From Polytrichum commune (taxonomy: Eukaryota > Streptophyta > Polytrichopsida > Polytrichales > Polytrichaceae): a stretch of DNA of 64,000 bases. Positions 1-64,000 of the stretch are shown piece by piece. A program made the translations under genes and the position numbers. The stretch spans positions 2,542,001 through 2,606,000 of the forward strand of contig OX485806.1 of assembly GCA_950295325.1 (NCBI GenBank). Reading direction: 5' to 3'. Each line of letters begins with the position of its first letter. The first letter of the stretch is position 1. The notes below the pieces were generated by a model that worked only from the letters and a program-made list of their open reading frames with translations, did not search any database and was not told the DNA's origin.

Positions 1-511
1 AGAAATTATTCCTTTATGTTATAGTTGTTTGGAGGGAAAACAAAGTCATAAGAAGTTTCCTAAATGGGGAAGGCGGTGAGCTACAAAAGTATTAGAAATA
101 GTTCATTCCGACATATGTGGTCCCCTTCAAACATTTTCTCATGGGGGTGCAAAATATTTTGTCACATTTATAGATGACTTCTCCCAAAAATGTGTGGTCA
201 CATTCTCAATGGGGAAGCCTTAGAAGCCTTTAAGTCTTACAAAGCAATGGTGAAGCTACAAGTGGGATTTTTTTTAAAAAAAATGCTAAGGATTGACAAC
301 AGTTCATGTTTGGAGCATTTAATTTCTTTTGTTTAGACAATGGCATAATTCACCAAACAATTATTCTCTATATCATGAACAAAATGATGTAGCAAAGTGT
401 AAAAATTGCACCATAATGGAATGTGTGCGTAGCATGTTGACAAGTGCTAAATTACCCAATATATTTTGGGTTGAAGCTGTGTCCATTGCCGTATACCTAC
501 AAAATTAATTA
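1..511 (+). pseudogene. Ty1/copia integrase fragment (zinc-binding end and catalytic core), broken
   Basis: Translation shows copia integrase hallmarks: a CYSCLEGKQ-like pre-integrase segment near the start, then HSDICGP, GGAKYFVTFIDDF and, near 420-500, a SMLTSAKLPNIFWVEAV-like stretch with frame changes between them. Integrase would insert the copia cDNA into chromosomes. The segment has internal stops (for example after KWGRR) and deletions, so it is a relic. Coding similarity stops at 511-520, where a TIR element is inserted, and resumes at 1118. Confidence 0.75.
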
Positions 512-520
512 CTTACCTCC

Positions 521-1108
521 CCGGGTACGCAACTCCCATATTATACGCAGGGGGCATCGTACTTAAAACGGCTTAGAGGACCGCTTTTGTAAAAATTATA
601 TCAAATTATATCAAATTAAAATGATCAAAAAGTTGGGTGAAGACCAAATTAAATAAAATGAGATGAAAAAAAAGTTGGGTAAAGAACAAATTAAATAAAA
701 TGAGATGAAAAAAAAGTTGGGTGAAGACCAAATTAAATAAATGAGATGAAAAAAAAGTTGGGTTGCATATTTATTAAGCCTCCCATTAAAATTATAAGCC
801 ACGAATAGTTGCCTCCCATTAAAATTATAATTCATTCACAATGTTAAAATTTTATTAAAAAATCCAAAAAGTTGGGTAGTTTGACCTATGGTACCTATAT
901 TAAAAAAATCATATAATTAGGTTTTTAATGCAATTATATGCTTCAAAAGATATTCATTTCCTATATATAATTACATTTTTGGATTCCTTGTTAAAAGGGC
1001 TACAAGGGTTTCCTACATTAAAACAAATTGTATCACTCAATATTGGACTAAAACGCATTATAAGTGATTATAATCAGGACCATATAATACGGGAGTTGCG
1101 TACCCGGG
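521..1108. mobile_element. Non-autonomous TIR element, about 588 bp, in copia integrase
   Basis: The ends are inverted copies: CCCGGGTACGCAACTCCC reads inward from both sides, followed by a shared RTATTATA. Flanking duplications CTTACCTCC (512-520 and 1109-1117) read as 9 bp. They are 8 bp if one more C is given to each terminus. Removing the element and one duplication restores copia integrase reading from LLTSTLESKTPKEVY into VAHLRVFG. It has no transposase. The duplication length fits hAT (8) or Mutator-like (9) mobilisation. Short open frames inside it look like chance frames. Confidence 0.8.
627..765. repeat. 42-bp tandem repeat inside the TIR element
   Basis: The string AAAAAGTTGGGT recurs at about 629, 671, 713 and 755, a 42-bp period. 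Each copy is followed by an AAATTAAATAAA-type stretch and GAGATG. A second short duplication (GCCTCCCATTAAAATTATA) follows at about 778-830. Confidence 0.75.
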
Positions 1109-1117
1109 CTTACCTCC

Positions 1118-1299
1118 ACCCTTGAGAGTAAAACCCCTAAAGAAGTATACTCGGGTAGAAAACCAAGTGTAGCCCACCTACGTGTTTTTGGGAATAAAGC
1201 ATATTCTCTTATCCCAAAGGAATTAAGGAATAAATTAGACTCAAAAATCCTTGTGTGCATCCTTATGGGATATAATGAGAATGTTAAGGGATATTGTTT
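1118..1299 (+). pseudogene. Ty1/copia integrase C-terminal fragment
   Basis: Encodes the conserved copia stretch LESKTPKEVYSGRKPSV followed by AHLRVFGNKAYSLIPKE and MGYNENVKGYCLYN, matching the end of the integrase core and the following GYRLYN-like motif of copia polyproteins. It is continuous with the fragment before the TIR element (target duplication 512-520/1109-1117) and with the fragment after the MITE at 1308-1654. No stop is seen within this piece, but the polyprotein as a whole is dead. Confidence 0.7.
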
Positions 1300-1307
1300 G
1301 TACAACC

Positions 1308-1654
1308 CTCGGGGGGGGGGGGGTAGTCATTGGTTGGAGTAGCAATATATGTGCGAACAAATGATAGGGTATTTTAAAAACATGGGGGCAAAAAATTATA
1401 AATGGACTTAAGAGTAATATAGGGTATCAAAAATGACACTGGACATCTCTAAAGTACTATATGGTATGGAATAATAGGTAATTTGAAATTATAAGTAATG
1501 CAAGCCATTTTTCTATTAACCCAAAGTAGAAATTTACATAATGATAGCATGTGAAAAAAGAAGAGAATTGAAAGTAATACCCCCCTATAAAATAGTGGTT
1601 GTTCGCACCTATATCCTTAATTTTTTAACACATTGCCCCCCCCCCCCCCCCGAG
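1308..1654. mobile_element. G-tract MITE, copy 1 (347 bp), 8-bp target duplication
   Basis: Begins CTCGGGGGG (long G run) and ends with the complementary C run plus CGAG. Perfect 8-bp duplications GTACAACC flank it (1300-1307, 1655-1662). Its excision joins copia codons for GYCLYN to LDTESVIICN, a natural copia reading. A subterminal inverted motif GTGCGAACAA lies near both ends. A close relative sits at 53369-53699. It carries no transposase. Confidence 0.88.
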
Positions 1655-1662
1655 GTACAACC

Positions 1663-2148
1663 TTGACACCGAATCCGTCATCATTTGTAATAGTGTAGCA
1701 TTTAATAAAGGCACCTGCAACCAAGAAGGAGCACAACCATTGGGAAATGATACGTTCATTTATTTACAACCTTTATTGTTGGATGAAGACCAAACTATAA
1801 AGCAAGGTGGCCAAAACCCCCCACATGGCCAACCACAACAAAATGCCCCTCAATCAATTACCTACTAGCCGTAAAACGGTTGGTTGTAATTGGGACTTTA
1901 AAATCAAATATAAAGCTAATGGAGAAGTTGACCTCTATAAGGTTAGATTTGCAGCAAAATCTCAAGTTAAAGGGGTAGATTACCATGACACTTTTTCACC
2001 CGTAGTCAGAATTACTACCCTTCACAACATTTTTGCTATAGTGTCCATACTTAATTTAGAAATCCACCAAATAAATGTCATAACGGCCTTTGTTATAATG
2101 AATTTGATAGAAATTATCCTTATGGACCAACCAGGAAGGGTATGTCGT
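1663..2148 (+). pseudogene. Ty1/copia linker and N-terminal reverse transcriptase fragment
   Basis: Encodes LDTESVIICNSVAFN, a proline/glutamine-rich linker, then a reverse-transcriptase start: WDFKIKYKANGEVDLYKVR, VDYHDTFSPVVR, and INVITAFV in place of the catalytic DVKTAFL-type motif. Loss of the first catalytic aspartate and several stops (for example near 1866) show it is inactive. It is cut at 2148 by the CACTA insertion, and RT coding resumes at 3215. Confidence 0.8.
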
Positions 2149-2329
2149 CACTACAAGAAATCGCAGTCCGAATCAACATAAAATCAACTAATTTCTGTTG
2201 ATTTCAACAGATTTGGGAAAAACAATGTTGAAATGGATCCATTGTGCGACACAAATCAACAGAGGGAACATTTATTTGTTGATTTCAACAGAGGAAGATC
2301 ATTTATCTGTTGATTTCAGCAGAGGAATT

Positions 2330-2815
2330 TTAATTATTGTATTTTAATTTTTAAATAACACTAATCATGTTAAAGTAATCAATTACTATGATTCCTATAA
2401 TTTACAATAATTAAATAGTTTGATTAATTTGCAATATTTAATTATTTTAATTACTTAAATTTACAATTATAGTAAATTGTGAATGATTGTAATTTTGTTC
2501 TATTTATAGTATCTTTAATTACTAATTAGCAATTACTCTAATTATTGTACTTACTCATTAAAGTAATTACAGTAATTACAATAATTAATAATTACAGAAA
2601 ATACTAATTAAATTAATTACAGCAATTGCTAATTAAAGTAATTACAGAAATTACTAATTAAAATATTTACAGAAATGACTAATTAAAGTAATTACAGTAA
2701 TTACAGTAATTATAGTAATAAAAACAATTACAGTAATTACTAATTTCTGTAATTATATAATTATGTAATTACTGTAATTACTGTAATTATAAATTTTACA
2801 AAAGTTTATAAATTT
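2330..2815. repeat. AT-rich low-complexity AATTAC array in the CACTA element
   Basis: Dozens of irregular repeats of AATTACAGTAATTACTAATT-like text on both strands. No gene signal is seen. Confidence 0.7.
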
Positions 2816-2859
2816 TACGGCCTCTTTATACAAATGTCTTACATACTCGCCCTACATCA

Positions 2860-3045
2860 TGTGATGAGTGGTGGCTTAGTGGCTAAGGCCTCCTTGTGGT
2901 AGCCAAGAGGTTCAAGGATCGATACCCTTGGCCTTTCACCCTTGGGCCTAGCCTAGGTTAGGTAGGTGTCTAGGTCCTTTAGCCTTGGCTAGGCAAGGTG
3001 GTCCTTGGTTGTAGGTGTGTAGGCCCGGGAGGTGAGGAGCGGAAT
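2860..3045 (+). repeat. Probable tRNA-derived SINE
   Basis: A polymerase III type-2 promoter is readable. The A box TGGCTTAGTGG at 2872-2882 fits TRGYNNANNNG, and the B box GATCGATAC at 2917-2925 fits GWTCRANNC, at normal tRNA spacing. The tRNA-unrelated body (TAGCCTAGGTTAGGTAGG-like, GC-richer than its surroundings) follows. The copy is inside a CACTA element, so it was inserted there or carried along. Tail and target duplication are not clear. Confidence 0.55.
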
Positions 3046-3214
3046 TACTAATTTATATCATTTTTACTAGTATAACTTGGACATTTAACCAATGCCTCAA
3101 TCAAGAGATATGTGTTAAAATTGTTCCGAATCAAGAGTTCCGAATCAACAGGTAGAATCAACATAATTCTCTTGGAACTCTGTTGGAACGGAACCGTTTT
3201 TTCTTGTAGTGCGT

Positions 3215-3509
3215 TGAGGGTGATGTGTATGTTGTACGTTAATTAGCCAAAGGCTGATTTGGTCTTAGACAATCTTAACGGGCATGGCACAAAAAGATAA
3301 ATTTTTCCCTTACCCAAGTTCAAAAATTTATCCAAGGTCATGTCGATAGCATCGTCTATAGAAAGAGGGAGGGAGAATCATATGTCATCTTGGCTTTATA
3401 TGTGGACGATAACATTCTATATACTAACAATTTAGATTTTTTGAAGCATACTAAAAAGGTCTTATCTCAACAATTTGAAATGAAAGATTTTGGTGAAATG
3501 CATTAATGC
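3215..3509 (+). pseudogene. Ty1/copia reverse transcriptase, YVDD region
   Basis: Translation gives fragments including ALYVDDNILYTNN, where YVDD is the catalytic motif, and LSQQFEMKDFGEMH, the conserved copia EMKDLGE motif. A stop follows directly (TAA at 3504-3506). Several frame breaks occur upstream. The Ty3/gypsy insertion falls immediately after codons for C-L; coding resumes at 14509 with ALQVIRNRENRTIHLSQ. Confidence 0.8.
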
Positions 3510-3513
3510 CTAG

Positions 3514-3620
3514 TGTCGTGTAAACTAAGATCGTTAAACACAACAGATCGAGTGTCGTCGTCAACATCAATTAGCAAAATAAAATAGCAAACTAAAATGC
3601 TAAACAACCACCTCTTCAAG
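3514..3620. repeat. 107-bp direct repeat, outer copy, at the element's left end
   Basis: Starts TGTCGTGTAAAC and is identical over 107 bp to 4185-4291. The two copies bracket an inverted RNase H fragment and the 3' LTR. The outer copy abuts the CTAG target duplication, so it forms the actual integrated end in place of the LTR edge. Confidence 0.85.
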
Positions 3621-3632
3621 GCACCTCTAAAC

Positions 3633-3751
3633 AATCTAATTATTCTTCTTATGAAGGCGAGGCCTTGGCGGCCGTTTGGGCCATTGCACATTTTCGATCT
3701 TATTTGTATGGGCAAAAGTTTACTTTGGTGACTGATCATCAGCCTTTAAAA
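3633..3751 (+). pseudogene. Inverted fragment of the gypsy element's own RNase H
   Basis: About 119 bp encoding YEGEALAAVWAIAHFR and LVTDHQPLK in + orientation, opposite to the host element. It is nearly identical (one difference noticed, GATCG versus GGTCG) to the RNase H region at about 7198-7320. It lies between the outer 107-bp repeat and the 3' LTR, directly fused to the LTR edge TGAGGGTTGC. Confidence 0.8.
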
Positions 3752-4182
3752 TGAGGGTTGCTCTCTTCAAGCTTAAGAAACTAAAATGTCTCCTTACAAA
3801 GCTTAAGAAACTCTAAAATTCACACACAAGAGTCAAGCTATCTCTCACTCCACGAAGGGAGAATCCAAGAGTGCAAGTGGTGGAGAAAGAATGCAAAGGC
3901 TTTACTCATAATCTACTACACCATAGCCATGAGAAAGCAACAACAAGCTCTCTCTCTCTCAAAACACACTCACAAGACTTGACTTGACAACAATGGCAAG
4001 TCAAGAAGCCTTCCTCTCCATACAACCCCAATCCTAAGTGGAGTTCATCCATGGAGTGGATGAATAACTAATTAGGACTCTCAATGGAGTCCATTACTCA
4101 TCCAAACACACATGGACTCCTAATGGAGTCCATTTACTCCTAAATTGACGTGACTTAGCCCCCGATGTCACCTCACGTGACA
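3752..4182 (-). repeat. 3' LTR of the Ty3/gypsy element (431 bp)
   Basis: On the minus strand it runs TGTCACGTGAGG ... CAACCCTCA, with TG/CA ends. It matches 14074-14504 except for three transitions. No obvious polypurine tract precedes it on its internal side (4183 onward); the 107-bp repeat lies there instead. Confidence 0.9.
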
Positions 4183-4184
4183 GC

Positions 4185-4291
4185 TGTCGTGTAAACTAAG
4201 ATCGTTAAACACAACAGATCGAGTGTCGTCGTCAACATCAATTAGCAAAATAAAATAGCAAACTAAAATGCTAAACAACCACCTCTTCAAG
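4185..4291. repeat. 107-bp direct repeat, inner copy
   Basis: Identical to 3514-3620. It sits two bases inside the 3' LTR, where a polypurine tract would be expected. Confidence 0.85.
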
Positions 4292-4616
4292 TGCCCCCAC
4301 TAGCAGATAAGGAGCCCCTCCAATCGGCTAGGAACAAACACACTCATCGATAGAGTTGTTGAACATGATGAAGTTGTTGCTACATCTATACATATTCAAT
4401 TGGGTAGTGGTAATCTAAGGGATTAAACTCATGATTGAGAAAATAATCCAAGAACTGTAGGCTGGGTGCAATTTGAGCCCCATCCTTAATCGCCTTCAAC
4501 AATTTATGTTGAATTCTTGGATAACTCTTTCAATGTGATTTTCAATCCCATAAAATTTCCAACCAACTAAATAATAACTTCACTACTAAAATATGTGGTA
4601 AACATCCACAAAATCC
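4292..4616 (-). other. 3' untranslated part of the Ty3/gypsy element
   Basis: About 325 bp between the PHD-finger stop codon and the inner 107-bp repeat. AT-rich; no gene or clear signal is seen. Confidence 0.5.
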
Positions 4617-5204
4617 TCAATCATGACCATTAACGGCCACGGAATGAGAGGCTTTCCGACAACGATGACAAACCCAATTGCCAGAAGGAAGAGTCAAAAG
4701 GGGAGGTGTCAAACATGCCATGTGCCATCCACGTTGACATTGGTCGCACAATAACATTGTTGCAGCTCCTTTCTTCTCTCCACAAACATAACAAGGCAGA
4801 CCCTGTGGTACAACCGCCAACTCGGGATGCACAGAGCCGTCGATGGGAAGGTGACATGGAGCACAATTCTTTGAATGCTTACGACATTCCCGCCCATCCT
4901 TGCCTTCAAGCAATAATATACCACTTGGCAAGACATCTTCTACCCGCAAAATCGTGCGCCCAGCCTTGACATCCAATGCCGTAGGCGCCTCCCGTTGCAA
5001 GTAAACATAATCCCCCTTGGAAAATCTACGAACCTGAGGTCGATAAGCTCCACTGCGGATCCGGGCATACCGTAATGTATCACGATGTTGAGCAATATTT
5101 AAGTTCTCCATGGCCATAGGCATGGCCTTTTGGAAGAACGTTGCGCGGTCATGAAGACATTGAGCCCAAACATCTGGATCATCCAAGTTTACCACGGGAG
5201 CCAA
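4617..5204 (-). pseudogene. Integrase C-terminal domain plus C4HC3 PHD finger (end of pol)
   Basis: An open stretch of about 195 codons. The first part (APVVNLDDPDVW through RRFSKGDYVYLQRE) is the Ty3/gypsy integrase C-terminus, with the GDxVxL-like strand where the GPY/F-type domain usually lies. From about residue 137 a PHD finger follows: C-Y-V-C, then MLLCDQCQRGWHMACL, then NWVCHRC, giving the full C4HC3 zinc ligand set. PHD fingers usually read histone H3 tails; the LLCDQC...WHMACLTPPL pattern resembles fingers that bind unmodified H3K4, but binding is not proven. It ends about 24 residues after the finger. It is cut off from the integrase core by the insertion at 5219-6040, and there is a stop just upstream (TAA within GTGTAAGAG), so it has no start of its own and is a pol segment. 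Confidence 0.85.
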
Positions 5205-5218
5205 TTTCTCTTACACCG

Positions 5219-6040
5219 AGCTAGGTAAAATTGGTTCCCGTCTATTAAGAACCTCTCACCGGTTGGCAATTTGTGTCTTGACCACAAAATCTCAAAGTAA
5301 AGAATTGAAACCAACACCAATTTTATTTCTTCCTCTAAGTACAAACCGCAACCAAATAAAGTTTGGTCAACGAAGCTCTACCACCCGACCATAGGAGAGA
5401 GACAAAAAAGATCCTCTCTCCTCCCCCGAGCTTCCTTTTATGCCGAAGCACTACTTTTACTTTCTATATTTATATATAGTAAAAGTATTCTATTCATAGC
5501 TCTATCTCATAGTTCTACTATGAATCTTCTATCTATGGTTCTTCTAGAACCTTCTTTCATCTCTTATCTCAATTCCATTATTCCAATTGGAACTGTCTAA
5601 TTCCAATTGGATTCATCCATTCTTCTTTCTAGTTGGAACTGTCTAATTCCAACTAAATACATTCATCCTTCATTCCAGTTGGAACTGTCTAATTCCAACT
5701 TGGTTCATCCAACCTTTCTCTTAGTTGGAATTGTCTAATTCCAACTAGTCAATCTTCTAGTTGGAACTGTCTAATTCCAACTAGCTTTATCCATGGAGTG
5801 GTCTAACTCCTGTGCACCTCATCGAGAGTTGTCTAACTCATGTGCACTTGTTCTCACTTGGAATGGTCTAGTTCCAATGCACTAAATGCGGAGCTGTCTA
5901 ACTCCAGTGCACATGTTGTCAATCTGGAGTTGTCTTACTCCTTTCCATTCATCCTCAACCGAGAGTTGTCTAGCTCTCATCTTTTTCTGCTTACACACTG
6001 GCACATGTAGTTAGAATATTCCTTAATAATTCTAGTTACA
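5219..6040. mobile_element. 822-bp insertion in integrase with 8-bp target duplication, class unresolved
   Basis: Perfect duplications TTACACCG (5211-5218, 6041-6048) flank a segment that separates integrase LLYGR from PVVNLDD. On the minus strand it starts TGTAACTAGAAT. Features there look LTR-like: TATA-type text (TATATATAAATATAG), a second CATAAAAGG box, and an AATAAA near 5320. The other end (AGCTAGGTAAAATT on +) lacks the matching CA, and 8 bp is long for an LTR element. Only CTAG and AATT are shared by the two termini. Candidates are a solo LTR or a non-autonomous TIR element. It contains a hairpin array and no gene. Confidence 0.65.
5581..5979. repeat. Array of eleven short hairpins with constant GTCT loop core
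   Basis: Eleven inverted repeats occur at about 5582-5611, 5631-5654, 5677-5700, 5722-5747, 5756-5783, 5795-5810, 5825-5838, 5858-5876, 5890-5905, 5925-5941 and 5961-5978. Examples: AGTTGGAA-CTGTCTAA-TTCCAACT, GGAGT-GGTCTA-ACTCC, GAGTT-GTCT-AACTC, GAGAG-TTGTCTAG-CTCTC. The stem sequence changes from unit to unit with its partner strand changing in step, while the loop keeps GTCT. Two further inverted repeats without this loop (CATAGTTCTACTATG, GGTTCTTCTAGAACC) lie at 5507-5552. Confidence 0.85.
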
Positions 6041-6572
6041 TTACACCGTCCATACAAGAGTTGGTATGGACTATAGGATGCCAAAGATGCTTGCCTGCTG
6101 AAACGGTAACCCATTGCTATCCATGGTAACATCAAGTCCCAATCGCGATGGTTTCCATGAAGCAATCCATACTTCCGCAGACCGCGCTTAACCGTCTGAA
6201 CAACTCGTTCAGCTAAACCATCTGCCTCAGGGTGATCTCTGGAAGTTGTACGATGATCAATCAAAGCCTTGGTACACAAAGCCTCGAAAGATCCAAGAAA
6301 TTCTCTCCCTTGATCTGTTAACACCTCTGCAGGTGCTCCAAACCGTGCCAAAACTCGATCAAGAAATGCCATAGCCGCCAATTCTGAGGAATTTTGGGGA
6401 AGAGCCACGAGTTCAATCCACTTACTAAAATGCTCCACCATCACAAGCACATACTTGGAACCACGTGGAGTGATAGTAAGCGGTCCGGCAAAATCCAAAG
6501 ACCAACGATATCCCAAGCCCATAATAGGTAAAGGCTGAAGTTGAGGTGACAAAGTATTAAAATTTGACCTGA
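6041..6572 (-). pseudogene. Ty3/gypsy integrase catalytic core
   Basis: Encodes the DDE core: WSLDFAGPL (first D), VLTDQGREF (second D) and DHPEADGLAERVVQTVKR (E), with the spacing of retroviral-type integrases, then SPYQLLYGR just before the 822-bp insertion. It would join cDNA ends to target DNA. Its frame differs from the upstream RNase H/zinc-finger segment: a frameshift lies near 6572, between codons for CDRCQ and SNFNTLSPQ. The final codons after LLYGR run into the inserted DNA. Confidence 0.88.
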
Positions 6573-7429
6573 CACCGGTCACATACTTCATACCGAGAAA
6601 CATAAGTGGCAACCTGTTGATACATACCAGTCCACCAATATTGGTTGCGCAACATAGAGTGCGTCCTTCGCACTCCAAAATGTCCAAGCTCCTCGTGCAC
6701 TTGCCGCACCAAATAAGCTCTTTGATTTGGCCTTGGAACGATGCGCCTCGTTCCGTTCGGCCACACACGAAATAACAAGCTGTTTGCCCAACGAAACCTT
6801 GTTATCCGGTGACTAACTCTATCTCGCTCCATAGCAGATAGTCCAAGAGGAAATATCCCTTGTTGAAGTTTGTGCAAGACCGCCTGGTCTTCCCACACAT
6901 CACTAACAACGAGAGATTTATCAACCTCCTCATCCTGTTCTTCTACAAGGATCTCAGCAGCCAATTCCGACATCATTGTGAGATATGTGGCAGCATGCCA
7001 ACCCGACACTGCCTCACGATCACAATCTCCATGCCACCTGGCTCCAGTTAAATCCTCATCTGAAGGACTTGGATTGCGAGACAATCCGTCTGCATCCAAG
7101 TTAGCAATTCCTGCTCGGTGAACAACTTCAAAATCATATTCCTGAAGTAACAATGCCCACCTAGCAAGTTTCCCGGTGAGCTTATCTGATTCCATAAGCC
7201 ATTTTAAAGGCTGATGATCAGTCACCAAAGTAAACTTTTGCCCATACAAATAAGGTCGAAAATGTGCAATGGCCCAAACGGCCGCCAAGGCCTCGCCTTC
7301 ATAAGAAGAATAATTAGATTCAGCACTATTATTGCTTCTAGATGCATAAGCCACCACATATTCCTTTCCCTCTTCATCTTTCTGTGTCAATACCGCTTCC
7401 AATCCCACTGCACTCCAATCCGTGTGCAA
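6573..7429 (-). pseudogene. Ty3/gypsy RNase H and integrase zinc-binding domain
   Basis: Begins HTDWSAVGLEAVLTQ (RNase H first aspartate). ESNYSSYEGEALAAVWA (glutamate) and TLVTDHQPLKWL (second aspartate) follow: a complete Ty3-type RNase H. After a spacer comes HEELGHFGVRRTHSMLRN ... CDRC, the HHCC zinc-binding domain of integrase. The segment is in the same frame as reverse transcriptase but separated from it by a TAA at 7430-7432 directly before L-H-T-D. It ends in a frameshift near 6572. Confidence 0.88.
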
Positions 7430-7432
7430 TTA

Positions 7433-8569
7433 AAAAGCTCTAGACACATCCGGGCGTCGAAGTACTGGCGCTGAACCGAGCCTCTGCTTCAATGTATGAA
7501 ATGCCTGTTGTTGTTCCTGACTCCAAATCCATGGTTGGTCTTTCCCCGTGAGAATGGTAAGAGGTTTGGCAATCAAACTAAAGTTTTTGACAAACCTCCT
7601 ATAATAATTTGTCAATCCTAGAAATGCACGAAGCCGTGGTACATCACTAGGTGCGGGAATTTTGTGCAAAGCATCCACCTTCGCCTGTTGCACACCAAGA
7701 CCGCCAGGAACAATCATGTGGCCTAAATAGGGCAATTGATCATGGAAAAACTTACATTTTCCATGATGTAAACGGAGTCCCCACCGTTGAAGTCGTTCAA
7801 ATACCGCTTGCAAATGTCTCACATGATCCTGTGGACTATTACTAAAGATGATAACATCATCAATGTAACATCTAGCAAACGGCAAACCAACCAATAATTG
7901 GTCCATCACCCGCTGAAATTCAGCTGGTGCATTCTTGAGACCAAATGGCAGAAATTTCCAATGATAAAGTTGATCCTTGCCATCTTTATCAATTCCCCAA
8001 AATGCGGCCTTCACCCGATCACCCAACAACAAAGGTAATTGATGATAACCAGACCTCAAATCCAGAGTGCTGAAGATTCTAGAAAATCCCAGTGCATCAA
8101 ACAACTCCTCCGGCATCGGCATTGGATATCGATCCGACTTGGTCTTGCGGTTGACTGGACGATAATTACCACACATCCGTTTTTCCGTCCAGTTGCCAAA
8201 GATATCATTCTTTGACGGCATAACCGTGGCACAAGCATACTCTCCATTGGAGAGTTCAATCAATTCCGCTGCAAATAACTGTTGACATCGAGTTTGAACA
8301 CCCAACCTTTCAGAGGTACTAAGTCTGTACGGCCGTCTGAAAATAGGGTGGTCGTCCTCGAGTTGAATACGAACAGGTTTACCTTTATATCCTTCAAGAT
8401 CATGAAGACTAAAGGCAAAACAATTACGGTAAGAGCGAATAAATGCCCGTACCTTTCGTGCTTCGGCACCAGTAAGCTTTGGCCCGACTTCAATTGGCCA
8501 ATCGTCAAACTCCGTGGTTTCCTTCTTCATAGCAGGATTGCCAATTGGTGCCAGCACAGCCTGTGATTG
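7433..8569 (-). pseudogene. Ty3/gypsy reverse transcriptase
   Basis: About 375 codons with the RT motifs in order: RMCGNYRPVNRKTKSDRYPM, FSTLDLRSGYHQLPL (first catalytic D), FLPFGLKNAPAEFQRVMD, RCYIDDVIIFS (YIDD catalytic pair), LGHMI, LRAFLGLTNYYRRFVKNFS. It copies element RNA into DNA. It is in the same frame as the upstream Gag-protease-methyltransferase frame and linker, and is entered only after a TAG at 8570-8572. It ends at TAA 7430-7432, which interrupts the junction to RNase H, so this copy cannot make a complete RT-RNase H without suppression. Confidence 0.9.
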
Positions 8570-8572
8570 CTA

Positions 8573-8938
8573 GTCCGTGGAGAGGGCAACACCTTTGCCC
8601 CCATCATCTGCACTTGAATCCAAATGCGTATCCTCTCCACTACAATCAGTTTGTGTAGCTAAATAGCTACCCACATATGAAGTATCACCAAGAAATAGAA
8701 GTGGAAACATTTTATGGGCCTCCAACTTTCCAAACTCTTGGGCCAAAGCCGAAAAAACACGTTGGGCTCGAAGCTCTTCCGCAACATGAAGTTTCAAAGG
8801 AAATAATCCCTCGGTGTCATTGACCTCAATGTGATCCTTGGATTGCGGCTCCATTGCCCCCTGACCATTGTTCTTTGCCCTCAGAGTAAGCAATTGGTCA
8901 TCCATACGTTGTTGAGCAACAAGACAAATTCCAATTAT
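8573..8938 (-). pseudogene. In-frame linker between methyltransferase and reverse transcriptase
   Basis: About 120 codons continuing the same frame after the TAG at 8939-8941 (IIGICLVAQQRMDDQLLTL ... GGKGVALSTD), up to a second TAG at 8570-8572. The first residues look like the last helix of the methyltransferase fold, so the upstream stop probably truncates an originally longer frame. The rest is acidic and low in known motifs. The second stop is followed by CAA TCA, which fits the plant-virus leaky-stop context UAG-CAR-YYA. Confidence 0.7.
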
Positions 8939-11900
8939 CTACACAATGCTATTAAGATCCATAGCTTGCCCCAATAGGAAACGTCTCTGACCTTCCTGAA
9001 GCCCGTGAGCAGCCGTGGTACCTGTAAGAAAACCCATGGCGCGTTCCCGCTCATCTGCCGTAGGCTCCTCATAAGTTTGGGATTTTGAATTCCAAACCAT
9101 GCCAGGTCCACGAGATCGAAATGCAAAAGACTGTGGATATGTCACAAAAGTAGGTAGTGCACCTTTCGGAATTCCCACCTTGTTAATTAATGCAAATGGC
9201 AAGGTGTCATCCTTGGTAACTGCCAAGGAAACACGATGATCATTTAAAATGTCATCCACCTTGCGATCCATAAGGCGGGGAATGCGGGCAATCGCCGTTG
9301 AAAGCACCCAAGGTGATACCAAGTTGGTCCAAAACCAGCGAGGCCGATGAGCAAAGGATCCCAAAGATGCAGCATCTAGAAATGTTGGAGTACCCAGAAT
9401 TTGGTTAATGTACTCACCATCCTTCCCCACTTTGTGCCGGGTATCACCCAATAATGGTACATTTTCGAAAATGTACCCTGGCGGAGTTGATTGGTGGGTA
9501 AACCACCATTGCGTCAATCGCATAAAATCCGCAAACAAACTAGACCTAGGATCATCCAATCCCTGGCCAGTTCCTGCCCGCGAATGGCCTTGACAAGTCC
9601 ATCCTGCAATAATCAAATCCACGTGGCCCAACCTTCTCAAATCCTCATCACTAATCATAGTGACATCTTGAGGAAGTTGACCACAACATCCATGAATGGC
9701 AGAGGCTGACAATTGTGCGGGGTATCTCAACAACAATTGTTGGATGTGGTGTCGGACGGCTCTGTTGGCTGCATACCCATTGTCCACATGAATATATCGC
9801 CAAACTGTAATTCCAGCTTCCAACACTGCCGCCAAACCTGTGCCAATGCCTCCAAAGATCTCCACAAGGACAATACCTTCAGGTGATGGTTGCCAACGAA
9901 TGGGTTGAGCAAAAGAAAATGAGGATGAAGTTGGGGGTGCCTCTCCAAGCTCCAAATCCGCTACAATGTGTCGACAATGGTCGGATAACTCCTTAGGAGT
10001 TCGCCATGGTGGAGGTGGGTCCTTGAAATGTCGAGTAGGAATTTGAAAAGATGGTAAAAATTGTTGTTCTGCCGCATTACAAGTGTAGTCCATTGTTTCC
10101 TGCAATAAAACTGGAGCACAAGGCAAATCTGCAACTAAACCGCTGCAACCAAACATTGCCTCCGCAACCATAGTCATAGCAGTGGCTGCAAATGTGACGG
10201 GAATAAATACCTTCCTGCCATCTCCAGTGGACCATCCCGGTCTAATCCATGCCTCTTCCGTCCAATTATCTAAACCAAAGCCAAGTGGGTAAAGAGCTTG
10301 CTGACCAACAAGTATATCATAGTTGGTAGCATTAGTAACAACACACTTCATTGACAAATGAGTGTAAGTAGGCCCTGCCCCCACATGAAAAATCAAACGT
10401 AGAGGTGCCTTGGTGTAACCTGTTGCACGTTCAGTGCCCCCTACTGAAGTCACAATAGTGAATGGACAAGGATCCAAGCTTGCTGGCGTCAATCCAAGAC
10501 TGTCAGCAAGTCCTTTGCCAATCATAACTGGTTGAGCACCGGAATCCATCATAACTCTCAGTGGTGTAGCACGGATAGTGGGCATATCCGTGCGTGAAAC
10601 GACAAACAAAGATTTGTCGTTCATCAGCCGTACAACTCCAGGTTGCAAATTATGCCGTTCGCGAGCAGGCCTTGCAGAAATGTCTGCAAGATATGCCGCT
10701 CCCGACGCATAATTCGAAAATGACGTATCCACTGCTGAAATTGATGCTGGAGGAATATCAGTTTGCTTACCAAAAGCAATGATCGCCGCATCCGCAAGAC
10801 CCGCTCGCAAATTGGCTAAGTCCTCCACCTCCTCAGCCACATGTACGTCAACAACAGCTTGGGATACTTGAAGGGATGGCAAATCCGCCTTACCTTCTAA
10901 CATTCTCCCAGCTAAATGAAAAACTGCAGCAGGCTTCAAATCCAGAGCCATCAACTCCGAACTCGTGAAAATTGGCATATGGAGAATTTTATATGCCAAT
11001 GCCTGCGTAACATCCTTCGAGATGGAATCCCCATCTCGCAAAGGTACAGGGTTTTTAGCCCCAACAACAGTGGTGTCTACCAATCCAAATGAAAGAGGTA
11101 AACGTGCTTGACCAATTTGATCCGCTGGACCGGCATGGCGAGGATGTGGCACCTCGTTGCTACCACCACTCGTGGAAGCCACCGCATCTGCCAATGTTTG
11201 TGAGCGAGTAGAAGCCGCCGCCACCACCTCTCCAGATGCCCCAAACATATACATGTCCGACCCCGAGGTGCCACCACCCGCATGCGGCTCAGAAATTTGA
11301 GCAAAAGATGCAGAAGATTTGAGCTTTTGCTCAAGCTCTGCCACCTTAGCCTCAAGACTCTGCTCCCTTGGAGATTTGCCAGTGACATAACTGGCAGGCC
11401 GCATCTCAGGATGAAGTTGGAAATAATGATCCACATCGTGATTAGTGCCACCACAATGGTTACATTTCAATTGTCTCTTCTTAGAATTGTCCCCTGCCTT
11501 CACTGGTTCTTTCTTTTGCTTTAATTTTCCCAAAGGCTGGGTTTTCTTCTTCTTAGGACAATTGGGATCATTCTTCGAATGACCAGCTTCTCCACAACCC
11601 CAACAATGCAAAATCTTTTGCTCCTTAACAGTTTGAGTCTCAGCTAAACTACTAGTAGCTGTGACAATTCTTCTTGATTTCGTATTCTCTGTCATCCAAG
11701 ATACCATGTCTGTGGCATCGTGTTGACAGAGAGCTCGATCACATCTCTCAACCACGGCAAACGCTTGTGCAAGCGTAGCTTTGCCTTCGTAGTCAAGGAT
11801 AATCAGGTGATGCCAACTCAAGTAGTCGCTTGTCAATCTTAGACAAAAAGATTTTGACAAGCTGACTCTCAGCAAAAACACCTCCCGACTCAACAGCAAA

Positions 11901-12616
11901 GCGTGCGAGTCGCGTATACATGGTCCGTGGAGTGTCATCCTTCTCTCGGCGGAAATCCTGAATGCCTGCATCTGGTCTCGCCGAAATCCACCATACTCCA
12001 CCTCCAAATGTGCGACAAATTCAGCAAGGGGATTAAATGGAGGTGGTGGACCAACAGCCGTCAATGCTGCCTGTGTAGCACGTGCCATCCGTGAAAGGGT
12101 AGCCGTGCTACTGCCAGCCACCATTGGCCCAAATGCCAGTTCTTGGTCCTCAGACTCCTCCAGTGGATCCTCCTCCTTTAAGGTAGGTGGAGCTAAGGTG
12201 GCAATCGCCCCATCTTTAAGGGTTGAAATAAGTTCAACCCGGGCCTCCCAATACTGCTCCACCTCCCGAAGTTGTCGCTGATGACCCTCTGTCCATCGTT
12301 CGTAAGTTTGGAGTGCCTCATACTCCAAATGCTGAGGCAGAAGTTCAAAGGCATACCAATCATTGAAATTGGAAGACCTTTGGCGTTTCTCCTTAATCCA
12401 GGTACGAAACCGGAGTTTCCAATCGGGCAAGGAAATGCCCCCATCTCGACCTGAGAACCGATCACGCACTGAATTGTGGCGATCGTCCTCCATTTCGTCG
12501 AACGTGCCGACACTCCAAATCCGAAGCCTACTAGTAGTGTCCAACGCCGAAATAGGCTCAAAAGCCTCGTTGGTATCTACCTCTGGCTCAAGATTTGTGG
12601 TATGCACGTCCTCCAA
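8939..12616 (-). CDS. Gag - zinc knuckles - aspartic protease - C5 DNA methyltransferase polyprotein
   Basis: A 1225-codon open frame. N-terminal Gag-like region (~1-320); two zinc knuckles, CWGCGEAGHSKNDPNC (~337) and CNHCGGTNH (~383); protease with MDSGA active site (~690) and YDILVGQQAL. From ~914 a C5 cytosine methyltransferase: motif I VEIFGGIGTG; motif IV AGWTCQGHSRAG (catalytic Cys ~1008); motif VI FENVP (~1051); motif VIII HRPRWFW (~1088); a target-recognition stretch; motif IX ERERAMGF; motif X RRFLLGQAMDLNSIV. The RERAMGF...RRFLLG ending resembles DNMT3/DRM-type enzymes. Motif IV has Thr where Pro is nearly universal. The frame's first codon is TTG; the first ATG is about codon 42, so the true start is uncertain. 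Capture of such enzymes by retrotransposons is known; self-methylation of the element's DNA is a plausible role, not shown. Confidence 0.9.
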   Translation of the reverse strand: MEDVHTTNLEPEVDTNEAFEPISALDTTSRLRIWSVGTFDEMEDDRHNSVRDRFSGRDGGISLPDWKLRFRTWIKEKRQRSSNFNDWYAFELLPQHLEYEALQTYERWTEGHQRQLREVEQYWEARVELISTLKDGAIATLAPPTLKEEDPLEESEDQELAFGPMVAGSSTATLSRMARATQAALTAVGPPPPFNPLAEFVAHLEVEYGGFRRDQMQAFRISAERRMTLHGPCIRDSHALLLSREVFLLRVSLSKSFCLRLTSDYLSWHHLIILDYEGKATLAQAFAVVERCDRALCQHDATDMVSWMTENTKSRRIVTATSSLAETQTVKEQKILHCWGCGEAGHSKNDPNCPKKKKTQPLGKLKQKKEPVKAGDNSKKRQLKCNHCGGTNHDVDHYFQLHPEMRPASYVTGKSPREQSLEAKVAELEQKLKSSASFAQISEPHAGGGTSGSDMYMFGASGEVVAAASTRSQTLADAVASTSGGSNEVPHPRHAGPADQIGQARLPLSFGLVDTTVVGAKNPVPLRDGDSISKDVTQALAYKILHMPIFTSSELMALDLKPAAVFHLAGRMLEGKADLPSLQVSQAVVDVHVAEEVEDLANLRAGLADAAIIAFGKQTDIPPASISAVDTSFSNYASGAAYLADISARPARERHNLQPGVVRLMNDKSLFVVSRTDMPTIRATPLRVMMDSGAQPVMIGKGLADSLGLTPASLDPCPFTIVTSVGGTERATGYTKAPLRLIFHVGAGPTYTHLSMKCVVTNATNYDILVGQQALYPLGFGLDNWTEEAWIRPGWSTGDGRKVFIPVTFAATAMTMVAEAMFGCSGLVADLPCAPVLLQETMDYTCNAAEQQFLPSFQIPTRHFKDPPPPWRTPKELSDHCRHIVADLELGEAPPTSSSFSFAQPIRWQPSPEGIVLVEIFGGIGTGLAAVLEAGITVWRYIHVDNGYAANRAVRHHIQQLLLRYPAQLSASAIHGCCGQLPQDVTMISDEDLRRLGHVDLIIAGWTCQGHSRAGTGQGLDDPRSSLFADFMRLTQWWFTHQSTPPGYIFENVPLLGDTRHKVGKDGEYINQILGTPTFLDAASLGSFAHRPRWFWTNLVSPWVLSTAIARIPRLMDRKVDDILNDHRVSLAVTKDDTLPFALINKVGIPKGALPTFVTYPQSFAFRSRGPGMVWNSKSQTYEEPTADERERAMGFLTGTTAAHGLQEGQRRFLLGQAMDLNSIV

Positions 12617-12782
12617 GTAATCTGGTGATGGAGATCAATAATATCGGCTCCTAGTTTTCACCATAAAATAATCACTTGAGTACCTGCAACTATCTACAAG
12701 GTAATGGCAACCTGCACCTGTTGCGGGCTATCTAAATGGCAATCCCTTGGCAAATGCCAAGTGTTTATGCCCCCAGAATTCC

Positions 12783-13110
12783 AAAATTGTGCAAAGGTTT
12801 GAGATTGGTAATTAAAATGAAAAATCAGCGTTGAAAAGGCTCATTTCCAAGGTGATTATGGACTCCAATCAACAAACTAAGTGCACCAATGGACTCCTAG
12901 GAAGATTTCACACAAATTAGGCTCAAATTTCACTCCGTTCGGAGTTAATTTGCTCCCAAAAACAAAAATCAGCGTTGAAATTAATAATTTCAGCAATGAT
13001 TTTGAATTCCAATCAACAATCCAATTACACCATTGGATTCCTTGGCAAATTTCACACAATATAGGCTCAAATTTCACTCCGTTCGGAGTTAGTATGCCCC
13101 CAAATTTGAA
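12783..13110. repeat. Two diverged copies of a ~150-bp direct repeat in the gypsy leader
   Basis: Both units contain AGGCTCAAATTTCACTCCG plus TTCGGAGTTA, preceded by a TCCAATCAACAA-type stretch and ATTTCACACAA. They lie at about 12830-12960 and 12975-13105. They are part of the leader between 5' LTR and Gag. Confidence 0.75.
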
Positions 13111-13189
13111 CCTCAAAGTTTGTGAGAATTGGATGCCAAGTTTGAAAGGTGAAAGTAAAAATGTGAAAAAAAATAAAAAAAATAAAAAA

Positions 13190-13412
13190 ATAACTTAATT
13201 AACTTAAATGAATTAACTTAATTAATTTAATTTAACTCAACCTAACTTAATTAACTTAAACTAATGAACCTAACCTAATTAAGCTAACCTAATTTAATTA
13301 ACTAACTTAATTAACTAATTAAGTTAACTAACTTAATTAAATAACTAACTTAATTAAGGTAACCTAATTAGCTAACTAACCTAATTAACTAATTAACCTA
13401 ATTAACCTTTAA
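13190..13412. repeat. TTAATTAACTTAA low-complexity tract
   Basis: About 220 bp made almost only of TAACTTAATTAAC-like text in the gypsy leader; no coding signal. Confidence 0.8.
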
Positions 13413-13440
13413 GTGAAAGCTTACCTTCAAAAGGGGAAAG

Positions 13441-13680
13441 GGCGGCCAGGCTGGCGCCGCCCGCCACCTGGGCCAGGCTGGCGCCGCCCGCCACCTGGGC
13501 CAGGCTGGCGCCGCCCGCCACCTGGGCCAGGCTGCCGCCCGCCCGCCACCTGGGCCAGGCTGCCGCCCGCCCGCCACCTGGGCCAGACTGCCGCCCGCCC
13601 CCGGCCCGGCCCGCTGCCACCTCGCCACGGGGCCCGGCTGGCGCCGCCCGCCCCCGGCCCGGGATTTTGCCGCCCCCGGT
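13441..13680. repeat. GC-rich minisatellite in the gypsy leader
   Basis: Tandem units of about 27-28 bp, each containing GCCACCTGGGCCAGGCTG and a GCCGCCCGCC block, at least five copies, then degenerate CCCGCCCCCGGCCCG text. It is a dense CpG cluster in otherwise AT-rich surroundings. Long frames across it are compositional artefacts. Confidence 0.85.
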
Positions 13681-13689
13681 TCAGAATTG

Positions 13690-14073
13690 GAGCTCCAGGA
13701 GCTCCAAGAGTGTCCGTGGAGCTCCGGAGCTCAAAATTTTTTTTATAAAAAATTCGGATTTTAAGTTTGGTTTGTGTTTGTTTGTAAATTTAACAAATTA
13801 AACTTTGCTTTTACAAATTGCAAGCAAGAATGATGTGACTTGAGAATCTTGAGACCAAATGGAATCTCAAGATTCAACCATCAACACTTGAAGAAAACAC
13901 AAAGAGACCACAAAAGAAAAATGGGAAGATTTCTCTCAAAATCTTCTTGAGGGTTGCAAGAAATGACAAACTAAGCTTTCAAACACTTGTATCACTCATT
14001 TACTCTCAATACTGGGCCATTCTAGCTCAGAAATACAACCAAAAATGAAAAATTTGAACATTGTTGTCAAGTA
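13690..14073 (-). other. Proximal leader of the Ty3/gypsy element
   Basis: About 380 bp next to the 5' LTR. On the minus strand the base after the LTR is followed by ACTTGACAACAATG, where a primer-binding site is expected; it does not match the usual initiator-tRNA-Met site TGGTATCAGAGC. No gene is seen. Confidence 0.5.
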
Positions 14074-14504
14074 TGAGGGTTGCTCTCTCCAAGCTTAAGA
14101 AACTAAAATGTCTCCTTACAAAGCTTAAGAAACTCTAAAATTCACACACAAGAGTCAAGCTATCTCTCACTCCACGAAGGGAGAATCCAAGAGTGCAAGT
14201 GGTGGAGAAAGAATGCAAAGGCTTTACTCATAATCTACTACACCATAGCCATGAGAAAGCAACAACAAGCTCTCTCTCTCTCAAAACACACTCACAAGAC
14301 TTGACTTGACAACAATGGCAAGTCAAGAGGCCTTCCTCTCCATACAACCCCAATCCTAAGTGGAGTTCATCCATGGAGTGGATGAATAACTAATTAGGAC
14401 TCCCAATGGAGTCCATTACTCATCCAAACACACATGGACTCCTAATGGAGTCCATTTACTCCTAAATTGACGTGACTTAGCCCCCGATGTCACCTCACGT
14501 GACA
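14074..14504 (-). repeat. 5' LTR of the Ty3/gypsy element (431 bp)
   Basis: Minus-strand TGTCACGTGAGG ... CAACCCTCA, flanked outside by the target duplication CTAG. It differs from the 3' LTR at three transitions. It contains a CT-rich run (CTCTCTCTCTC on +) and inverted ATGGAGTCC/GGACTCC segments. Confidence 0.92.
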
Positions 14505-14508
14505 CTAG

Positions 14509-15387
14509 CTTTACAAGTCATACGCAATAGAGAAAATAGAACCATCCATTTGAGTCAACAAAAATATATAGAAAATATTCTTGAGAGGTTTAATATGCAA
14601 AAGTGTAAACCTTCATTTACACCCATGGAGGCGAATGTAAAACCATCAAGAGACATGTGTCCCCAATCACTCGAAGAAAAACAATTCATGGCCAAAATTC
14701 CATATTGAAGAGTGGTGGGATGTCTTGTATACGCCATGATTTGTACCCAACCAGATATTGCCTTTGCGGTTGAAATTGTAAGCCAATATTTAGAGGACCC
14801 GGGTGTCAAGTATTGCAGTGTCATCAAGTGAATTATGAGGAACCTACATGATATTGCTACTCATGGAGTACACTATGGTCCAAGTACCAATGGAGAAGAC
14901 ATTGAAGTGGTTGGGTATTGCGGCGCCGATTGGGCGGGTGATATGGGTGGTTGTAAATCAACAACCGTGTATTGTTTTCTATTTGGTCAAGGGGCCTTTA
15001 GTTGGCATAGTTAAAAAACAACCAACGGTGACCCTTTCAAGTACGGAGGCGGAATTATACATGGCTTCAACAAATGCAACTAAAGAAGCTCTATGGCTTC
15101 AACAATTTTGTAAGGATATTGGATTTAACCAAGTTAAAGCAACTACCATATTTTGTGACAACCGAAGTTGTATCGCTTTAACCCAAAATCCTAAGTTCCA
15201 TGCAAGAACAAAACACGTGGAATTTCATCATCACTTTGTACAAGAAAAAATACTTAGTGGAGCAGTGGAAATCAAAAACTGTTGTACAAAAGAACAATAT
15301 GCGGATTTCCTTACAAAAAGTTTACCTCAACCTAAACATGAGTTATGTGAACTTAAGCTTGGAGTTACAAGTACAAAAGTAGAGTAG
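14509..15387 (+). pseudogene. Ty1/copia RT C-terminus and RNase H fragment
   Basis: Continues the copia frame after the gypsy insertion: ALQVIRNRENRTIHLSQQKY, ERFNMQKCKPSFTPME, CLVYAMICTQPDIAFAV, then RNase H with VTLSSTEAELYMASTNATKE, ALWLQQFCKDIG, CDNRSCIALTQNPKFHARTKH and EQYADFLTKSLPQPKHE. The last motifs are classic copia RNase H. Stops near 14706 and 14830 and frame changes before 14990 show decay; the final 120 codons remain open to the natural stop near 15387. Confidence 0.88.
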
Positions 15388-15409
15388 TGAGTAGCCAAAT
15401 TATACACTA

Positions 15410-15419
15410 CATGGGGGAG
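15410..15419 (+). promoter_or_regulatory. Copia polypurine tract
   Basis: ATGGGGGAG directly precedes TGTAGATATG, the start of the 3' LTR: the normal plus-strand primer site just after the pol stop. Confidence 0.7.
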
Positions 15420-15840
15420 TGTAGATATGTAGTATATCATTTAGGCTACATAATACAATGCATATACATATATAGTTAAGTATACATATCTCGGGGGGTT
15501 CATTGGCAAAAATCATAGAACAATGTGCGATAAAAAATAGGGTCTAATATATTCATTGTAGATAAATTTTACAAAAAACCTACATATAATATAGGGGGTT
15601 TTTAAATAATGAAAAATGATTACATGTAAAATACCATCACATATAAATAGTGAAAAAGGATTACATGTAAAATACCATCACATGTAAAATACCATCACAC
15701 CTTTATTTTGAAAAATACCATACCTTATAATCTTTTTTGCAAGGTAAAATAACCCCCCAATAAATAGGTCCCGAACGCACGTGTATGCAAAATAAAAGAG
15801 GGAGTGAACCCCCCGAGATACGTATATAATGAGTGAGAGC
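15420..15840 (+). repeat. Copia 3' LTR, interrupted by a MITE
   Basis: Starts TGTAGATATGTAGTATATC after the polypurine tract. It is split by the MITE at 15490-15817, leaving only short LTR pieces. The end is placed near AGAGCA at about 15840, where an older dispersed repeat resumes; this is an estimate because the other LTR is outside the window. Confidence 0.5.
15490..15817. mobile_element. CTCGGGGGG-terminus MITE (328 bp) in the copia LTR
   Basis: Ends CTCGGGGGGTTCA and TGAACCCCCCGAG are exact inverses. Flanking 8-mers ATACATAT (15482-15489) and ATACGTAT (15818-15825) match at 7 of 8. Subterminal GAACGCACGTG is shared with the right end of the AT-hook element at 33471-34863, which has the same type of terminus. 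Confidence 0.85.
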
Positions 15841-16040
15841 AGGCACTGATCTCCTCCGTGCCCCTTTTGCGATAATTAAGAAGCCTCTCAATGAAAAATT
15901 TCATCACTACTGTGATGGACAACTAGCCTTTCAACACAAATGCCTTGCAACATGTCCAACGTAATTGGATAAAATAACAAGACACACAAAAATGGAGTCA
16001 AGAGCCTCAAATTAAGGCGTCTTTCTCAATTTAATATGGC
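15830..16040. repeat. Isolated unit of a degenerate repeat (relative of the 19.7-21.3 kb array)
   Basis: Contains AAGAAGCCTCTCAAT, ACTAGCCTTTCA, and AAGGCGTCTTTCTC in the same order and spacing as the units at 20328-20700. A short telomere-like run (CCTTAAACCCTAAACCC) follows at 16052-16071. Confidence 0.6.
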
Positions 16041-16661
16041 CTCATCACCTAAACCTTAAACCCTAAACCCTTAAAGGATGTGGGGTCTCAAATATAGTTA
16101 TGCTTAAAGTCTCTAAAACACCCCTGGTTTGGCAGGGAGTTTCAATGACTCACTTTTAACATATTATTCTGATCAAGAAGTGTTCAAGTGGTGTCGGAAC
16201 CCCAAATTTTAGTGGAATGAATGGGAGGTGCTTGACTTCGCCCAAACGATGGCTATTAAAAACAAATGAATTCCATGGCAAACTGTTGAAGGCACCTTAA
16301 ATGGTGTACGCGAAAAGTTTGAGAAGGAGTTCACTTTTATATAGCCATCTTTTGGCCAAAGTCAAATGCCTTGCCTTCATTCCACTAAAATTTGGGGTTC
16401 TGACATCACTTGAACACTTAATTTGAATAAAATCTTTAAACTAGTCAAAACTCCCTACGAAACCATTAGTTTTTGACAAACTTTAAGGATAACTCTAATA
16501 TACCGCCATATACACAATTTATACAAGCTTCACCAATCCTATTTGACATATTTATGTGTTAGAGACCTTCCTATATACATTATATTATGTCGACAACAAG
16601 AAATAAAACGTACTCATACTAAACATTGATGATCAAAATATGACATTTGTACTTGCATCCA

Positions 16662-16736
16662 AGGGCATACTTCAATATGCTACAGGCCATGTTGCAGGAT
16701 CTGTGAACATTCCTTACCTCATGAAAGCTCGGCCTG
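16662..16736 (+). pseudogene. Rhodanese-like (sulfurtransferase) exon fragment
   Basis: Between an AG (CATCCAAG) and a GT (CCTG|GTATAG) the sequence encodes GILQYATGHVAGSVNIPYLM and KARPG, matching the GH..GA.NIPY strand found after the DVRTPEEF motif in rhodanese/STR proteins. The catalytic cysteine loop and other exons are not found nearby, and a dispersed repeat starts directly after it. Either it is one exon of a broken gene or a captured fragment. Confidence 0.5.
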
Positions 16737-16744
16737 GTATAGGT

Positions 16745-16975
16745 ATCCGGGAATTTTTTTGCGCATAATCCGTTGAGATCCTAGTGTTTCCAAGTCCAAC
16801 CGGTTACATGTTGACATCTTTCGGTTCTTCTTTGTTGTTTTGAGGAACATTCTCTAAACTCCTCTAAAACGAAGGGAACTTTTCCTGCAGTCTTAAATTT
16901 CAGTCCGTTATTTCTCAAACTCAACCAGTTCATCTGTAACTAGTGGTTGGTTCTCCCTGTTCATTGGCCTGGTAT
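16745..16975. repeat. Dispersed ~230-bp repeat, copy 1
   Basis: Shares CCAACCGGTTACATGTTGAC, TTTCTCAAACTCAAC and GGTTCTCCC with copies at 52510-52735 and 57785-58005. Short frames exist on the minus strand of copy 3 but are not conserved as open in copies 1 and 2. Class unknown. Confidence 0.7.
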
Positions 16976-16979
16976 GTTT

Positions 16980-17264
16980 TCAAATATCTGAAATAACCCT
17001 ACACTATAGAGGTTCTAAAGAATGACATTTCTTCCTTTAGGCGATAATTATCCATGGTGCATGACTGAGCGGCGGCACTGGCTCGTGAATGTGTTTGCTC
17101 ACAATCGGTACAGCACTCTCAAGATACACAATGACAAATTCTGTGTTCCCATCAAGACTTCATAATGACGAGAAATTGCTTTGATCTGGTTACGATGCTT
17201 TTGGGTGGCAATGTAGGGGTTCAGAGTTAGGTAGTTGAAGTATTGCTTCAATAAAGACGACTAC
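16980..17264. other. Intergenic, nothing recognised
   Basis: About 280 bp with no gene, RNA or repeat signal that I can support. Confidence 0.4.
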
Positions 17265-17545
17265 AACGTTTATGGTATTTAGTTTCACTTACCCTATTTT
17301 GAGGCCTATGGTAGGTTACACTAATGATCAACACCTTTACTACGAGTGTCACCTCATGAGACTTGGCCTTTAATTGTGCTTACTAATATCTTGGACGAGT
17401 GTGTTCAACCGTGTTATGAGGTGTATGCCTATGTTGTCCAATGGTCTACAATTTGATTAAATTGCACACAAATGACACTTGACATTAGTATGCTCAATAA
17501 TATGTTCCTCTTGCATACTCAAACGTAAATACATGACACATTTAC
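17265..17545. repeat. Partial MITE copy (TGGTATTTAGT family)
   Basis: Resembles 47075-47395 over about 280 bp (shared ATGGTATTTAGT, CCCTATTTTGAGGC, TGCTTACTAATATCTTGGA, TCCTCTTGCATACT). The right end present in the other copy (TGACACTAAATACCAT) is missing here. Confidence 0.65.
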
Positions 17546-17933
17546 GTTGGCTGCCAATCCTTATTCTGTAGGTTCAAAATTTTAATGTTTCGTGGTTTTT
17601 CCAATTTGGCTAGCACACAGAAGTGTGCCCTAAGAACCAATGCCCAACACAAGGGCTCTCATGTATGGAGAGCATTCTTGAATCCAAGATCAGAAATCTT
17701 AACAAGCCTCAACATGGGTCCCACATTGACTATATTCATGGAGAAATTCCTTTGCACAAAAAAACCCTCAAATATTTGATCATCTGCATTCCATGTTGAA
17801 TCCAAGGGCAGAAAATCTCAAGAAGACACATGCATGGATAAATTCCTATGCACATACAAAAACCTCAAAAGATTCCACAGTTCACAGATCTAAACCTTTT
17901 AAATCTGCATCTGGGTTGACATATATTATTGTA

Positions 17934-19500
17934 TCATGCTCCAAAGAAATACTTTACACCAATGTATCCCACAACTGGGATAGCTCCAATTCCAACAAGA
18001 GCTGGAGCCCCAAGTAGGGCACCGCCCCCCATTGCCGCACTCTGGGCAGCCGCAAACCACGACCCTGCGGCAACCCCTGCGCTGCCAGTGCTGCAACACA
18101 ATGCAACAATTTTTGAACCTATGTCTTGCAAATGTAGAAGGTCCCTATACACCAGAGCTCAAATTGATATCTCCAACTACACTATCTTGTGTGATTAGTG
18201 TGGGTTACCATCCAGAGTTACGTGTTCCTATAAATTTTTACGTATCATTTTCTACCCAAATAACATAAGTGCACTAAGTATAATATTTAGTGTCACCAAC
18301 TCTAATTGTCTTGCTCACTACTACGTGTAAACCGTTGTATAGTGTCACCAAAACTAAATGTTAACCCAACATTATTTGCCATTCCTTGTAAAATTTTTTG
18401 GGGGACAATAGATTTACAGTGTTGCAATTAGCATCACTTACCAAGTTATTTTTCATCCAAATTTCAATCATCCATGACAATATTTCATCACAAGTTGCTG
18501 ATAAGGGAAGGTAGGATTTTGGCCAATGGGTGAACTCATCTATCTTCCATGACAATATATATGTTCACTTATTCATAAGAAGTGTCATCCGATCAGTTAA
18601 AATAGTGACATTAAATACCATAACACTAGATATCACATTTAGTGTAGTTAGCATGCACACCAAAGAACATGATATAACTTAGTTGGTAAAAGCCGATATT
18701 AATGTCAGTAAAAAGTTATAGCCGCACGTAACTCCGAATGGTATATCCACACTAATCAGACAAAACAATGTAGCAGTTTTTGGGAGTGTCACGGTGTTGG
18801 GGTCTCATACTTGGATTTGCTCATTCAAAGTTCAAACAATTGAGAGCGGGACTAGTTTGAGCCAGTGCCAAGTGGCCATGCTCAAAGTGAAATATGTCAA
18901 GAGGGGAATGTTAATGAACAAGGAACAAGCCAAAGGATGTCTGAGGGCTTGGGGCCACAATACAAGGGCTCGAACTCTCCACATTCCTAAACAACCTCCG
19001 TTGAGGAAGCTTAGGTTTTTGACCCAAAGCTTGTCGATAATGATTGGGTGTTCATCTAAGTTGTAAGCTGTGTAAAGTGAAGTCGAGTGAACAAGTATGT
19101 GTGAGAGGCTCTCAGCCAATGAGGAGGTTCCTCTCTTCAACCTCTCTAGCGTAAAGGGGATCTCAGGCTTCGTATGTGAGGCTCATTCATTGTCAAGGGT
19201 GCATGACATGCACTTCTTGTGGTCTTGTTTAGAGTTGATATAATCATGAAATAGACCAGAAAATGATATTATACAAGTATGAATCTAGAATAGTTTACGT
19301 GAACAAAATATTTAAACAAGACTTGATAGTCTACTGTGGTTTGAGGTCAATTACCCTGCCATCATGCCCGCCGCGATAGAACCAGCCGCGGGGCCTGCTG
19401 CAGTGAATCCCATGGTATTCAAAACTAGTGGGACGGCAGCTTTCACTGCCAACCCTGTGGTAGCTAAGATGGCGGCGGCAGTGCCGGCTGTTTCACCCAT
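17934..19500 (-). CDS. IFI6/IFI27 (ISG12)-like small membrane protein, two coding exons
   Basis: Exon 1 is 19500-19355, exon 2 is 18090-17934. Donor GG|GTAATT and acceptor TTGCAG|CACTGG fit plant introns and keep the frame. The 100-residue product begins MGETAGTAAAILATTG, continues with KAAVPLVLNTMGFTAAGPA and AAGSIAAGMMAG, then GVAAGSWFAAAQSAAMGGG and GIGAIPVVGYIGVKYFFGA. Gly/Ala-rich hydrophobic helices with the GFTxAGxAAGSxAA block are diagnostic of the IFI6/IFI27 family; in animals these are small mitochondrial or ER membrane proteins linked to apoptosis and innate immunity. The function in plants is unclear. The intron (1264 bp) carries a MITE at 18270-18648. The bases before the ATG (ACAG) could be a splice acceptor, so an upstream non-coding exon is possible. 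No frame damage is seen. Confidence 0.82.
18270..18648. mobile_element. MITE with TTTAGTG termini, copy 1, in the ISG12-like intron
   Basis: Ends near GCACTAAGTATAATATTTAG and CACATTTAGTGTA. The interior is about 80% similar by eye to 63262-63639 (shared TTCAATCATCCATGACAATA, TTGGCCAATG, CACTTATTCATRAGAAGTGT). No coding capacity. Related in its ends to the TA-duplicating MITEs at 30814, 43142 and 59501. Confidence 0.75.
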
Positions 19501-19689
19501 CTGTGTCGCCAAATAATCACAAAATGCCCAGTAGACAAGTTAGTCTCGAGCGTCAACCGTACTCGATGTCCCGACTTATGAGTTATGCTGCACTAGAGGT
19601 CAAGTAGATCAACAATTTACTGCTACATCTGTGTATGTTGATCATTTGTGACTATAGGAAGCCTTAGTAGTAAAGATTCATTTAAATCA

Positions 19690-21280
19690 CGTAGCTGGAG
19701 AAGATTACAAGACACAGAAGAATGGATTCAAGAGCGTGTAAGGCTTCTTTCTCCACTGCTTTGTTTCACCAGCCAGACAAAGACTGAATCAATTTAGTAG
19801 ACGCATGTACTAGGCCGCTCGTCTGTATGGACCGACAGACACTTCTGCTCATAACTTGTGATCAAAGAAGATTTAGCCGAAAAGGTTCACTTGAATCAGC
19901 CTGAACGTTTTCTGCATGCTGAACACTCCACTTATTTGTGCCTGATGCAAACAATACTAGGGATTCCTGCAAGCTTAGACGCAACGATCGAGATTTTCCC
20001 CAAGGCCAGTAAAATCGTTACAGCCATGGAGAGCCACCGGGCTGGGCTAAATACGCCTTTCATCACATCCAACGTGACGGGAGAGAATTACGAAACACAG
20101 AAGAATGGATTCGAGAGCGTCGAAGGCTTCTTTCTCCATTTAGTGCTTTACCAGTCAGACACACAGTGTAGCTCTGCTATCGATCTCTACCGCGAAAAGC
20201 AACCAACAGCAAGTCTTGTAACGACCTCACGAAGCTGGTGAATCTCAGAACTAGAGTGTGATCATACCGACGAAATAAATCTCTCCGGAACGAGATGAAG
20301 TTCCGCTTCCGCGTCCCTTTTGCAATGAGAAGCCTCTCAATTTACAAACTCGTAACACTGTAGAGGAAAAACTAGCCTTTCAGGCTTCAGCACATATGCC
20401 TTTCCACTTATGCAACGCGATTAGAGAGTATTGCACGACATACAGAAAAGAAGTCAAGAGCCTTAAGTTTAGGCGTCTTTCTCCACTTCTTGCTTCTGAA
20501 CCTGCAGCCAGACAAGCAGTATAGCGACTCTGCTATCTCTACCGCCTAAACCAACGGACAGAAATTCTCAAAGGTGATCAACTTCAGCACTACAGGCGAA
20601 TCATCCCAACAGAACAATTCACTCTGGAGCGAAGTGCGCTGCAATCAATTCTAACGGAAAGCAGGCGCCGATCTTCGTGCCACTTCTGCCCCCTTTTTGC
20701 AATAAGAAGCCTCTTACTCAAAAAATCCGCGACACTGTGTTGGGAATCTAGCTTTTAAGCACATATGTCTTTCAGCACGTGCAACGTGATTGGAGAAAAT
20801 ATTACAAGGAACGCCAGAAATGGATTGAAGGTCCTCGATTTAAGGCGACTTTCTCCACTTCGGCTTCACCTTGAGCCAGACACACAGTGTAGCGACTCTG
20901 CTATCTCTAGCGCCCAGAGCAACAAACAGCAAATCCTGTGAAGGAACTCTCGAAGGTGATCGACTTCAACAGACACAATAGGAATGGATTAAAGAGCCTC
21001 GAATTAGGGCGTCTTTCTCCATTTCTGCCATACCTGCAGCCAGACACATAGTGCAGCAACTCTGCTATCTCTAGCGCCAGAAAGCAATGATCAGCAGCTC
21101 TCGAAAGGTGATCAACTTCAAAACTAGAGTGTAAATCATACCGATAGAGCGACTTTCTCACGAACGAAAAGCGCCACTGCAACCAGAGTTGAATTGTTAC
21201 CTGGAGCGGCACTGTCGCCACTTCCACCCTGAAGCCTCTCAATTCACAACACCGCAACAATGTGATGGAGGAAAAGTAGC
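19690..21280. repeat. Degenerate tandem array, ~370-bp units
   Basis: At least four diverged units. Landmarks recur in order: GAAGCCTCTCAATT, CTAGCCTTTCA, CACATATG, GCGTCTTTCTCCA, CCAGACACACAGTG, CTCTGCTATCTCTA. They lie near 20100-20325, 20328-20700, 20703-20970 and 20990-21280, with a partial unit at 19690-19800. A detached unit is at 15830. Frames over it are broken differently in each unit, so it does not look coding. It lies upstream of the ISG12-like gene. Confidence 0.7.
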
Positions 21281-21289
21281 GTGAGCGTG

Positions 21290-24200
21290 CAAACTTGAAA
21301 TAATATGTCGATTATGATCGTCACTGAAAGAGCTTGACATTAATATACAAGTGTGGTGGAAGGATGAACGCACCTCACAGAAAACTGTGTAGATGTAGAT
21401 TTCACTCATTCATGAGTTCAGGCCTGTCGGTAATTCAATGGGCACAACAGTCATGGTGAACGGAGAATCCTTAGAGGTCTGAGGGCGATCTACACTATGT
21501 ACCACGAAGTTGTCCGAGGGCGATGTAAGAGACCTGATTGGTTGCTGAACTTGTTTCGGGATAGTACAGTCATCATGGAAGTCGACCTTCCCAAAATACA
21601 ATTTTTAAGGTCTGTTAAATGTATTGACATGGTCCAACATGTTTTGGGCTGAGAGAGGCAAGAGAGGTGGTATGGTAGGAAAAGGCAAGGGCCCATGTCA
21701 GAGAAATGCCGTTTCCATAAATTTTCAATGAATGTTTTTTGAGGGTTGTACGTGATATAGCGGCTACCCTTCATTACTAGAAAAAAGTTATAATTCAAAA
21801 AATTGGTATAATGTTATAATTCAAAAGAACAATATAACATTTAATAATTTAAAAAAACTAGTATAACGTCTAAATCTCAAAAAGTAGAGATTTTTTTAAT
21901 TAACTAAAATTAGTAAAATATTACACATACAGTAAAACGGTAAAACAATTAAATTTAAGTAAATTATTATAACATTAAATTAAAATAAAGTAGGAGATTG
22001 TTAAAGAATACTAGATTAATATAACATTAAATAACATGACGACAGTAAAAATAAAAATTACAATAAACAATAAAACATCAAAATGTGAAATGAACTAGAA
22101 TTTGTATATAAGGTTGTTGTATTAAGGAGGCTTTCATTTCTCTTGTGAACTTATTGTGGCATTGTGTAAAGTGTAAGATATTTTTTAACAACAATGAAAG
22201 GATATACTACAAATAAAGAGTCACGTATAGTCATAAGAAGAGCGATTACAAAATTTATAATAGATAGAAGACAAAAGAACTTTATTTTTTAGGAGTAAAT
22301 AATCGTTCATTTTAAAAATGTTGTTTGTTTTTTGTTTGTTCTTTTTTCTTTCTAGTGTATTTCGTCATCCGCCAATGTTTAATTTTTTGGAAGGTTGATA
22401 AGTAGATTAGCATCTTGAAGTAGCAGAAACAACAACAACAACAACAACAATAGTAATACTAATATCAAGCTTCGAATTGTTCCTAAGAAGAAGAGAAAGC
22501 AAATAACAAATCAAAGACTGCAAAACATGAAAAAAATAAAAACTAATATTATTGAGGTTGGTGAATCCAAAAATAAATTTAATAAATAAACGATGAGGAT
22601 AAAATGGAAGGACTTTAAAATGCTTACTACATAATCATTTTGTAGCAACTGTTGCTAATTCCCTTAAATCATCTTTCTCATTTTCATTTCTAGCAAGGGT
22701 CACAAGCACTAACCCTTCGCATTCCGCCATGCTAATGGTTAGCTCTTCGTACCCCAAACCTTATACTTCATAAGAGTGGAACCAACCCTTTCACTTTGCT
22801 TTCGGGACTCACCCCTTAATCGGTAACCAATTCTTAGATGTGGACTTCTAGTATCCATGAAAGTCCAATTTATTTTGATCATCACATTGCCGGAGCAACA
22901 CTATAATTACCCAAACCATACTAGGCAACTATGTCCTCACATTGGGCCAAAGACCATGGAAGCTGTGCCGTTCGGCCTCGGGTGGGTGAGGCCACACCAC
23001 CTTACCCATATAAGCCTCTAAGAATTTTGGTAGCGCCCCTACACCACCGTCAAGAAACCTTTTGTCTCTCTATTAGGAATTGGGGCCAAGTAGACATTTT
23101 CAATTAGCCGCTGGGGCTAGAAGGCCCCAACAGCTTCAGAACATGATAACTTTCTTCTATGATATTAGATTCTAACAAGCAACCACTCCATTGTCATCTA
23201 GGTTTCACGTAGATGCCAATGGACTCCTCACTTTCCCCATTCGGGCAAGTATTGAGGAAGTTATACCTGTTCAAACCTTGGCAGTCCCAGGAGCCACTCC
23301 CTGGGCACTGCTGCAGCAGGGCGCTATCTTGGAACAACGCCCCACTCAAATTGTCATATCTCCTAGCTCACACCTCCGATTAAAGTGTTCTCTAGCATTC
23401 TAGAATCAACACGCCATTAGCTACTTGTAGCTCATGACCTTATCCTCGTGGCTCCTAGTCACCATGGAGGCGTTCCCAACGCTCGGGGCCCTCACCCACA
23501 CTAGGATGACTTGGGCCCTCTCACCAACGGCGCCACAAGTCCCAGATGTCACTTTGGGGTTCCCCTTGTGCCCATGGTGTTTGGGGCACTCCTCATGGAG
23601 AGGTGCGCGACACATTTGAGGCGAGATGGAAGAAGAATTTGCCAAACCGCAAATAAACAAAATAAATATTTTTAACATAAGTTATTTATCAAAACAACAA
23701 AAAAAATCATTAAAAAATAACAATAAGTTTTTTTAGTAAAAGATAAGTTGAATGAGGTTGAATGCGGATGTATATGAGTTGAATACGAGGGCGTATATGG
23801 GTCATATGATGAGGCTCTAGAAAGCCTTGGCACGGGGACATCAAATTTTGTCTTTTAATCCTATGCAGTCTTATGCACGCATGAGGTTTCGAATATATGC
23901 CAGTTCAAATCAAAATTCCACTGGCCCAAACAGTTAATCATTCATTTTTTACACCTATTTAGTGCAATATAGTTTCTTGAATGTATATATTATGTAGTTT
24001 CATCGTAAACACTATATTTATACAAAAAATATTATACTTAGAAATTAACATTGTTTTTACAAAGTATATCATTTTTGCAAAATTAATCAAATCTACTACT
24101 ATGTTTTATGTATGTTTTTTCAGTTTGTTATTATCATCCGCATGCATCAACACTTGGATTAAATTACAAATTCGATTGGTAACTACAATCTAAAATTTTA

Positions 24201-24690
24201 ATCGTTCTTGGTTGTTATGTTAAAGAAATAAAAAAATATTGAAAAAGAATACAAGTCTAATAAAGGGCAAATGAAGTTTCTAGATCACATGAAGAACAAT
24301 AATTTAAAAGGTTTTAAGAAATAGATAAATATTATGGGAGCAAAGCAATTGTACATAATCAGATTTCAGCAAATGCAACGGAATCATTTCTAGAAGATGT
24401 TATTTTATCTACACTTATATCTTATCCACTAATATCAATTACTACACCAACATGTAGATCACAAGACAAGAAAAAAATTCAAAAGTTTATTGAAACATTT
24501 TGTAAGCAAATCTGGAGTTTTTCTTGCGTCATTTCAAGAATTTAGTAATTTTTCTAGGAATATGGACATAAATTTCACTATTCTTTTAAATAAATTTTAG
24601 TTACTGCTCTACTATATCACTGACACTATCACTATTTGTATTTGATAGACTAGATTTATTTCGTATGTTGTATTGTCATAGATTTTTTGC
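21290..24690. other. AT-rich intergenic region, no gene recognised
   Basis: Contains an (AAC)n microsatellite near 22430-22450 and a GC-richer patch at 22950-23620 without identifiable coding. An open minus-strand stretch at 21410-21601 ends ...TVVPIELPTGLNS and could be a terminal exon, but I cannot place it. The rest is AT-rich and featureless. Confidence 0.4.
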
Positions 24691-25485
24691 TAACAAATTA
24701 TGCAAAATTATGATTTCCCTTAGAAGGTTATTTACCTTCTTATTTTTCTTCAATAAAAATGAATATGTTTCTACATCATTTATCGCGTCTAGAATTGGAA
24801 CATCATTCATGGCCAAAAAATTATTTTCACTTCAGCAAGTCTCATTTTTTCTCCGCACGATTCATTTCTTTCTCGTAATTTTTCCTTAGTAACTCTTATA
24901 ACTAGTTTGTTTTTGTGCTTTTACAATCAAATCTTCTTCAATCCCTCATTGTTTATAATACATATATTGTGCAACATTATACATATTGCTAAAATATCTA
25001 GCATATTCCTCAACGGTACTTCTGATTACGTCATTAATAGCCTCCGTCTATCCTTTAGCATACCAAATTCTTTTTCTACACACGTTCCAGTTGAAGACTG
25101 CATGAAATTTCAATTTGCCTCTTTTTTAGAAAATGCAGTAATTCCACCCTTAAATGAACAGTACATACATGGCCTCACCGAATACGCAGCGTCTCCGACA
25201 AATTTATAGGGCTAGAATTTCACCTCTATACATGCTTATCCGATTGTCATGACCTGAAATACAACCCAATCTTGCAGACTTCTTGTCCATTCAAATTAAA
25301 AATCCCAGAATATATAATCTGGTCCAACAATTCTCTGTAAAATTGTTGAGTGGAATAATTTTATACGGTAATAGTTTTTTCTGTTGACTACATAGCTAAA
25401 ACAAGAATATGCGAATCGTCTATTGCCCCCTATAATGTACAGTGTCGTGATGTGTGCCGGTAAAAGGTCAAAATTTGGCAATTAG

Positions 25486-26185
25486 ATGAGTTGGTAGAGT
25501 TTATGTATGTTAATAAAATGATGTTAGTATGGTCATATTCTAGTTTGTAGTAGTTGAATACCGGTCTTCGTTTGAGGCCCGGTCATAGTTTAATAACAGG
25601 GTAGTATAAAGTTAGGTTAGGGTGGATTAGGGCTAAGCGGCGGCGGTGGCGGCCGAGCCTTAGTTGCAAAGGGGTCTTTGTACCCTAACCCCAAAGACTT
25701 TTCATTGGCCAAGGGGGTCCAAAGGAAGGGTATTTAAGGAAGGGAAGTTCTTCTTCTTCTTCTTCTTCTTCTTCTTCTTCGAGGTGTTCGCGTTTTGGAA
25801 CTTGGAGTGTTGGAGTTTCTTGAGAGTTAGAGAGTTGGATTTTTTTAGAGTTAGAGAGTTGGAACTTTTTGAAAGTTTGATAGTATTCTTTAGTGTTTCT
25901 AGGCACTAGGGAGCTTGAGGGTGATGAGGTAATTAGAAGATGTGTGGAGAGACACTTGAGGCATAGTTGTATTTCTACACTTCGTTTATAAAGAGCATAT
26001 TTCAAAATTTGGTTAATGCATGTTAGATTATAAACTTGATGTGATAATTTAGAGAGATGTATAGTGAGGTACTTCATGTGTATGTAAGTTTCGAAAGATA
26101 TTTGATAGTGGATGAAGATTAGTTTAGAGGAAATATACTATGAAACCTCCAACAACCTACCACGTCTAGAAACTTCATGTTTTTT
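25486..26185. other. ~0.7-kb interruption inside the Harbinger relic, with (TTC)11
   Basis: It separates two collinear transposase halves. Holds (TTC)11 at 25748-25780, a GGCGGCGG patch near 25640 and a TATTTAAGG box at about 25733, so it may be a solo LTR or promoter-bearing insertion. Clear termini were not found. Confidence 0.45.
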
Positions 26186-26458
26186 GAACATCTCACAACA
26201 AATGACACGACAACGGTATACCATGTAGTATTTTGAACCTTATAGCTAAAATCCTAAATTATGATTCATCCGGAGTTGGTACAAAACATGGTTGCAAATG
26301 ATTCCTAATAGCCCTACATTATTTCCTTACTATTTTTTATAATGTGTTGTTATGAACTCTATACAAGTCTCATATGCTTTGCAGTTCATCGCCGCTACCT
26401 AACATATGCAATGACATTGCTACCCTCTCTTGCACTAGTACAGTAATTCTAAAATAGA

Positions 26459-26479
26459 TTTTTTTTTTTTTTTTTTTTT
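26459..26479. repeat. Poly-T tract (21 bp)
   Basis: An uninterrupted T run, within the Harbinger relic. Confidence 0.85.
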
Positions 26480-26849
26480 CAAATATGGGTCCAATCTCTC
26501 ACACAAAAATATGAAAGCATTATATGTCACTCGAACTCGTTTTCTAAACTCTCTTCCCATCCACAATTCCAACAATAAGCTTTCTACAAATCCGGACATC
26601 TGTTGTTGACTCCATATGTTTCTCTCTTTATGCCCCATCCTCTCATAAACTAAGCTCAAAAATGTAAAATTCTCCCACTCTTCTTGCAAAAACAATGCTT
26701 GAATGTCCACAAAATGCTCCACAAGCATGTACAAAAACATGAATAATCCTAAGAGCAATACAAAGGTCTTTGTCCTCTCCTCCATTACAACCATGCTTAC
26801 TGGAATTCAAAATGAAAACAAGCAAAAACAAGAAGTGAGGTTAAGATAA

Positions 26850-29610
26850 GACTAATAAAGCCAAAAGAATGGTCAAAGCTGATTTTCTTTTTAAAAAAAT
26901 TTTAACTCTCATTTTTTGTGCATATATTAAAAAATCAAGACCTTCACTTTTTGGTCCATGGTCTTTCCTCTTGGTCCACATTTGGTTTACACCTAGTGAG
27001 AGGCCCAAGCCTCTCAAAACTAGTTTACTATGAAGTCAAACCATGGAAGTTGGACCATGAACTCGGAGCATTGACAAAGGTCATCTTCCATGGTCCAACT
27101 TCATGGTCCATAGTGTAAACCGGCCCTTAGGTATAAGTAGCCTCACTGTCTGAGGTTAATGAGCCTAAGTAGACAAACCCATTTCCGATGACCGCCCCAA
27201 TCATAATACACAAAGTCCCCGAAACCGTGAAGCTCCACACTTGTAGCCATCATTCTATAACTTGGAATCATAGAAATAGGTAGTGACCATATAAGAGGGG
27301 ACTGGCATAAGCTTAATTATTGAGGAGTTTGAGAGCGTAATGGAAAAAGTAGGTTTAAACATCATTGGTTTGGGTTCCTTGAAAAGGGCACTAACTACAC
27401 TCAAGTTTTCGTATCAATTATCAAAAACAAGTCGCATATCATGTGAATATGGGTTGGGCAAGAATCTCGCCTTTGGAAATTTATAGTAATATCAATACTT
27501 CAAAATAAATTGCGTTTTTTTGTTAAACGTTTTGATTTCGATTTCCAAGCATGTGAAAAACCACTCCATTATCACACATGTACCATGCTTATGTGAATTT
27601 GCCTAAGTTATTGGAATGTGTCTATCTACCTTAATGAGGGAGGTAATTGCCCTATTAACTACATGTAGTTAAATTTTTGCTATCTCTCGATAAAATAAAA
27701 CCCAAGATATAGACTCTGAAGGAAGGCTTGAACTTATGTCTATTATAGGCATTTGTCACTTTATAATTCATTAATTAGACACAAGGATTTTATTTCACTA
27801 TGGGAACACAATTAACATGACTTCCACTATTCTTTCTTTAAGAGTTCCTATCTTCTAGGACATCTCTTTCAGTATTTCATTCAATCTAGTATGTTAATTA
27901 TGGTTTGCAAATTTTCCTTTTCTTATCTAAAGTTTGACCATAGTCTTTGGTAGTATTGATCTTTTGAGTGTTACAATTGTCTTTGTGTAACCATTGGCCA
28001 ATGCATCTTCAAATCACAACTTCTTACATTAATTGGTTAATGTTAATTCCCATGAAAGACAATAGTATATTTATTACTTCCAGGATTTAATCATTACTTA
28101 CAACTTATGTAATTAATAGCTAGAACCAGGGTCAAGCTATAGTTTTGGCTACCTTGCACAAACTGCAACAATAACAACCAGGTAACACACAAGACCATAG
28201 TTCAGCGGGTTAAATTATGATTAATTTCCATAGATCAAAGTTATTGGACTAGGTATCCTATAAGCACCACAACTCAATATCTAGGATGATTCATGCCTAA
28301 TTACTCTTGATAAACTAGAGTTCATTTTCCTATTACAAAAACATATCATAGTGCTACCATCTGCCATTCCCACAATCACACAACTAACCAAAACATTGTT
28401 CTCATCATCTTTGGTTGATAAAGGGACTCTCTCTCACCTCTTTCATTCAATAGACCATTATTCATATGACAATAATTAACGTCAATTATATAATACGATT
28501 CATCTTATTTTTCGCTTCACCTTTCACAAATTTCAACAATAGTCAACAATTTCCTCTCTCATGCTAACTCTTGACCTTTTGGCTAGTTCACACATCCTCT
28601 ACCACTCACATGATTTGACTCTTCAAGTGGTTTCTTTCTCAAATAACCCTTGAACACTATGTTCCACCCTCTCACATGATTATTTTTACTCTTTCTCAAC
28701 AATGCTCTTTCTATATCATTTGTCTCATTGGACAATCTCTTTACTTGCTCACTTTCTGTCGCTCAAGGTTTCTCCTCTTGAGGCACTAACAGACTATAGT
28801 TTCACTTTGTTCTTCCTCTTGAAGTAGTCATTCCATCATTCTTTGCGACAATATTTACTCATACTTTCAAAATTTCCAAGTATTCCACTAACACTTTGCC
28901 AATAGTTTTATCTTTCTCTACTCAGGTTAACCCTATATGTTCCACCTCTCTCTCATGTTGAACTTTGAAAAGGGTCATGTGTCTTGGACAATTGTTACAC
29001 AATATTCAATCTCTTCTAACAATATGCTTAGCTTCTAGATTCACTCCATAATTTCTTATGCATTTCCACTCTTTCATCTTTCATTCACAATTTCATCATG
29101 TGCTTCTCCGTCTGATTCATATCCTCTTTCCCTCAAAGGTTGATCAATTCTCTATCAATTTCACATTGCTCTTCTAAACACTCACTTTCACAGCTTTAAA
29201 TCACTCAATTTCACTCACAACTTTGGACTCAGTCAAGTGCAATCACATCAAAGGACAATGGTTCACAATTTCACATTCACTCAATCAAAACAAGAAAATA
29301 ATTCGACCAAACTTTGGCCATTTAATGTAACTTATATTCAAAATGAACACTATGCTTTATCACAAAGCTGTAATCCCACAATCACTACGGTAATTATTTT
29401 TGGTTTGCAGAATTTATTTTAACTATAACCTCACATACTTTTTGTGTCGAGGGAGATAAAACTGCTTAATTCAACAATGCTCTTAAGATGCCTAAGAAGT
29501 GTCTCCTTCCCTCGACTCCCTTTGCCTCCTCGTGCCCACTGGGGAAGACAATAATCACATTATATATAACTAAGGGCTCTAAAGCCCATGCTTATAGTTG
29601 TAACTAACTA
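26850..29610. other. AT-rich intergenic region, no gene recognised
   Basis: An imperfect foldback lies at 26985-27125: GGTTTACAC...CCATGGAAGTTGGACCATGAA against TTCCATGGTCCAACTTCATGG and GTGTAAACC. Otherwise no coding, RNA gene or repeat is recognised. Confidence 0.45.
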
Positions 29611-29614
29611 TCTT

Positions 29615-29963
29615 CACTACAAGAAAACCAACCCAATGTGACCGGATGTGACTAAGTGCATATGACTATGTAGTCACCTCAGTCATTGGTTTAGTCTAAA
29701 ATCAGTCCTAAGAGGGTCCAGTCATGGACTAGTCATATACGTAGTCATATTTTTGAGGACCTGGGTGGGAACGTCTACGGGAACGGGACATATGTTCTCC
29801 TGCCCGGTTCCCAAAGTCATGCTATGAGTGTCCGATATGACCCCCAGTCAGATTGTCCGAAGCGACTAAGTCGAAATGACTACAAACAGTGCTAGTCACA
29901 TTTTGGTTTATGCCCTATTGTAGTCATAAAACCTAGTCACATTGGGTTGGTTTTCTTGTAGTG
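29615..29963. mobile_element. CACTA MITE, 349 bp
   Basis: Terminal inverted repeats of about 28 bp start CACTACAAGAAAACCAACCC and are exact inverses at the other end. The 3-bp target duplication CTT is on both sides (29612-29614, 29964-29966). No coding capacity. It is distinct from the CACTA element at 2149 beyond the first 12 bp. Confidence 0.92.
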
Positions 29964-30138
29964 CTTCGTTCATTGTTCATTGTATTTATCTATCTACATG
30001 ATGATTTCATCCACATATTGCGTAGCTGCCTATAGTGGAACAATTGACCAAAACTGTGGCTCACACTACATAACATTCTTCATGTGGAGGCTACACACGT
30101 TTAAAAATGCTAGTTTGAAACGGAGTTTGGTAACCCAA

Positions 30139-30392
30139 GGTAAAAAAAAAATTACAACCTTGACATGTGCCTAATTTTGAGGAGCTTGGTTTCAAGGTTG
30201 GATCCTCTTTTATGGGGTATAAATGTCTGTTTTCTAACTTTGATCCAAGATGGCAATTTTGCGAGGCTTATAAACTCCATTTTGATCGAAGTTGGAAAAC
30301 AAATAGTATCAACTCCAAAACAAGAGGGATCAACCTTGAAACCAAACTCCTCAAAGTTAGGCACATGTCAAAGACCAATTTTTTTTAACCAT
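30139..30392. repeat. Foldback MITE (~250 bp)
   Basis: Left arm TTGACATGTGCCTAATTTTG followed by AGGAGCTTGGTTTCAAGG; right arm is its near inverse (CCTTGAAACCAAACTCCT, CAAAGTTAGGCACATGTCAA). A-tracts lie at the outer ends (TAAAAAAAAAATT / AATTTTTTTTAA). The short frames across it are by-products. Confidence 0.75.
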
Positions 30393-30467
30393 GGCTTACC
30401 AAAATCCATTTCAAAACTGGAGTTTTCAAATGTATGTGGCCTCCCCTTCAACCCCTAGGAAGCGTTT

Positions 30468-30642
30468 GGGGGGGGGGGGGGGGGGGCGGGACCTACGGCT
30501 CATGATTCTACAAAATATCAAGAACGGTCCACATCTTCGAATGTTCTCGATTCGAATTTGAAACTATTTCAGGGTATGGTGACCAATATAATACATTTTG
30601 TGTTATATATATATATACATACACACACACACATATATTCAT
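30468..30642. repeat. Poly-G(19) and (TA)n/(CA)n microsatellites
   Basis: A 19-base G run ends at 30486. An alternating TATATA...CACACA run lies at about 30606-30642. Confidence 0.85.
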
Positions 30643-30813
30643 TCAAGAAAGTAGCTAAGTAAAGGTCAATTCCCATAACATTACCTAACCCTAATTTCTT
30701 TAAGGCTTAGTCCGTCTCTGTACTCCACAATCTAACGACCTACAACCATGGCCCCACCTTCTTCTAGCACCCATGGGAGTCGCTCACAAAATGCCTCCAC
30801 ATGGCATTCACTA

Positions 30814-31438
30814 CACTAAATATGATATTTAGTGTTTGATTGCATTTAGTGTTGTTACCATCCTATCATGTTCAACACTAAATTTCAATTTTTTGATATT
30901 TAGTGTTAGACATGAATGCACCGCCACCTTCCCTACTGCCACCTCCTCTCCTACGAAACAGTCCTCTTCAATCGCTTCTACGTTTCTACCTACTCCACGG
31001 GGAGTCATCAGAAAATATTACGACGAAGCTCCGCAGCTATGAGAACAAGGAGGTATGAGTTCTGTGAGAAAAGTGGAAGCTGTCGTCACCTCCAAACCTC
31101 ATGTGGTACACAACTTCGCTCCTAGCTTGAGCTTCTGGTTCTTTTTCTTCTCTTCTCTTCTTCTCTCCCGTTGTGTGTCATTACACCAAAATTAACAATG
31201 ATAAAAGAAGAATTCCAACATGTTAAATGCTAGAAGATATGTTGGAATTCTTCTTTTATCATTGTTAATTTTTTTCTCATATCTAACACTATATTCGTGC
31301 ATGTAACTTCCACATATTACTATAATTGAAATTTAGTGTTTGAATCCACGGTTAATGTTACTTACTTTCATAGGGTTAGTGATATTTAGTGTATGTGCTC
31401 GTATTTAGTGTATCTAACACTAAATATCATATTTAGCG
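30814..31438. mobile_element. TA-duplicating MITE (mariner-like ends), long form
   Basis: Starts CACTAAATATGATATTTAGT and ends with the inverse (one change, TTTAGCG). Flanked by TA on both sides (30812-30813, 31439-31440). Its termini are themselves palindromic. Related to 43142-43438 inside a MULE. The interior holds a C-rich patch and a long perfect hairpin at 31188-31272. No transposase. Confidence 0.8.
31188..31272. repeat. Perfect 34-bp stem hairpin
   Basis: AAATTAACAATGATAAAAGA plus AGAATTCCAACAT is followed, after a 17-base loop, by its exact reverse complement. It lies inside the MITE at 30814-31438 and is absent from the shorter relatives, so it is probably a secondary insertion or a foldback core. 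Confidence 0.85.
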
Positions 31439-31444
31439 TACTAA

Positions 31445-33460
31445 TGTGGCCCAAACCTTTGTAACATGCACGGCCATGCCCATCCCGTCATCATGCATAC
31501 CATCATGCGGGTAAGAAACATAATCGTCACCCTTGATGCCATTGTCCGGGATTCACCATCAACATGCCCAATTGGATCGCCTTGCCTCATCCGTGGTGGC
31601 AACGATTTTGAATCCCAACAGAATTCCTCGAATGGCGATTTTCGGAAGTGCATGCTCACATCTTGTGGGTGTATGTTCGGAGCTCATTGCAATTAAACCC
31701 TGGAGGCAAATCCACCCATTTACATTTGCCAAACATCATTGCAAACAAAATGGACAGTGCTTCCTATTAACCCTTAAAGGACAATGTTGCCCCACGGGCT
31801 TGGTATTATTTTGGGAGAATCTTGTTCAAAACTTCTACTCCATTGCACCAAATGGGGTTTTTAGAATGCCAAATCGAGCACCTTAGCAAGATCTATACTT
31901 CTTTAGAATAGAGCCTATGTAAATTAATTGGTTAATCATGCTCAAAATGAATTTTAAAAGATATTTTGGGTGTGGTATCGGGAAAGCATATGTCCTTTAA
32001 GGGTTAAGCACATCACCGGCTTCCTACATGCCGCATACATGGAGCATCTTCGCTCGTTAGTTCGTTCAATGCCCTTCCGATGGGACAATTCATGCATGTA
32101 GATGATCTACGATTTCATGATTTTGAGACTACTTAAGGACAGGGTTTTCAAATAAAGGACAAGGAAAACACAAATACATATTCAATGTGACTTAATAAAC
32201 TGATTCGCATGGGTGGCACTAACCAATTTGGCAAAAATACATATCATCACAATAAGAAATTGGATCATGTATTCAACGATTTGCACTTATTTTGAGACTT
32301 TCCAAAGTCTCCGATTAACGAATATAGTGATATGAAGATTTTCTAGAAAGATAAGAATCCTGTAAAGACAAGTCGTGTAGATTCATATGCCAAGGCACTC
32401 CATCGAACCAAGAGGGCAAACTTTTACCCCCCCCCCCCGATAAAACAATTATTCCTTATTCATGAGGTGATTCGCCAAACGATGTCCATTGTTTATGTTG
32501 CTTTGGTATTTCTTTGTGGTTCACGCACCCTTCTAACTTGCAAATCATCCTTATAGTTCTTTAGCACAGATTTAATCTAATCCTAACTTGTTTCACATTC
32601 TCCACTATAAGATGTTAACGTAAACTTGTAACCTACAACATTTGAATGTCGCAATGTTTGTAACTTACACACCCACTTTGTCCTCCTGGAGAGTAGATCT
32701 AGTATATGAATTATGCAAGTCTACCTAATCATACATAAATAACAACATTGGAAGTTATTTTTGACCTTTTGCAGTATGAATGTCAGGATGGACCAAACGT
32801 CAATTGGTCGCACATTCTAGTGATCACAATATAGATGTACAAAAAGAAAAGGAAGTTGTATGCAAAAGGAAAGTACATTCTCAATTGCAAGGGTCACATT
32901 GGTCCAAGAATGTCCACAAGGAGAAAATAAGGAAGGCTAATGCTACAGATGCCAGTGCCAATTCACCATGAAGCAATTGTATTTGTAGCCAAACATTGCT
33001 GAAATCATGTACACTGGGATAAATCATGTTAATAAATAAAAGGTTTCTTGTGCATGGTTAAGTCAAAAGGGGAGCAAAAACCGCTTCTCCTACCATGTTC
33101 GGAGCTCCTGTCAGGTTTTGTAACTTCATCATGTCCCAAGGGGTGGACTCTTTGTTGGAAACCTAAATGATGTGCACGGGTCACTATGAAATTAAACCCC
33201 CTATGTACAAGAAGTTTATATAGAAAAATAAAGGTATTTAACGACATGCTAGAAGATGGAGTCATGTATTTAATATACTAAGCTTTTCAATTTAATGTGG
33301 TAAATGCTTCTACTACATATATAAAATATATCATGACTTAATTAGGCCTTCATTACACACAAACCCACTTTCACTTTCCAATGAAAAAGTCATTTTCATC
33401 TATAGCATGCAACTCATTGATTACACCAAACAAACAAAGACAAGAGTATAATAACTTAGC
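31445..33460. other. Intergenic, nothing identified
   Basis: Contains a poly-C run near 32430-32441. A GC-richer stretch at 31450-31760 looks coding-like on the minus strand but carries no motif I can name. Confidence 0.4.
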
Positions 33461-33470
33461 TGCAATTCGG

Positions 33471-34863
33471 CTCGGGGGGTGCACTGTACTAAACATGTAC
33501 GAGTATACGTGAGTGCACAGGAAGGGTATTGATTTGGACCTTGCCGTATTACGTATACATATGGTATACATGTTATAATTTATAGTTACGTACATATATG
33601 GAAGGCCTTTAAAAAATATACAATAATTGTACTTGTATGGTACTGTTATTATACTACATATCATAAGTTTTCATATTGGATGAAATTAGGATTAACTAGG
33701 ATTAAAGATTTTCGTTAGCAACCTTATAGGGTAGTATGAACCATGTACAAGGTGTCAAGGTAATATCGGGGAAAGAGGCAGTATTAGGGTTTTGAAATGA
33801 TTCGTTCAGCTCAAAGTAACAAGGACCCTTTTCCCCTCCCATCCCTAGGTTTTGTTTTCTTTTTTTGTCGGGTGCTGAAGGTTTTTGTTTTCTCTTTTCG
33901 CATAGCCTGCTTCTTTTGCCGACAACTACTTCATTTTTCCTTCTTTCACCTGTTGCTCCAGCGCTTCTCAGCGTCCCTACGGTTACTGCCGCCGTGGGAA
34001 TCACCGAAAGTCCTGACATTGTCATGGCCTCATTCTGAAATTCCCTCTCTATAAAATGCAAAGTCAGTTGTGGCTTATGTAATGGTAGGGGAGTCTAGAA
34101 ATTTTAAAAATACACTTGTTAGTCAATTGAATGGCAATCCTTCTTTGTCTAAAGATCGGTTGACTCGAATTAAATCTAGTATATTATATATGAAGCCTAA
34201 ACTCCCGAGTGTTGGAAACCATGACACTTTGTTAAAGCTTGGTTGTGACTGTGGTGTGTGTTTTTTGAACACACCTGAAGCTAAAACTGTGAAAAAACGA
34301 GGTAGGCCAAAAAAATCTACTCGAGTTAAGGTTTGGTTTGTTGGGAGAGTTTATAGGATGCGGAGGAAGTTTGATAATCGTTGGGTGGAGTATAGGGATC
34401 CAATTGACTTGATGGACCGTCCATCAAACGTGGAGATTGGTTTATGTTGGTATCAAAAAGGGGCTAACAACAAGTGGACCTATGATCTTACTGATCATTT
34501 GATGGTAGACTTAGAGACAATAATTGCATTGGCTACAATGACATATATTGGTGAATCAAATGTTTATGAGTTACATCTGGGAGATGAAAAAGTTTTCAAC
34601 GACTTTGCTGATGAAAGCTAGGATATTTTGTTATACATATTATAGGGGTTGATTATTGTTCAAAGTATATTTGTATACTTATGTTAATGACTATATATGA
34701 ATGGATGTTTTTTTGTGTATACATATTGTCACTTGTATATTTATTGTTGCAATTGTATGTGTATTACTTCATTTCACAAAAAATAACTTGTATATAGGGG
34801 GTTTTTAGAGTATGCAGTGAACGCACGTGATTCTAGGTTTTAATGAAAGGTGCACCCCCCGAG
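33471..34863 (+). mobile_element. DNA transposon of unassigned family, 1393 bp, CTCGGGGGGTGCA ends, carrying an AT-hook gene
   Basis: Inverted ends CTCGGGGGGTGCA / TGCACCCCCCGAG are exact. An 8-bp target duplication CAATTCGG is perfect (33463-33470, 34864-34871). It encodes one intact 179-codon frame (34082-34621) and no recognisable transposase. A truncated relative of its left 160 bp is at 40603-40764. MITEs with CTCGGGGGG/CCCGGGG-type ends and 8-bp duplications at 1308, 15490 and 53369 look like members of the same superfamily. An 8-bp duplication fits hAT, P or Zisupton-like superfamilies; the ends do not match a family I can name. Confidence 0.87.
34082..34621 (+). CDS. AT-hook protein encoded inside the CTCGGGGGG transposon
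   Basis: A 179-residue frame from the first ATG (MVGESRNFKN). The frame stays open a few codons upstream, and the AGTCAG before it could be an acceptor, so a 5' exon is possible. It contains a minor-groove AT-hook, KKRGRPKKS, at about residue 72, preceded by a cysteine cluster (CDCGVC). A basic/aromatic stretch follows (VGRVYRMRRKFDNRWVEYRD, then GLCWYQKG and KWTYDLTD) that could be a small beta-barrel of Tudor or chromo type, and an acidic C-terminus (HLGDEKVFNDFADES). No DDE or HUH nuclease motif is visible. Being the only intact frame in the element, it may be a DNA-binding accessory factor of the transposon or captured host sequence. Function not known. Confidence 0.65.
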   Translation: MVGESRNFKNTLVSQLNGNPSLSKDRLTRIKSSILYMKPKLPSVGNHDTLLKLGCDCGVCFLNTPEAKTVKKRGRPKKSTRVKVWFVGRVYRMRRKFDNRWVEYRDPIDLMDRPSNVEIGLCWYQKGANNKWTYDLTDHLMVDLETIIALATMTYIGESNVYELHLGDEKVFNDFADES

Positions 34864-35064
34864 CAATTCGGAGAGCATAATGCAAGGAAGCCCATGAGTG
34901 CTTCAAGAGTCTATGGTTTGTAAAAACCTAGAACCCAATTGCAAACTTGAACGAGAACATGCATGATAGTCATTAAGGACTATGACCATATCACAATAAT
35001 GGATGAAATCGTGGATTGGATGAAACCAACACATCCATACCTTAGGCCCTCTTCTGTACATCTA

Positions 35065-35450
35065 CCTTTACTTCATGAAAGTCAATAGCTTCTTTGGGTG
35101 CAAGCATGGCAAAGTGGACCAAAAAAATGCTTCAATATATGAAAAGCATAATTCTTTTGGTCAAAGGTCTAGAAGTAGTAGCAAAGTGTTGTTTACATTG
35201 GAGTTCTTTTATGATGGCCTATATTGTTGTGTTAAATACTCAAATGTTGAATAACAAGTTGAGATCTTCAAAGCTTATCATTAAAAAGTGATGCTCGAAA
35301 AGCAAATGGTTGAAATCTAGTTTTGAAGTTGGAATCTTGTTTCATATTCCTTGAATTCATTATCTACTTGAGGGAGTCATCACAAAACTTTGTAGATACC
35401 ATCAATTTGATGTCATTTTATTGTATTTAAATTTTAGACAGTTACTTGTT
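35065..35450. repeat. Dispersed repeat, intact copy (pair with 42705-42757 + 44021-44350)
   Basis: Shares TAATTCTTTTGGTCAAA, CTAGAAGTAGTAGCAAAGTG, TTCCTTGAATTCATTAT and CACAAAACTTTGTAGA with 44030-44310. The other copy is split by the MULE at 42758-44020, and this copy shows the unoccupied target. Confidence 0.7.
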
Positions 35451-35454
35451 CAAT

Positions 35455-38400
35455 ATCACTATAGTTAGTTTTTCGTTATCACTTAAATACTAACAAAAAA
35501 AACCCCCATGGAACTAGATCAAAGGGATAACTAAGCTAGTGTGTATAAGGGTTAATGTCATATTGAATTAAGGATTTCAAATAACAATCCATGTCTTTTA
35601 TTCCTTCATTTTTTCTTCATTAAGCTTAATTCACACCTTTATGGTTCATTGTGCTTCTTCCGTTGTGTGTGATGTCCGTCCTATGTGCATGTGAACTTCT
35701 ATCACTCTAATTCCATCCTCTTATCAGTTGTGAAGCTCAAAAACTTGGCAAATTGTCAGGGTAAAGTCCAGGGTAATGCCTTTGGAGTGCCACATCGTCT
35801 TTAAGTGTCATGAATTATGCTCTGTGATAATCTCAAATTTAATTCTTCTTAATCTAACTTAAAAGCATTCGGTCATTCTTCCAAGCTGTAATTACCATCT
35901 TCATCTTCAATTTATCTAGTAACTTCATTGAGGGCTATTGCCCTTTTCCTCAGTAATTAGCCTTCACTCTTTATCTCAAATTGAGTAAAAACCGACTCAC
36001 ATGCTTATGGCCATAGTCTGGTTGTAATCCTCATTGATTTTTAGACTTACCATTGATCTTCCTCGCCCTTTTGGCGGTTTGTTTGTCTATTTCAACACTT
36101 ATGGCCACTGCTACTAAGCAATCATGACATCATTTTCATTCCAAAACATAATCCACAATCAAAATTCCACTTCAAGACAATTGCACTTAACAAACTTTTC
36201 CTCTCAATGTCAGAGTTTCAAGACAAATTAGAGTCAGAATCACTCACCTCTTTTAAACTAGTTCTACATCTACAACTATCTTGCTTGAAAATTGCCTAAT
36301 GTTAAGTATTCAACCTCAGTCCCTAAGTGTTGAACCTTCAAGAAAGCTTATTGCTTCTATATTGAGACTACGCTGGATGCAAATGGGCGTGTTGTGATTG
36401 CATGTGGGCACTTAAAAGTAACATCTACTAACATCATATTAATGTTCTCATAATGATTTGGCTTGATTCTTATAATGAAGTCCCTATCATGTGTTATTGT
36501 GGCTCCTTAAAAGGCACAAAAGAAGGTGGCCTTCACAATATGCTAGAGCCCTAAATTGATTATCTAGAAAATACCATTGTCACACAAGCACCACAAACGT
36601 TGCCACAAACGTAGCCAACTGAAGTTCCTATGGAGGACGAGGTTTTCAATAAGGCTTTGAGCCTTGTAAATGGTGCTAAAGCAGATCAGTTCCTTCTTAA
36701 TCATGTTTTTGCATATTTTCATGTCATCCAAGGGAGGCATAAAACTTTGGTTTCTCAATTAAGCACAGCATGTTGGACCCTTTTCAATTGGAGCTGCACT
36801 TCTAGCCCAATGTCGATGGAAATGGAAATTATGGAATGTCCTAAAGCATAGAAAAATTTCCTTGAACGTCATTGGTAACCTCTTCCAACAAACCTATTGT
36901 AACGTGGGCCCCATATAGGGCATCCAAGGACAATTCATTCTTGTTACAATTATCACGTTACGATTACACAGGCCTACACGTGTCGCGGCACATATATATA
37001 ATTCTTTCATTTCCAAAGGCCAACATTACTTTGTTTTGCAAACTTCCTTTTTTTTTCCCACTCTCCTACGTCCGACTTCTTTTTTTTTTGGTGTTACTCG
37101 TGCATGTATTCCCGCCTCTCCCTGAAATTCCCGATGAAATTTGGGAAGACCACATTTGGCAGCTGGTAGCACAACATCATTTAGAAGTGGTGAATCTTCA
37201 AACGTTGAGCATTGTGTGGCACCAATGGCTTGGTAATAACAAACCACAGTGTTGTCCGGGCTCACTGGCAATATATGGAGTACATGTGGCAATGAGAGTG
37301 CGAGGAGGCCGAGAGGGAGCTCAATAGCGGACCATTCAACTCCGGCAACACCTTGGATTGAGAAAACAACACCGACAACACCATCTATAGTGAGATGGTA
37401 ACAACAACAAAATCTTGTGAACGTCGTGACTCCTCTAAATTTGCACACAATTAGTGAGGCAATGTGGAGCCGGTTCACAAGATCCCTTGAACTTATTGGG
37501 GCTATCAAAAATGACTGCCACTTGGTCCGAGATGACCCTAAACTACTGGATGATGGTGGAGAGATACCCAAATCTCAAGGAAGAAGTTGGCGGTTTGAAT
37601 CCCGGCTGTGAAATTTTCTCTCTATTTGACAAAAAACTTATCAGGTGGTCAACTACTTCATGTGCTTTGATGTTGGCATGTCGGCCTTCTGTCTAATTAA
37701 TTCCATGCACCTCACACATGACCACCCACCGTGACTTTTGTCACCAGCTTAGACTAGACGAATCATAGCTCAAGAGAAAATATGCAGTAGTGGTTCAAAA
37801 TCATTGTTCCATGCCCATCACCAAAACCCGTCAAGGTGTATCAAAGACCTATGAAGGTCATTAGACCAAGTTGGGCACCTCCTATCCATAGCCTTCTTGT
37901 TTTTTTTGTGTGCATTCTAGTTTTCTATGACAACCATGGAATGCTTATGCAATGTGGAGATGTTTGTGGAAGTTAACATACACGTTGGCCATGGACATGG
38001 AAATGGCATGTATATTTTTTGGCTAGAAAAAATCCTATAGTTTTCTATCAATGTTGCCCCAACTAGGCCTACACTGCATGTGTCACTTGCCACTATAGGG
38101 ACCATGTCCAATAGGAGGTAGTAGCACTTGTCCCATAACCCTGCTTAGCAAACCCACTCTGGGTTCACATATGAGCTTGCGGCTATGATCAAGGTGAAGC
38201 GTCCCTTATTCACGCCAACACCAGTGGATGGCATTGTCTCTCTTTCTATCTATGTTGTATGTTCTTCTATTGTATATCTCTTTTGCATCAACGACGTGCC
38301 CATGCACTATTTAGTATTTATGGATGTCACACTGATAGATTGTTGCAGAGTGCAAAACATTTGTTATGGGCATATGCTTGTTATTAAATGTTGTTCTATA

Positions 38401-40600
38401 TGTCCTCTATATGCTATGATAGTTTTGTAACATCCCCACATAGATAGAATGTTGTGTAATGTGCAATGTTGACTATAGAGTGTGCAATGCGTTGTGTATT
38501 TTTTTTTAAATACTTTTGAATATATGCAATGTTAAATGCTACTTAATGAATTGCATAGTCTTTTGCATTCTATGAATTTTGTAGCATTCATTCTAATCCA
38601 TCTTGTAACAAAGTTAATTAATGTCACAAACTTAATAAGATCATTTAGCCAATTAATTAATTCCACATAATTATTGATACAAAAAATAATGAGGAATCAT
38701 GGAATGGTATAAGCATATGAGAAGTGATACATGTTACAAGCCGAATTTTCATGTTACTAGGCCTATAAGAAAAAATCAATGCTCAACATATCAAGTATAT
38801 ATATGCAGCTTAGTGTTACATGAGTATCTGTTCACATGAGCACTGCTATGCCAATATGAACACTATGATACATACAGAGCGTTGTGTACAAAGTTAGTGA
38901 GTTTTTAGCATAAAATTAATGATTGTGTGAATGCAAAGGTAGTCAATACCTCAATGTATAGTTTTTGCAAATACAAGCATTGCTATTTCCATGTGAACAA
39001 TGGTTGTTGTCTACTACTTCTAGATATGGTTACATTCTAGGGGAATGTTGCCTGACATTAATGACATGTACTATAACACTACCTTCAAAATGGCTTTCCA
39101 TTGCCTTCGCCTACTTTGTCACTACCCTACAGTGAATCTTTGGAGGTGTAACCTCCATCCACTTTTGGAGGGAAATGCCCCTTTTATTATGAATAGCACT
39201 TCAAACATGTCAATTGTCAACCTCTAGAATTGTGACGAGATCCTCAAAGTCCTTGGGGGTGTCCAAAATGGCTAGAAGCACCGCCAATGATTCACACCTT
39301 AGGGCTTCAAAAAACTCATTTGTTTTGGTACTCAACACATTTGCTATAGCATGTCACAACACCCCCTTAAAATACTTTGGTTAAAACTGGTGGCCATGTT
39401 GCATGTGGCTTGAAATGCACCATGAAACAAAAATGAGAAAATGCAATATGTTACAAATATTTAGGAAATGTAACATGGACCAAAGAATGGATTATTGACA
39501 TGCCCATTGGCTCGCACCTTGCAAAGTGTGTCGTTTCCGCTATCAAGGTGTGTCCCATACAATCCCACAATATGTAAAAATTCAAAGATAAAATGGTAAC
39601 CACATCCCCCCCCCCCCCCCCTTTGCTTGGGATGGTATGGGGACTTGCACTACATTTTGACAAATGATGGCCTGCTCTTTCTTGTTGATTTTTCATAACC
39701 CACGACTCCATGCCCAACATCTCATATATGGAAAAAGTTTTGAGCATGGTAGCTATATGGAAACCTCACACAAAGTCAAAATATAATGAACATGCGTTGT
39801 CTATGATCAACAAAGACCAGTGCCCATCGCAGTAATATGGCACTACCTGTACCTTCACTTCCTCTGGAAATTCTTTCATATCTCTACCCCTTCACTACAT
39901 GTGCTTGCTCATTCGTGGCCAACAAATGCATGTGTCCAAATGATGTGGCATGCAACAAAAACATCTCCCTTTGTTGTCTCCAGTTTTCTTATGTCCACCC
40001 CAACCCACACATTGGTGACCAAAAATTCCAAATGTACGTATTCCAACTTTCAGTTATGGGAGCAAAAACTTCCCAAGCACATTTGTTGCCCACAAGGGGC
40101 ATTCTTAAGGCCAAACCCATGGGAAACACAATACTCTTGCTTCGAGGTGGGCATTTGAGCTCTGTGAGCATTTCTCTAATCTTGCGTGACACGTGGAAAA
40201 CATGTCACATGCATATTCACCAATGGAATGTGCACAAATCCAACAAATTGTGTCAAAGTTGAGATTACTATAGTTTTTGCGCTAAGTTTATGAGATCGTT
40301 GTCCTCTCCATTTAGACGATGATGAGCATGAGGGGAAAGTTTGCCAACCTTTGGTGTGTGGACACTCCCACTTACACTAACATCCTAACTCGCTTTGAAT
40401 CTATGTTTTGCACCTCTACAAATGCAAAAGACTCACCGACAACGGTGTCAACACACACATCTCCACAAGGGAGTCCCTCATGAGCCAAGGAGTTTGTAGG
40501 GACTTGCACATCGTTCCCACCCACAGTGCCCGTAATGTCCATGATGTGGCCATCCTCAAGGTTGATGATGTTGTTGAAGGCGTTTTTGTTGGACAACAAC
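35455..40600. other. Long AT-rich region, no confident gene
   Basis: Poly-C(15) near 39606-39621. A + strand segment at 37100-37230 encodes a weak F-box-like LPEIPDEIWEDHIWQLV that I do not call. Minus-strand segments at about 40190-39990 (LKCPPRSKSIVFPMGLALRM) and 40640-40380 have protein-like composition, perhaps transposon-derived, but no nameable motif. Confidence 0.4.
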
Positions 40601-40602
40601 AG

Positions 40603-40764
40603 CTCGGGGGTGCACCTTTCATAACACATATGAGTGTACATGAGTGCACAAAGGGGTATTGTTATGAACTTTATACAATATATTAATACATATGCTACAC
40701 AAATTATGATTTGTAGTTATGTACATGCATGGAGGATCTCTAGAAAATATACAACATTTGTACT
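40603..40764 (+). repeat. Truncated left end of a CTCGGGGG transposon
   Basis: CTCGGGGGTGCAC and the next ~150 bp align by eye with 33471-33640 (GTGCACA, GGGTATTG, ATGCATGGAGG-type, AAAATATACAA). It is cut at CACTAGTGGAAAAC, a CACTA-like terminus, so the truncation may come from a CACTA insertion whose other end I did not find. Confidence 0.65.
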
Positions 40765-40769
40765 CACTA

Positions 40770-42700
40770 GTGGAAAACTATGCGAAAAGAACCGCAGTCG
40801 TTTTTCCATTGCGGTTCTTTTGAACCATCCTACGAGCTCCTCCCATCAAGTGGGGTTTGGTTTGCCAAAAGCTAAACCCATGCCTCCTCCACTCACTTAA
40901 ACCATTGCTCACGTAGGAGTCATGATTTGGAGTTTGTATCCCCCATGTTGGATGTACAACGTGGCGTGGTACCGCATGGAGGATCCATCACCACTAAACT
41001 TGGCAACCTTCACCAACCAAGCATTGGCATTCTCCTTGTTGCAACCTTGAAATAGGATGTGATAGGCATGGTGCAACTCTAGAAGAGAATCCAAAAAACA
41101 CTAAGAAGCAATACATTGTTGGGGATTATCAACATTTGTGGACTAGCTTATGGTCAAAGAGAGTGAAATGAAAATGGGAGGCCTCATCAAGTTATTGTTG
41201 TAAGGGAAACAAATGTTCGACAACCTTGCAGAGTGGTTTTTTACACAAAAAAAACTTGTAGAAAGGGTGACATCCCCAATTGTGCATAAATATGATGGGT
41301 ATTTGTTGTGGTCATACTCCTCCATCACAAATTTCATGGTTGACTAGACCTTCGCTTGTCACCAGCACTCCCACTACTCCCTAAGCACCAATACTTCATT
41401 TTGTGTCAAAATTATCTGCACATACGCCACCAAAGCATACAACTTAATGTTTGCAGTAGCATGGTTTTAACCTGCGCTCACAAAGGATACCACACTCTTG
41501 GTGACATCGACGATGACTTGGGGTAGCGCATGTGTGTCCGATGAATTTTAAATCACAATGACGCATATGCTACATTGGGTTGTGCAATAGCCACGAGTGT
41601 TGCATAGAGTAGGGGGGAATATTTGTAACATGCAACATGATGGAATGTTGACAGGATATTGAGCATAGTTTATGCCCAAAGCACTTAGAAATGTTGTAAA
41701 GTCAATGTAACATGCGCAAGACAAAGGGCAAGAAAGAATCAAACAACAATGACTGCAAGTGAATGGAAATGGCCCAAACATGAGACTAAAAATATTGCAG
41801 GCATATTGACAATGAAACCCTACATTAACAAACAAACAAACAAACATAAAAAAACTAGAGGCAAAAACAAATGTCATGCTTAGTGTAAAAACATGGGCAA
41901 GAAGATCATTTTCATGGTAGGAGTTGTTTCACTTGATATCTAGCCAAATAAAACCTCATGTACGTTGATAGAATTTTTTGCCACATCGAAGATTTGTTCT
42001 CCACACATCCACATATACCTGAAACTCCAAAAGTGCCCTTCATTTTAGGTCAAAATCCAACATCCGTAAGGAAAAAGGTGGAACAAACCCAAGGCTAGCA
42101 ACGCCTACAAGAGTGGCGGCCTCATAGTGTCCATCGATATTGTGCGATGAGCGGCGCTAGTTGTTTTCAAAAGGAATGATCGGCCACTTGTCCTCTAAAA
42201 TTTGCAGGGGATTGATCGCATGTCGAGGTTGCGCCTGAGTGTGTGTTGAAGGTGCAAGAGAAGGCTTAGGATTCACCATTCTTGATTGTGGGATGGGATT
42301 GAGGGGCTCTGAAGGGGGATTGTAAGATTGCAATGGAGTGACACAGATGGGCTTTCACATTGGCTACAAATAGGACTAGAGGTAGATGGTGCGGAAGGGG
42401 AGTTTGTTGCATAGGATTTCTTTTTGAACGTTTATGGAGTGGTTCATGTGAGGTTGTCCTTACGTTTTAGGATGTGTCCATTTCTTTTGCACTCTCTTGA
42501 GTACAAAGTAGTCAAGGATGTCATCATTGAAGGTGTTTGCGTTAGTGTCCTCGAGTTCCACAACAAAGGTTTGGCTAGTGGGCGCTCATGTCTGTTGTTT
42601 CTGGGGTAGGAAGGCCTGGATTTCACCTTTCCATGGTTGTTTTTTTAAATATAATAATGGGCTTTAGAGCTACAATAGAAGGCCTCATGAGGTTCTTGCC
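40770..42700. other. Probable decayed mobile-element coding, unclassified
   Basis: Minus-strand pieces such as ENANAWLVKVAKFSGDGSSM (about 41020) and FVMEEYDHNKYPSYLCTIGD (about 41320) have protein-like composition but stops between them and no recognisable family. No intact gene. Confidence 0.35.
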
Positions 42701-42757
42701 TCATGAGGTTGACGCAAGCATAGTCAAATGTACGAGAAAAGTGTTATGATATATTAA

Positions 42758-44020
42758 GGGGATCGCTATTTCCACACCTTTCTTGGCTAGATTCACACCT
42801 TTTTGCCGCTTCGGTTGCCGTGTCATTGAGGCGCTATACATGAGATTCTTCATGGTGCATCCGGACCATTGATCCACCAAGGCCCATCCAAGGGCCTCAA
42901 TGATCCTAGGTGGCGGTGGGGTAGGGGGCGGGGGTGGTGCTTGCCACCAAGGCGGGGTGGGGCCGTGGGCCTCATGTCTTTTTTGGGGAGGCCGGATTTA
43001 GGGTGGTGTCGGGCCTAGTGGCTAGGCCTACTTATTATATAACTAGTTAGTTAGCCTTACTCTACTTACTAAATGACTAGTTGGTTACCCTTACTCTACT
43101 TACTAAATGACTAGTTGGTTACTCTACTTACTAAATAACTACACAAAATATGATATTTAGTGTTAGATACACTAAATACGAACACTACACTAAATCTCAC
43201 TAACCCTATGAAAGTAAGTAACATTAAATGTAAATTCAAACACTAAATATCATTTATGGTAATATGTGAAAGTTACATGCACGAATTTAGTGTTTAGTAG
43301 GAAAGAGGTGGCAACAAGGAAGGCGGCGGCGGCGCATTTATGTCTAACACTAATTATCAAAGAATTGAAAATTAGTGTTGAACAAAGTAGGGTGGTAAAA
43401 CATTAAATCTAATCAAACACTAAATATCATATTTAGTGTAGTTGGTTAGCCTTACTCTACTTACTAAATGACTAGTTGGTTACCCTTACTCTACTTACTA
43501 AATAACTAATTGGTTAGCCTTATTCTACTTATGGTCACTCTTCTTAATTGGACATGTATATTTGAGTGGTATATGTGCAAGTCTTGAAGTTAAGCTTTGA
43601 TGCGTTAAAGTATTGGAGAGGCTTACCAACTAGTTATTTAGTAAGTAGAGTAAAGGTAACCAACTAGTCATTTAGTAAGTAGAGTAAGGCTAATCAACTA
43701 GTTATTTAGTAAGTAGAGTAAGGCTAACCAACTAGTTATATAATAAGTAGGCCTAGCCACTGGGCCCGACACCACCCTAAATCCGGCCTCCCCAAAAAAG
43801 ACATGAGGCCCACGGCCCCACCCCGCCTTGGTGGCAAGCACCACCCCCGCCCCCCACCCCACCGCCACCTAGGATCATTGAGGCCCTTGGATGGGCCTTG
43901 GTGGATCAACGGTCCGGATGCACCATGAAGAATCTCATATATAGCGCCTCAGTGACACGGCAACCGAAGCGGCAAAAAGGTGTGAATCTAGCCAAGAAAG
44001 GTGTGGAAATAGCGATCCCC
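42758..44020. mobile_element. Foldback MULE-like element I, 1263 bp
   Basis: Arms of about 340-400 bp are inverted copies, starting GGGGATCGCTATTTCCACAC on both sides. An 8-bp duplication TATATTAA flanks it (42750-42757, 44021-44028). Each arm holds a GC-rich coding-like patch (GCATCCGGACC, AAGGGCCTCAATGATCCTAG) and 34-bp repeats with CTAGTTGGTTACCCTTACTC. The left arm is interrupted by the TA MITE at 43142-43438. The inner arm sequence is shared with element II at 58258, whose 9-bp duplication suggests a Mutator-like mechanism. No transposase. Confidence 0.82.
43142..43438. mobile_element. TA-duplicating MITE nested in MULE I
   Basis: Starts CACAAAATATGATATTTAGT and ends with the inverse; TA is duplicated (43140-43141, 43439-43440). 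It is inserted in the AACTAGTT core of a 34-bp repeat, the same target motif as the MITE at 59501-59900. Confidence 0.82.
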
Positions 44021-44350
44021 TATATTAAAACCATAATTCTTTTGGTCAAACGCCTAGAAGTAGTAGCAAAGTGTTGTTTAAATTTTTATTTTTTTCATGT
44101 GGGCCTCTATTGTTGTGTTAGATACCCAAATATAGAATATCAAGATGAGATCTTAAAATTTTATCATTAGAAGTGATGCTCAAAAAGTAATGTCTAAATT
44201 TGGTTTTGGACATAGATTTCATGACCTTTAAATATTTTGAAGTTGGATTTTTTTTTCATGTTCCTTGAATTCATTATGAACTTGAGGGCATCATTACAAA
44301 ACTTTGTAGAGAAATATCAATTTTATCATATTTTAAAAGAAAATTAGACG
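44021..44350. repeat. Dispersed repeat, right half of the split copy
   Basis: Continues the repeat seen intact at 35140-35450, starting directly after the MULE I target duplication; the left half is 42705-42757. Confidence 0.7.
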
Positions 44351-44354
44351 ATTG

Positions 44355-47070
44355 CTTGTTCAATATCATCTACTTGCACGACACTTGCACGACACTTGCA
44401 CCATCTTCTAAAATATGTAGATTTTTCTTGAAATATATTTTATAGATCTAATTATTTGGCTTTGTAGATCAATGTGTTTTTAAGATGTTCATGATTTTTC
44501 CCTTCACAAAATTCAAAGTTAATAAATAATTTTGTTACATTTTCACTTAAACCTATCCAGGGTACTGGAGTTGTCCACTTGACCGTGTTTACACCATTGG
44601 TACTTCAACCTCCCTGGGCTTGGCAGTGTAAAGGTTTGGGTATATAGGGAGCTCAAGTTTGTCCCCCGATGAAAGAAATGGCCCCGCATGGCAACCACCA
44701 ACTCAGTGATAAGTGAGAGTTAAATTAATCAGGAATTGCCCCAAACAGTATACATATTGCTAGTCATTTTAGGACTTGTGGATGCCGCATGTGCGGCTTC
44801 TTGTTGCCTTAATTTTGAGTTCAATGTAAATCCTCCTTTGGACCTGCTAAGGTAGAAATACCATAACCCGTTAACCACCCTCTAGCCGTGCACTAGACCG
44901 CCGTCATAATGGTGAAGTGTCATTTCTAAAACTGATCATGGCTCGACGGCAACTTCAATGTGTGTACACTTAGTGTAGCCAATGGTAGTCGAGTGTTAAT
45001 GTACTCATGAGGTTATTGATTTAGGCGATGTTCTGAATGGAAATACAAATTACCGTGTTCGGTGTAGGGAGAATCTAGTGAACAAGTAGGGAGTTGGACA
45101 ACTTTCCACTTTGAAAAATTGTAGCATTTTTTGTATAGGGCAGAAAAATATGAAACAACTTGCATTCTTCATGAATCCTTCTCGTCTATCTTGGAAAATT
45201 ATCTCATGATTGTCAAACAAGATCTTCAATGCGAATCACCTTATTTTCATGGGTTATGGTATTTCTACCTTACTCCACCCAATTTGCCAAATCTTGGTTG
45301 ACAAAGTAGATGACCTTGTCATGGTTGTGTTGTAAATGCTTCATTTAATAGGAGGGTTCTTTTTGTCTACACTTCTCATGCCAAGATCTTTTTAAACCCT
45401 CTCGCACAGTGGGGCCCCCAACTGTCTAAAAGAACCATCCATTGCACTCAATTTCAAACACACATGTGACAAAATTATTGAAGACCAAGGTGCGGCAAAA
45501 GATTTGTTAACACCCTTATCCAATGAAAATACGCCATGTGACACTTAAGATAGTTAAGCATTCATACTTTATATGAATCATGCCCCTTCCCCACTTGACA
45601 TTAGCTAAGCCTAAAAGTGGGTCCTTAAAACTGAGCTTCCGCACCATTGACATTATCTAGTGCCGAGCCTAGTTGGCAAATGATGTGGCATGGCTTAAAA
45701 GTGGAGGTTTTAAGCTAAAACTACCGACCCTCCCATCGGTACCTAGACATGAGGCAAGAAAATAGGACCTCTAAAAGTGTCGCCTCCCGCCCTTGTGATT
45801 GGTTGCTTTTAGTCTTAGCTATTAGGCCCCTCGGAGCTCCAATAACAAAAACCGATGGTAAGTATTAAGGCATTTGGGGATGGGACAAAAACTATCCAAC
45901 ATTCATTGGTTGGTAGATAAAACAATGACCATGTGTGAAAGCTACTTAACTAAAACCTACTTGATAATATCCGGAGCAAGTTCTTGTAGGTGCATTGGGT
46001 TAGCCGGACGTGTCCGCTATAACCGAGGGAGCTTTACCCGGGTTTTAGGGAAGTCTTTGGTTATTTGCTAATGTCAAGTGGGGAAGGGGCATCAGGTACA
46101 AACCGACTGGCACATTGGGTAGAGGGCGAGATGGGGAAGAAGAGGTCAATTACCGCCAAGCAATAGAGCACACGGAGCTTATACATGTGGGGGAGGGGCT
46201 TTTGGCAGTACATGGGCCCTTCTGTCAAAAAATCTCTTATCATCTTAAGAATGATGTTTCTCCACACGGCAAGACTTTGGGAGGAGAAAACAACTGGGTG
46301 CAAGTGGAATTAGGAATAAAAATTGGTACAAGCGGAATTGGTGAACAGACTTTGTACGAGTGGAATTGCTACGTAAATGCCATGGTTCTCATGAACTCAA
46401 GTGCAACGTGGGCCCTTACACCAGGAGCTCAAGCGTAAGTTCGCAAATAAGTTCGCTGATAAGTACTAAAAGAGTCTGAGCCCTTTAACATACATTTCAT
46501 AGGAGGCTTGGCCGACACTCCTCACTACATTTGTTTAGAAGGAATGACTAATAATGTTAGTTTTACATGTGGTGTTGGTGGTGATACTGCACTACACAGA
46601 CAATTCACAATTAGTATTAGCAAGACAAGTAGGATTGGTGACACTAGGTACAGTTTTTAGTGTACTTATTGGAGCCTATCAATCTACTCTACTCCTCTCG
46701 GACTTGAAATCGAGTTGCGTGTTATTCTGAGATTGTTGAAGTACACATGCCCACTGCTGGGCATTATTGAAAATTAGTAAAATCCCAGTTTCTAAATGCA
46801 ATTATAAACCCAACTCAGCGCAGGGTGGCCCTGTTTCTTGATTTACCCTAAGAAGGTTATTCATAATTGCTTATAAGAAAAATCCTAGCTGAATAAAAAA
46901 ATTCAAAGTAAGTATCAAGAAAACTGACAAGATTAAAAGTTCAACAAAAGTGTGTGCAAGAAGATTGATATATGGGAATCAATGTATAACTTCCATGCTA
47001 ATACACTTGTTTACTGGCACAAATATCCCTTCGTGGTCCTCAATTAAACAACGTGAATTACATCTTAGTA
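44355..47070. other. Intergenic, no gene recognised
   Basis: A + strand open stretch at 46115-46438 (ENNWVQVELGIKIGTSGIG) has protein-like composition but no family that I recognise. The rest is AT-rich. Confidence 0.4.
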
Positions 47071-47074
47071 CACC

Positions 47075-47592
47075 ATTTATGGTATTTAGTGTCAATTACC
47101 CTATTTTGAGGCGTATGCTAGGTTGCACTGATGATTAACAATTTCACTGTACTTGTCCACTCACGACACTTGGCATTCAAGTGTGCTTACTAATATCTTG
47201 GATGAGTATGTTCAATAATGTTATGAAGTAATGCCTATGTTTACACAATGGTCCACATATTGACTAAAGTGTACACAAATGACACTCGCCATTAGTATGC
47301 TCAAGAATATCTTCCTCTTGCATACTAAAATGTAAACACACAACACTCGCCATTGGTACGCACAAAAATATCTTCCCCTTGCATGTTAAAGCACAAGACT
47401 ATCATCTAAAGTATCCCAATGTGCTACTCTAAATATCATAATGTAATGGTTTTGCTCTCGAAGAAGTTACTTGTGTCAACGAATGGAATCATATTGACAA
47501 TCAGGGGCTTGACATTTTGAGACCCCTAGGCATTTAGTTTAGGCCCTTGTCAAATAGTGTACGTGACACTAAATACCATACACAGTGTTCTG
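47075..47592. mobile_element. MITE with ATGGTATTTAGTGTCA ends, ~515 bp
   Basis: ATGGTATTTAGTGTCA near 47083 and its inverse TGACACTAAATACCAT near 47568-47583 form the ends. Internal short direct repeats (ACTCGCCATTRGTA, TCTTCCYCTTGCAT) occur. A partial relative is at 17265-17545. Confidence 0.7.
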
Positions 47593-47594
47593 CC

Positions 47595-47939
47595 AGAGCT
47601 CTTCGCCATTGCATACTTTAATACAACTGCGCTTCCAGCAGACTACAGTTGCTTGCTCTCCTGTGCTCGTTAAAGAGATTAGCCTCCTATTTATAACTTG
47701 TAAGGAGCTTGTGGTGCCATCCCTGCTACAAAGCTAGGTCTGTGTCTCCAAGAACTTCCATTTGTCCCCTCCCTTAACTGCCTATAATCAACATTCTGCT
47801 TCAATGTTCACTGATATCAACCTACCAAAAAATTTGGATTGATTAACAATCAATACCAAAAGCAGAAAAAATAATATCACCCCAATCTTAGGGTCAAATC
47901 TCAATGTGCGGACTTTCTACCTACTGTTGTTGTCCCGAT
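47595..47939. other. 3' flank of RUS2
   Basis: About 345 bp between a MITE and the RUS2 stop; it probably contains the 3' UTR. AATAAT-type poly(A) motifs are present near 47870. No other gene. Confidence 0.4.
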
Positions 47940-50900
47940 TTACCATGTTGCTCGTACTCCCGACCCCTCGAGGAAGAGCTGAGTGTGCCAGCCGTGTGAC
48001 CTGAGCCCAGATAGCAACCCTGGAAGTTGTGTCTCTGCTTTTTCATATGCTTTCTCTAAAACAGACCCATAGATGGCTGAACTGCTTAGGTCTTCTGTGG
48101 CCTTTGCGAGCCTAGAAACATGGGCAGCTACAAGCCAACCACGCACTGCATCCTCCCCTGTTGCTTTCTGATGCAACACCATGTGGGTCTTCTCCCCAAA
48201 GTTTAACAAGAACTTCTCAGCCTGAAATCTTTGCTTCAGCTTGGTTAGAAGTGAAGGCTTGCCCACAGCCTTCTGCAAAGGGGCGCCGACTTCCACATTT
48301 CCAGCGTCCTTTTCAAGGCCAACTGGCAAAATCAAGCGTTCCCTGTAACGTAGCTCTGCTGGACTAGAGACTCTCCCAGTCTGCAGGAAGGCAAACACTG
48401 CAGATGTGAGTGGTCGACTCATGGCATGTCATAAACCCCATCATATTGACAGGCAGGCTCATGGTGTTCAATCTTCTGCAATGAGTTCCATTCTAAATAC
48501 TATAGTGGATAACATCAATCTTCTATCAATCCGCTCTGGGACTTTCCAGAAGCAAAACAATAGAATGTGGACATGCTTAGCAAATACTGAATAGACATCC
48601 TTGGTGTCTCAGGTATAGAATGTCCACCTTAAAACTCGGAGAATGAGATTTGTCCCTACCATATCTTTGAGCTAAACAGTACAATGAATTCAGAATTAGA
48701 GGGACAGACCTTGACATAGTCTGCCACCAACATTGCAGTGCGCTGAGAATTGAGTGTATTAATGGGAGCGGCTCGCATCTCCTGTACTACACTGTAAAGA
48801 TGGATGGCTGAAAGAATTGGAGCTAACACCAGCTGCCACATAAAAGCCACACACAAAATTCTCATTAATGTGCTCAGACAAGAGATAGAGCTCAACAGTC
48901 ACTTCAAGGAAGTCTTAGCAAAAAAATTTACTAATCAGCTGCGGAGGTTAATTATATCATGAGGAACATATTGATAGGCACACCTTTCCCTGAATAGATG
49001 CACCAAAGTTTGATGCCAAGTGGATCCCAACACCGAGACCCAGCACATTGGAAAGTGTGGAACTTGCTTCCCCCTTTGCATAAAGATCACTCAGGTTGCC
49101 TTCTTTTGCAAAAGACGAGTAGACTGGGAGCCGAGTTGCCCTCGCTGAAACTAGTGCCATGCCCTGCACAGTTGAAATGGGTACAGCAGACACACACACA
49201 ATGAGTATATTTTTGTGTTTTTGATGATGAGAACAGCCACTATAGAACACTTCATCAGGACAACGACCAACTTCAAGAGCATCACCACTGACTACCAAGT
49301 AAGAATACCTTTGCAAGATTTGCCATGCCTGCGACAGGAAGGAAATGCTGGGGGCACAACGGTGATGCGACCTCTAGCCCTGCTCCAATATCATACATCA
49401 CATCCGCTGTTTGCAAAATGAACCCAAACAACATATTAGTTTTACAACTTTGCGGATGTGAAGCCAATACTTGCATCCTCTAGGAATCAGCCTGTGATTA
49501 AAGTACATTGACCATACCTTACCTAGTCTATAATTGTGTTACTCATTACAATGTGATTAAACGAGTATCTGTTAAGATGCCCAGAACGGCTTTTCACAAG
49601 GCATTTTCAAAACTGTATTAAAGACCCACCAAAAATGCGCCACCTCTTTGGCTCAGAGTCCATCCGTGCACCCATGCTGCTACACACCAGTTTTCCAATG
49701 TGCTGCATCCCATCCTTTAAGACCTGCCCGTCCAGAGAAGAGCATCAAAACTTGGACACATTTCAGCATAGAAAAATGAATTACTTTCAAGTCACCATGC
49801 TTAACAAAGTCCAGTTTAGAATGTAGACAGACAATGTGGAACATCCATGCCATACTCTTTCAGGAACATTATGGTGTATGAGGGAAGTGATTCTGGTCCT
49901 TTTGCAGCTTTTGTTCCGGGACACTACAGACACAAGTTCCTTGTGAATCCCTGCCAAGCAGGTGATGCGAATGCATTACTCACCCAGCTCACAATTGTTG
50001 CCTGTGCAGGAGTGGGCCTCAAACCTGCAGCAAACAGTAAAGACTGTTTTCCAATCACACCCAAGTCCACTTCAATCAGTGGAATGACTACAGAAAACTA
50101 TTAGCTACTCACAGTAAAATGGCGGCCAGAAGGCACTAAAAATAATGGTCTCCTTTTGCCTAACTAGTATGTTCTGCACGCTTAATGAGCCTGACAAAAC
50201 CGTACAAAATGACATAATTTCAAGGGATGAGAGCCTGTACAGAGAAACATAAATGATACGGCATTACTCTTTTTAGTACTCTTAACCTTCCTACTTCCAT
50301 CCATCATTCTCGACAGTGAGTTCCAGATGCAGAAAGAAAGTGCCAAAGAGTGTAACCATCTCCAGGAGGTAATAAAGTGGAGGACGGTTCCAAGAATGTG
50401 AGATGCCTCAATGTGGATGAGATACTGAAATTGCACCTGAGTGGAAAGAACGTGAAGGGCAGCACTTGCAAAGTGTTGGACAGCTCGATATTGGGAGTAG
50501 GTCAAATAACCCTCTGCCACACTGTTGCACAAAACAAAGGGGGGAAAATCTCAAGCCCTAGCTCCTTTTTCGCTCTTTTCCTAGATAAATGAGCAGGGAA
50601 ATGCGTCCTTAACATGTAAACTTCGCATATAGCTTTCAGACATAGATTTGAAAGGAAGTAAAGATGGACCTGTGAGGATATCCGAGAGGAAAAAATCGGC
50701 TGAAGAAGCTGTCGACTGCCTTTTGGACTGGAGGCCTCGTATCCCGCAACCGTTGGACCTGGCCAATCCCAATTGATCAGAGGTTAGTTACTGAAGCGAG
50801 AACCTTACACAAGTGGGTCGTTCAACACCACAGTTACAAATACTTATAAAATGCTACATTCATCGGCATCTAACATTCTACCCAAGTGTCACGGAGATGA

Positions 50901-51736
50901 ATTTGCTGTTATTCTCACACCTTTGTAATAGCAGTACTTTGAATTATAGAATTATGTAAAAGGGCCAACATAGGAGCTAACAGAGAAAAACGAGCAAAAA
51001 ACAAAACAATCTTGTTTGCCGATGTGAAGTACGATAGAAAGTAAGTTAAGATTCGCGGAAACTCGAAAGATGCAAACTTGAGAGATGAAATAGCAACCTT
51101 TTCCTACATTATTCAATGTATTGAGACTAGGGTTTAAGCTGGGTTTAAGATTTTAGCCCAGCTGATGTGTACGCTCCACTTCGTGAGGAACTACAATTAC
51201 CCCACTAATCGATGGCTGTTATTCTGGTCCTTAAGAACCGAAGAGTGGCAAACACCAATGCGTCAAGTTCTTCTCAGTATTTCTGGAAATTATGCCTTCT
51301 TTTTTCCTGTGATGTAAAGGCAACGAGATACACCTCTCTCTTATCCTTCTCAGAAATTCTGCCCAAAACATTATTGAACATTAGATAATGCTTAGTCCCT
51401 TAAGTAGCATGATTATGCATATACGTGTTATTCTACCTGAAGAATGCTGTCCCGCTGCGAGCCATTAAACCTGTACTCCCTCTGCAACTTATCAGCCACC
51501 TCAACCCACTTCATTGGCACTTGCTCAGCGTCTTCGAAATTCCCACCCTTCTCGCTCTCCTCTCCAAACCGCTGCAACGCGTCATTCCCCTTAACCTCCT
51601 CTACTATGGAACGAGATGACAGACTTCCAAACACAGCCGGCTTCATGTGAACTCTCCTTTTGCTCATTCCAACGTTCGCAACGCCATACTCTCGTGGCGA
51701 TGCCATAGAATCGTGCTCAAAACCTCCGTTCGCCAT
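47940..51736 (-). CDS. RUS2: ROOT UVB SENSITIVE 2 (DUF647 family), nine exons, intact
   Basis: Exons: 51736-51437, 50758-50670, 50521-50437, 50043-49984, 49723-49630, 49406-49309, 49163-48984, 48832-48710, 48380-47940. Every junction is GT-AG and in phase, giving 489 residues from ATG at 51736 (MANGGFEHDS) to TAA at 47942. Landmarks: RPPVQKAVDSFFSRFFPLGY, AEGYLTYSQYRAVQHF, SLLFAAGLRPTPAQATIVSW, LKDGMQHIGKLVCSSMGARM, DVMYDIGAGLEVASPLCP, RATRLPVYSSFAKEGNLSDL, PINTLNSQRTAML, ATGEDAVRGWLVAAHVSR. DUF647/RUS proteins are plastid/membrane-associated; RUS2 partners RUS1 in early seedling development, UV-B sensing in roots and auxin transport. The family match and the RUS2 rather than RUS1/3-6 assignment rest on recalled sequence similarity. 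The ~100-residue N-terminal exon is the least conserved part. No TE sits inside the exons. Confidence 0.93.
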
Positions 51737-52500
51737 ATTCTTGATTTCTCCCAAGAGTTTACAAAATCCACTAATAAATGTTATAATTTCACATGCTCTC
51801 GAGCTCCACCGTAGCTGAAAAACCTTTGCTACGCTAATAGCAAATGCCACCGCAGGCAATCAGGCGTCGCCCAAACCCAAAACCCCAAACAACTTAAACC
51901 CCATGCACCGAGAATTTTCGCCAATTACCACATAGCGAGCTACAACTGGGATCAATTCGTGCTCAGGAAGGTGAAATTACTAGAATGGAGCAGATTCTGC
52001 GGCCGGAAAATGCTCGCACCCATTACTTGCGGTTGCAACCCAAAACCCTGGAACCACAGCTTCAATTCTGCGTTGTTTTCCTTCGTTCAAGTTCGAGAAT
52101 TCATCATTTTCGATGCCGTTTGTTCCAAGGGCCGCCCAAGCGTAATTTGCTACCAGCAAGATCGAAGTGACGGAGAGGCGAGGTGGATGAGGCGGCCACC
52201 AGCGCCAGCCCTAGAAATCCTTGCGACGGCGTCATTCATGACCAGGGTCGCCCTCGAGGCTTTCTCGCCGGTAAAGAATATGTGAACGAATAGTAGATCT
52301 TCGTGCGCCACGTAGATGTTGCGTCCCAGTAGATTTTAGCAGCTTTTGTGCGACGTGGAGAATGTGCTGGTTAGAATATAGTATCCTTCTGGATAAAGGC
52401 ATTTATTAGTCCACGTAGGATTGAGTCCCGAGGCTTCGTAGCTAGGTATATACTATATATATGGTATCTACACTAAACCTCTCATTTGCTTTGTGACCCA
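51737..52500. promoter_or_regulatory. RUS2 5' UTR/promoter; possible divergent exon
   Basis: The only GC-richer, CpG-containing intergenic stretch near a host gene, as expected for an active promoter. On the + strand a frame begins MEQILRPENARTHYLRLQPK at 51985 and closes after 61 residues; a second frame (51959-52285) overlaps it. One could be the first exon of a divergent gene, but neither has recognisable homologues and no continuation is found. Confidence 0.45.
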
Positions 52501-52509
52501 CACCAATGC

Positions 52510-52735
52510 CCCGGAAGTTTTTGGGCATATATAGTCGGTCAAGATCCTAGTGATTCTAAATCCAACCGGTTACATGTTGACATCTTCCGGTTTTGCTTTC
52601 ATTCATTTGAGGTATATTCTTGTATAGATTCCTCTAAAATGAACGGTGATTCTCCTAAAGTCCCGAACTTCAACCGGTTATTTCTCAAACTCAACTAGTT
52701 CATTTATAACTAACCGCCAGTTCCCCCCGAGCAAT
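52510..52735. repeat. Dispersed ~230-bp repeat, copy 2
   Basis: Shares GTCAAGATCCTAGTG, CCAACCGGTTACATGTTGAC and TTTCTCAAACTCAAC with copies 1 and 3. Ends near CCCCCCGAG. Confidence 0.7.
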
Positions 52736-52739
52736 GACC

Positions 52740-53365
52740 CACACTATTTGTTGTACAATGCTTGGTGGCAACTAGAGCAGTCCACTTTAATTAAGATGGC
52801 ACACGAATTTCAATGGCAGTTTGATTAAGATGTTAGATGTGGTTTGTTGGTCCCAATCGTCCAGCTATAGGGTAGCCAGGTGGTTATTGAGGCAATTGGC
52901 ATCAACGATCAACGATGACAACAATCTTTTGTAATGGTCATTGTTGTTGACAGTGTTTGACAACAACCTCGAGGGGGGGGGGGGGGGAAGACTTTTATGC
53001 CAATGGTGAAAAACGGGTTGCAAACAAACATTGGAAGTGAGGGTATGGCTTTCAGTTGTATGGCACGTTTTGAACTAACGTCAATATATTCATCAACATT
53101 TATTTTTTTAAATGACACATTACCATTTAAATCATGTTAAAAGAAGGATGCAAGATAAATGAGAGAATGTTGCAAACAACTGCCCCTTTCTACTATGGTT
53201 TCAAAGTATTCCCCTAACATTGTTATTGTGTGATTTTGTTGCGTTGTTTTCTCGTTGCGGTGGAGGAGGAGGTTGAGTTTGGCATGTAAGCAAAAATAAA
53301 GGCATAGAAAATTTGAAATTAATCTTGCTCATCAGAAATATATATATATATAAAAATGTAAAAAA
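52740..53365. other. Intergenic with poly-G tract
   Basis: A G run of about 15 follows CCTCGA at 52966-52988. A (TA)n run at 53340-53351. No gene. Confidence 0.5.
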
Positions 53366-53368
53366 GAA

Positions 53369-53699
53369 CCCGGGGAGGGTAGTCATTGGTTGGAGTAGCA
53401 ATATACGTGCGAACAAATGATAGGGTATTTTTAAAACAAGGGGGCAAAAAATTATAATTGGACTTAAGAGTAATATAGGGTATCAAAAATGGCACTGCAC
53501 ATCTTTAAAGTACTATAGGGTATGGAATAATAGTGATTTGGAATTATAAGTAATGCAAGCCATTTTTTTATTAACCCCAAGTAGAAAATTATATAATGAT
53601 AGCATGTGAAAAAAAAAGAATTGAAAGTAATACCCCCCTATAAAATAGTGGTTGTTCGCACCTATATCCTTAACTTTTTAACACATTGCCCTCCCCAGG
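53369..53699. mobile_element. G-tract MITE, copy 2 (331 bp)
   Basis: Starts CCCGGGGAGGG and ends CCCTCCCCAGG; the 8-bp duplication AAAAAGAA is perfect (53361-53368, 53700-53707). The body is about 95% identical by eye to the MITE at 1308-1654 (GTAGTCATTGGTTGGAGTAG, GTAATACCCCCCTATAAAAT). Confidence 0.9.
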
Positions 53700-53704
53700 A
53701 AAAA

Positions 53705-56700
53705 GAATCCCTTAACCATTACATGGTCCAACATGTTTTGCGTGGGATAGGCAAAAAAATGCTCGCCACAACTCAATTAATGCATCTACCAATCTAAATT
53801 GTCTTACTAAAATTTGTTCATTCTAATTTGTGTCAATACCTCCTTTTTTTGACCTATTTCTTTTTAAGATGACATATTCGATTATGTGTTTATGTCAGTC
53901 TTTAATATAGGTGATTCTTTTTTGTTGTGGCTTATAATTTTGGAAATCATGAAATACATTCCTCAGTATATGTAATATTGGTTAATATGCAGTAAATTTA
54001 GGTGGTTTTATTAAGTGTAAGAAACAAAGATTTAAATGTATTTAATGGGACCCTAAACATGCACAATGAAAAAGTACATGTTCAACAAGCAACAGAGAAC
54101 CTATTGAGTAGCAAACAATATGTGGATTTCCTTACATCTAGTATAATTATATTATAAATCATTGTAATGCACATAAATTATAGAAGTTTAGATTTTGTAT
54201 GCTAGTAAAAATGTTTACTGATGCTTGGTTCCATTGTGTATTTTTGGTCACTTCAACTACACATATAATATGCCAAATGTTTTTGCTTAAGTTGCATCTT
54301 GACCGGAAGCTTCTTCCAAATTTGCTCGTAGGTCTTAAATGTTATATGGGAGAAAATTGGGAATGCGATGCCTCCGGTTTCGAGTGACTAGTACATAACA
54401 AACCCCTAAGCATTGCAAGTAACATTCATCTCCAATAGCAACATAACATATACCACTATCTCCTACATTTGTAGAAAATCAATTAGCAATAGTCACAATA
54501 ATATCATGAAAACTACTAATGAGGACAATAAAGAAAATTTATATCAAAATATGTCCTCTTGCATCGTTGCATCATCGTAGTAGCAACATGGAGATACCAC
54601 CTCGTAGTAGTAGCAACGTCAAAGTTGCGACCACACTCTATGGTCAAGTGGAACAAGGAACTCAAAGTAGTAGCATTAAAGTAGCCACCACATTTGGCGC
54701 CCATAAGAGAGTAGGAACAAAATGGTGTCTATCAACATGTCTAAAGGAGATCCCCCCTGACACAATGCCAAGTGGCATGATTGTCACCATCAGACACGAA
54801 ACACATGTCAATCAATTGTTAAAACATAAATTTGAATTTGACTTTTGCAACTCACCTCTCCTTTATGAAGAATGCAACCCCAAATTTTGGAAGTTTTCAA
54901 GCGTTTCTTCACCAATTCATGATGACGTTGCCATGATGAAATGTAGGGCTTTTTTCTTTATAAAGTGGTAGACAAGTTTGTAATGAACTTTATGAATGAC
55001 CACATTCGTCATTATTTATGAGAGTTACAAGGCAAACGATGCAACATATTATATCTAGAGAGTATGTAATATATGAACATATCGCTTATGAAAAGAATCA
55101 TAAGCTCAAGCATATTAGGGTACATTTTAATATCATTTTCTAATTAAATGTGAAAGGTAATCATATAGTTGAAAAAGTCTTGAAAACATTGAAGAATACA
55201 CTAAATGGTCGAGAAAACATGTGTCCGTGCCAAAACAAAGGTGGAGGAGCAATGCGTTATGTGGAGCGTAGTAGAAAAACTGCACAACGCAATTAAAGCA
55301 TAAGAATCTTTGGATAAGGTTCATGCATTGCCCTTTGCAATGATAAAATTCATACAACTTGTATCATTAACCAACGACTTACCCAATGACGTTGGATGCA
55401 AGTGAAGAGGGGTATTCCGAAGACTCAAATGTGCTTACTACATCATTCACCATATGTCTACCATCTCGGGACACCTAGAAGTGATTGGATGTCAATCAGG
55501 ACATACAATACATAGAATGGACCAATGGGAATGTGAACCTCTTCAACATGAACTTAAAATCTCATCTTACATTTATGACACCTCGACTAACAATTTCAAG
55601 TATAACATATCAATGTGACCCATGATGGATGTTCTCTACAACACCAACATTTTAAGTTTGGTTTGTCATTGATTGGGCATGATTTCATAAGCTTCATAAA
55701 AGGTAATGAAGTCCAAGAGAGAGAGAAACATGTTGAACAAGCTATGTAGAGGTCCCCAAACCAATGTTAAAACTAACATATCATAGGGTTCAATAGGGTG
55801 GGGAATTAAGATAATATGTAGTACGGCCCCACACTATAGATGAACACTATTAGATGACATCTCATGAATGTATCTTTGTAGTTGGATTTAATTTGCCAGG
55901 TTAGATGCATGAAGGGGTCCCGACGGGTTTGGGCATTTTGTTTGGCTTTGTGAGTTCTCGGTTAGGGTTTGCGGGAGCTCTCCAAAGTTTTCATGTATGT
56001 GTAAACTCCTACCTTCCTCTGTACTTGGCGAATGTTGATGGTTAATTGTTCAAGGTTTAGGAATAGGCGCATTCAAATAATTACGCTCCTTAGGTGAGCC
56101 CATCCCAAGCTCATCTTTCCTACTTTTAGTTCTTTGCTCTTTTGGTAGATGGGTAGGGTTTAGGGTTTTGATTTGTTGTTGTGATTTCTCACATTTTTTG
56201 GATCCAATTGTCGACGCAAAGGAAGGGGCAACATCAGAAGGAGGCATTCATGTGAGCGACTCGAGGTTTAGGATTTTTGTGAGGTTGATGGTCACAAACC
56301 ATGTTTGTAACGTTTCTAGAGTTGAAAATGTTCTTGCTTGATGATGCCAACACTAAGTCCATAACTTATTGGACCTTGTGAGTGTGTTGAGGGCGACACA
56401 TATGCCAAACTCAAACCACTAATTGAAGGTATTCATATTATGGATTGCCCTTTTCAAATCTTACTATGATGTGGGGGTGAACTACAAAATTGTTTTAACT
56501 GAGGAAATGTAGGAGTACAAACTCCTAGCTGCTCATTGAATTGTTTTGGGTAGGGTTTTAGGCAAAGGTTGTGGCAATGTTTTTGATAGATTATATAGCT
56601 GGCAATGTTTGGCTTAAATTTAGGGTTTGAGACAATCTGTCTTGAGCCCAAAGTTATAAAGCTACTCAATCACACAAACCTTAACTCCATGCATCTAAAA

Positions 56701-57780
56701 TATGTAGATCTCATCCATGTTGGTATTACATGACTCTAATGAGCGGTTGAATGGACATGTTTATATGGATGCCTCAACCTTATTGATGGTGCATCGTATA
56801 TAGCTCAATTAATTTAAATGGCTGCTAGAGAAATTTCTTGGCTCTGTTTGATCCAGGAGAAGGCTTTGGATGCGCTACAGAAATAATGCCACGTAGCATG
56901 ACATGTCACCTCTCTTTTGTGAGCTGTCCAATGATGCACCCTTTTCTCTCTGGCCGTCAATTTTTTCTCCAAGGACCCCTGTTTGTGTTCCCATGCAGCT
57001 TCCTCAGTGCGCTGAGATGCTCTTCGACTTCATCCCACAATCTCGCACAAGACTTAACTCATGCCTCCCACAAGTTGCTCGCACTTTGTTTTATTAGATG
57101 CATTCACTCGCACATTCAACTTATACTTACGGAATGTGTACTACCATATGAGAGTTGCGCACATGGGCGCCAATCCGCCCCACCAGCCACCTGGCGGAGG
57201 TCCATATGGCCCCCCGTGGTTGGCCGGCCAAGGGTGCGTGCAAACCTATGCAACAAGCTCACACGCCAAGCAGGCAGAGAGTGCCTTGTTGCCCCAACCT
57301 TTGCCTCCGCCTGCTTCCCGCATTCATCTTTCCCGACCTTTTTTTTACCTCAATATGTGTCCGTGAGTGTGACAGAGAAAAGAGAGGGAATTTGAGACCG
57401 TTCCGCAATAGAAACTTGCAAGGAAATTATCGGGCGGAGGGTTGCAAACCCGTGGCCTTCCAGGTTGGGGTGGAGTTGGATGAGATTCATCAGCTCCACT
57501 AGGCGGAGAGGCTAATGGTTGCTCATGTGCACGGCATGATGGTTGTTTCATATCTCAACATGTATGCAAGTGATCGTATTGTCTGCAACAAGGTGATAAA
57601 TCCTAGATCTCAGAGTTTCAAATGCAAGGTGGGTGGATGGTAACTTTAAAGAGAGCAACTAAAAGGAAGATGTAAGTTAGGAATATCTCCTTGGAAGAAA
57701 AGCACGGACGGACAAGTAGCTCAAATGCTTGGGGTCTGTGAGTTTACGGCATTTGAAGAAATTTGGGATTAGGAAACAAT
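53705..57780. other. AT-rich intergenic region, relics only
   Basis: A weak copia RNase H-like tail (SSKQYVDFLTSS) is at about 54105-54140. A degenerate tRNA-like A box (TAGTGGAGCTG, minus strand, about 57500) with a poor B box might mark an old SINE. No gene recognised. Confidence 0.4.
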
Positions 57781-57784
57781 GTCC

Positions 57785-58005
57785 GGAAAGTTTTTTGGAC
57801 AAAATTAGTCAAAATCCTAGTGTTTCCAAATCCAACCGGTTACATGTTGACATCTTTTGATTTTTGGTTATTAAATTGAGGTATATTCTATAAATTCCTC
57901 TGCAATGATCGGTGATTTTCCTGAGGTGTTGGATTTCAACTAGTTCTTTCTCAAACTCAACTGGGTCATCTGGAACTAGCAGCTGGTTCTCCCCGTTCAT
58001 TGTCA
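57785..58005. repeat. Dispersed ~230-bp repeat, copy 3
   Basis: Same landmarks as copies at 16745 and 52510. On the minus strand it stays open for about 73 codons (ENQLLVPDDPVEFEKELVE), but the other two copies have stops at equivalent places. Confidence 0.7.
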
Positions 58006-58559
58006 GGAAATGCTTGCTATGGCTCATCATTCAAATGCAGGCTGAATTTGAAGAGAGCATCTGAAATGGAGGTGTAGGAAGCTGCTTGTGAGAGAAGGGA
58101 CGAGCAACTGAGATGCTCGGGGTTTTAGGTTAACGGCATTTGCAGATATTTAGGGTTAACTTAGTTTATGCTAGGCCTCATCATTGGCTTCTTCTGCAGC
58201 AGGAGCAGCAGAAAACATTGTCAGAGGTATAAAATACTAAAATTATAAGGTTTAGGACCCCGTCACTGAGGCGCTCTGAATGAGCCTCTTCATTTCGCGA
58301 GCATGGTGCATCCGGACCGTTGATCCATCAAGGCCCATCCAAGGGCCTCAATGATCCTAGGTGGCGAGGGGGTGGGGGTGGTGCTTGCCACCAAGGTAGG
58401 TGGGGGCCGGGGTGGTGCTTGCCACCAAGGAGGGGTGGGGCCGTGGGCCTCATGTCTTTTTTCGGGGAGGCCGGCTTTAGGGTGGTGTCGGGCCTAGTGG
58501 CGAGGCGGGCTCGGTGGGCTAGGCAGCTAGGTAGGCTAGGCGGCTAGGTAGGCCTACTT

Positions 58560-58800
58560 ACTAACTAACTATTTGGTTACCCTTACTCTACTTACTAAAT
58601 AACTAGTTGGTTGGTAACCCTTACTCTACTTACCAAATAACTAGTTGGTTACCCTTACTCTACTTACTAAATAACTAGTTGGTTACCCTTACTCTACTTA
58701 CTAAATAACTAGTTGGTTACCCTTACTCTACTTACTAAATAACTAGTTGGTTTCCCTTACTCTACTTACTAAATAACTAGTTGGTTACCCTCACTTGCTA
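58560..58800. repeat. 34-bp tandem repeat in MULE II left arm (mirrored at 59905-60090)
   Basis: About seven copies containing CTAGTTGGTTACCCTTACTC and TACTTACTAAATAA; also present in MULE I (43020-43140, 43440-43530, and inverted at 43620-43745). Confidence 0.85.
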
Positions 58801-59500
58801 AGGGCCACTTCACACACGAGCCAAGAGCCATCACCGTGAAATTGTGAGAGCCCACAAGAAAGTGTCTAAAGGCCGTCCCAAGACACCTCCAAGTCTTCAT
58901 GTTAATTTAAAATATGAGAAATCTATGGCCATTTGTTGGAGCCTCCATTCACTTATTTATGTCACGGTGTGCTACACGGTGGACGATCCATATGTGAATA
59001 TAAGTCGTGTTTACTTGATTATTTTTATTTTTATTATTTTTGGGTACAAATTAAAACATGTTTTTTCCCACTCTATACCTTATTTCAAGAGCACACAATA
59101 GTGAATGCAAGATGGATGTAAAGTCTACATTGATTCCTACATGGCATCAAATGGGTCACGTTTCATGGTCACTTGGACTACTTTCAAAAACCACATCTTG
59201 GAGGTAGGCCTAACACAAAATTGGGAGACCATCGCATTCCGAACGCTCACAACCGTTGGTTTATTCTATTTTATCATGTGTGAGGACCCGCATGAATAGA
59301 AATTCAATGAAATAGCATTTGGTTGAGGGCCCGGTACATATGACTTCACACTACACTTGAGGATCTGTGACCGCACTACATGATTTTGGAGTTGTCTTGG
59401 GACGGCCTTTAGACACTTTCTTGTGGGCTCTCACAATTTCACGGTGATGGCTCTTGGCTTGTGTGTAAAGTGGCCCTTAGCAAGTAAGGGTAACCAACTA

Positions 59501-59900
59501 CACTAAATAGGTAGATTAGTGTTGGAAACACTAATAGTCGACGAAAACGCTAAATGTCAATTGTCTTCATAGTGTTAGAACACTAAATATCAACTCTAAC
59601 ACTATTTGTACCAATTAGTAACTTTGAATATTTAAAAAAGCGCATTTAGCGTTAGATGACATTTTTTGTAGATCTTCAAATGAAGAATTGGAGGTAGAAT
59701 ATGTGAGCCTCATAGAAAATGTAATATGCTAGGAATTTGATATTACAAAATTTAAACTTAATGGAACTCAACTTTGACAATGCAAAATAAAGACAAAGGA
59801 AATTGTAACACTAATTGTACTTTCAAGTGACATTTAGTGTTTTGGGTAACTATTGGCTCTAACACTAATCTTCATCTAACACTAATCTACCTATTTAGTG
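59501..59900. mobile_element. TA-duplicating MITE nested in MULE II
   Basis: Starts CACTAAATAGGTAGATTAGT and ends with the exact inverse, flanked by TA (59499-59500, 59901-59902). Several internal AACACTAA/TTAGTGTT motifs. Only the right arm of MULE II has it, so it is younger than the foldback. Confidence 0.85.
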
Positions 59901-60446
59901 TAGTTATTTAGTAAGTAGAGTAAGGGTAACCAACTAGTTATTTAGTAAGTAGAGTAAGGGTAACCAACTAGTTATTTAGTAAGTAGAGTAAGGGTAACCA
60001 ACTAGTTATTTGGTAAGTAGAGTAAGGGTTACCAACCAACTAGTTATTTAGTAAGTAGAGTAAGGGTAACCAAATAGTTAGTTAGTAAGTAGGCCTACCT
60101 AGCCGCCTAGCCTACCTAGCTGCCTAGCCCACCGAGCCCGCCTCGCCACTAGGCCCGACACCACCCTAAAGCCGGCCTCCCCGAAAAAAGACATGAGGCC
60201 CACGGCCCCACCCCTCCTTGGTGGCAAGCACCACCCCGGCCCCCACCTACCTTGGTGGCAAGCACCACCCCCACCCCCTCGCCACCTAGGATCATTGAGG
60301 CCCTTGGATGGGCCTTGATGGATCAACGGTCCGGATGCACCATGCTCGCGAAATGAAGAGGCTCATTCAGAGCGCCTCAGTGACGGGGGGTTTAGGAGGA
60401 GGAGAGGGATTTATTTTTGGAGAAGTAGTCATGCCGGAGGAAGTGG

Positions 60447-61553
60447 GCTAGGGTGAACCAGCACCTACACTCGTACCTTCGGGGGATGAAGGCCTCACGG
60501 ATGACACTGAAAACTTCATCCCTCTTTATGGGGAAGCCCACTTGACTACAAATCCCATATTGAGTGCACTTCGCCTTCAAGGTCTAAAATTCAATATATA
60601 TGTGCACTTCCAATTAGTAAATAAGCAATTCATTTGGATTTCATTCTGGAAGTGAAACCATCAATGAAGGATGTAATCAACTTGGAGGTCAAATAAAATT
60701 ACAAAATCCTCATTAACATTGAGGTTATAATTTTTTTGACTTACCATTTGAAATTCTCTTTGTCATTCTAAAATGACACTTAAATTTAGTGTGCTGATTT
60801 AGTATATATATTTTATAATATTTTTTTAACGCCGCCTACTTTCACAAGTATTCATACACATTCAAACCAATTAAGTGTGATTTGATGTCATTAAGTCTAA
60901 TTAATTCTGATGAATCCTTTTTAAGCCCAAATAAATCAGAAAATTGTGCTTACCAAATAAAGTAAGACTAATTAATTATAATGTTTAATTACTGTAATTT
61001 AATTCAATTACTTCCAGTAATTAACTGAACCAATTCATTCCAGTAATTCATCTCAGCAATTTATTTATTTAATTAATTCCAGTAATTACATTTAACTAAT
61101 TAATTAATTCCAGTAGTTTATTTATTTATGTATGAATACTTGTGAAAGTAGGCGGCGTTAAATTTTTTTTATAAAATATGATAAAATATATACTAAATCA
61201 GCACACTAAATTTAAGTGTCATTTTAGAATGACAAAGAGAATTTCAAATGGTAAGTCAAAAAATTTATAACCTCAATGTTAATGAGGATTTTGTAATTTT
61301 ATTTGACCTCCAAGTTGATTACATGCTTCATTGATGGTTTCACTTCCGGAATGAAATCCCAATGAATTGCTTATTTACTAATTGGAAGTGCACATATATA
61401 TTGGATTTTAGACCTTGAAGGCGAAGTGCACTCAATATGGGATTTGTAGTCAAGCGGGCTTCCCCATAAAGAAGGATGAAGTTTTCAGTGTCATCCGTGA
61501 GGCCTTCATCTTCCGAAGGTACGAGTGTAGGTGCTGGTTCACCCTAGCCGAGG
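60447..61553. repeat. Inverted duplication, ~415-bp arms around a 270-bp AT-rich centre
   Basis: Left arm 60447-60860 and right arm 61131-61553 are near-exact inverses, from GGCTAGGGTGAACCAGCACC at the outside to AACGCCGCCTACTTTCACAA at the inside. Both arms contain the same coding-like segment. The AT-rich centre has AATTAATTCCAGTAATT repeats. MULE II is inserted just outside the left arm. Confidence 0.85.
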
Positions 61554-61726
61554 AAGTGGTGGTGGACGAGGAAGCAGAGAAGGACTATGATTGTGAGAAG
61601 AGTGAGATTGGGAAGTTGGCCATTGGAGCTCTAACAAGTCTGAAATGGCATGAAATGCTCTGCGACAATAATTTGATTACCAATTGGCAGTTTGTTCACT
61701 TCTACTTACCCTTGCCTTTAGGGTAA
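61415..61726 (+). CDS. Hypothetical coding segment, N-part duplicated in the inverted arm
   Basis: Encodes MKAKCTQYGICSQAGFPIKK, DEVFSVIREAFIFRRYECRC, an acidic stretch (EEVVVDEEAEKDYD) and LTSLKWHEMLCDNNLITNWQ. The first ~45 residues recur, in opposite orientation and slightly changed (VGFPIKRDEVFSVIREAFIP), at 60580-60447. Conservation of the protein over two arms with silent and conservative changes suggests it was once coding. The GFPIKKDEVFSVI pattern faintly recalls the DNA-binding segment of Tc5/pogo-type transposases, but I cannot confirm this. Confidence 0.35.
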   Translation: MKAKCTQYGICSQAGFPIKKDEVFSVIREAFIFRRYECRCWFTLAEEVVVDEEAEKDYDCEKSEIGKLAIGALTSLKWHEMLCDNNLITNWQFVHFYLPLPLG

Positions 61727-61729
61727 ATA

Positions 61730-63255
61730 GATCTCCGATTAGTCATTGTGAATGGCCAAAGTTGATGCTCTTCTAAAAATATTCTTGCATTCTTCTTACA
61801 CTGTTGTTATGAATAGTCAAAGTGGTATTTTTTGATACTCAATGTTGCATATGCTTATTTAGTTTTAAGAATGACTTACTTGATGGCCGCATTGCACTCA
61901 CTTGTTGACGGCTTAAGGATTAAAAATAGGTGTCAGTAGAAGGAGGCTGATGCTTTAAGACCCGAGTACCTTATAGCTAGTCCTTGGGCCACTTCACACA
62001 CGAGCCAAGGGCCATGACCATGAAATGGTGAGGGCCCTTGACTATCATCCAAAGGCCATATCATGGGTGTTGGGAAAGTCATTTTGTGAAGTGAGAATGG
62101 ACCACGTTGAGGGACCATTGCATATTTTATTGGTGGGAAAAGAGGGGCAACCCCACTTTACTAGTTACATATCTTCATTTGTGTATTTATTTATCACTTT
62201 ATTTTGAGTTTTACATTGGTGAAGAAAGAAAAGGAAAGCATGATGAATCATTTTGAAAGAAGAAGGCGGATTCTTGTTGCATTGGCATTATATTGGTGTT
62301 TGCACATGATTTAACTTTCCAACGAAGAAGGCTTTATTTTGATAGTAAAGATGCCACGAAAACCAATGTAAGTAGTGGTACTTGTTTTGAATATTTCGGT
62401 CACATCTAGTAGAAAGTCTATGCGTGCGGTCAAAGTCATTTCTATGGTTTAGAGTTGGGAGTCATTTCATTTGATTCCCTCTTCTTCCTCCTGTGTCTTT
62501 TACCTTGGGTTGTTTACCCTTGATAATTTATAATTATTACCCTTAAAATCCGGTTTGGTTTTAAAGGTGAGTGAATTAAGTGTCTTTCTTGCCTTCCTTT
62601 GAACTTTTATTCATACCAATGTGTCAATAGAAATTTCAACTGGTAAGGTTTCAACCTATTCTATTGCGGTTTTACATGCGGATTCACGTTCATAAATTTG
62701 ACAGTGGATGAAGACTGAATTTATTTGGCTTTGGAATGATGTATTTAAAAGCGCATGTCATCCCTCAATAAGAGGTCTATTGATTATCCATTAAACTGGA
62801 GAATTGGACTTTGAATTTGAGTTTATATCTTTTAAGTTATGTCAACATTGTCAAAGCTAAAAAATTCTAGAATTTAGCTTCCCAATTATTCAAATTCATC
62901 CATGTAAAGGCTTAGTGTACTTGCATGCAATTTCGGATTGGCATGTGGGCCATGCTACCTGTGCGATTGATATAATTATTTCTCGAGGATTGTTCAAGAC
63001 ATGATCAATATGAGTGATTTGGTAACATTATTTCTTATGTTTTTGGTGCAGATCCAATGGTGTACAACCACATCTAGTAAACATTCAATTTCAGAAGAGA
63101 ATGCAACTTCAAGTAGGGCTGAGAGTCTTCGCACTTGCCAAATGATAAATCTTGTCGTTTGATGACGAGTCTCAACACTTTTCAACAATGGTATTGTTTT
63201 CACAGCCTGAAACTCTAAGTACTTCAGTTATATATGGAAAAAAAAATTCACACAT
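61730..63255. other. Intergenic; one MULE-arm-like fragment
   Basis: 61980-62045 resembles an inner arm of MULE II (GGGCCACTTCACACACGAGC). Otherwise AT-rich with no gene recognised. Confidence 0.45.
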
Positions 63256-63261
63256 TGGATG

Positions 63262-63639
63262 CTACTTTAAATATGACATTTAGTGTCACCAATTCTAATT
63301 GTCTTGCTCAATAGTAATTGTAAACTGCAGTATAGTGTCACTAACACTAAATGTTAAACTCAACATTATTTGTCATTCCTTGTAAATTTTCCGGGGGATT
63401 TTAGACTTACACTGTTGCAATTACTGTCACTTCACAAGTGATTTTCCATCCCAATTTCAATCATCCATGACAATATTTCATCACAAGTTGTTGACTAGAG
63501 AAAGCAGGGTTTTGGCCAATGGATGGACTCATCCATCATCCATGACAATATTTGTTCACTTATTCATGAGAAGTGTCATCCGAAAAGTGTCCATAGTGAC
63601 ATTAAATACCATATGACACTAAAGATCATATTTAGTGCA
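63262..63639. mobile_element. MITE with TTTAGTG termini, copy 2
   Basis: Relative of 18270-18648 throughout (CATTTAGTGTCACCAA at the left, ATCATATTTAGTGCA at the right). It lies just upstream of the APC10-like exon. Confidence 0.75.
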
Positions 63640-63721
63640 GTTTCACGACTTAATAATAACCATTTCCTTATCAAATACACTTCAAAGACACGTGCCGCAC
63701 CCGACTGTGCTTTGCAACAAG

Positions 63722-63787
63722 TTGCGATCTATGTTGACTTTAAGGTAGATGAGAGCTACACTCCTCACAAGATATCAATTCGAGCTG
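63722..63787 (+). pseudogene. APC10/DOC1-like exon or exon fragment
   Basis: After an AG at 63720-63721 and before a GT at 63788 the sequence encodes VAIYVDFKVDESYTPHKISI followed by RAG, which matches the most conserved strand of APC10 (DOC1), the anaphase-promoting complex subunit involved in substrate recognition (DFKxDESYTPSKISIRAG). No neighbouring exon (the NIQF strand before, or the LKEI strand after) is visible in the window, so it is either one exon of a gene running off the right edge or a captured piece. Confidence 0.6.
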
Positions 63788-64000
63788 GTCGGGCACCTAC
63801 TCATACTCAGAGAGCCTTTGCTGTCTGGTAGTCTGTGTTGCTTGTCTCTTCAGACGTACTTATTGTGCCATAAATCAATGACAAAAAGGTATTTTTATTT
63901 ATTTATTTTGAGACAGAAGGCCAACCCAGCCAACACCAAGAATGAATACCACAAAGGGAGGAAAAATGTGCCTTAACGGAGGGGAGGTGGGACCCCTCGG

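Follow-up and report, generated by a model that had tools for sequence, protein, structure and literature searches.

A Ty3/gypsy retrotransposon family of Polytrichum commune with a predicted DNMT3-type cytosine methyltransferase and a PHD finger behind its integrase

DNA methylation normally acts against retrotransposons, which makes a silencing enzyme encoded by such an element a puzzle. The nearest described case, going by the portions of PMC5890265 drawn on here, is KnitGypsy-Dnmt3 from Klebsormidium nitens (de Mendoza et al. 2018), whose enzyme gave no methylation in yeast, a result called inconclusive by its authors. SymbioDIRS-Dnmt3, described in the same portions of that article, was active on CG in yeast. 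DNMT3s also sit in LTR Copia and DIRS elements, according to the part of PMC12344493 used here.

Here, we analysed a 64,000-nucleotide stretch of the Polytrichum commune genome (hereafter the window), for which an earlier note had proposed a Ty3/gypsy element encoding a cytosine methyltransferase (MTase). The element belongs to a high-copy Ty3/gypsy family and is itself decayed. Its first open reading frame (ORF1) is formed by gag, a protease and a DNMT3-type MTase, and the family's ORF2, composed of reverse transcriptase (RT), RNase H, integrase and a PHD finger, would be reached by readthrough of a predicted leaky UAG. The window contains the following features.

14074..14504, minus strand: 5' LTR, 431 bp, TG...CA, 3 mismatches to 3752-4182
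14059..14072, minus strand: self-priming-like primer binding site, 14 nt, reverse-complementary to the LTR interior at 14304-14317
14304..14317, minus strand: LTR segment complementary to the primer binding site
8942..12634, minus strand: ORF1 of the window copy (gag, zinc knuckles, aspartic protease, MTase)
11796..12020, minus strand: gag stretch with its family-like reading in another frame (compensated frameshift); the frame-0 reading resembles the gag of P0001/P0003
11411..11605, minus strand: two zinc-knuckle-like motifs (11558-11605 and 11411-11464)
10292..10576, minus strand: retroviral-type aspartic protease, DSGA at 10529-10552 (PF13650, E 4e-4; PF13975, E 0.0016; both under the curated cut-offs)
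8942..9904, minus strand: predicted DNMT3-type C5-cytosine MTase domain, motifs I-X linear, Thr before the catalytic Cys
8939..8941, minus strand: premature in-frame stop right behind the MTase (window copy)
8573..8938, minus strand: ORF1 tail, part of ORF1 in relatives
8564..8572, minus strand: in-frame UAG CAA UCA, predicted TMV-type leaky stop between ORF1 and RT (motif from the consulted part of PMC2754532)
7433..8569, minus strand: RT, YIDD at 7856-7867 (PF00078, E 1.1e-29)
7430..7432, minus strand: in-frame stop between RT and RNase H (window copy)
6560..7429, minus strand: RNase H and integrase zinc-binding domain (PF17917, E 4e-36; PF17921, E 3e-15)
5980..6801, minus strand: integrase core in another frame (frameshift in the window copy; PF00665, E 2e-14)
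5243..6045, minus strand: 803-bp insertion in the integrase, with a GACGG duplication at 6046-6050 and 5238-5242
4620..5210, minus strand: integrase C-terminal part and PHD finger, C4HC3 at 4659-4793 (PF00628, E 6.8e-11; PDB matches)
3752..4182, minus strand: 3' LTR
3514..3751, minus strand: rearranged 3' end, made up of an inverted RNase H piece and a duplicate of the 107 bp at 4185-4291

The open frame reported at 8939-12616 is present on the minus strand and encodes 1225 aa (12634-8942 from stop to stop), and the zinc-knuckle-like motifs, the DSGA site and MTase motifs I, IV, VI, VIII, IX and X follow in the order that the earlier note had given. RT, RNase H and integrase lie downstream in the same element as judged by Pfam matches. 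The LTRs and this domain order bear out the Ty3/gypsy assignment, and the low LTR divergence also holds (3 differences in 431 bp). However, the frame is not a single faithful one, as it passes through about 70 gag codons (about 12020-11796) out of frame, and its stop falls just past motif X, where relatives continue for ~120 residues. RT, RNase H and integrase of this copy are disrupted by a stop, a frameshift and an insertion. The element reaches beyond its 3' LTR; the rearranged end contains 119 bp that are inverted and 99% identical to the element's RNase H, and its 107-bp repeat is identical. We set the borders at 3514-14504, because an interrupted copia RT frame becomes whole again once the flanks are joined with a CTAG duplication; this target-site duplication (3510-3513 and 14505-14508) is only 4 bp long, and the 3' end is rearranged. 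Neither a tRNA nor an Rfam match at gathering score turned up in the window.

The Pfam DNA_methylase profile matched ORF1 with 38.2 bits (E 1.5e-9; cut-off 22), covering only profile positions 48-120 of 324. The six motifs are linear, not rearranged as in DRM, and accompany an AdoMet-MTase fold whose closest solved relatives are DNMT3; by motifs and fold, the domain is predicted to be a DNMT3-type C5-cytosine methyltransferase. In alignment A1, whose 28 rows hold the window's MTase and 27 of 34 relative proteins (dropped: P0023, P0025-P0028, P0032 and P0034; the aligned MTases of P0023 and P0025 contain no motif IV stretch), the catalytic Cys and the ENV Glu are invariant. Among 52 distinct translations from the own genome (six duplicates excluded), WPC occupies the motif IV place in 48 and FENV is retained in 50. 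The window copy alone among the 52 distinct copies has TCQ, with Thr beside the catalytic Cys. Since its reading frames are broken and motif IV is altered, the methylating activity that the earlier note had considered is not supported for this copy, and the functions proposed below are not performed by it. Some copies of the family do have an open ORF1.

At least 128 scored copies in the genome carry the MTase domain, which rules out a chance insertion in one copy. A check named beforehand, namely a Pfam match and presence of the domain in other family members, thus came out in favor of the finding. Furthermore, 40 LTR matches scored of 804 candidates included at least 10 same-strand pairs, the window's among them, measuring about 9.6-10.8 kb outside to outside. 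The family has been under purifying selection in the past, as judged from dN/dS of 16 open MTases and 8 open RTs drawn from 29 rows, in which L016/L024 and L022/L025 repeat a place and the latter pair stands twice in the MTase set; dS was defined in 89 of 120 MTase pairs, the remainder being saturated. Evolution is faster in the MTase than in the RT, and no constraint was seen in the 5 closest MTase pairs (dS under 0.02), both of which we count against our main explanation below.

Three features that the earlier note had missed are new here. First, ORF1 closes at an in-frame UAG-CAR-YYA, a TMV-type leaky-stop motif (PMC2754532, in the part consulted), in 24 of 27 distinct copies. Second, a self-priming-like site of 13-16 nt lies behind the 5' LTR in all seven copies read, which share the window's LTR type; a primer site complementary to the own LTR is a feature of self-primed (Tf1-type) elements, and such priming is putative here. 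Third, a PHD finger follows the integrase in 98 of 118 relatives having both MTase and integrase, and was not found in the other 20, a further point against our main explanation below. Seven of its eight zinc ligands are invariant in the 28 rows of alignment A2 (27 hand-picked proteins). Pfam returned no chromodomain at the integrase C-terminus of the window element, where the PHD finger sits instead. We take PHD fingers of this type to be mostly readers of the unmodified H3 tail.

Being encoded with Gag ahead of the leaky stop, the MTase would be produced in Gag-like amounts and packaged into the virus-like particle. There it might methylate cDNA of the element itself, either ahead of integration or in its course, while the PHD finger on the integrase may steer insertion to H3K4-unmethylated chromatin, so that fresh insertions would already be methylated and lie in silent chromatin. 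We give this explanation as a whole an even chance; packaging and the PHD ligand are read from position and similarity. Alternatively, the MTase could be a nuclear enzyme that restrains or camouflages the family, its target being the chromatin that surrounds copies, new or old, or host DNA at large. The closeness of the DNMT3 fold to chromatin-targeted enzymes, the H3-tail-reader type of PHD finger in the same element and the at least 128 genomic copies would suit such a role. We nevertheless consider it doubtful, as the leaky stop separates the MTase, encoded with Gag and protease, from the PHD-integrase, and the chlorophyte-type MTase, inside pol in the RNase H/integrase interval, suits the particle as well.

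Copies showed no CpG depletion beyond their surroundings (observed/expected 0.63-0.69 in 30 loci including the window's, versus 0.55 for the window), and we therefore rejected CpG depletion as a trace of self-methylation. C-to-T-type differences were only mildly raised at CG and CHG (CG 0.032, CHG 0.030, CHH 0.024), and other differences were likewise highest at CG (0.016 versus 0.013), so the copies bear no strong mark of heritable self-methylation. The missing depletion fits a further reading, in which the domain persists because it binds nucleic acid, methylates RNA or supports the structure of the polyprotein, and not because it methylates DNA. The motif IV Pro is moreover not universal (among 175 protein hits, PCQ in 110, ECQ in 31, other triplets in 10 and no match to the pattern in 24), and KnitGypsy-Dnmt3 was inactive, if inconclusively, in yeast (PMC5890265, same portions). 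The invariant catalytic Cys and ENV Glu, the FENV kept in 50 of the 52 own-genome translations and the DNMT3-like fold make a role other than DNA methylation unlikely in our view.

MTase relatives in Marchantia, Closterium and chlorophytes make one family. In the RT tree (102 of 181 RT pieces of at least 230 aa; 279-residue core), the nearest named rows are liverworts, and the Klebsormidium RTs P0169 and P0200, the latter with a PHD finger, fall inside the window's clade (88). The tree's label 'noMT' covers proteins with ORF2 alone, for which ORF1 may form a protein of its own, and is thus not evidence of MTase absence. With related families in liverworts and green algae, the MTase is a long-kept part of the element, not a chance insertion. 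Its place between protease and RT, called unusual in the earlier note, is where the streptophyte rows usually have it; chlorophyte-type relatives carry it between RNase H and integrase.

The earlier note had left open a related or an independent capture; a relation to the reported captures stands, independence is not supported. A recent and independent uptake of the host DNMT3 in this genome could draw on a multi-exon DNMT3-like host gene (L074), but this gene is far from the element MTase (best match 24 residues, E 0.02), the window's MTase has close counterparts in retroelements of Marchantia, Closterium and algae, and the two Klebsormidium RTs nest in the window's RT clade. We rejected this scenario as highly improbable. 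A viral contig scan bearing on a virus or phage origin of the MTase returned 15 loci, each a short match (30-53%), and we base no conclusion on them.

Related MTases could also have been captured separately, two or more times, to give the two architectures, as the two fixed MTase positions and an RT tree without strong support joining both groups would allow. PHD fingers after the integrase nevertheless occur in members of both architectures, and the MTases of both groups are closer to each other than to DNMT3A. In the MTase tree (82 of 147 sequences, minimum length 270 aa; rows lacking RT took their label from neighbors, protease upstream as MTase-before-RT and integrase downstream as MTase-after-RT), the MTase-after-RT rows form one clade (95) nested among MTase-before-RT rows. 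We thus consider separate captures rather unlikely. The root of this tree is the long, weak branch to the DNMT3A/3B pieces, its only outgroup. Both trees are compatible with, and no proof of, one old capture and one relocation. Tentatively, one ancient green-plant Ty3/gypsy clade may have taken up a DNMT3-type writer and a PHD reader before the chlorophyte/streptophyte split, or spread between the two lineages; the writer would have moved once within the polyprotein, and the pair would deposit self-methylated copies into silent chromatin. We regard this history as possible, though on the less probable side.

What the MTase is for becomes testable in a large, selected family whose MTase is encoded with Gag ahead of a leaky stop and whose integrase bears a histone reader. 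Relatives of the element MTase occur in Marchantia polymorpha, a transformable laboratory plant. Our full-text literature search, judged by titles and abstract starts and with most subscription journals and bioRxiv outside its scope, retrieved no report of the family in land plants or chlorophytes and, within the same scope, none of a PHD finger in MTase-bearing retrotransposons.

Among known systems, chromoviruses are likewise Ty3/gypsy elements with a chromatin reader at the integrase C-terminus, theirs being a chromodomain and the window family's a PHD finger; we know of no MTase in chromoviruses. Self-primed elements of the Tf1/sushi type have a primer site complementary to their own LTR or transcript start, a trait that the window family appears to share, and are not known to carry an MTase. 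Rice RIRE2 is cited as a candidate for stop readthrough, as predicted for the window family, and, unlike for the latter, no MTase is mentioned for it in the part of PMC2754532 consulted. SymbioDIRS-Dnmt3 and SymbioLINE-Dnmt from dinoflagellates are also retrotransposon-encoded cytosine MTases, but belong to DIRS and LINE elements unrelated to the K. nitens Gypsy elements (PMC5890265, same portions).

KnitGypsy-Dnmt3 resembles the window family in that it is an LTR Gypsy element, encodes a non-rearranged MTase of the DNMT3 type and shows purifying selection; a shared lineage may be indicated by P0169 and P0200, in a comparison that covers the RT. Its repeats are DIRS-like (Fig. 4 legend), whereas the window has one direct LTR pair at the ends, and the same-strand pairs among the 40 scored LTR matches agree with the latter. 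Moreover, its DNMT is said to lie in the Pol ORF, while the MTase of the window family ends ORF1 ahead of the predicted leaky stop, and the term "PHD" is absent from the main text on this element (all PMC5890265, same portions). The findings widen the phenomenon from the one charophyte and the dinoflagellates described in those portions of PMC5890265 to land plants and chlorophytes.

The earlier note described a Ty3/gypsy element encoding a cytosine methyltransferase (MTase), and our analysis bears this out. Along the MTase frame, a pair of zinc-knuckle-like motifs is followed by a protease site (DSGA) and then by the C5-MTase motifs I, IV, VI, VIII, IX and X in that order; the frame also matches the Pfam DNA_methylase profile (38.2 bits, E 1.5e-9). 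Reverse transcriptase (RT), RNase H, an integrase zinc-binding domain and the integrase core follow downstream. The proposed divergence of the long terminal repeats (LTRs) was also reproduced. The main features are:

8939-12616, minus strand: open reading frame with the MTase
14074-14504 and 3752-4182, minus strand: LTR pair, 3 of 431 bp mismatched
14059-14072 and 14304-14317, minus strand: putative primer site and its LTR partner, with self-priming-like complementarity
3514-3751, with a 107-bp stretch at 4185-4291, minus strand: rearranged 3' end, an inverted RNase H piece and a duplicate

Among 40 scored of 804 candidate matches to this LTR in the genome, we found ten same-strand pairs including the window's own, the other nine spanning ~9.6-10.0 kb from outside to outside. 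As LTR pairs recur across the genome and the domains are present, this is a real element, with the MTase as part of it. The leader, which runs from the 5' LTR to gag, holds GC-rich tandem repeats of 27-28 bp (13444-13672) and a 144-bp tandem duplication, 80% identical (12814-13101). Elsewhere in the window, the plus strand carries a 188-aa open frame (34055-34621).

The MTase is not confined to this copy. With the window's MTase as query, the 408-Mb assembly (window, C4:2542001-2606000) gave at least 128 matches (567 candidates, 128 scored), 79-100% identical and spread over all seven large contigs, and PF00145 gave at least 123, every one over the cut-off (123 scored of 352); the two lists overlap, and each count is a minimum. 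A 1386-aa frame ran without a stop within the match in 15 of the 128, and ORF1 (gag-protease-MTase) is open in some copies. Judged by identity to the window's RT, there are two subfamilies, at ~93-97% and ~84-90%, leaving out L027 and L037, whose RT is broken. Pairwise Nei-Gojobori comparison of open copies (non-independent pairs) gave median MTase dN/dS values of 0.31 (dS 0.1-0.2, 24 pairs), 0.28 (dS 0.2-0.4, 16 pairs) and 0.11 (dS >0.8, 29 pairs), with dS undefined through divergence for 31 of 120 pairs; RT values were 0.20 (dS 0.1-0.2, 6 pairs) and 0.04 (dS >0.8, 12 pairs). The ratio was near 1 for the five closest MTase pairs (dS <0.02), as expected for post-insertion decay. A separate locus, L074 (G000:C7:33954500-33960500), is a host multi-exon DNMT3-like gene with linear motif order and PCQ in motif IV.

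The window's copy itself is not intact. Compared with its relatives, ~70 gag codons make sense only in another frame, and a stop directly follows motif X where relatives read on for ~120 residues. Another stop separates RT and RNase H, and the integrase is both frameshifted and split by an 803-bp insertion flanked on both sides by GACGG. This insertion (5238-6050 with the target duplication) contains 46-bp tandem repeats and may be a solo LTR from a different family. Motif IV reads TCQ; 48 of 52 distinct own-genome MTase translations have WPC, and WTC was seen solely in the window's. Outside the 3' LTR, the 107-bp stretch occurs again, together with 119 bp of the element's RNase H in inverted orientation; template switching or self-integration at birth may have produced this. 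The insertion site (flanks 3400-3513 and 14509-15387) is the RT of a copia-like element damaged beforehand, whose interrupted frame is mended by a CTAG duplication only if the rearranged 3' pieces count as element. Thus, the "young" copy of the earlier note is a recent insertion as judged from its LTRs, but not a working copy.

Between MTase and RT, 24 of 27 distinct copies carry, in the MTase frame, UAG followed by CAA-UCA, CAA-UUA or CAG-UUA, the departures being L034, L035 and L037. Of the 29 rows listed, 25 have RT in the MTase frame. Tobacco mosaic virus has UAG-CAR-YYA as its readthrough motif (PMC2754532, where a rice gypsy element is also named as a candidate for readthrough). We therefore infer that the MTase is made as part of the Gag-side product, and RT-integrase-PHD as the rarer product of readthrough. 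All seven copies read, each with the window's LTR type, have just past the 5' LTR a 13-16-nt stretch complementary to part of the LTR interior; the bases right beyond the 13 shared nt vary, and shuffling the window stretch reached 12-nt complementarity in 4 of 20000 trials. This pattern points to self-priming of the kind used by Tf1, a self-primed element.

A protein search with the protease-MTase part returned 34 matches, including Marchantia polymorpha (36-41% identity) and Closterium, the highest identities (65-73%) being to contigs of jgi, ena and lgn sources. A second search retrieved 110 proteins, which include sequences from Chlamydomonas eustigma, Cymbomonas and Monoraphidium. The MTase was present in 175 of 259 collected proteins, after RT in 97, before RT in 27 and with no RT visible in 51. 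A PHD finger occurs in 98 of the 118 proteins having MTase and integrase, in both arrangements; none was found in the other 20, some of which end about where it would start. Seven of its eight zinc ligands are invariant in 28 aligned rows. The window's finger (Pfam E 6.8e-11) resembles those of PHF12, DPF2, CHD4, PHF21A, KDM5, AIRE and ATXR5, among others, which are mostly readers of the unmodified H3 tail. Four collected proteins place the PHD between RT and integrase, and four gypsy polyproteins (P0226, P0233, P0253, P0259) match PHD and show no MTase match.

The RT tree has a branch (SH-aLRT 95) that sets apart 18 rows showing no MTase, including angiosperm and animal gypsy elements. Rows with the MTase after RT make up a clade (100) whose one further member is an unlabelled fragment. 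The window groups with Klebsormidium (P0169, P0200), Closterium, Marchantia and Calypogeia RTs (88). The MTase tree was rooted on pieces of DNMT3A/B; in it, all 64 MTase-after-RT rows fall inside one clade (95) nested among MTase-before-RT rows. This clade also holds one MTase-only row and P0086, labelled as before RT, in which the RT profile matched nothing in the 660 residues between protease and MTase. This arrangement is compatible with one capture and one later move of the MTase, subject to the long branch at the root; vertical descent and spread between lineages look alike here.

The layout favours a mechanism in which the MTase would be packaged with Gag and methylate the element's cDNA, while the PHD would guide integration. 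Three observations speak against this mechanism, or at any rate do not favour it. CpG observed/expected is 0.63-0.69 in 30 family loci versus a lower 0.55 for the window. C-to-T-type differences at CG barely exceed those at CHG or CHH, and non-C-to-T differences likewise peak at CG. Finally, KnitGypsy-Dnmt3, the Klebsormidium nitens element, showed no activity in yeast, a result that its authors call inconclusive (PMC5890265). A retrotransposon-borne MTase of this kind is already known (de Mendoza et al. 2018, PMC5890265). Our comparison follows that element's text description, and some of the following may apply there too. At the family level, we add members from land plants and chlorophytes, a PHD finger, a leaky stop that groups the MTase with Gag, LTRs of the ordinary type accompanied by a self-priming-like site, and the occurrence of the MTase at either of two positions.
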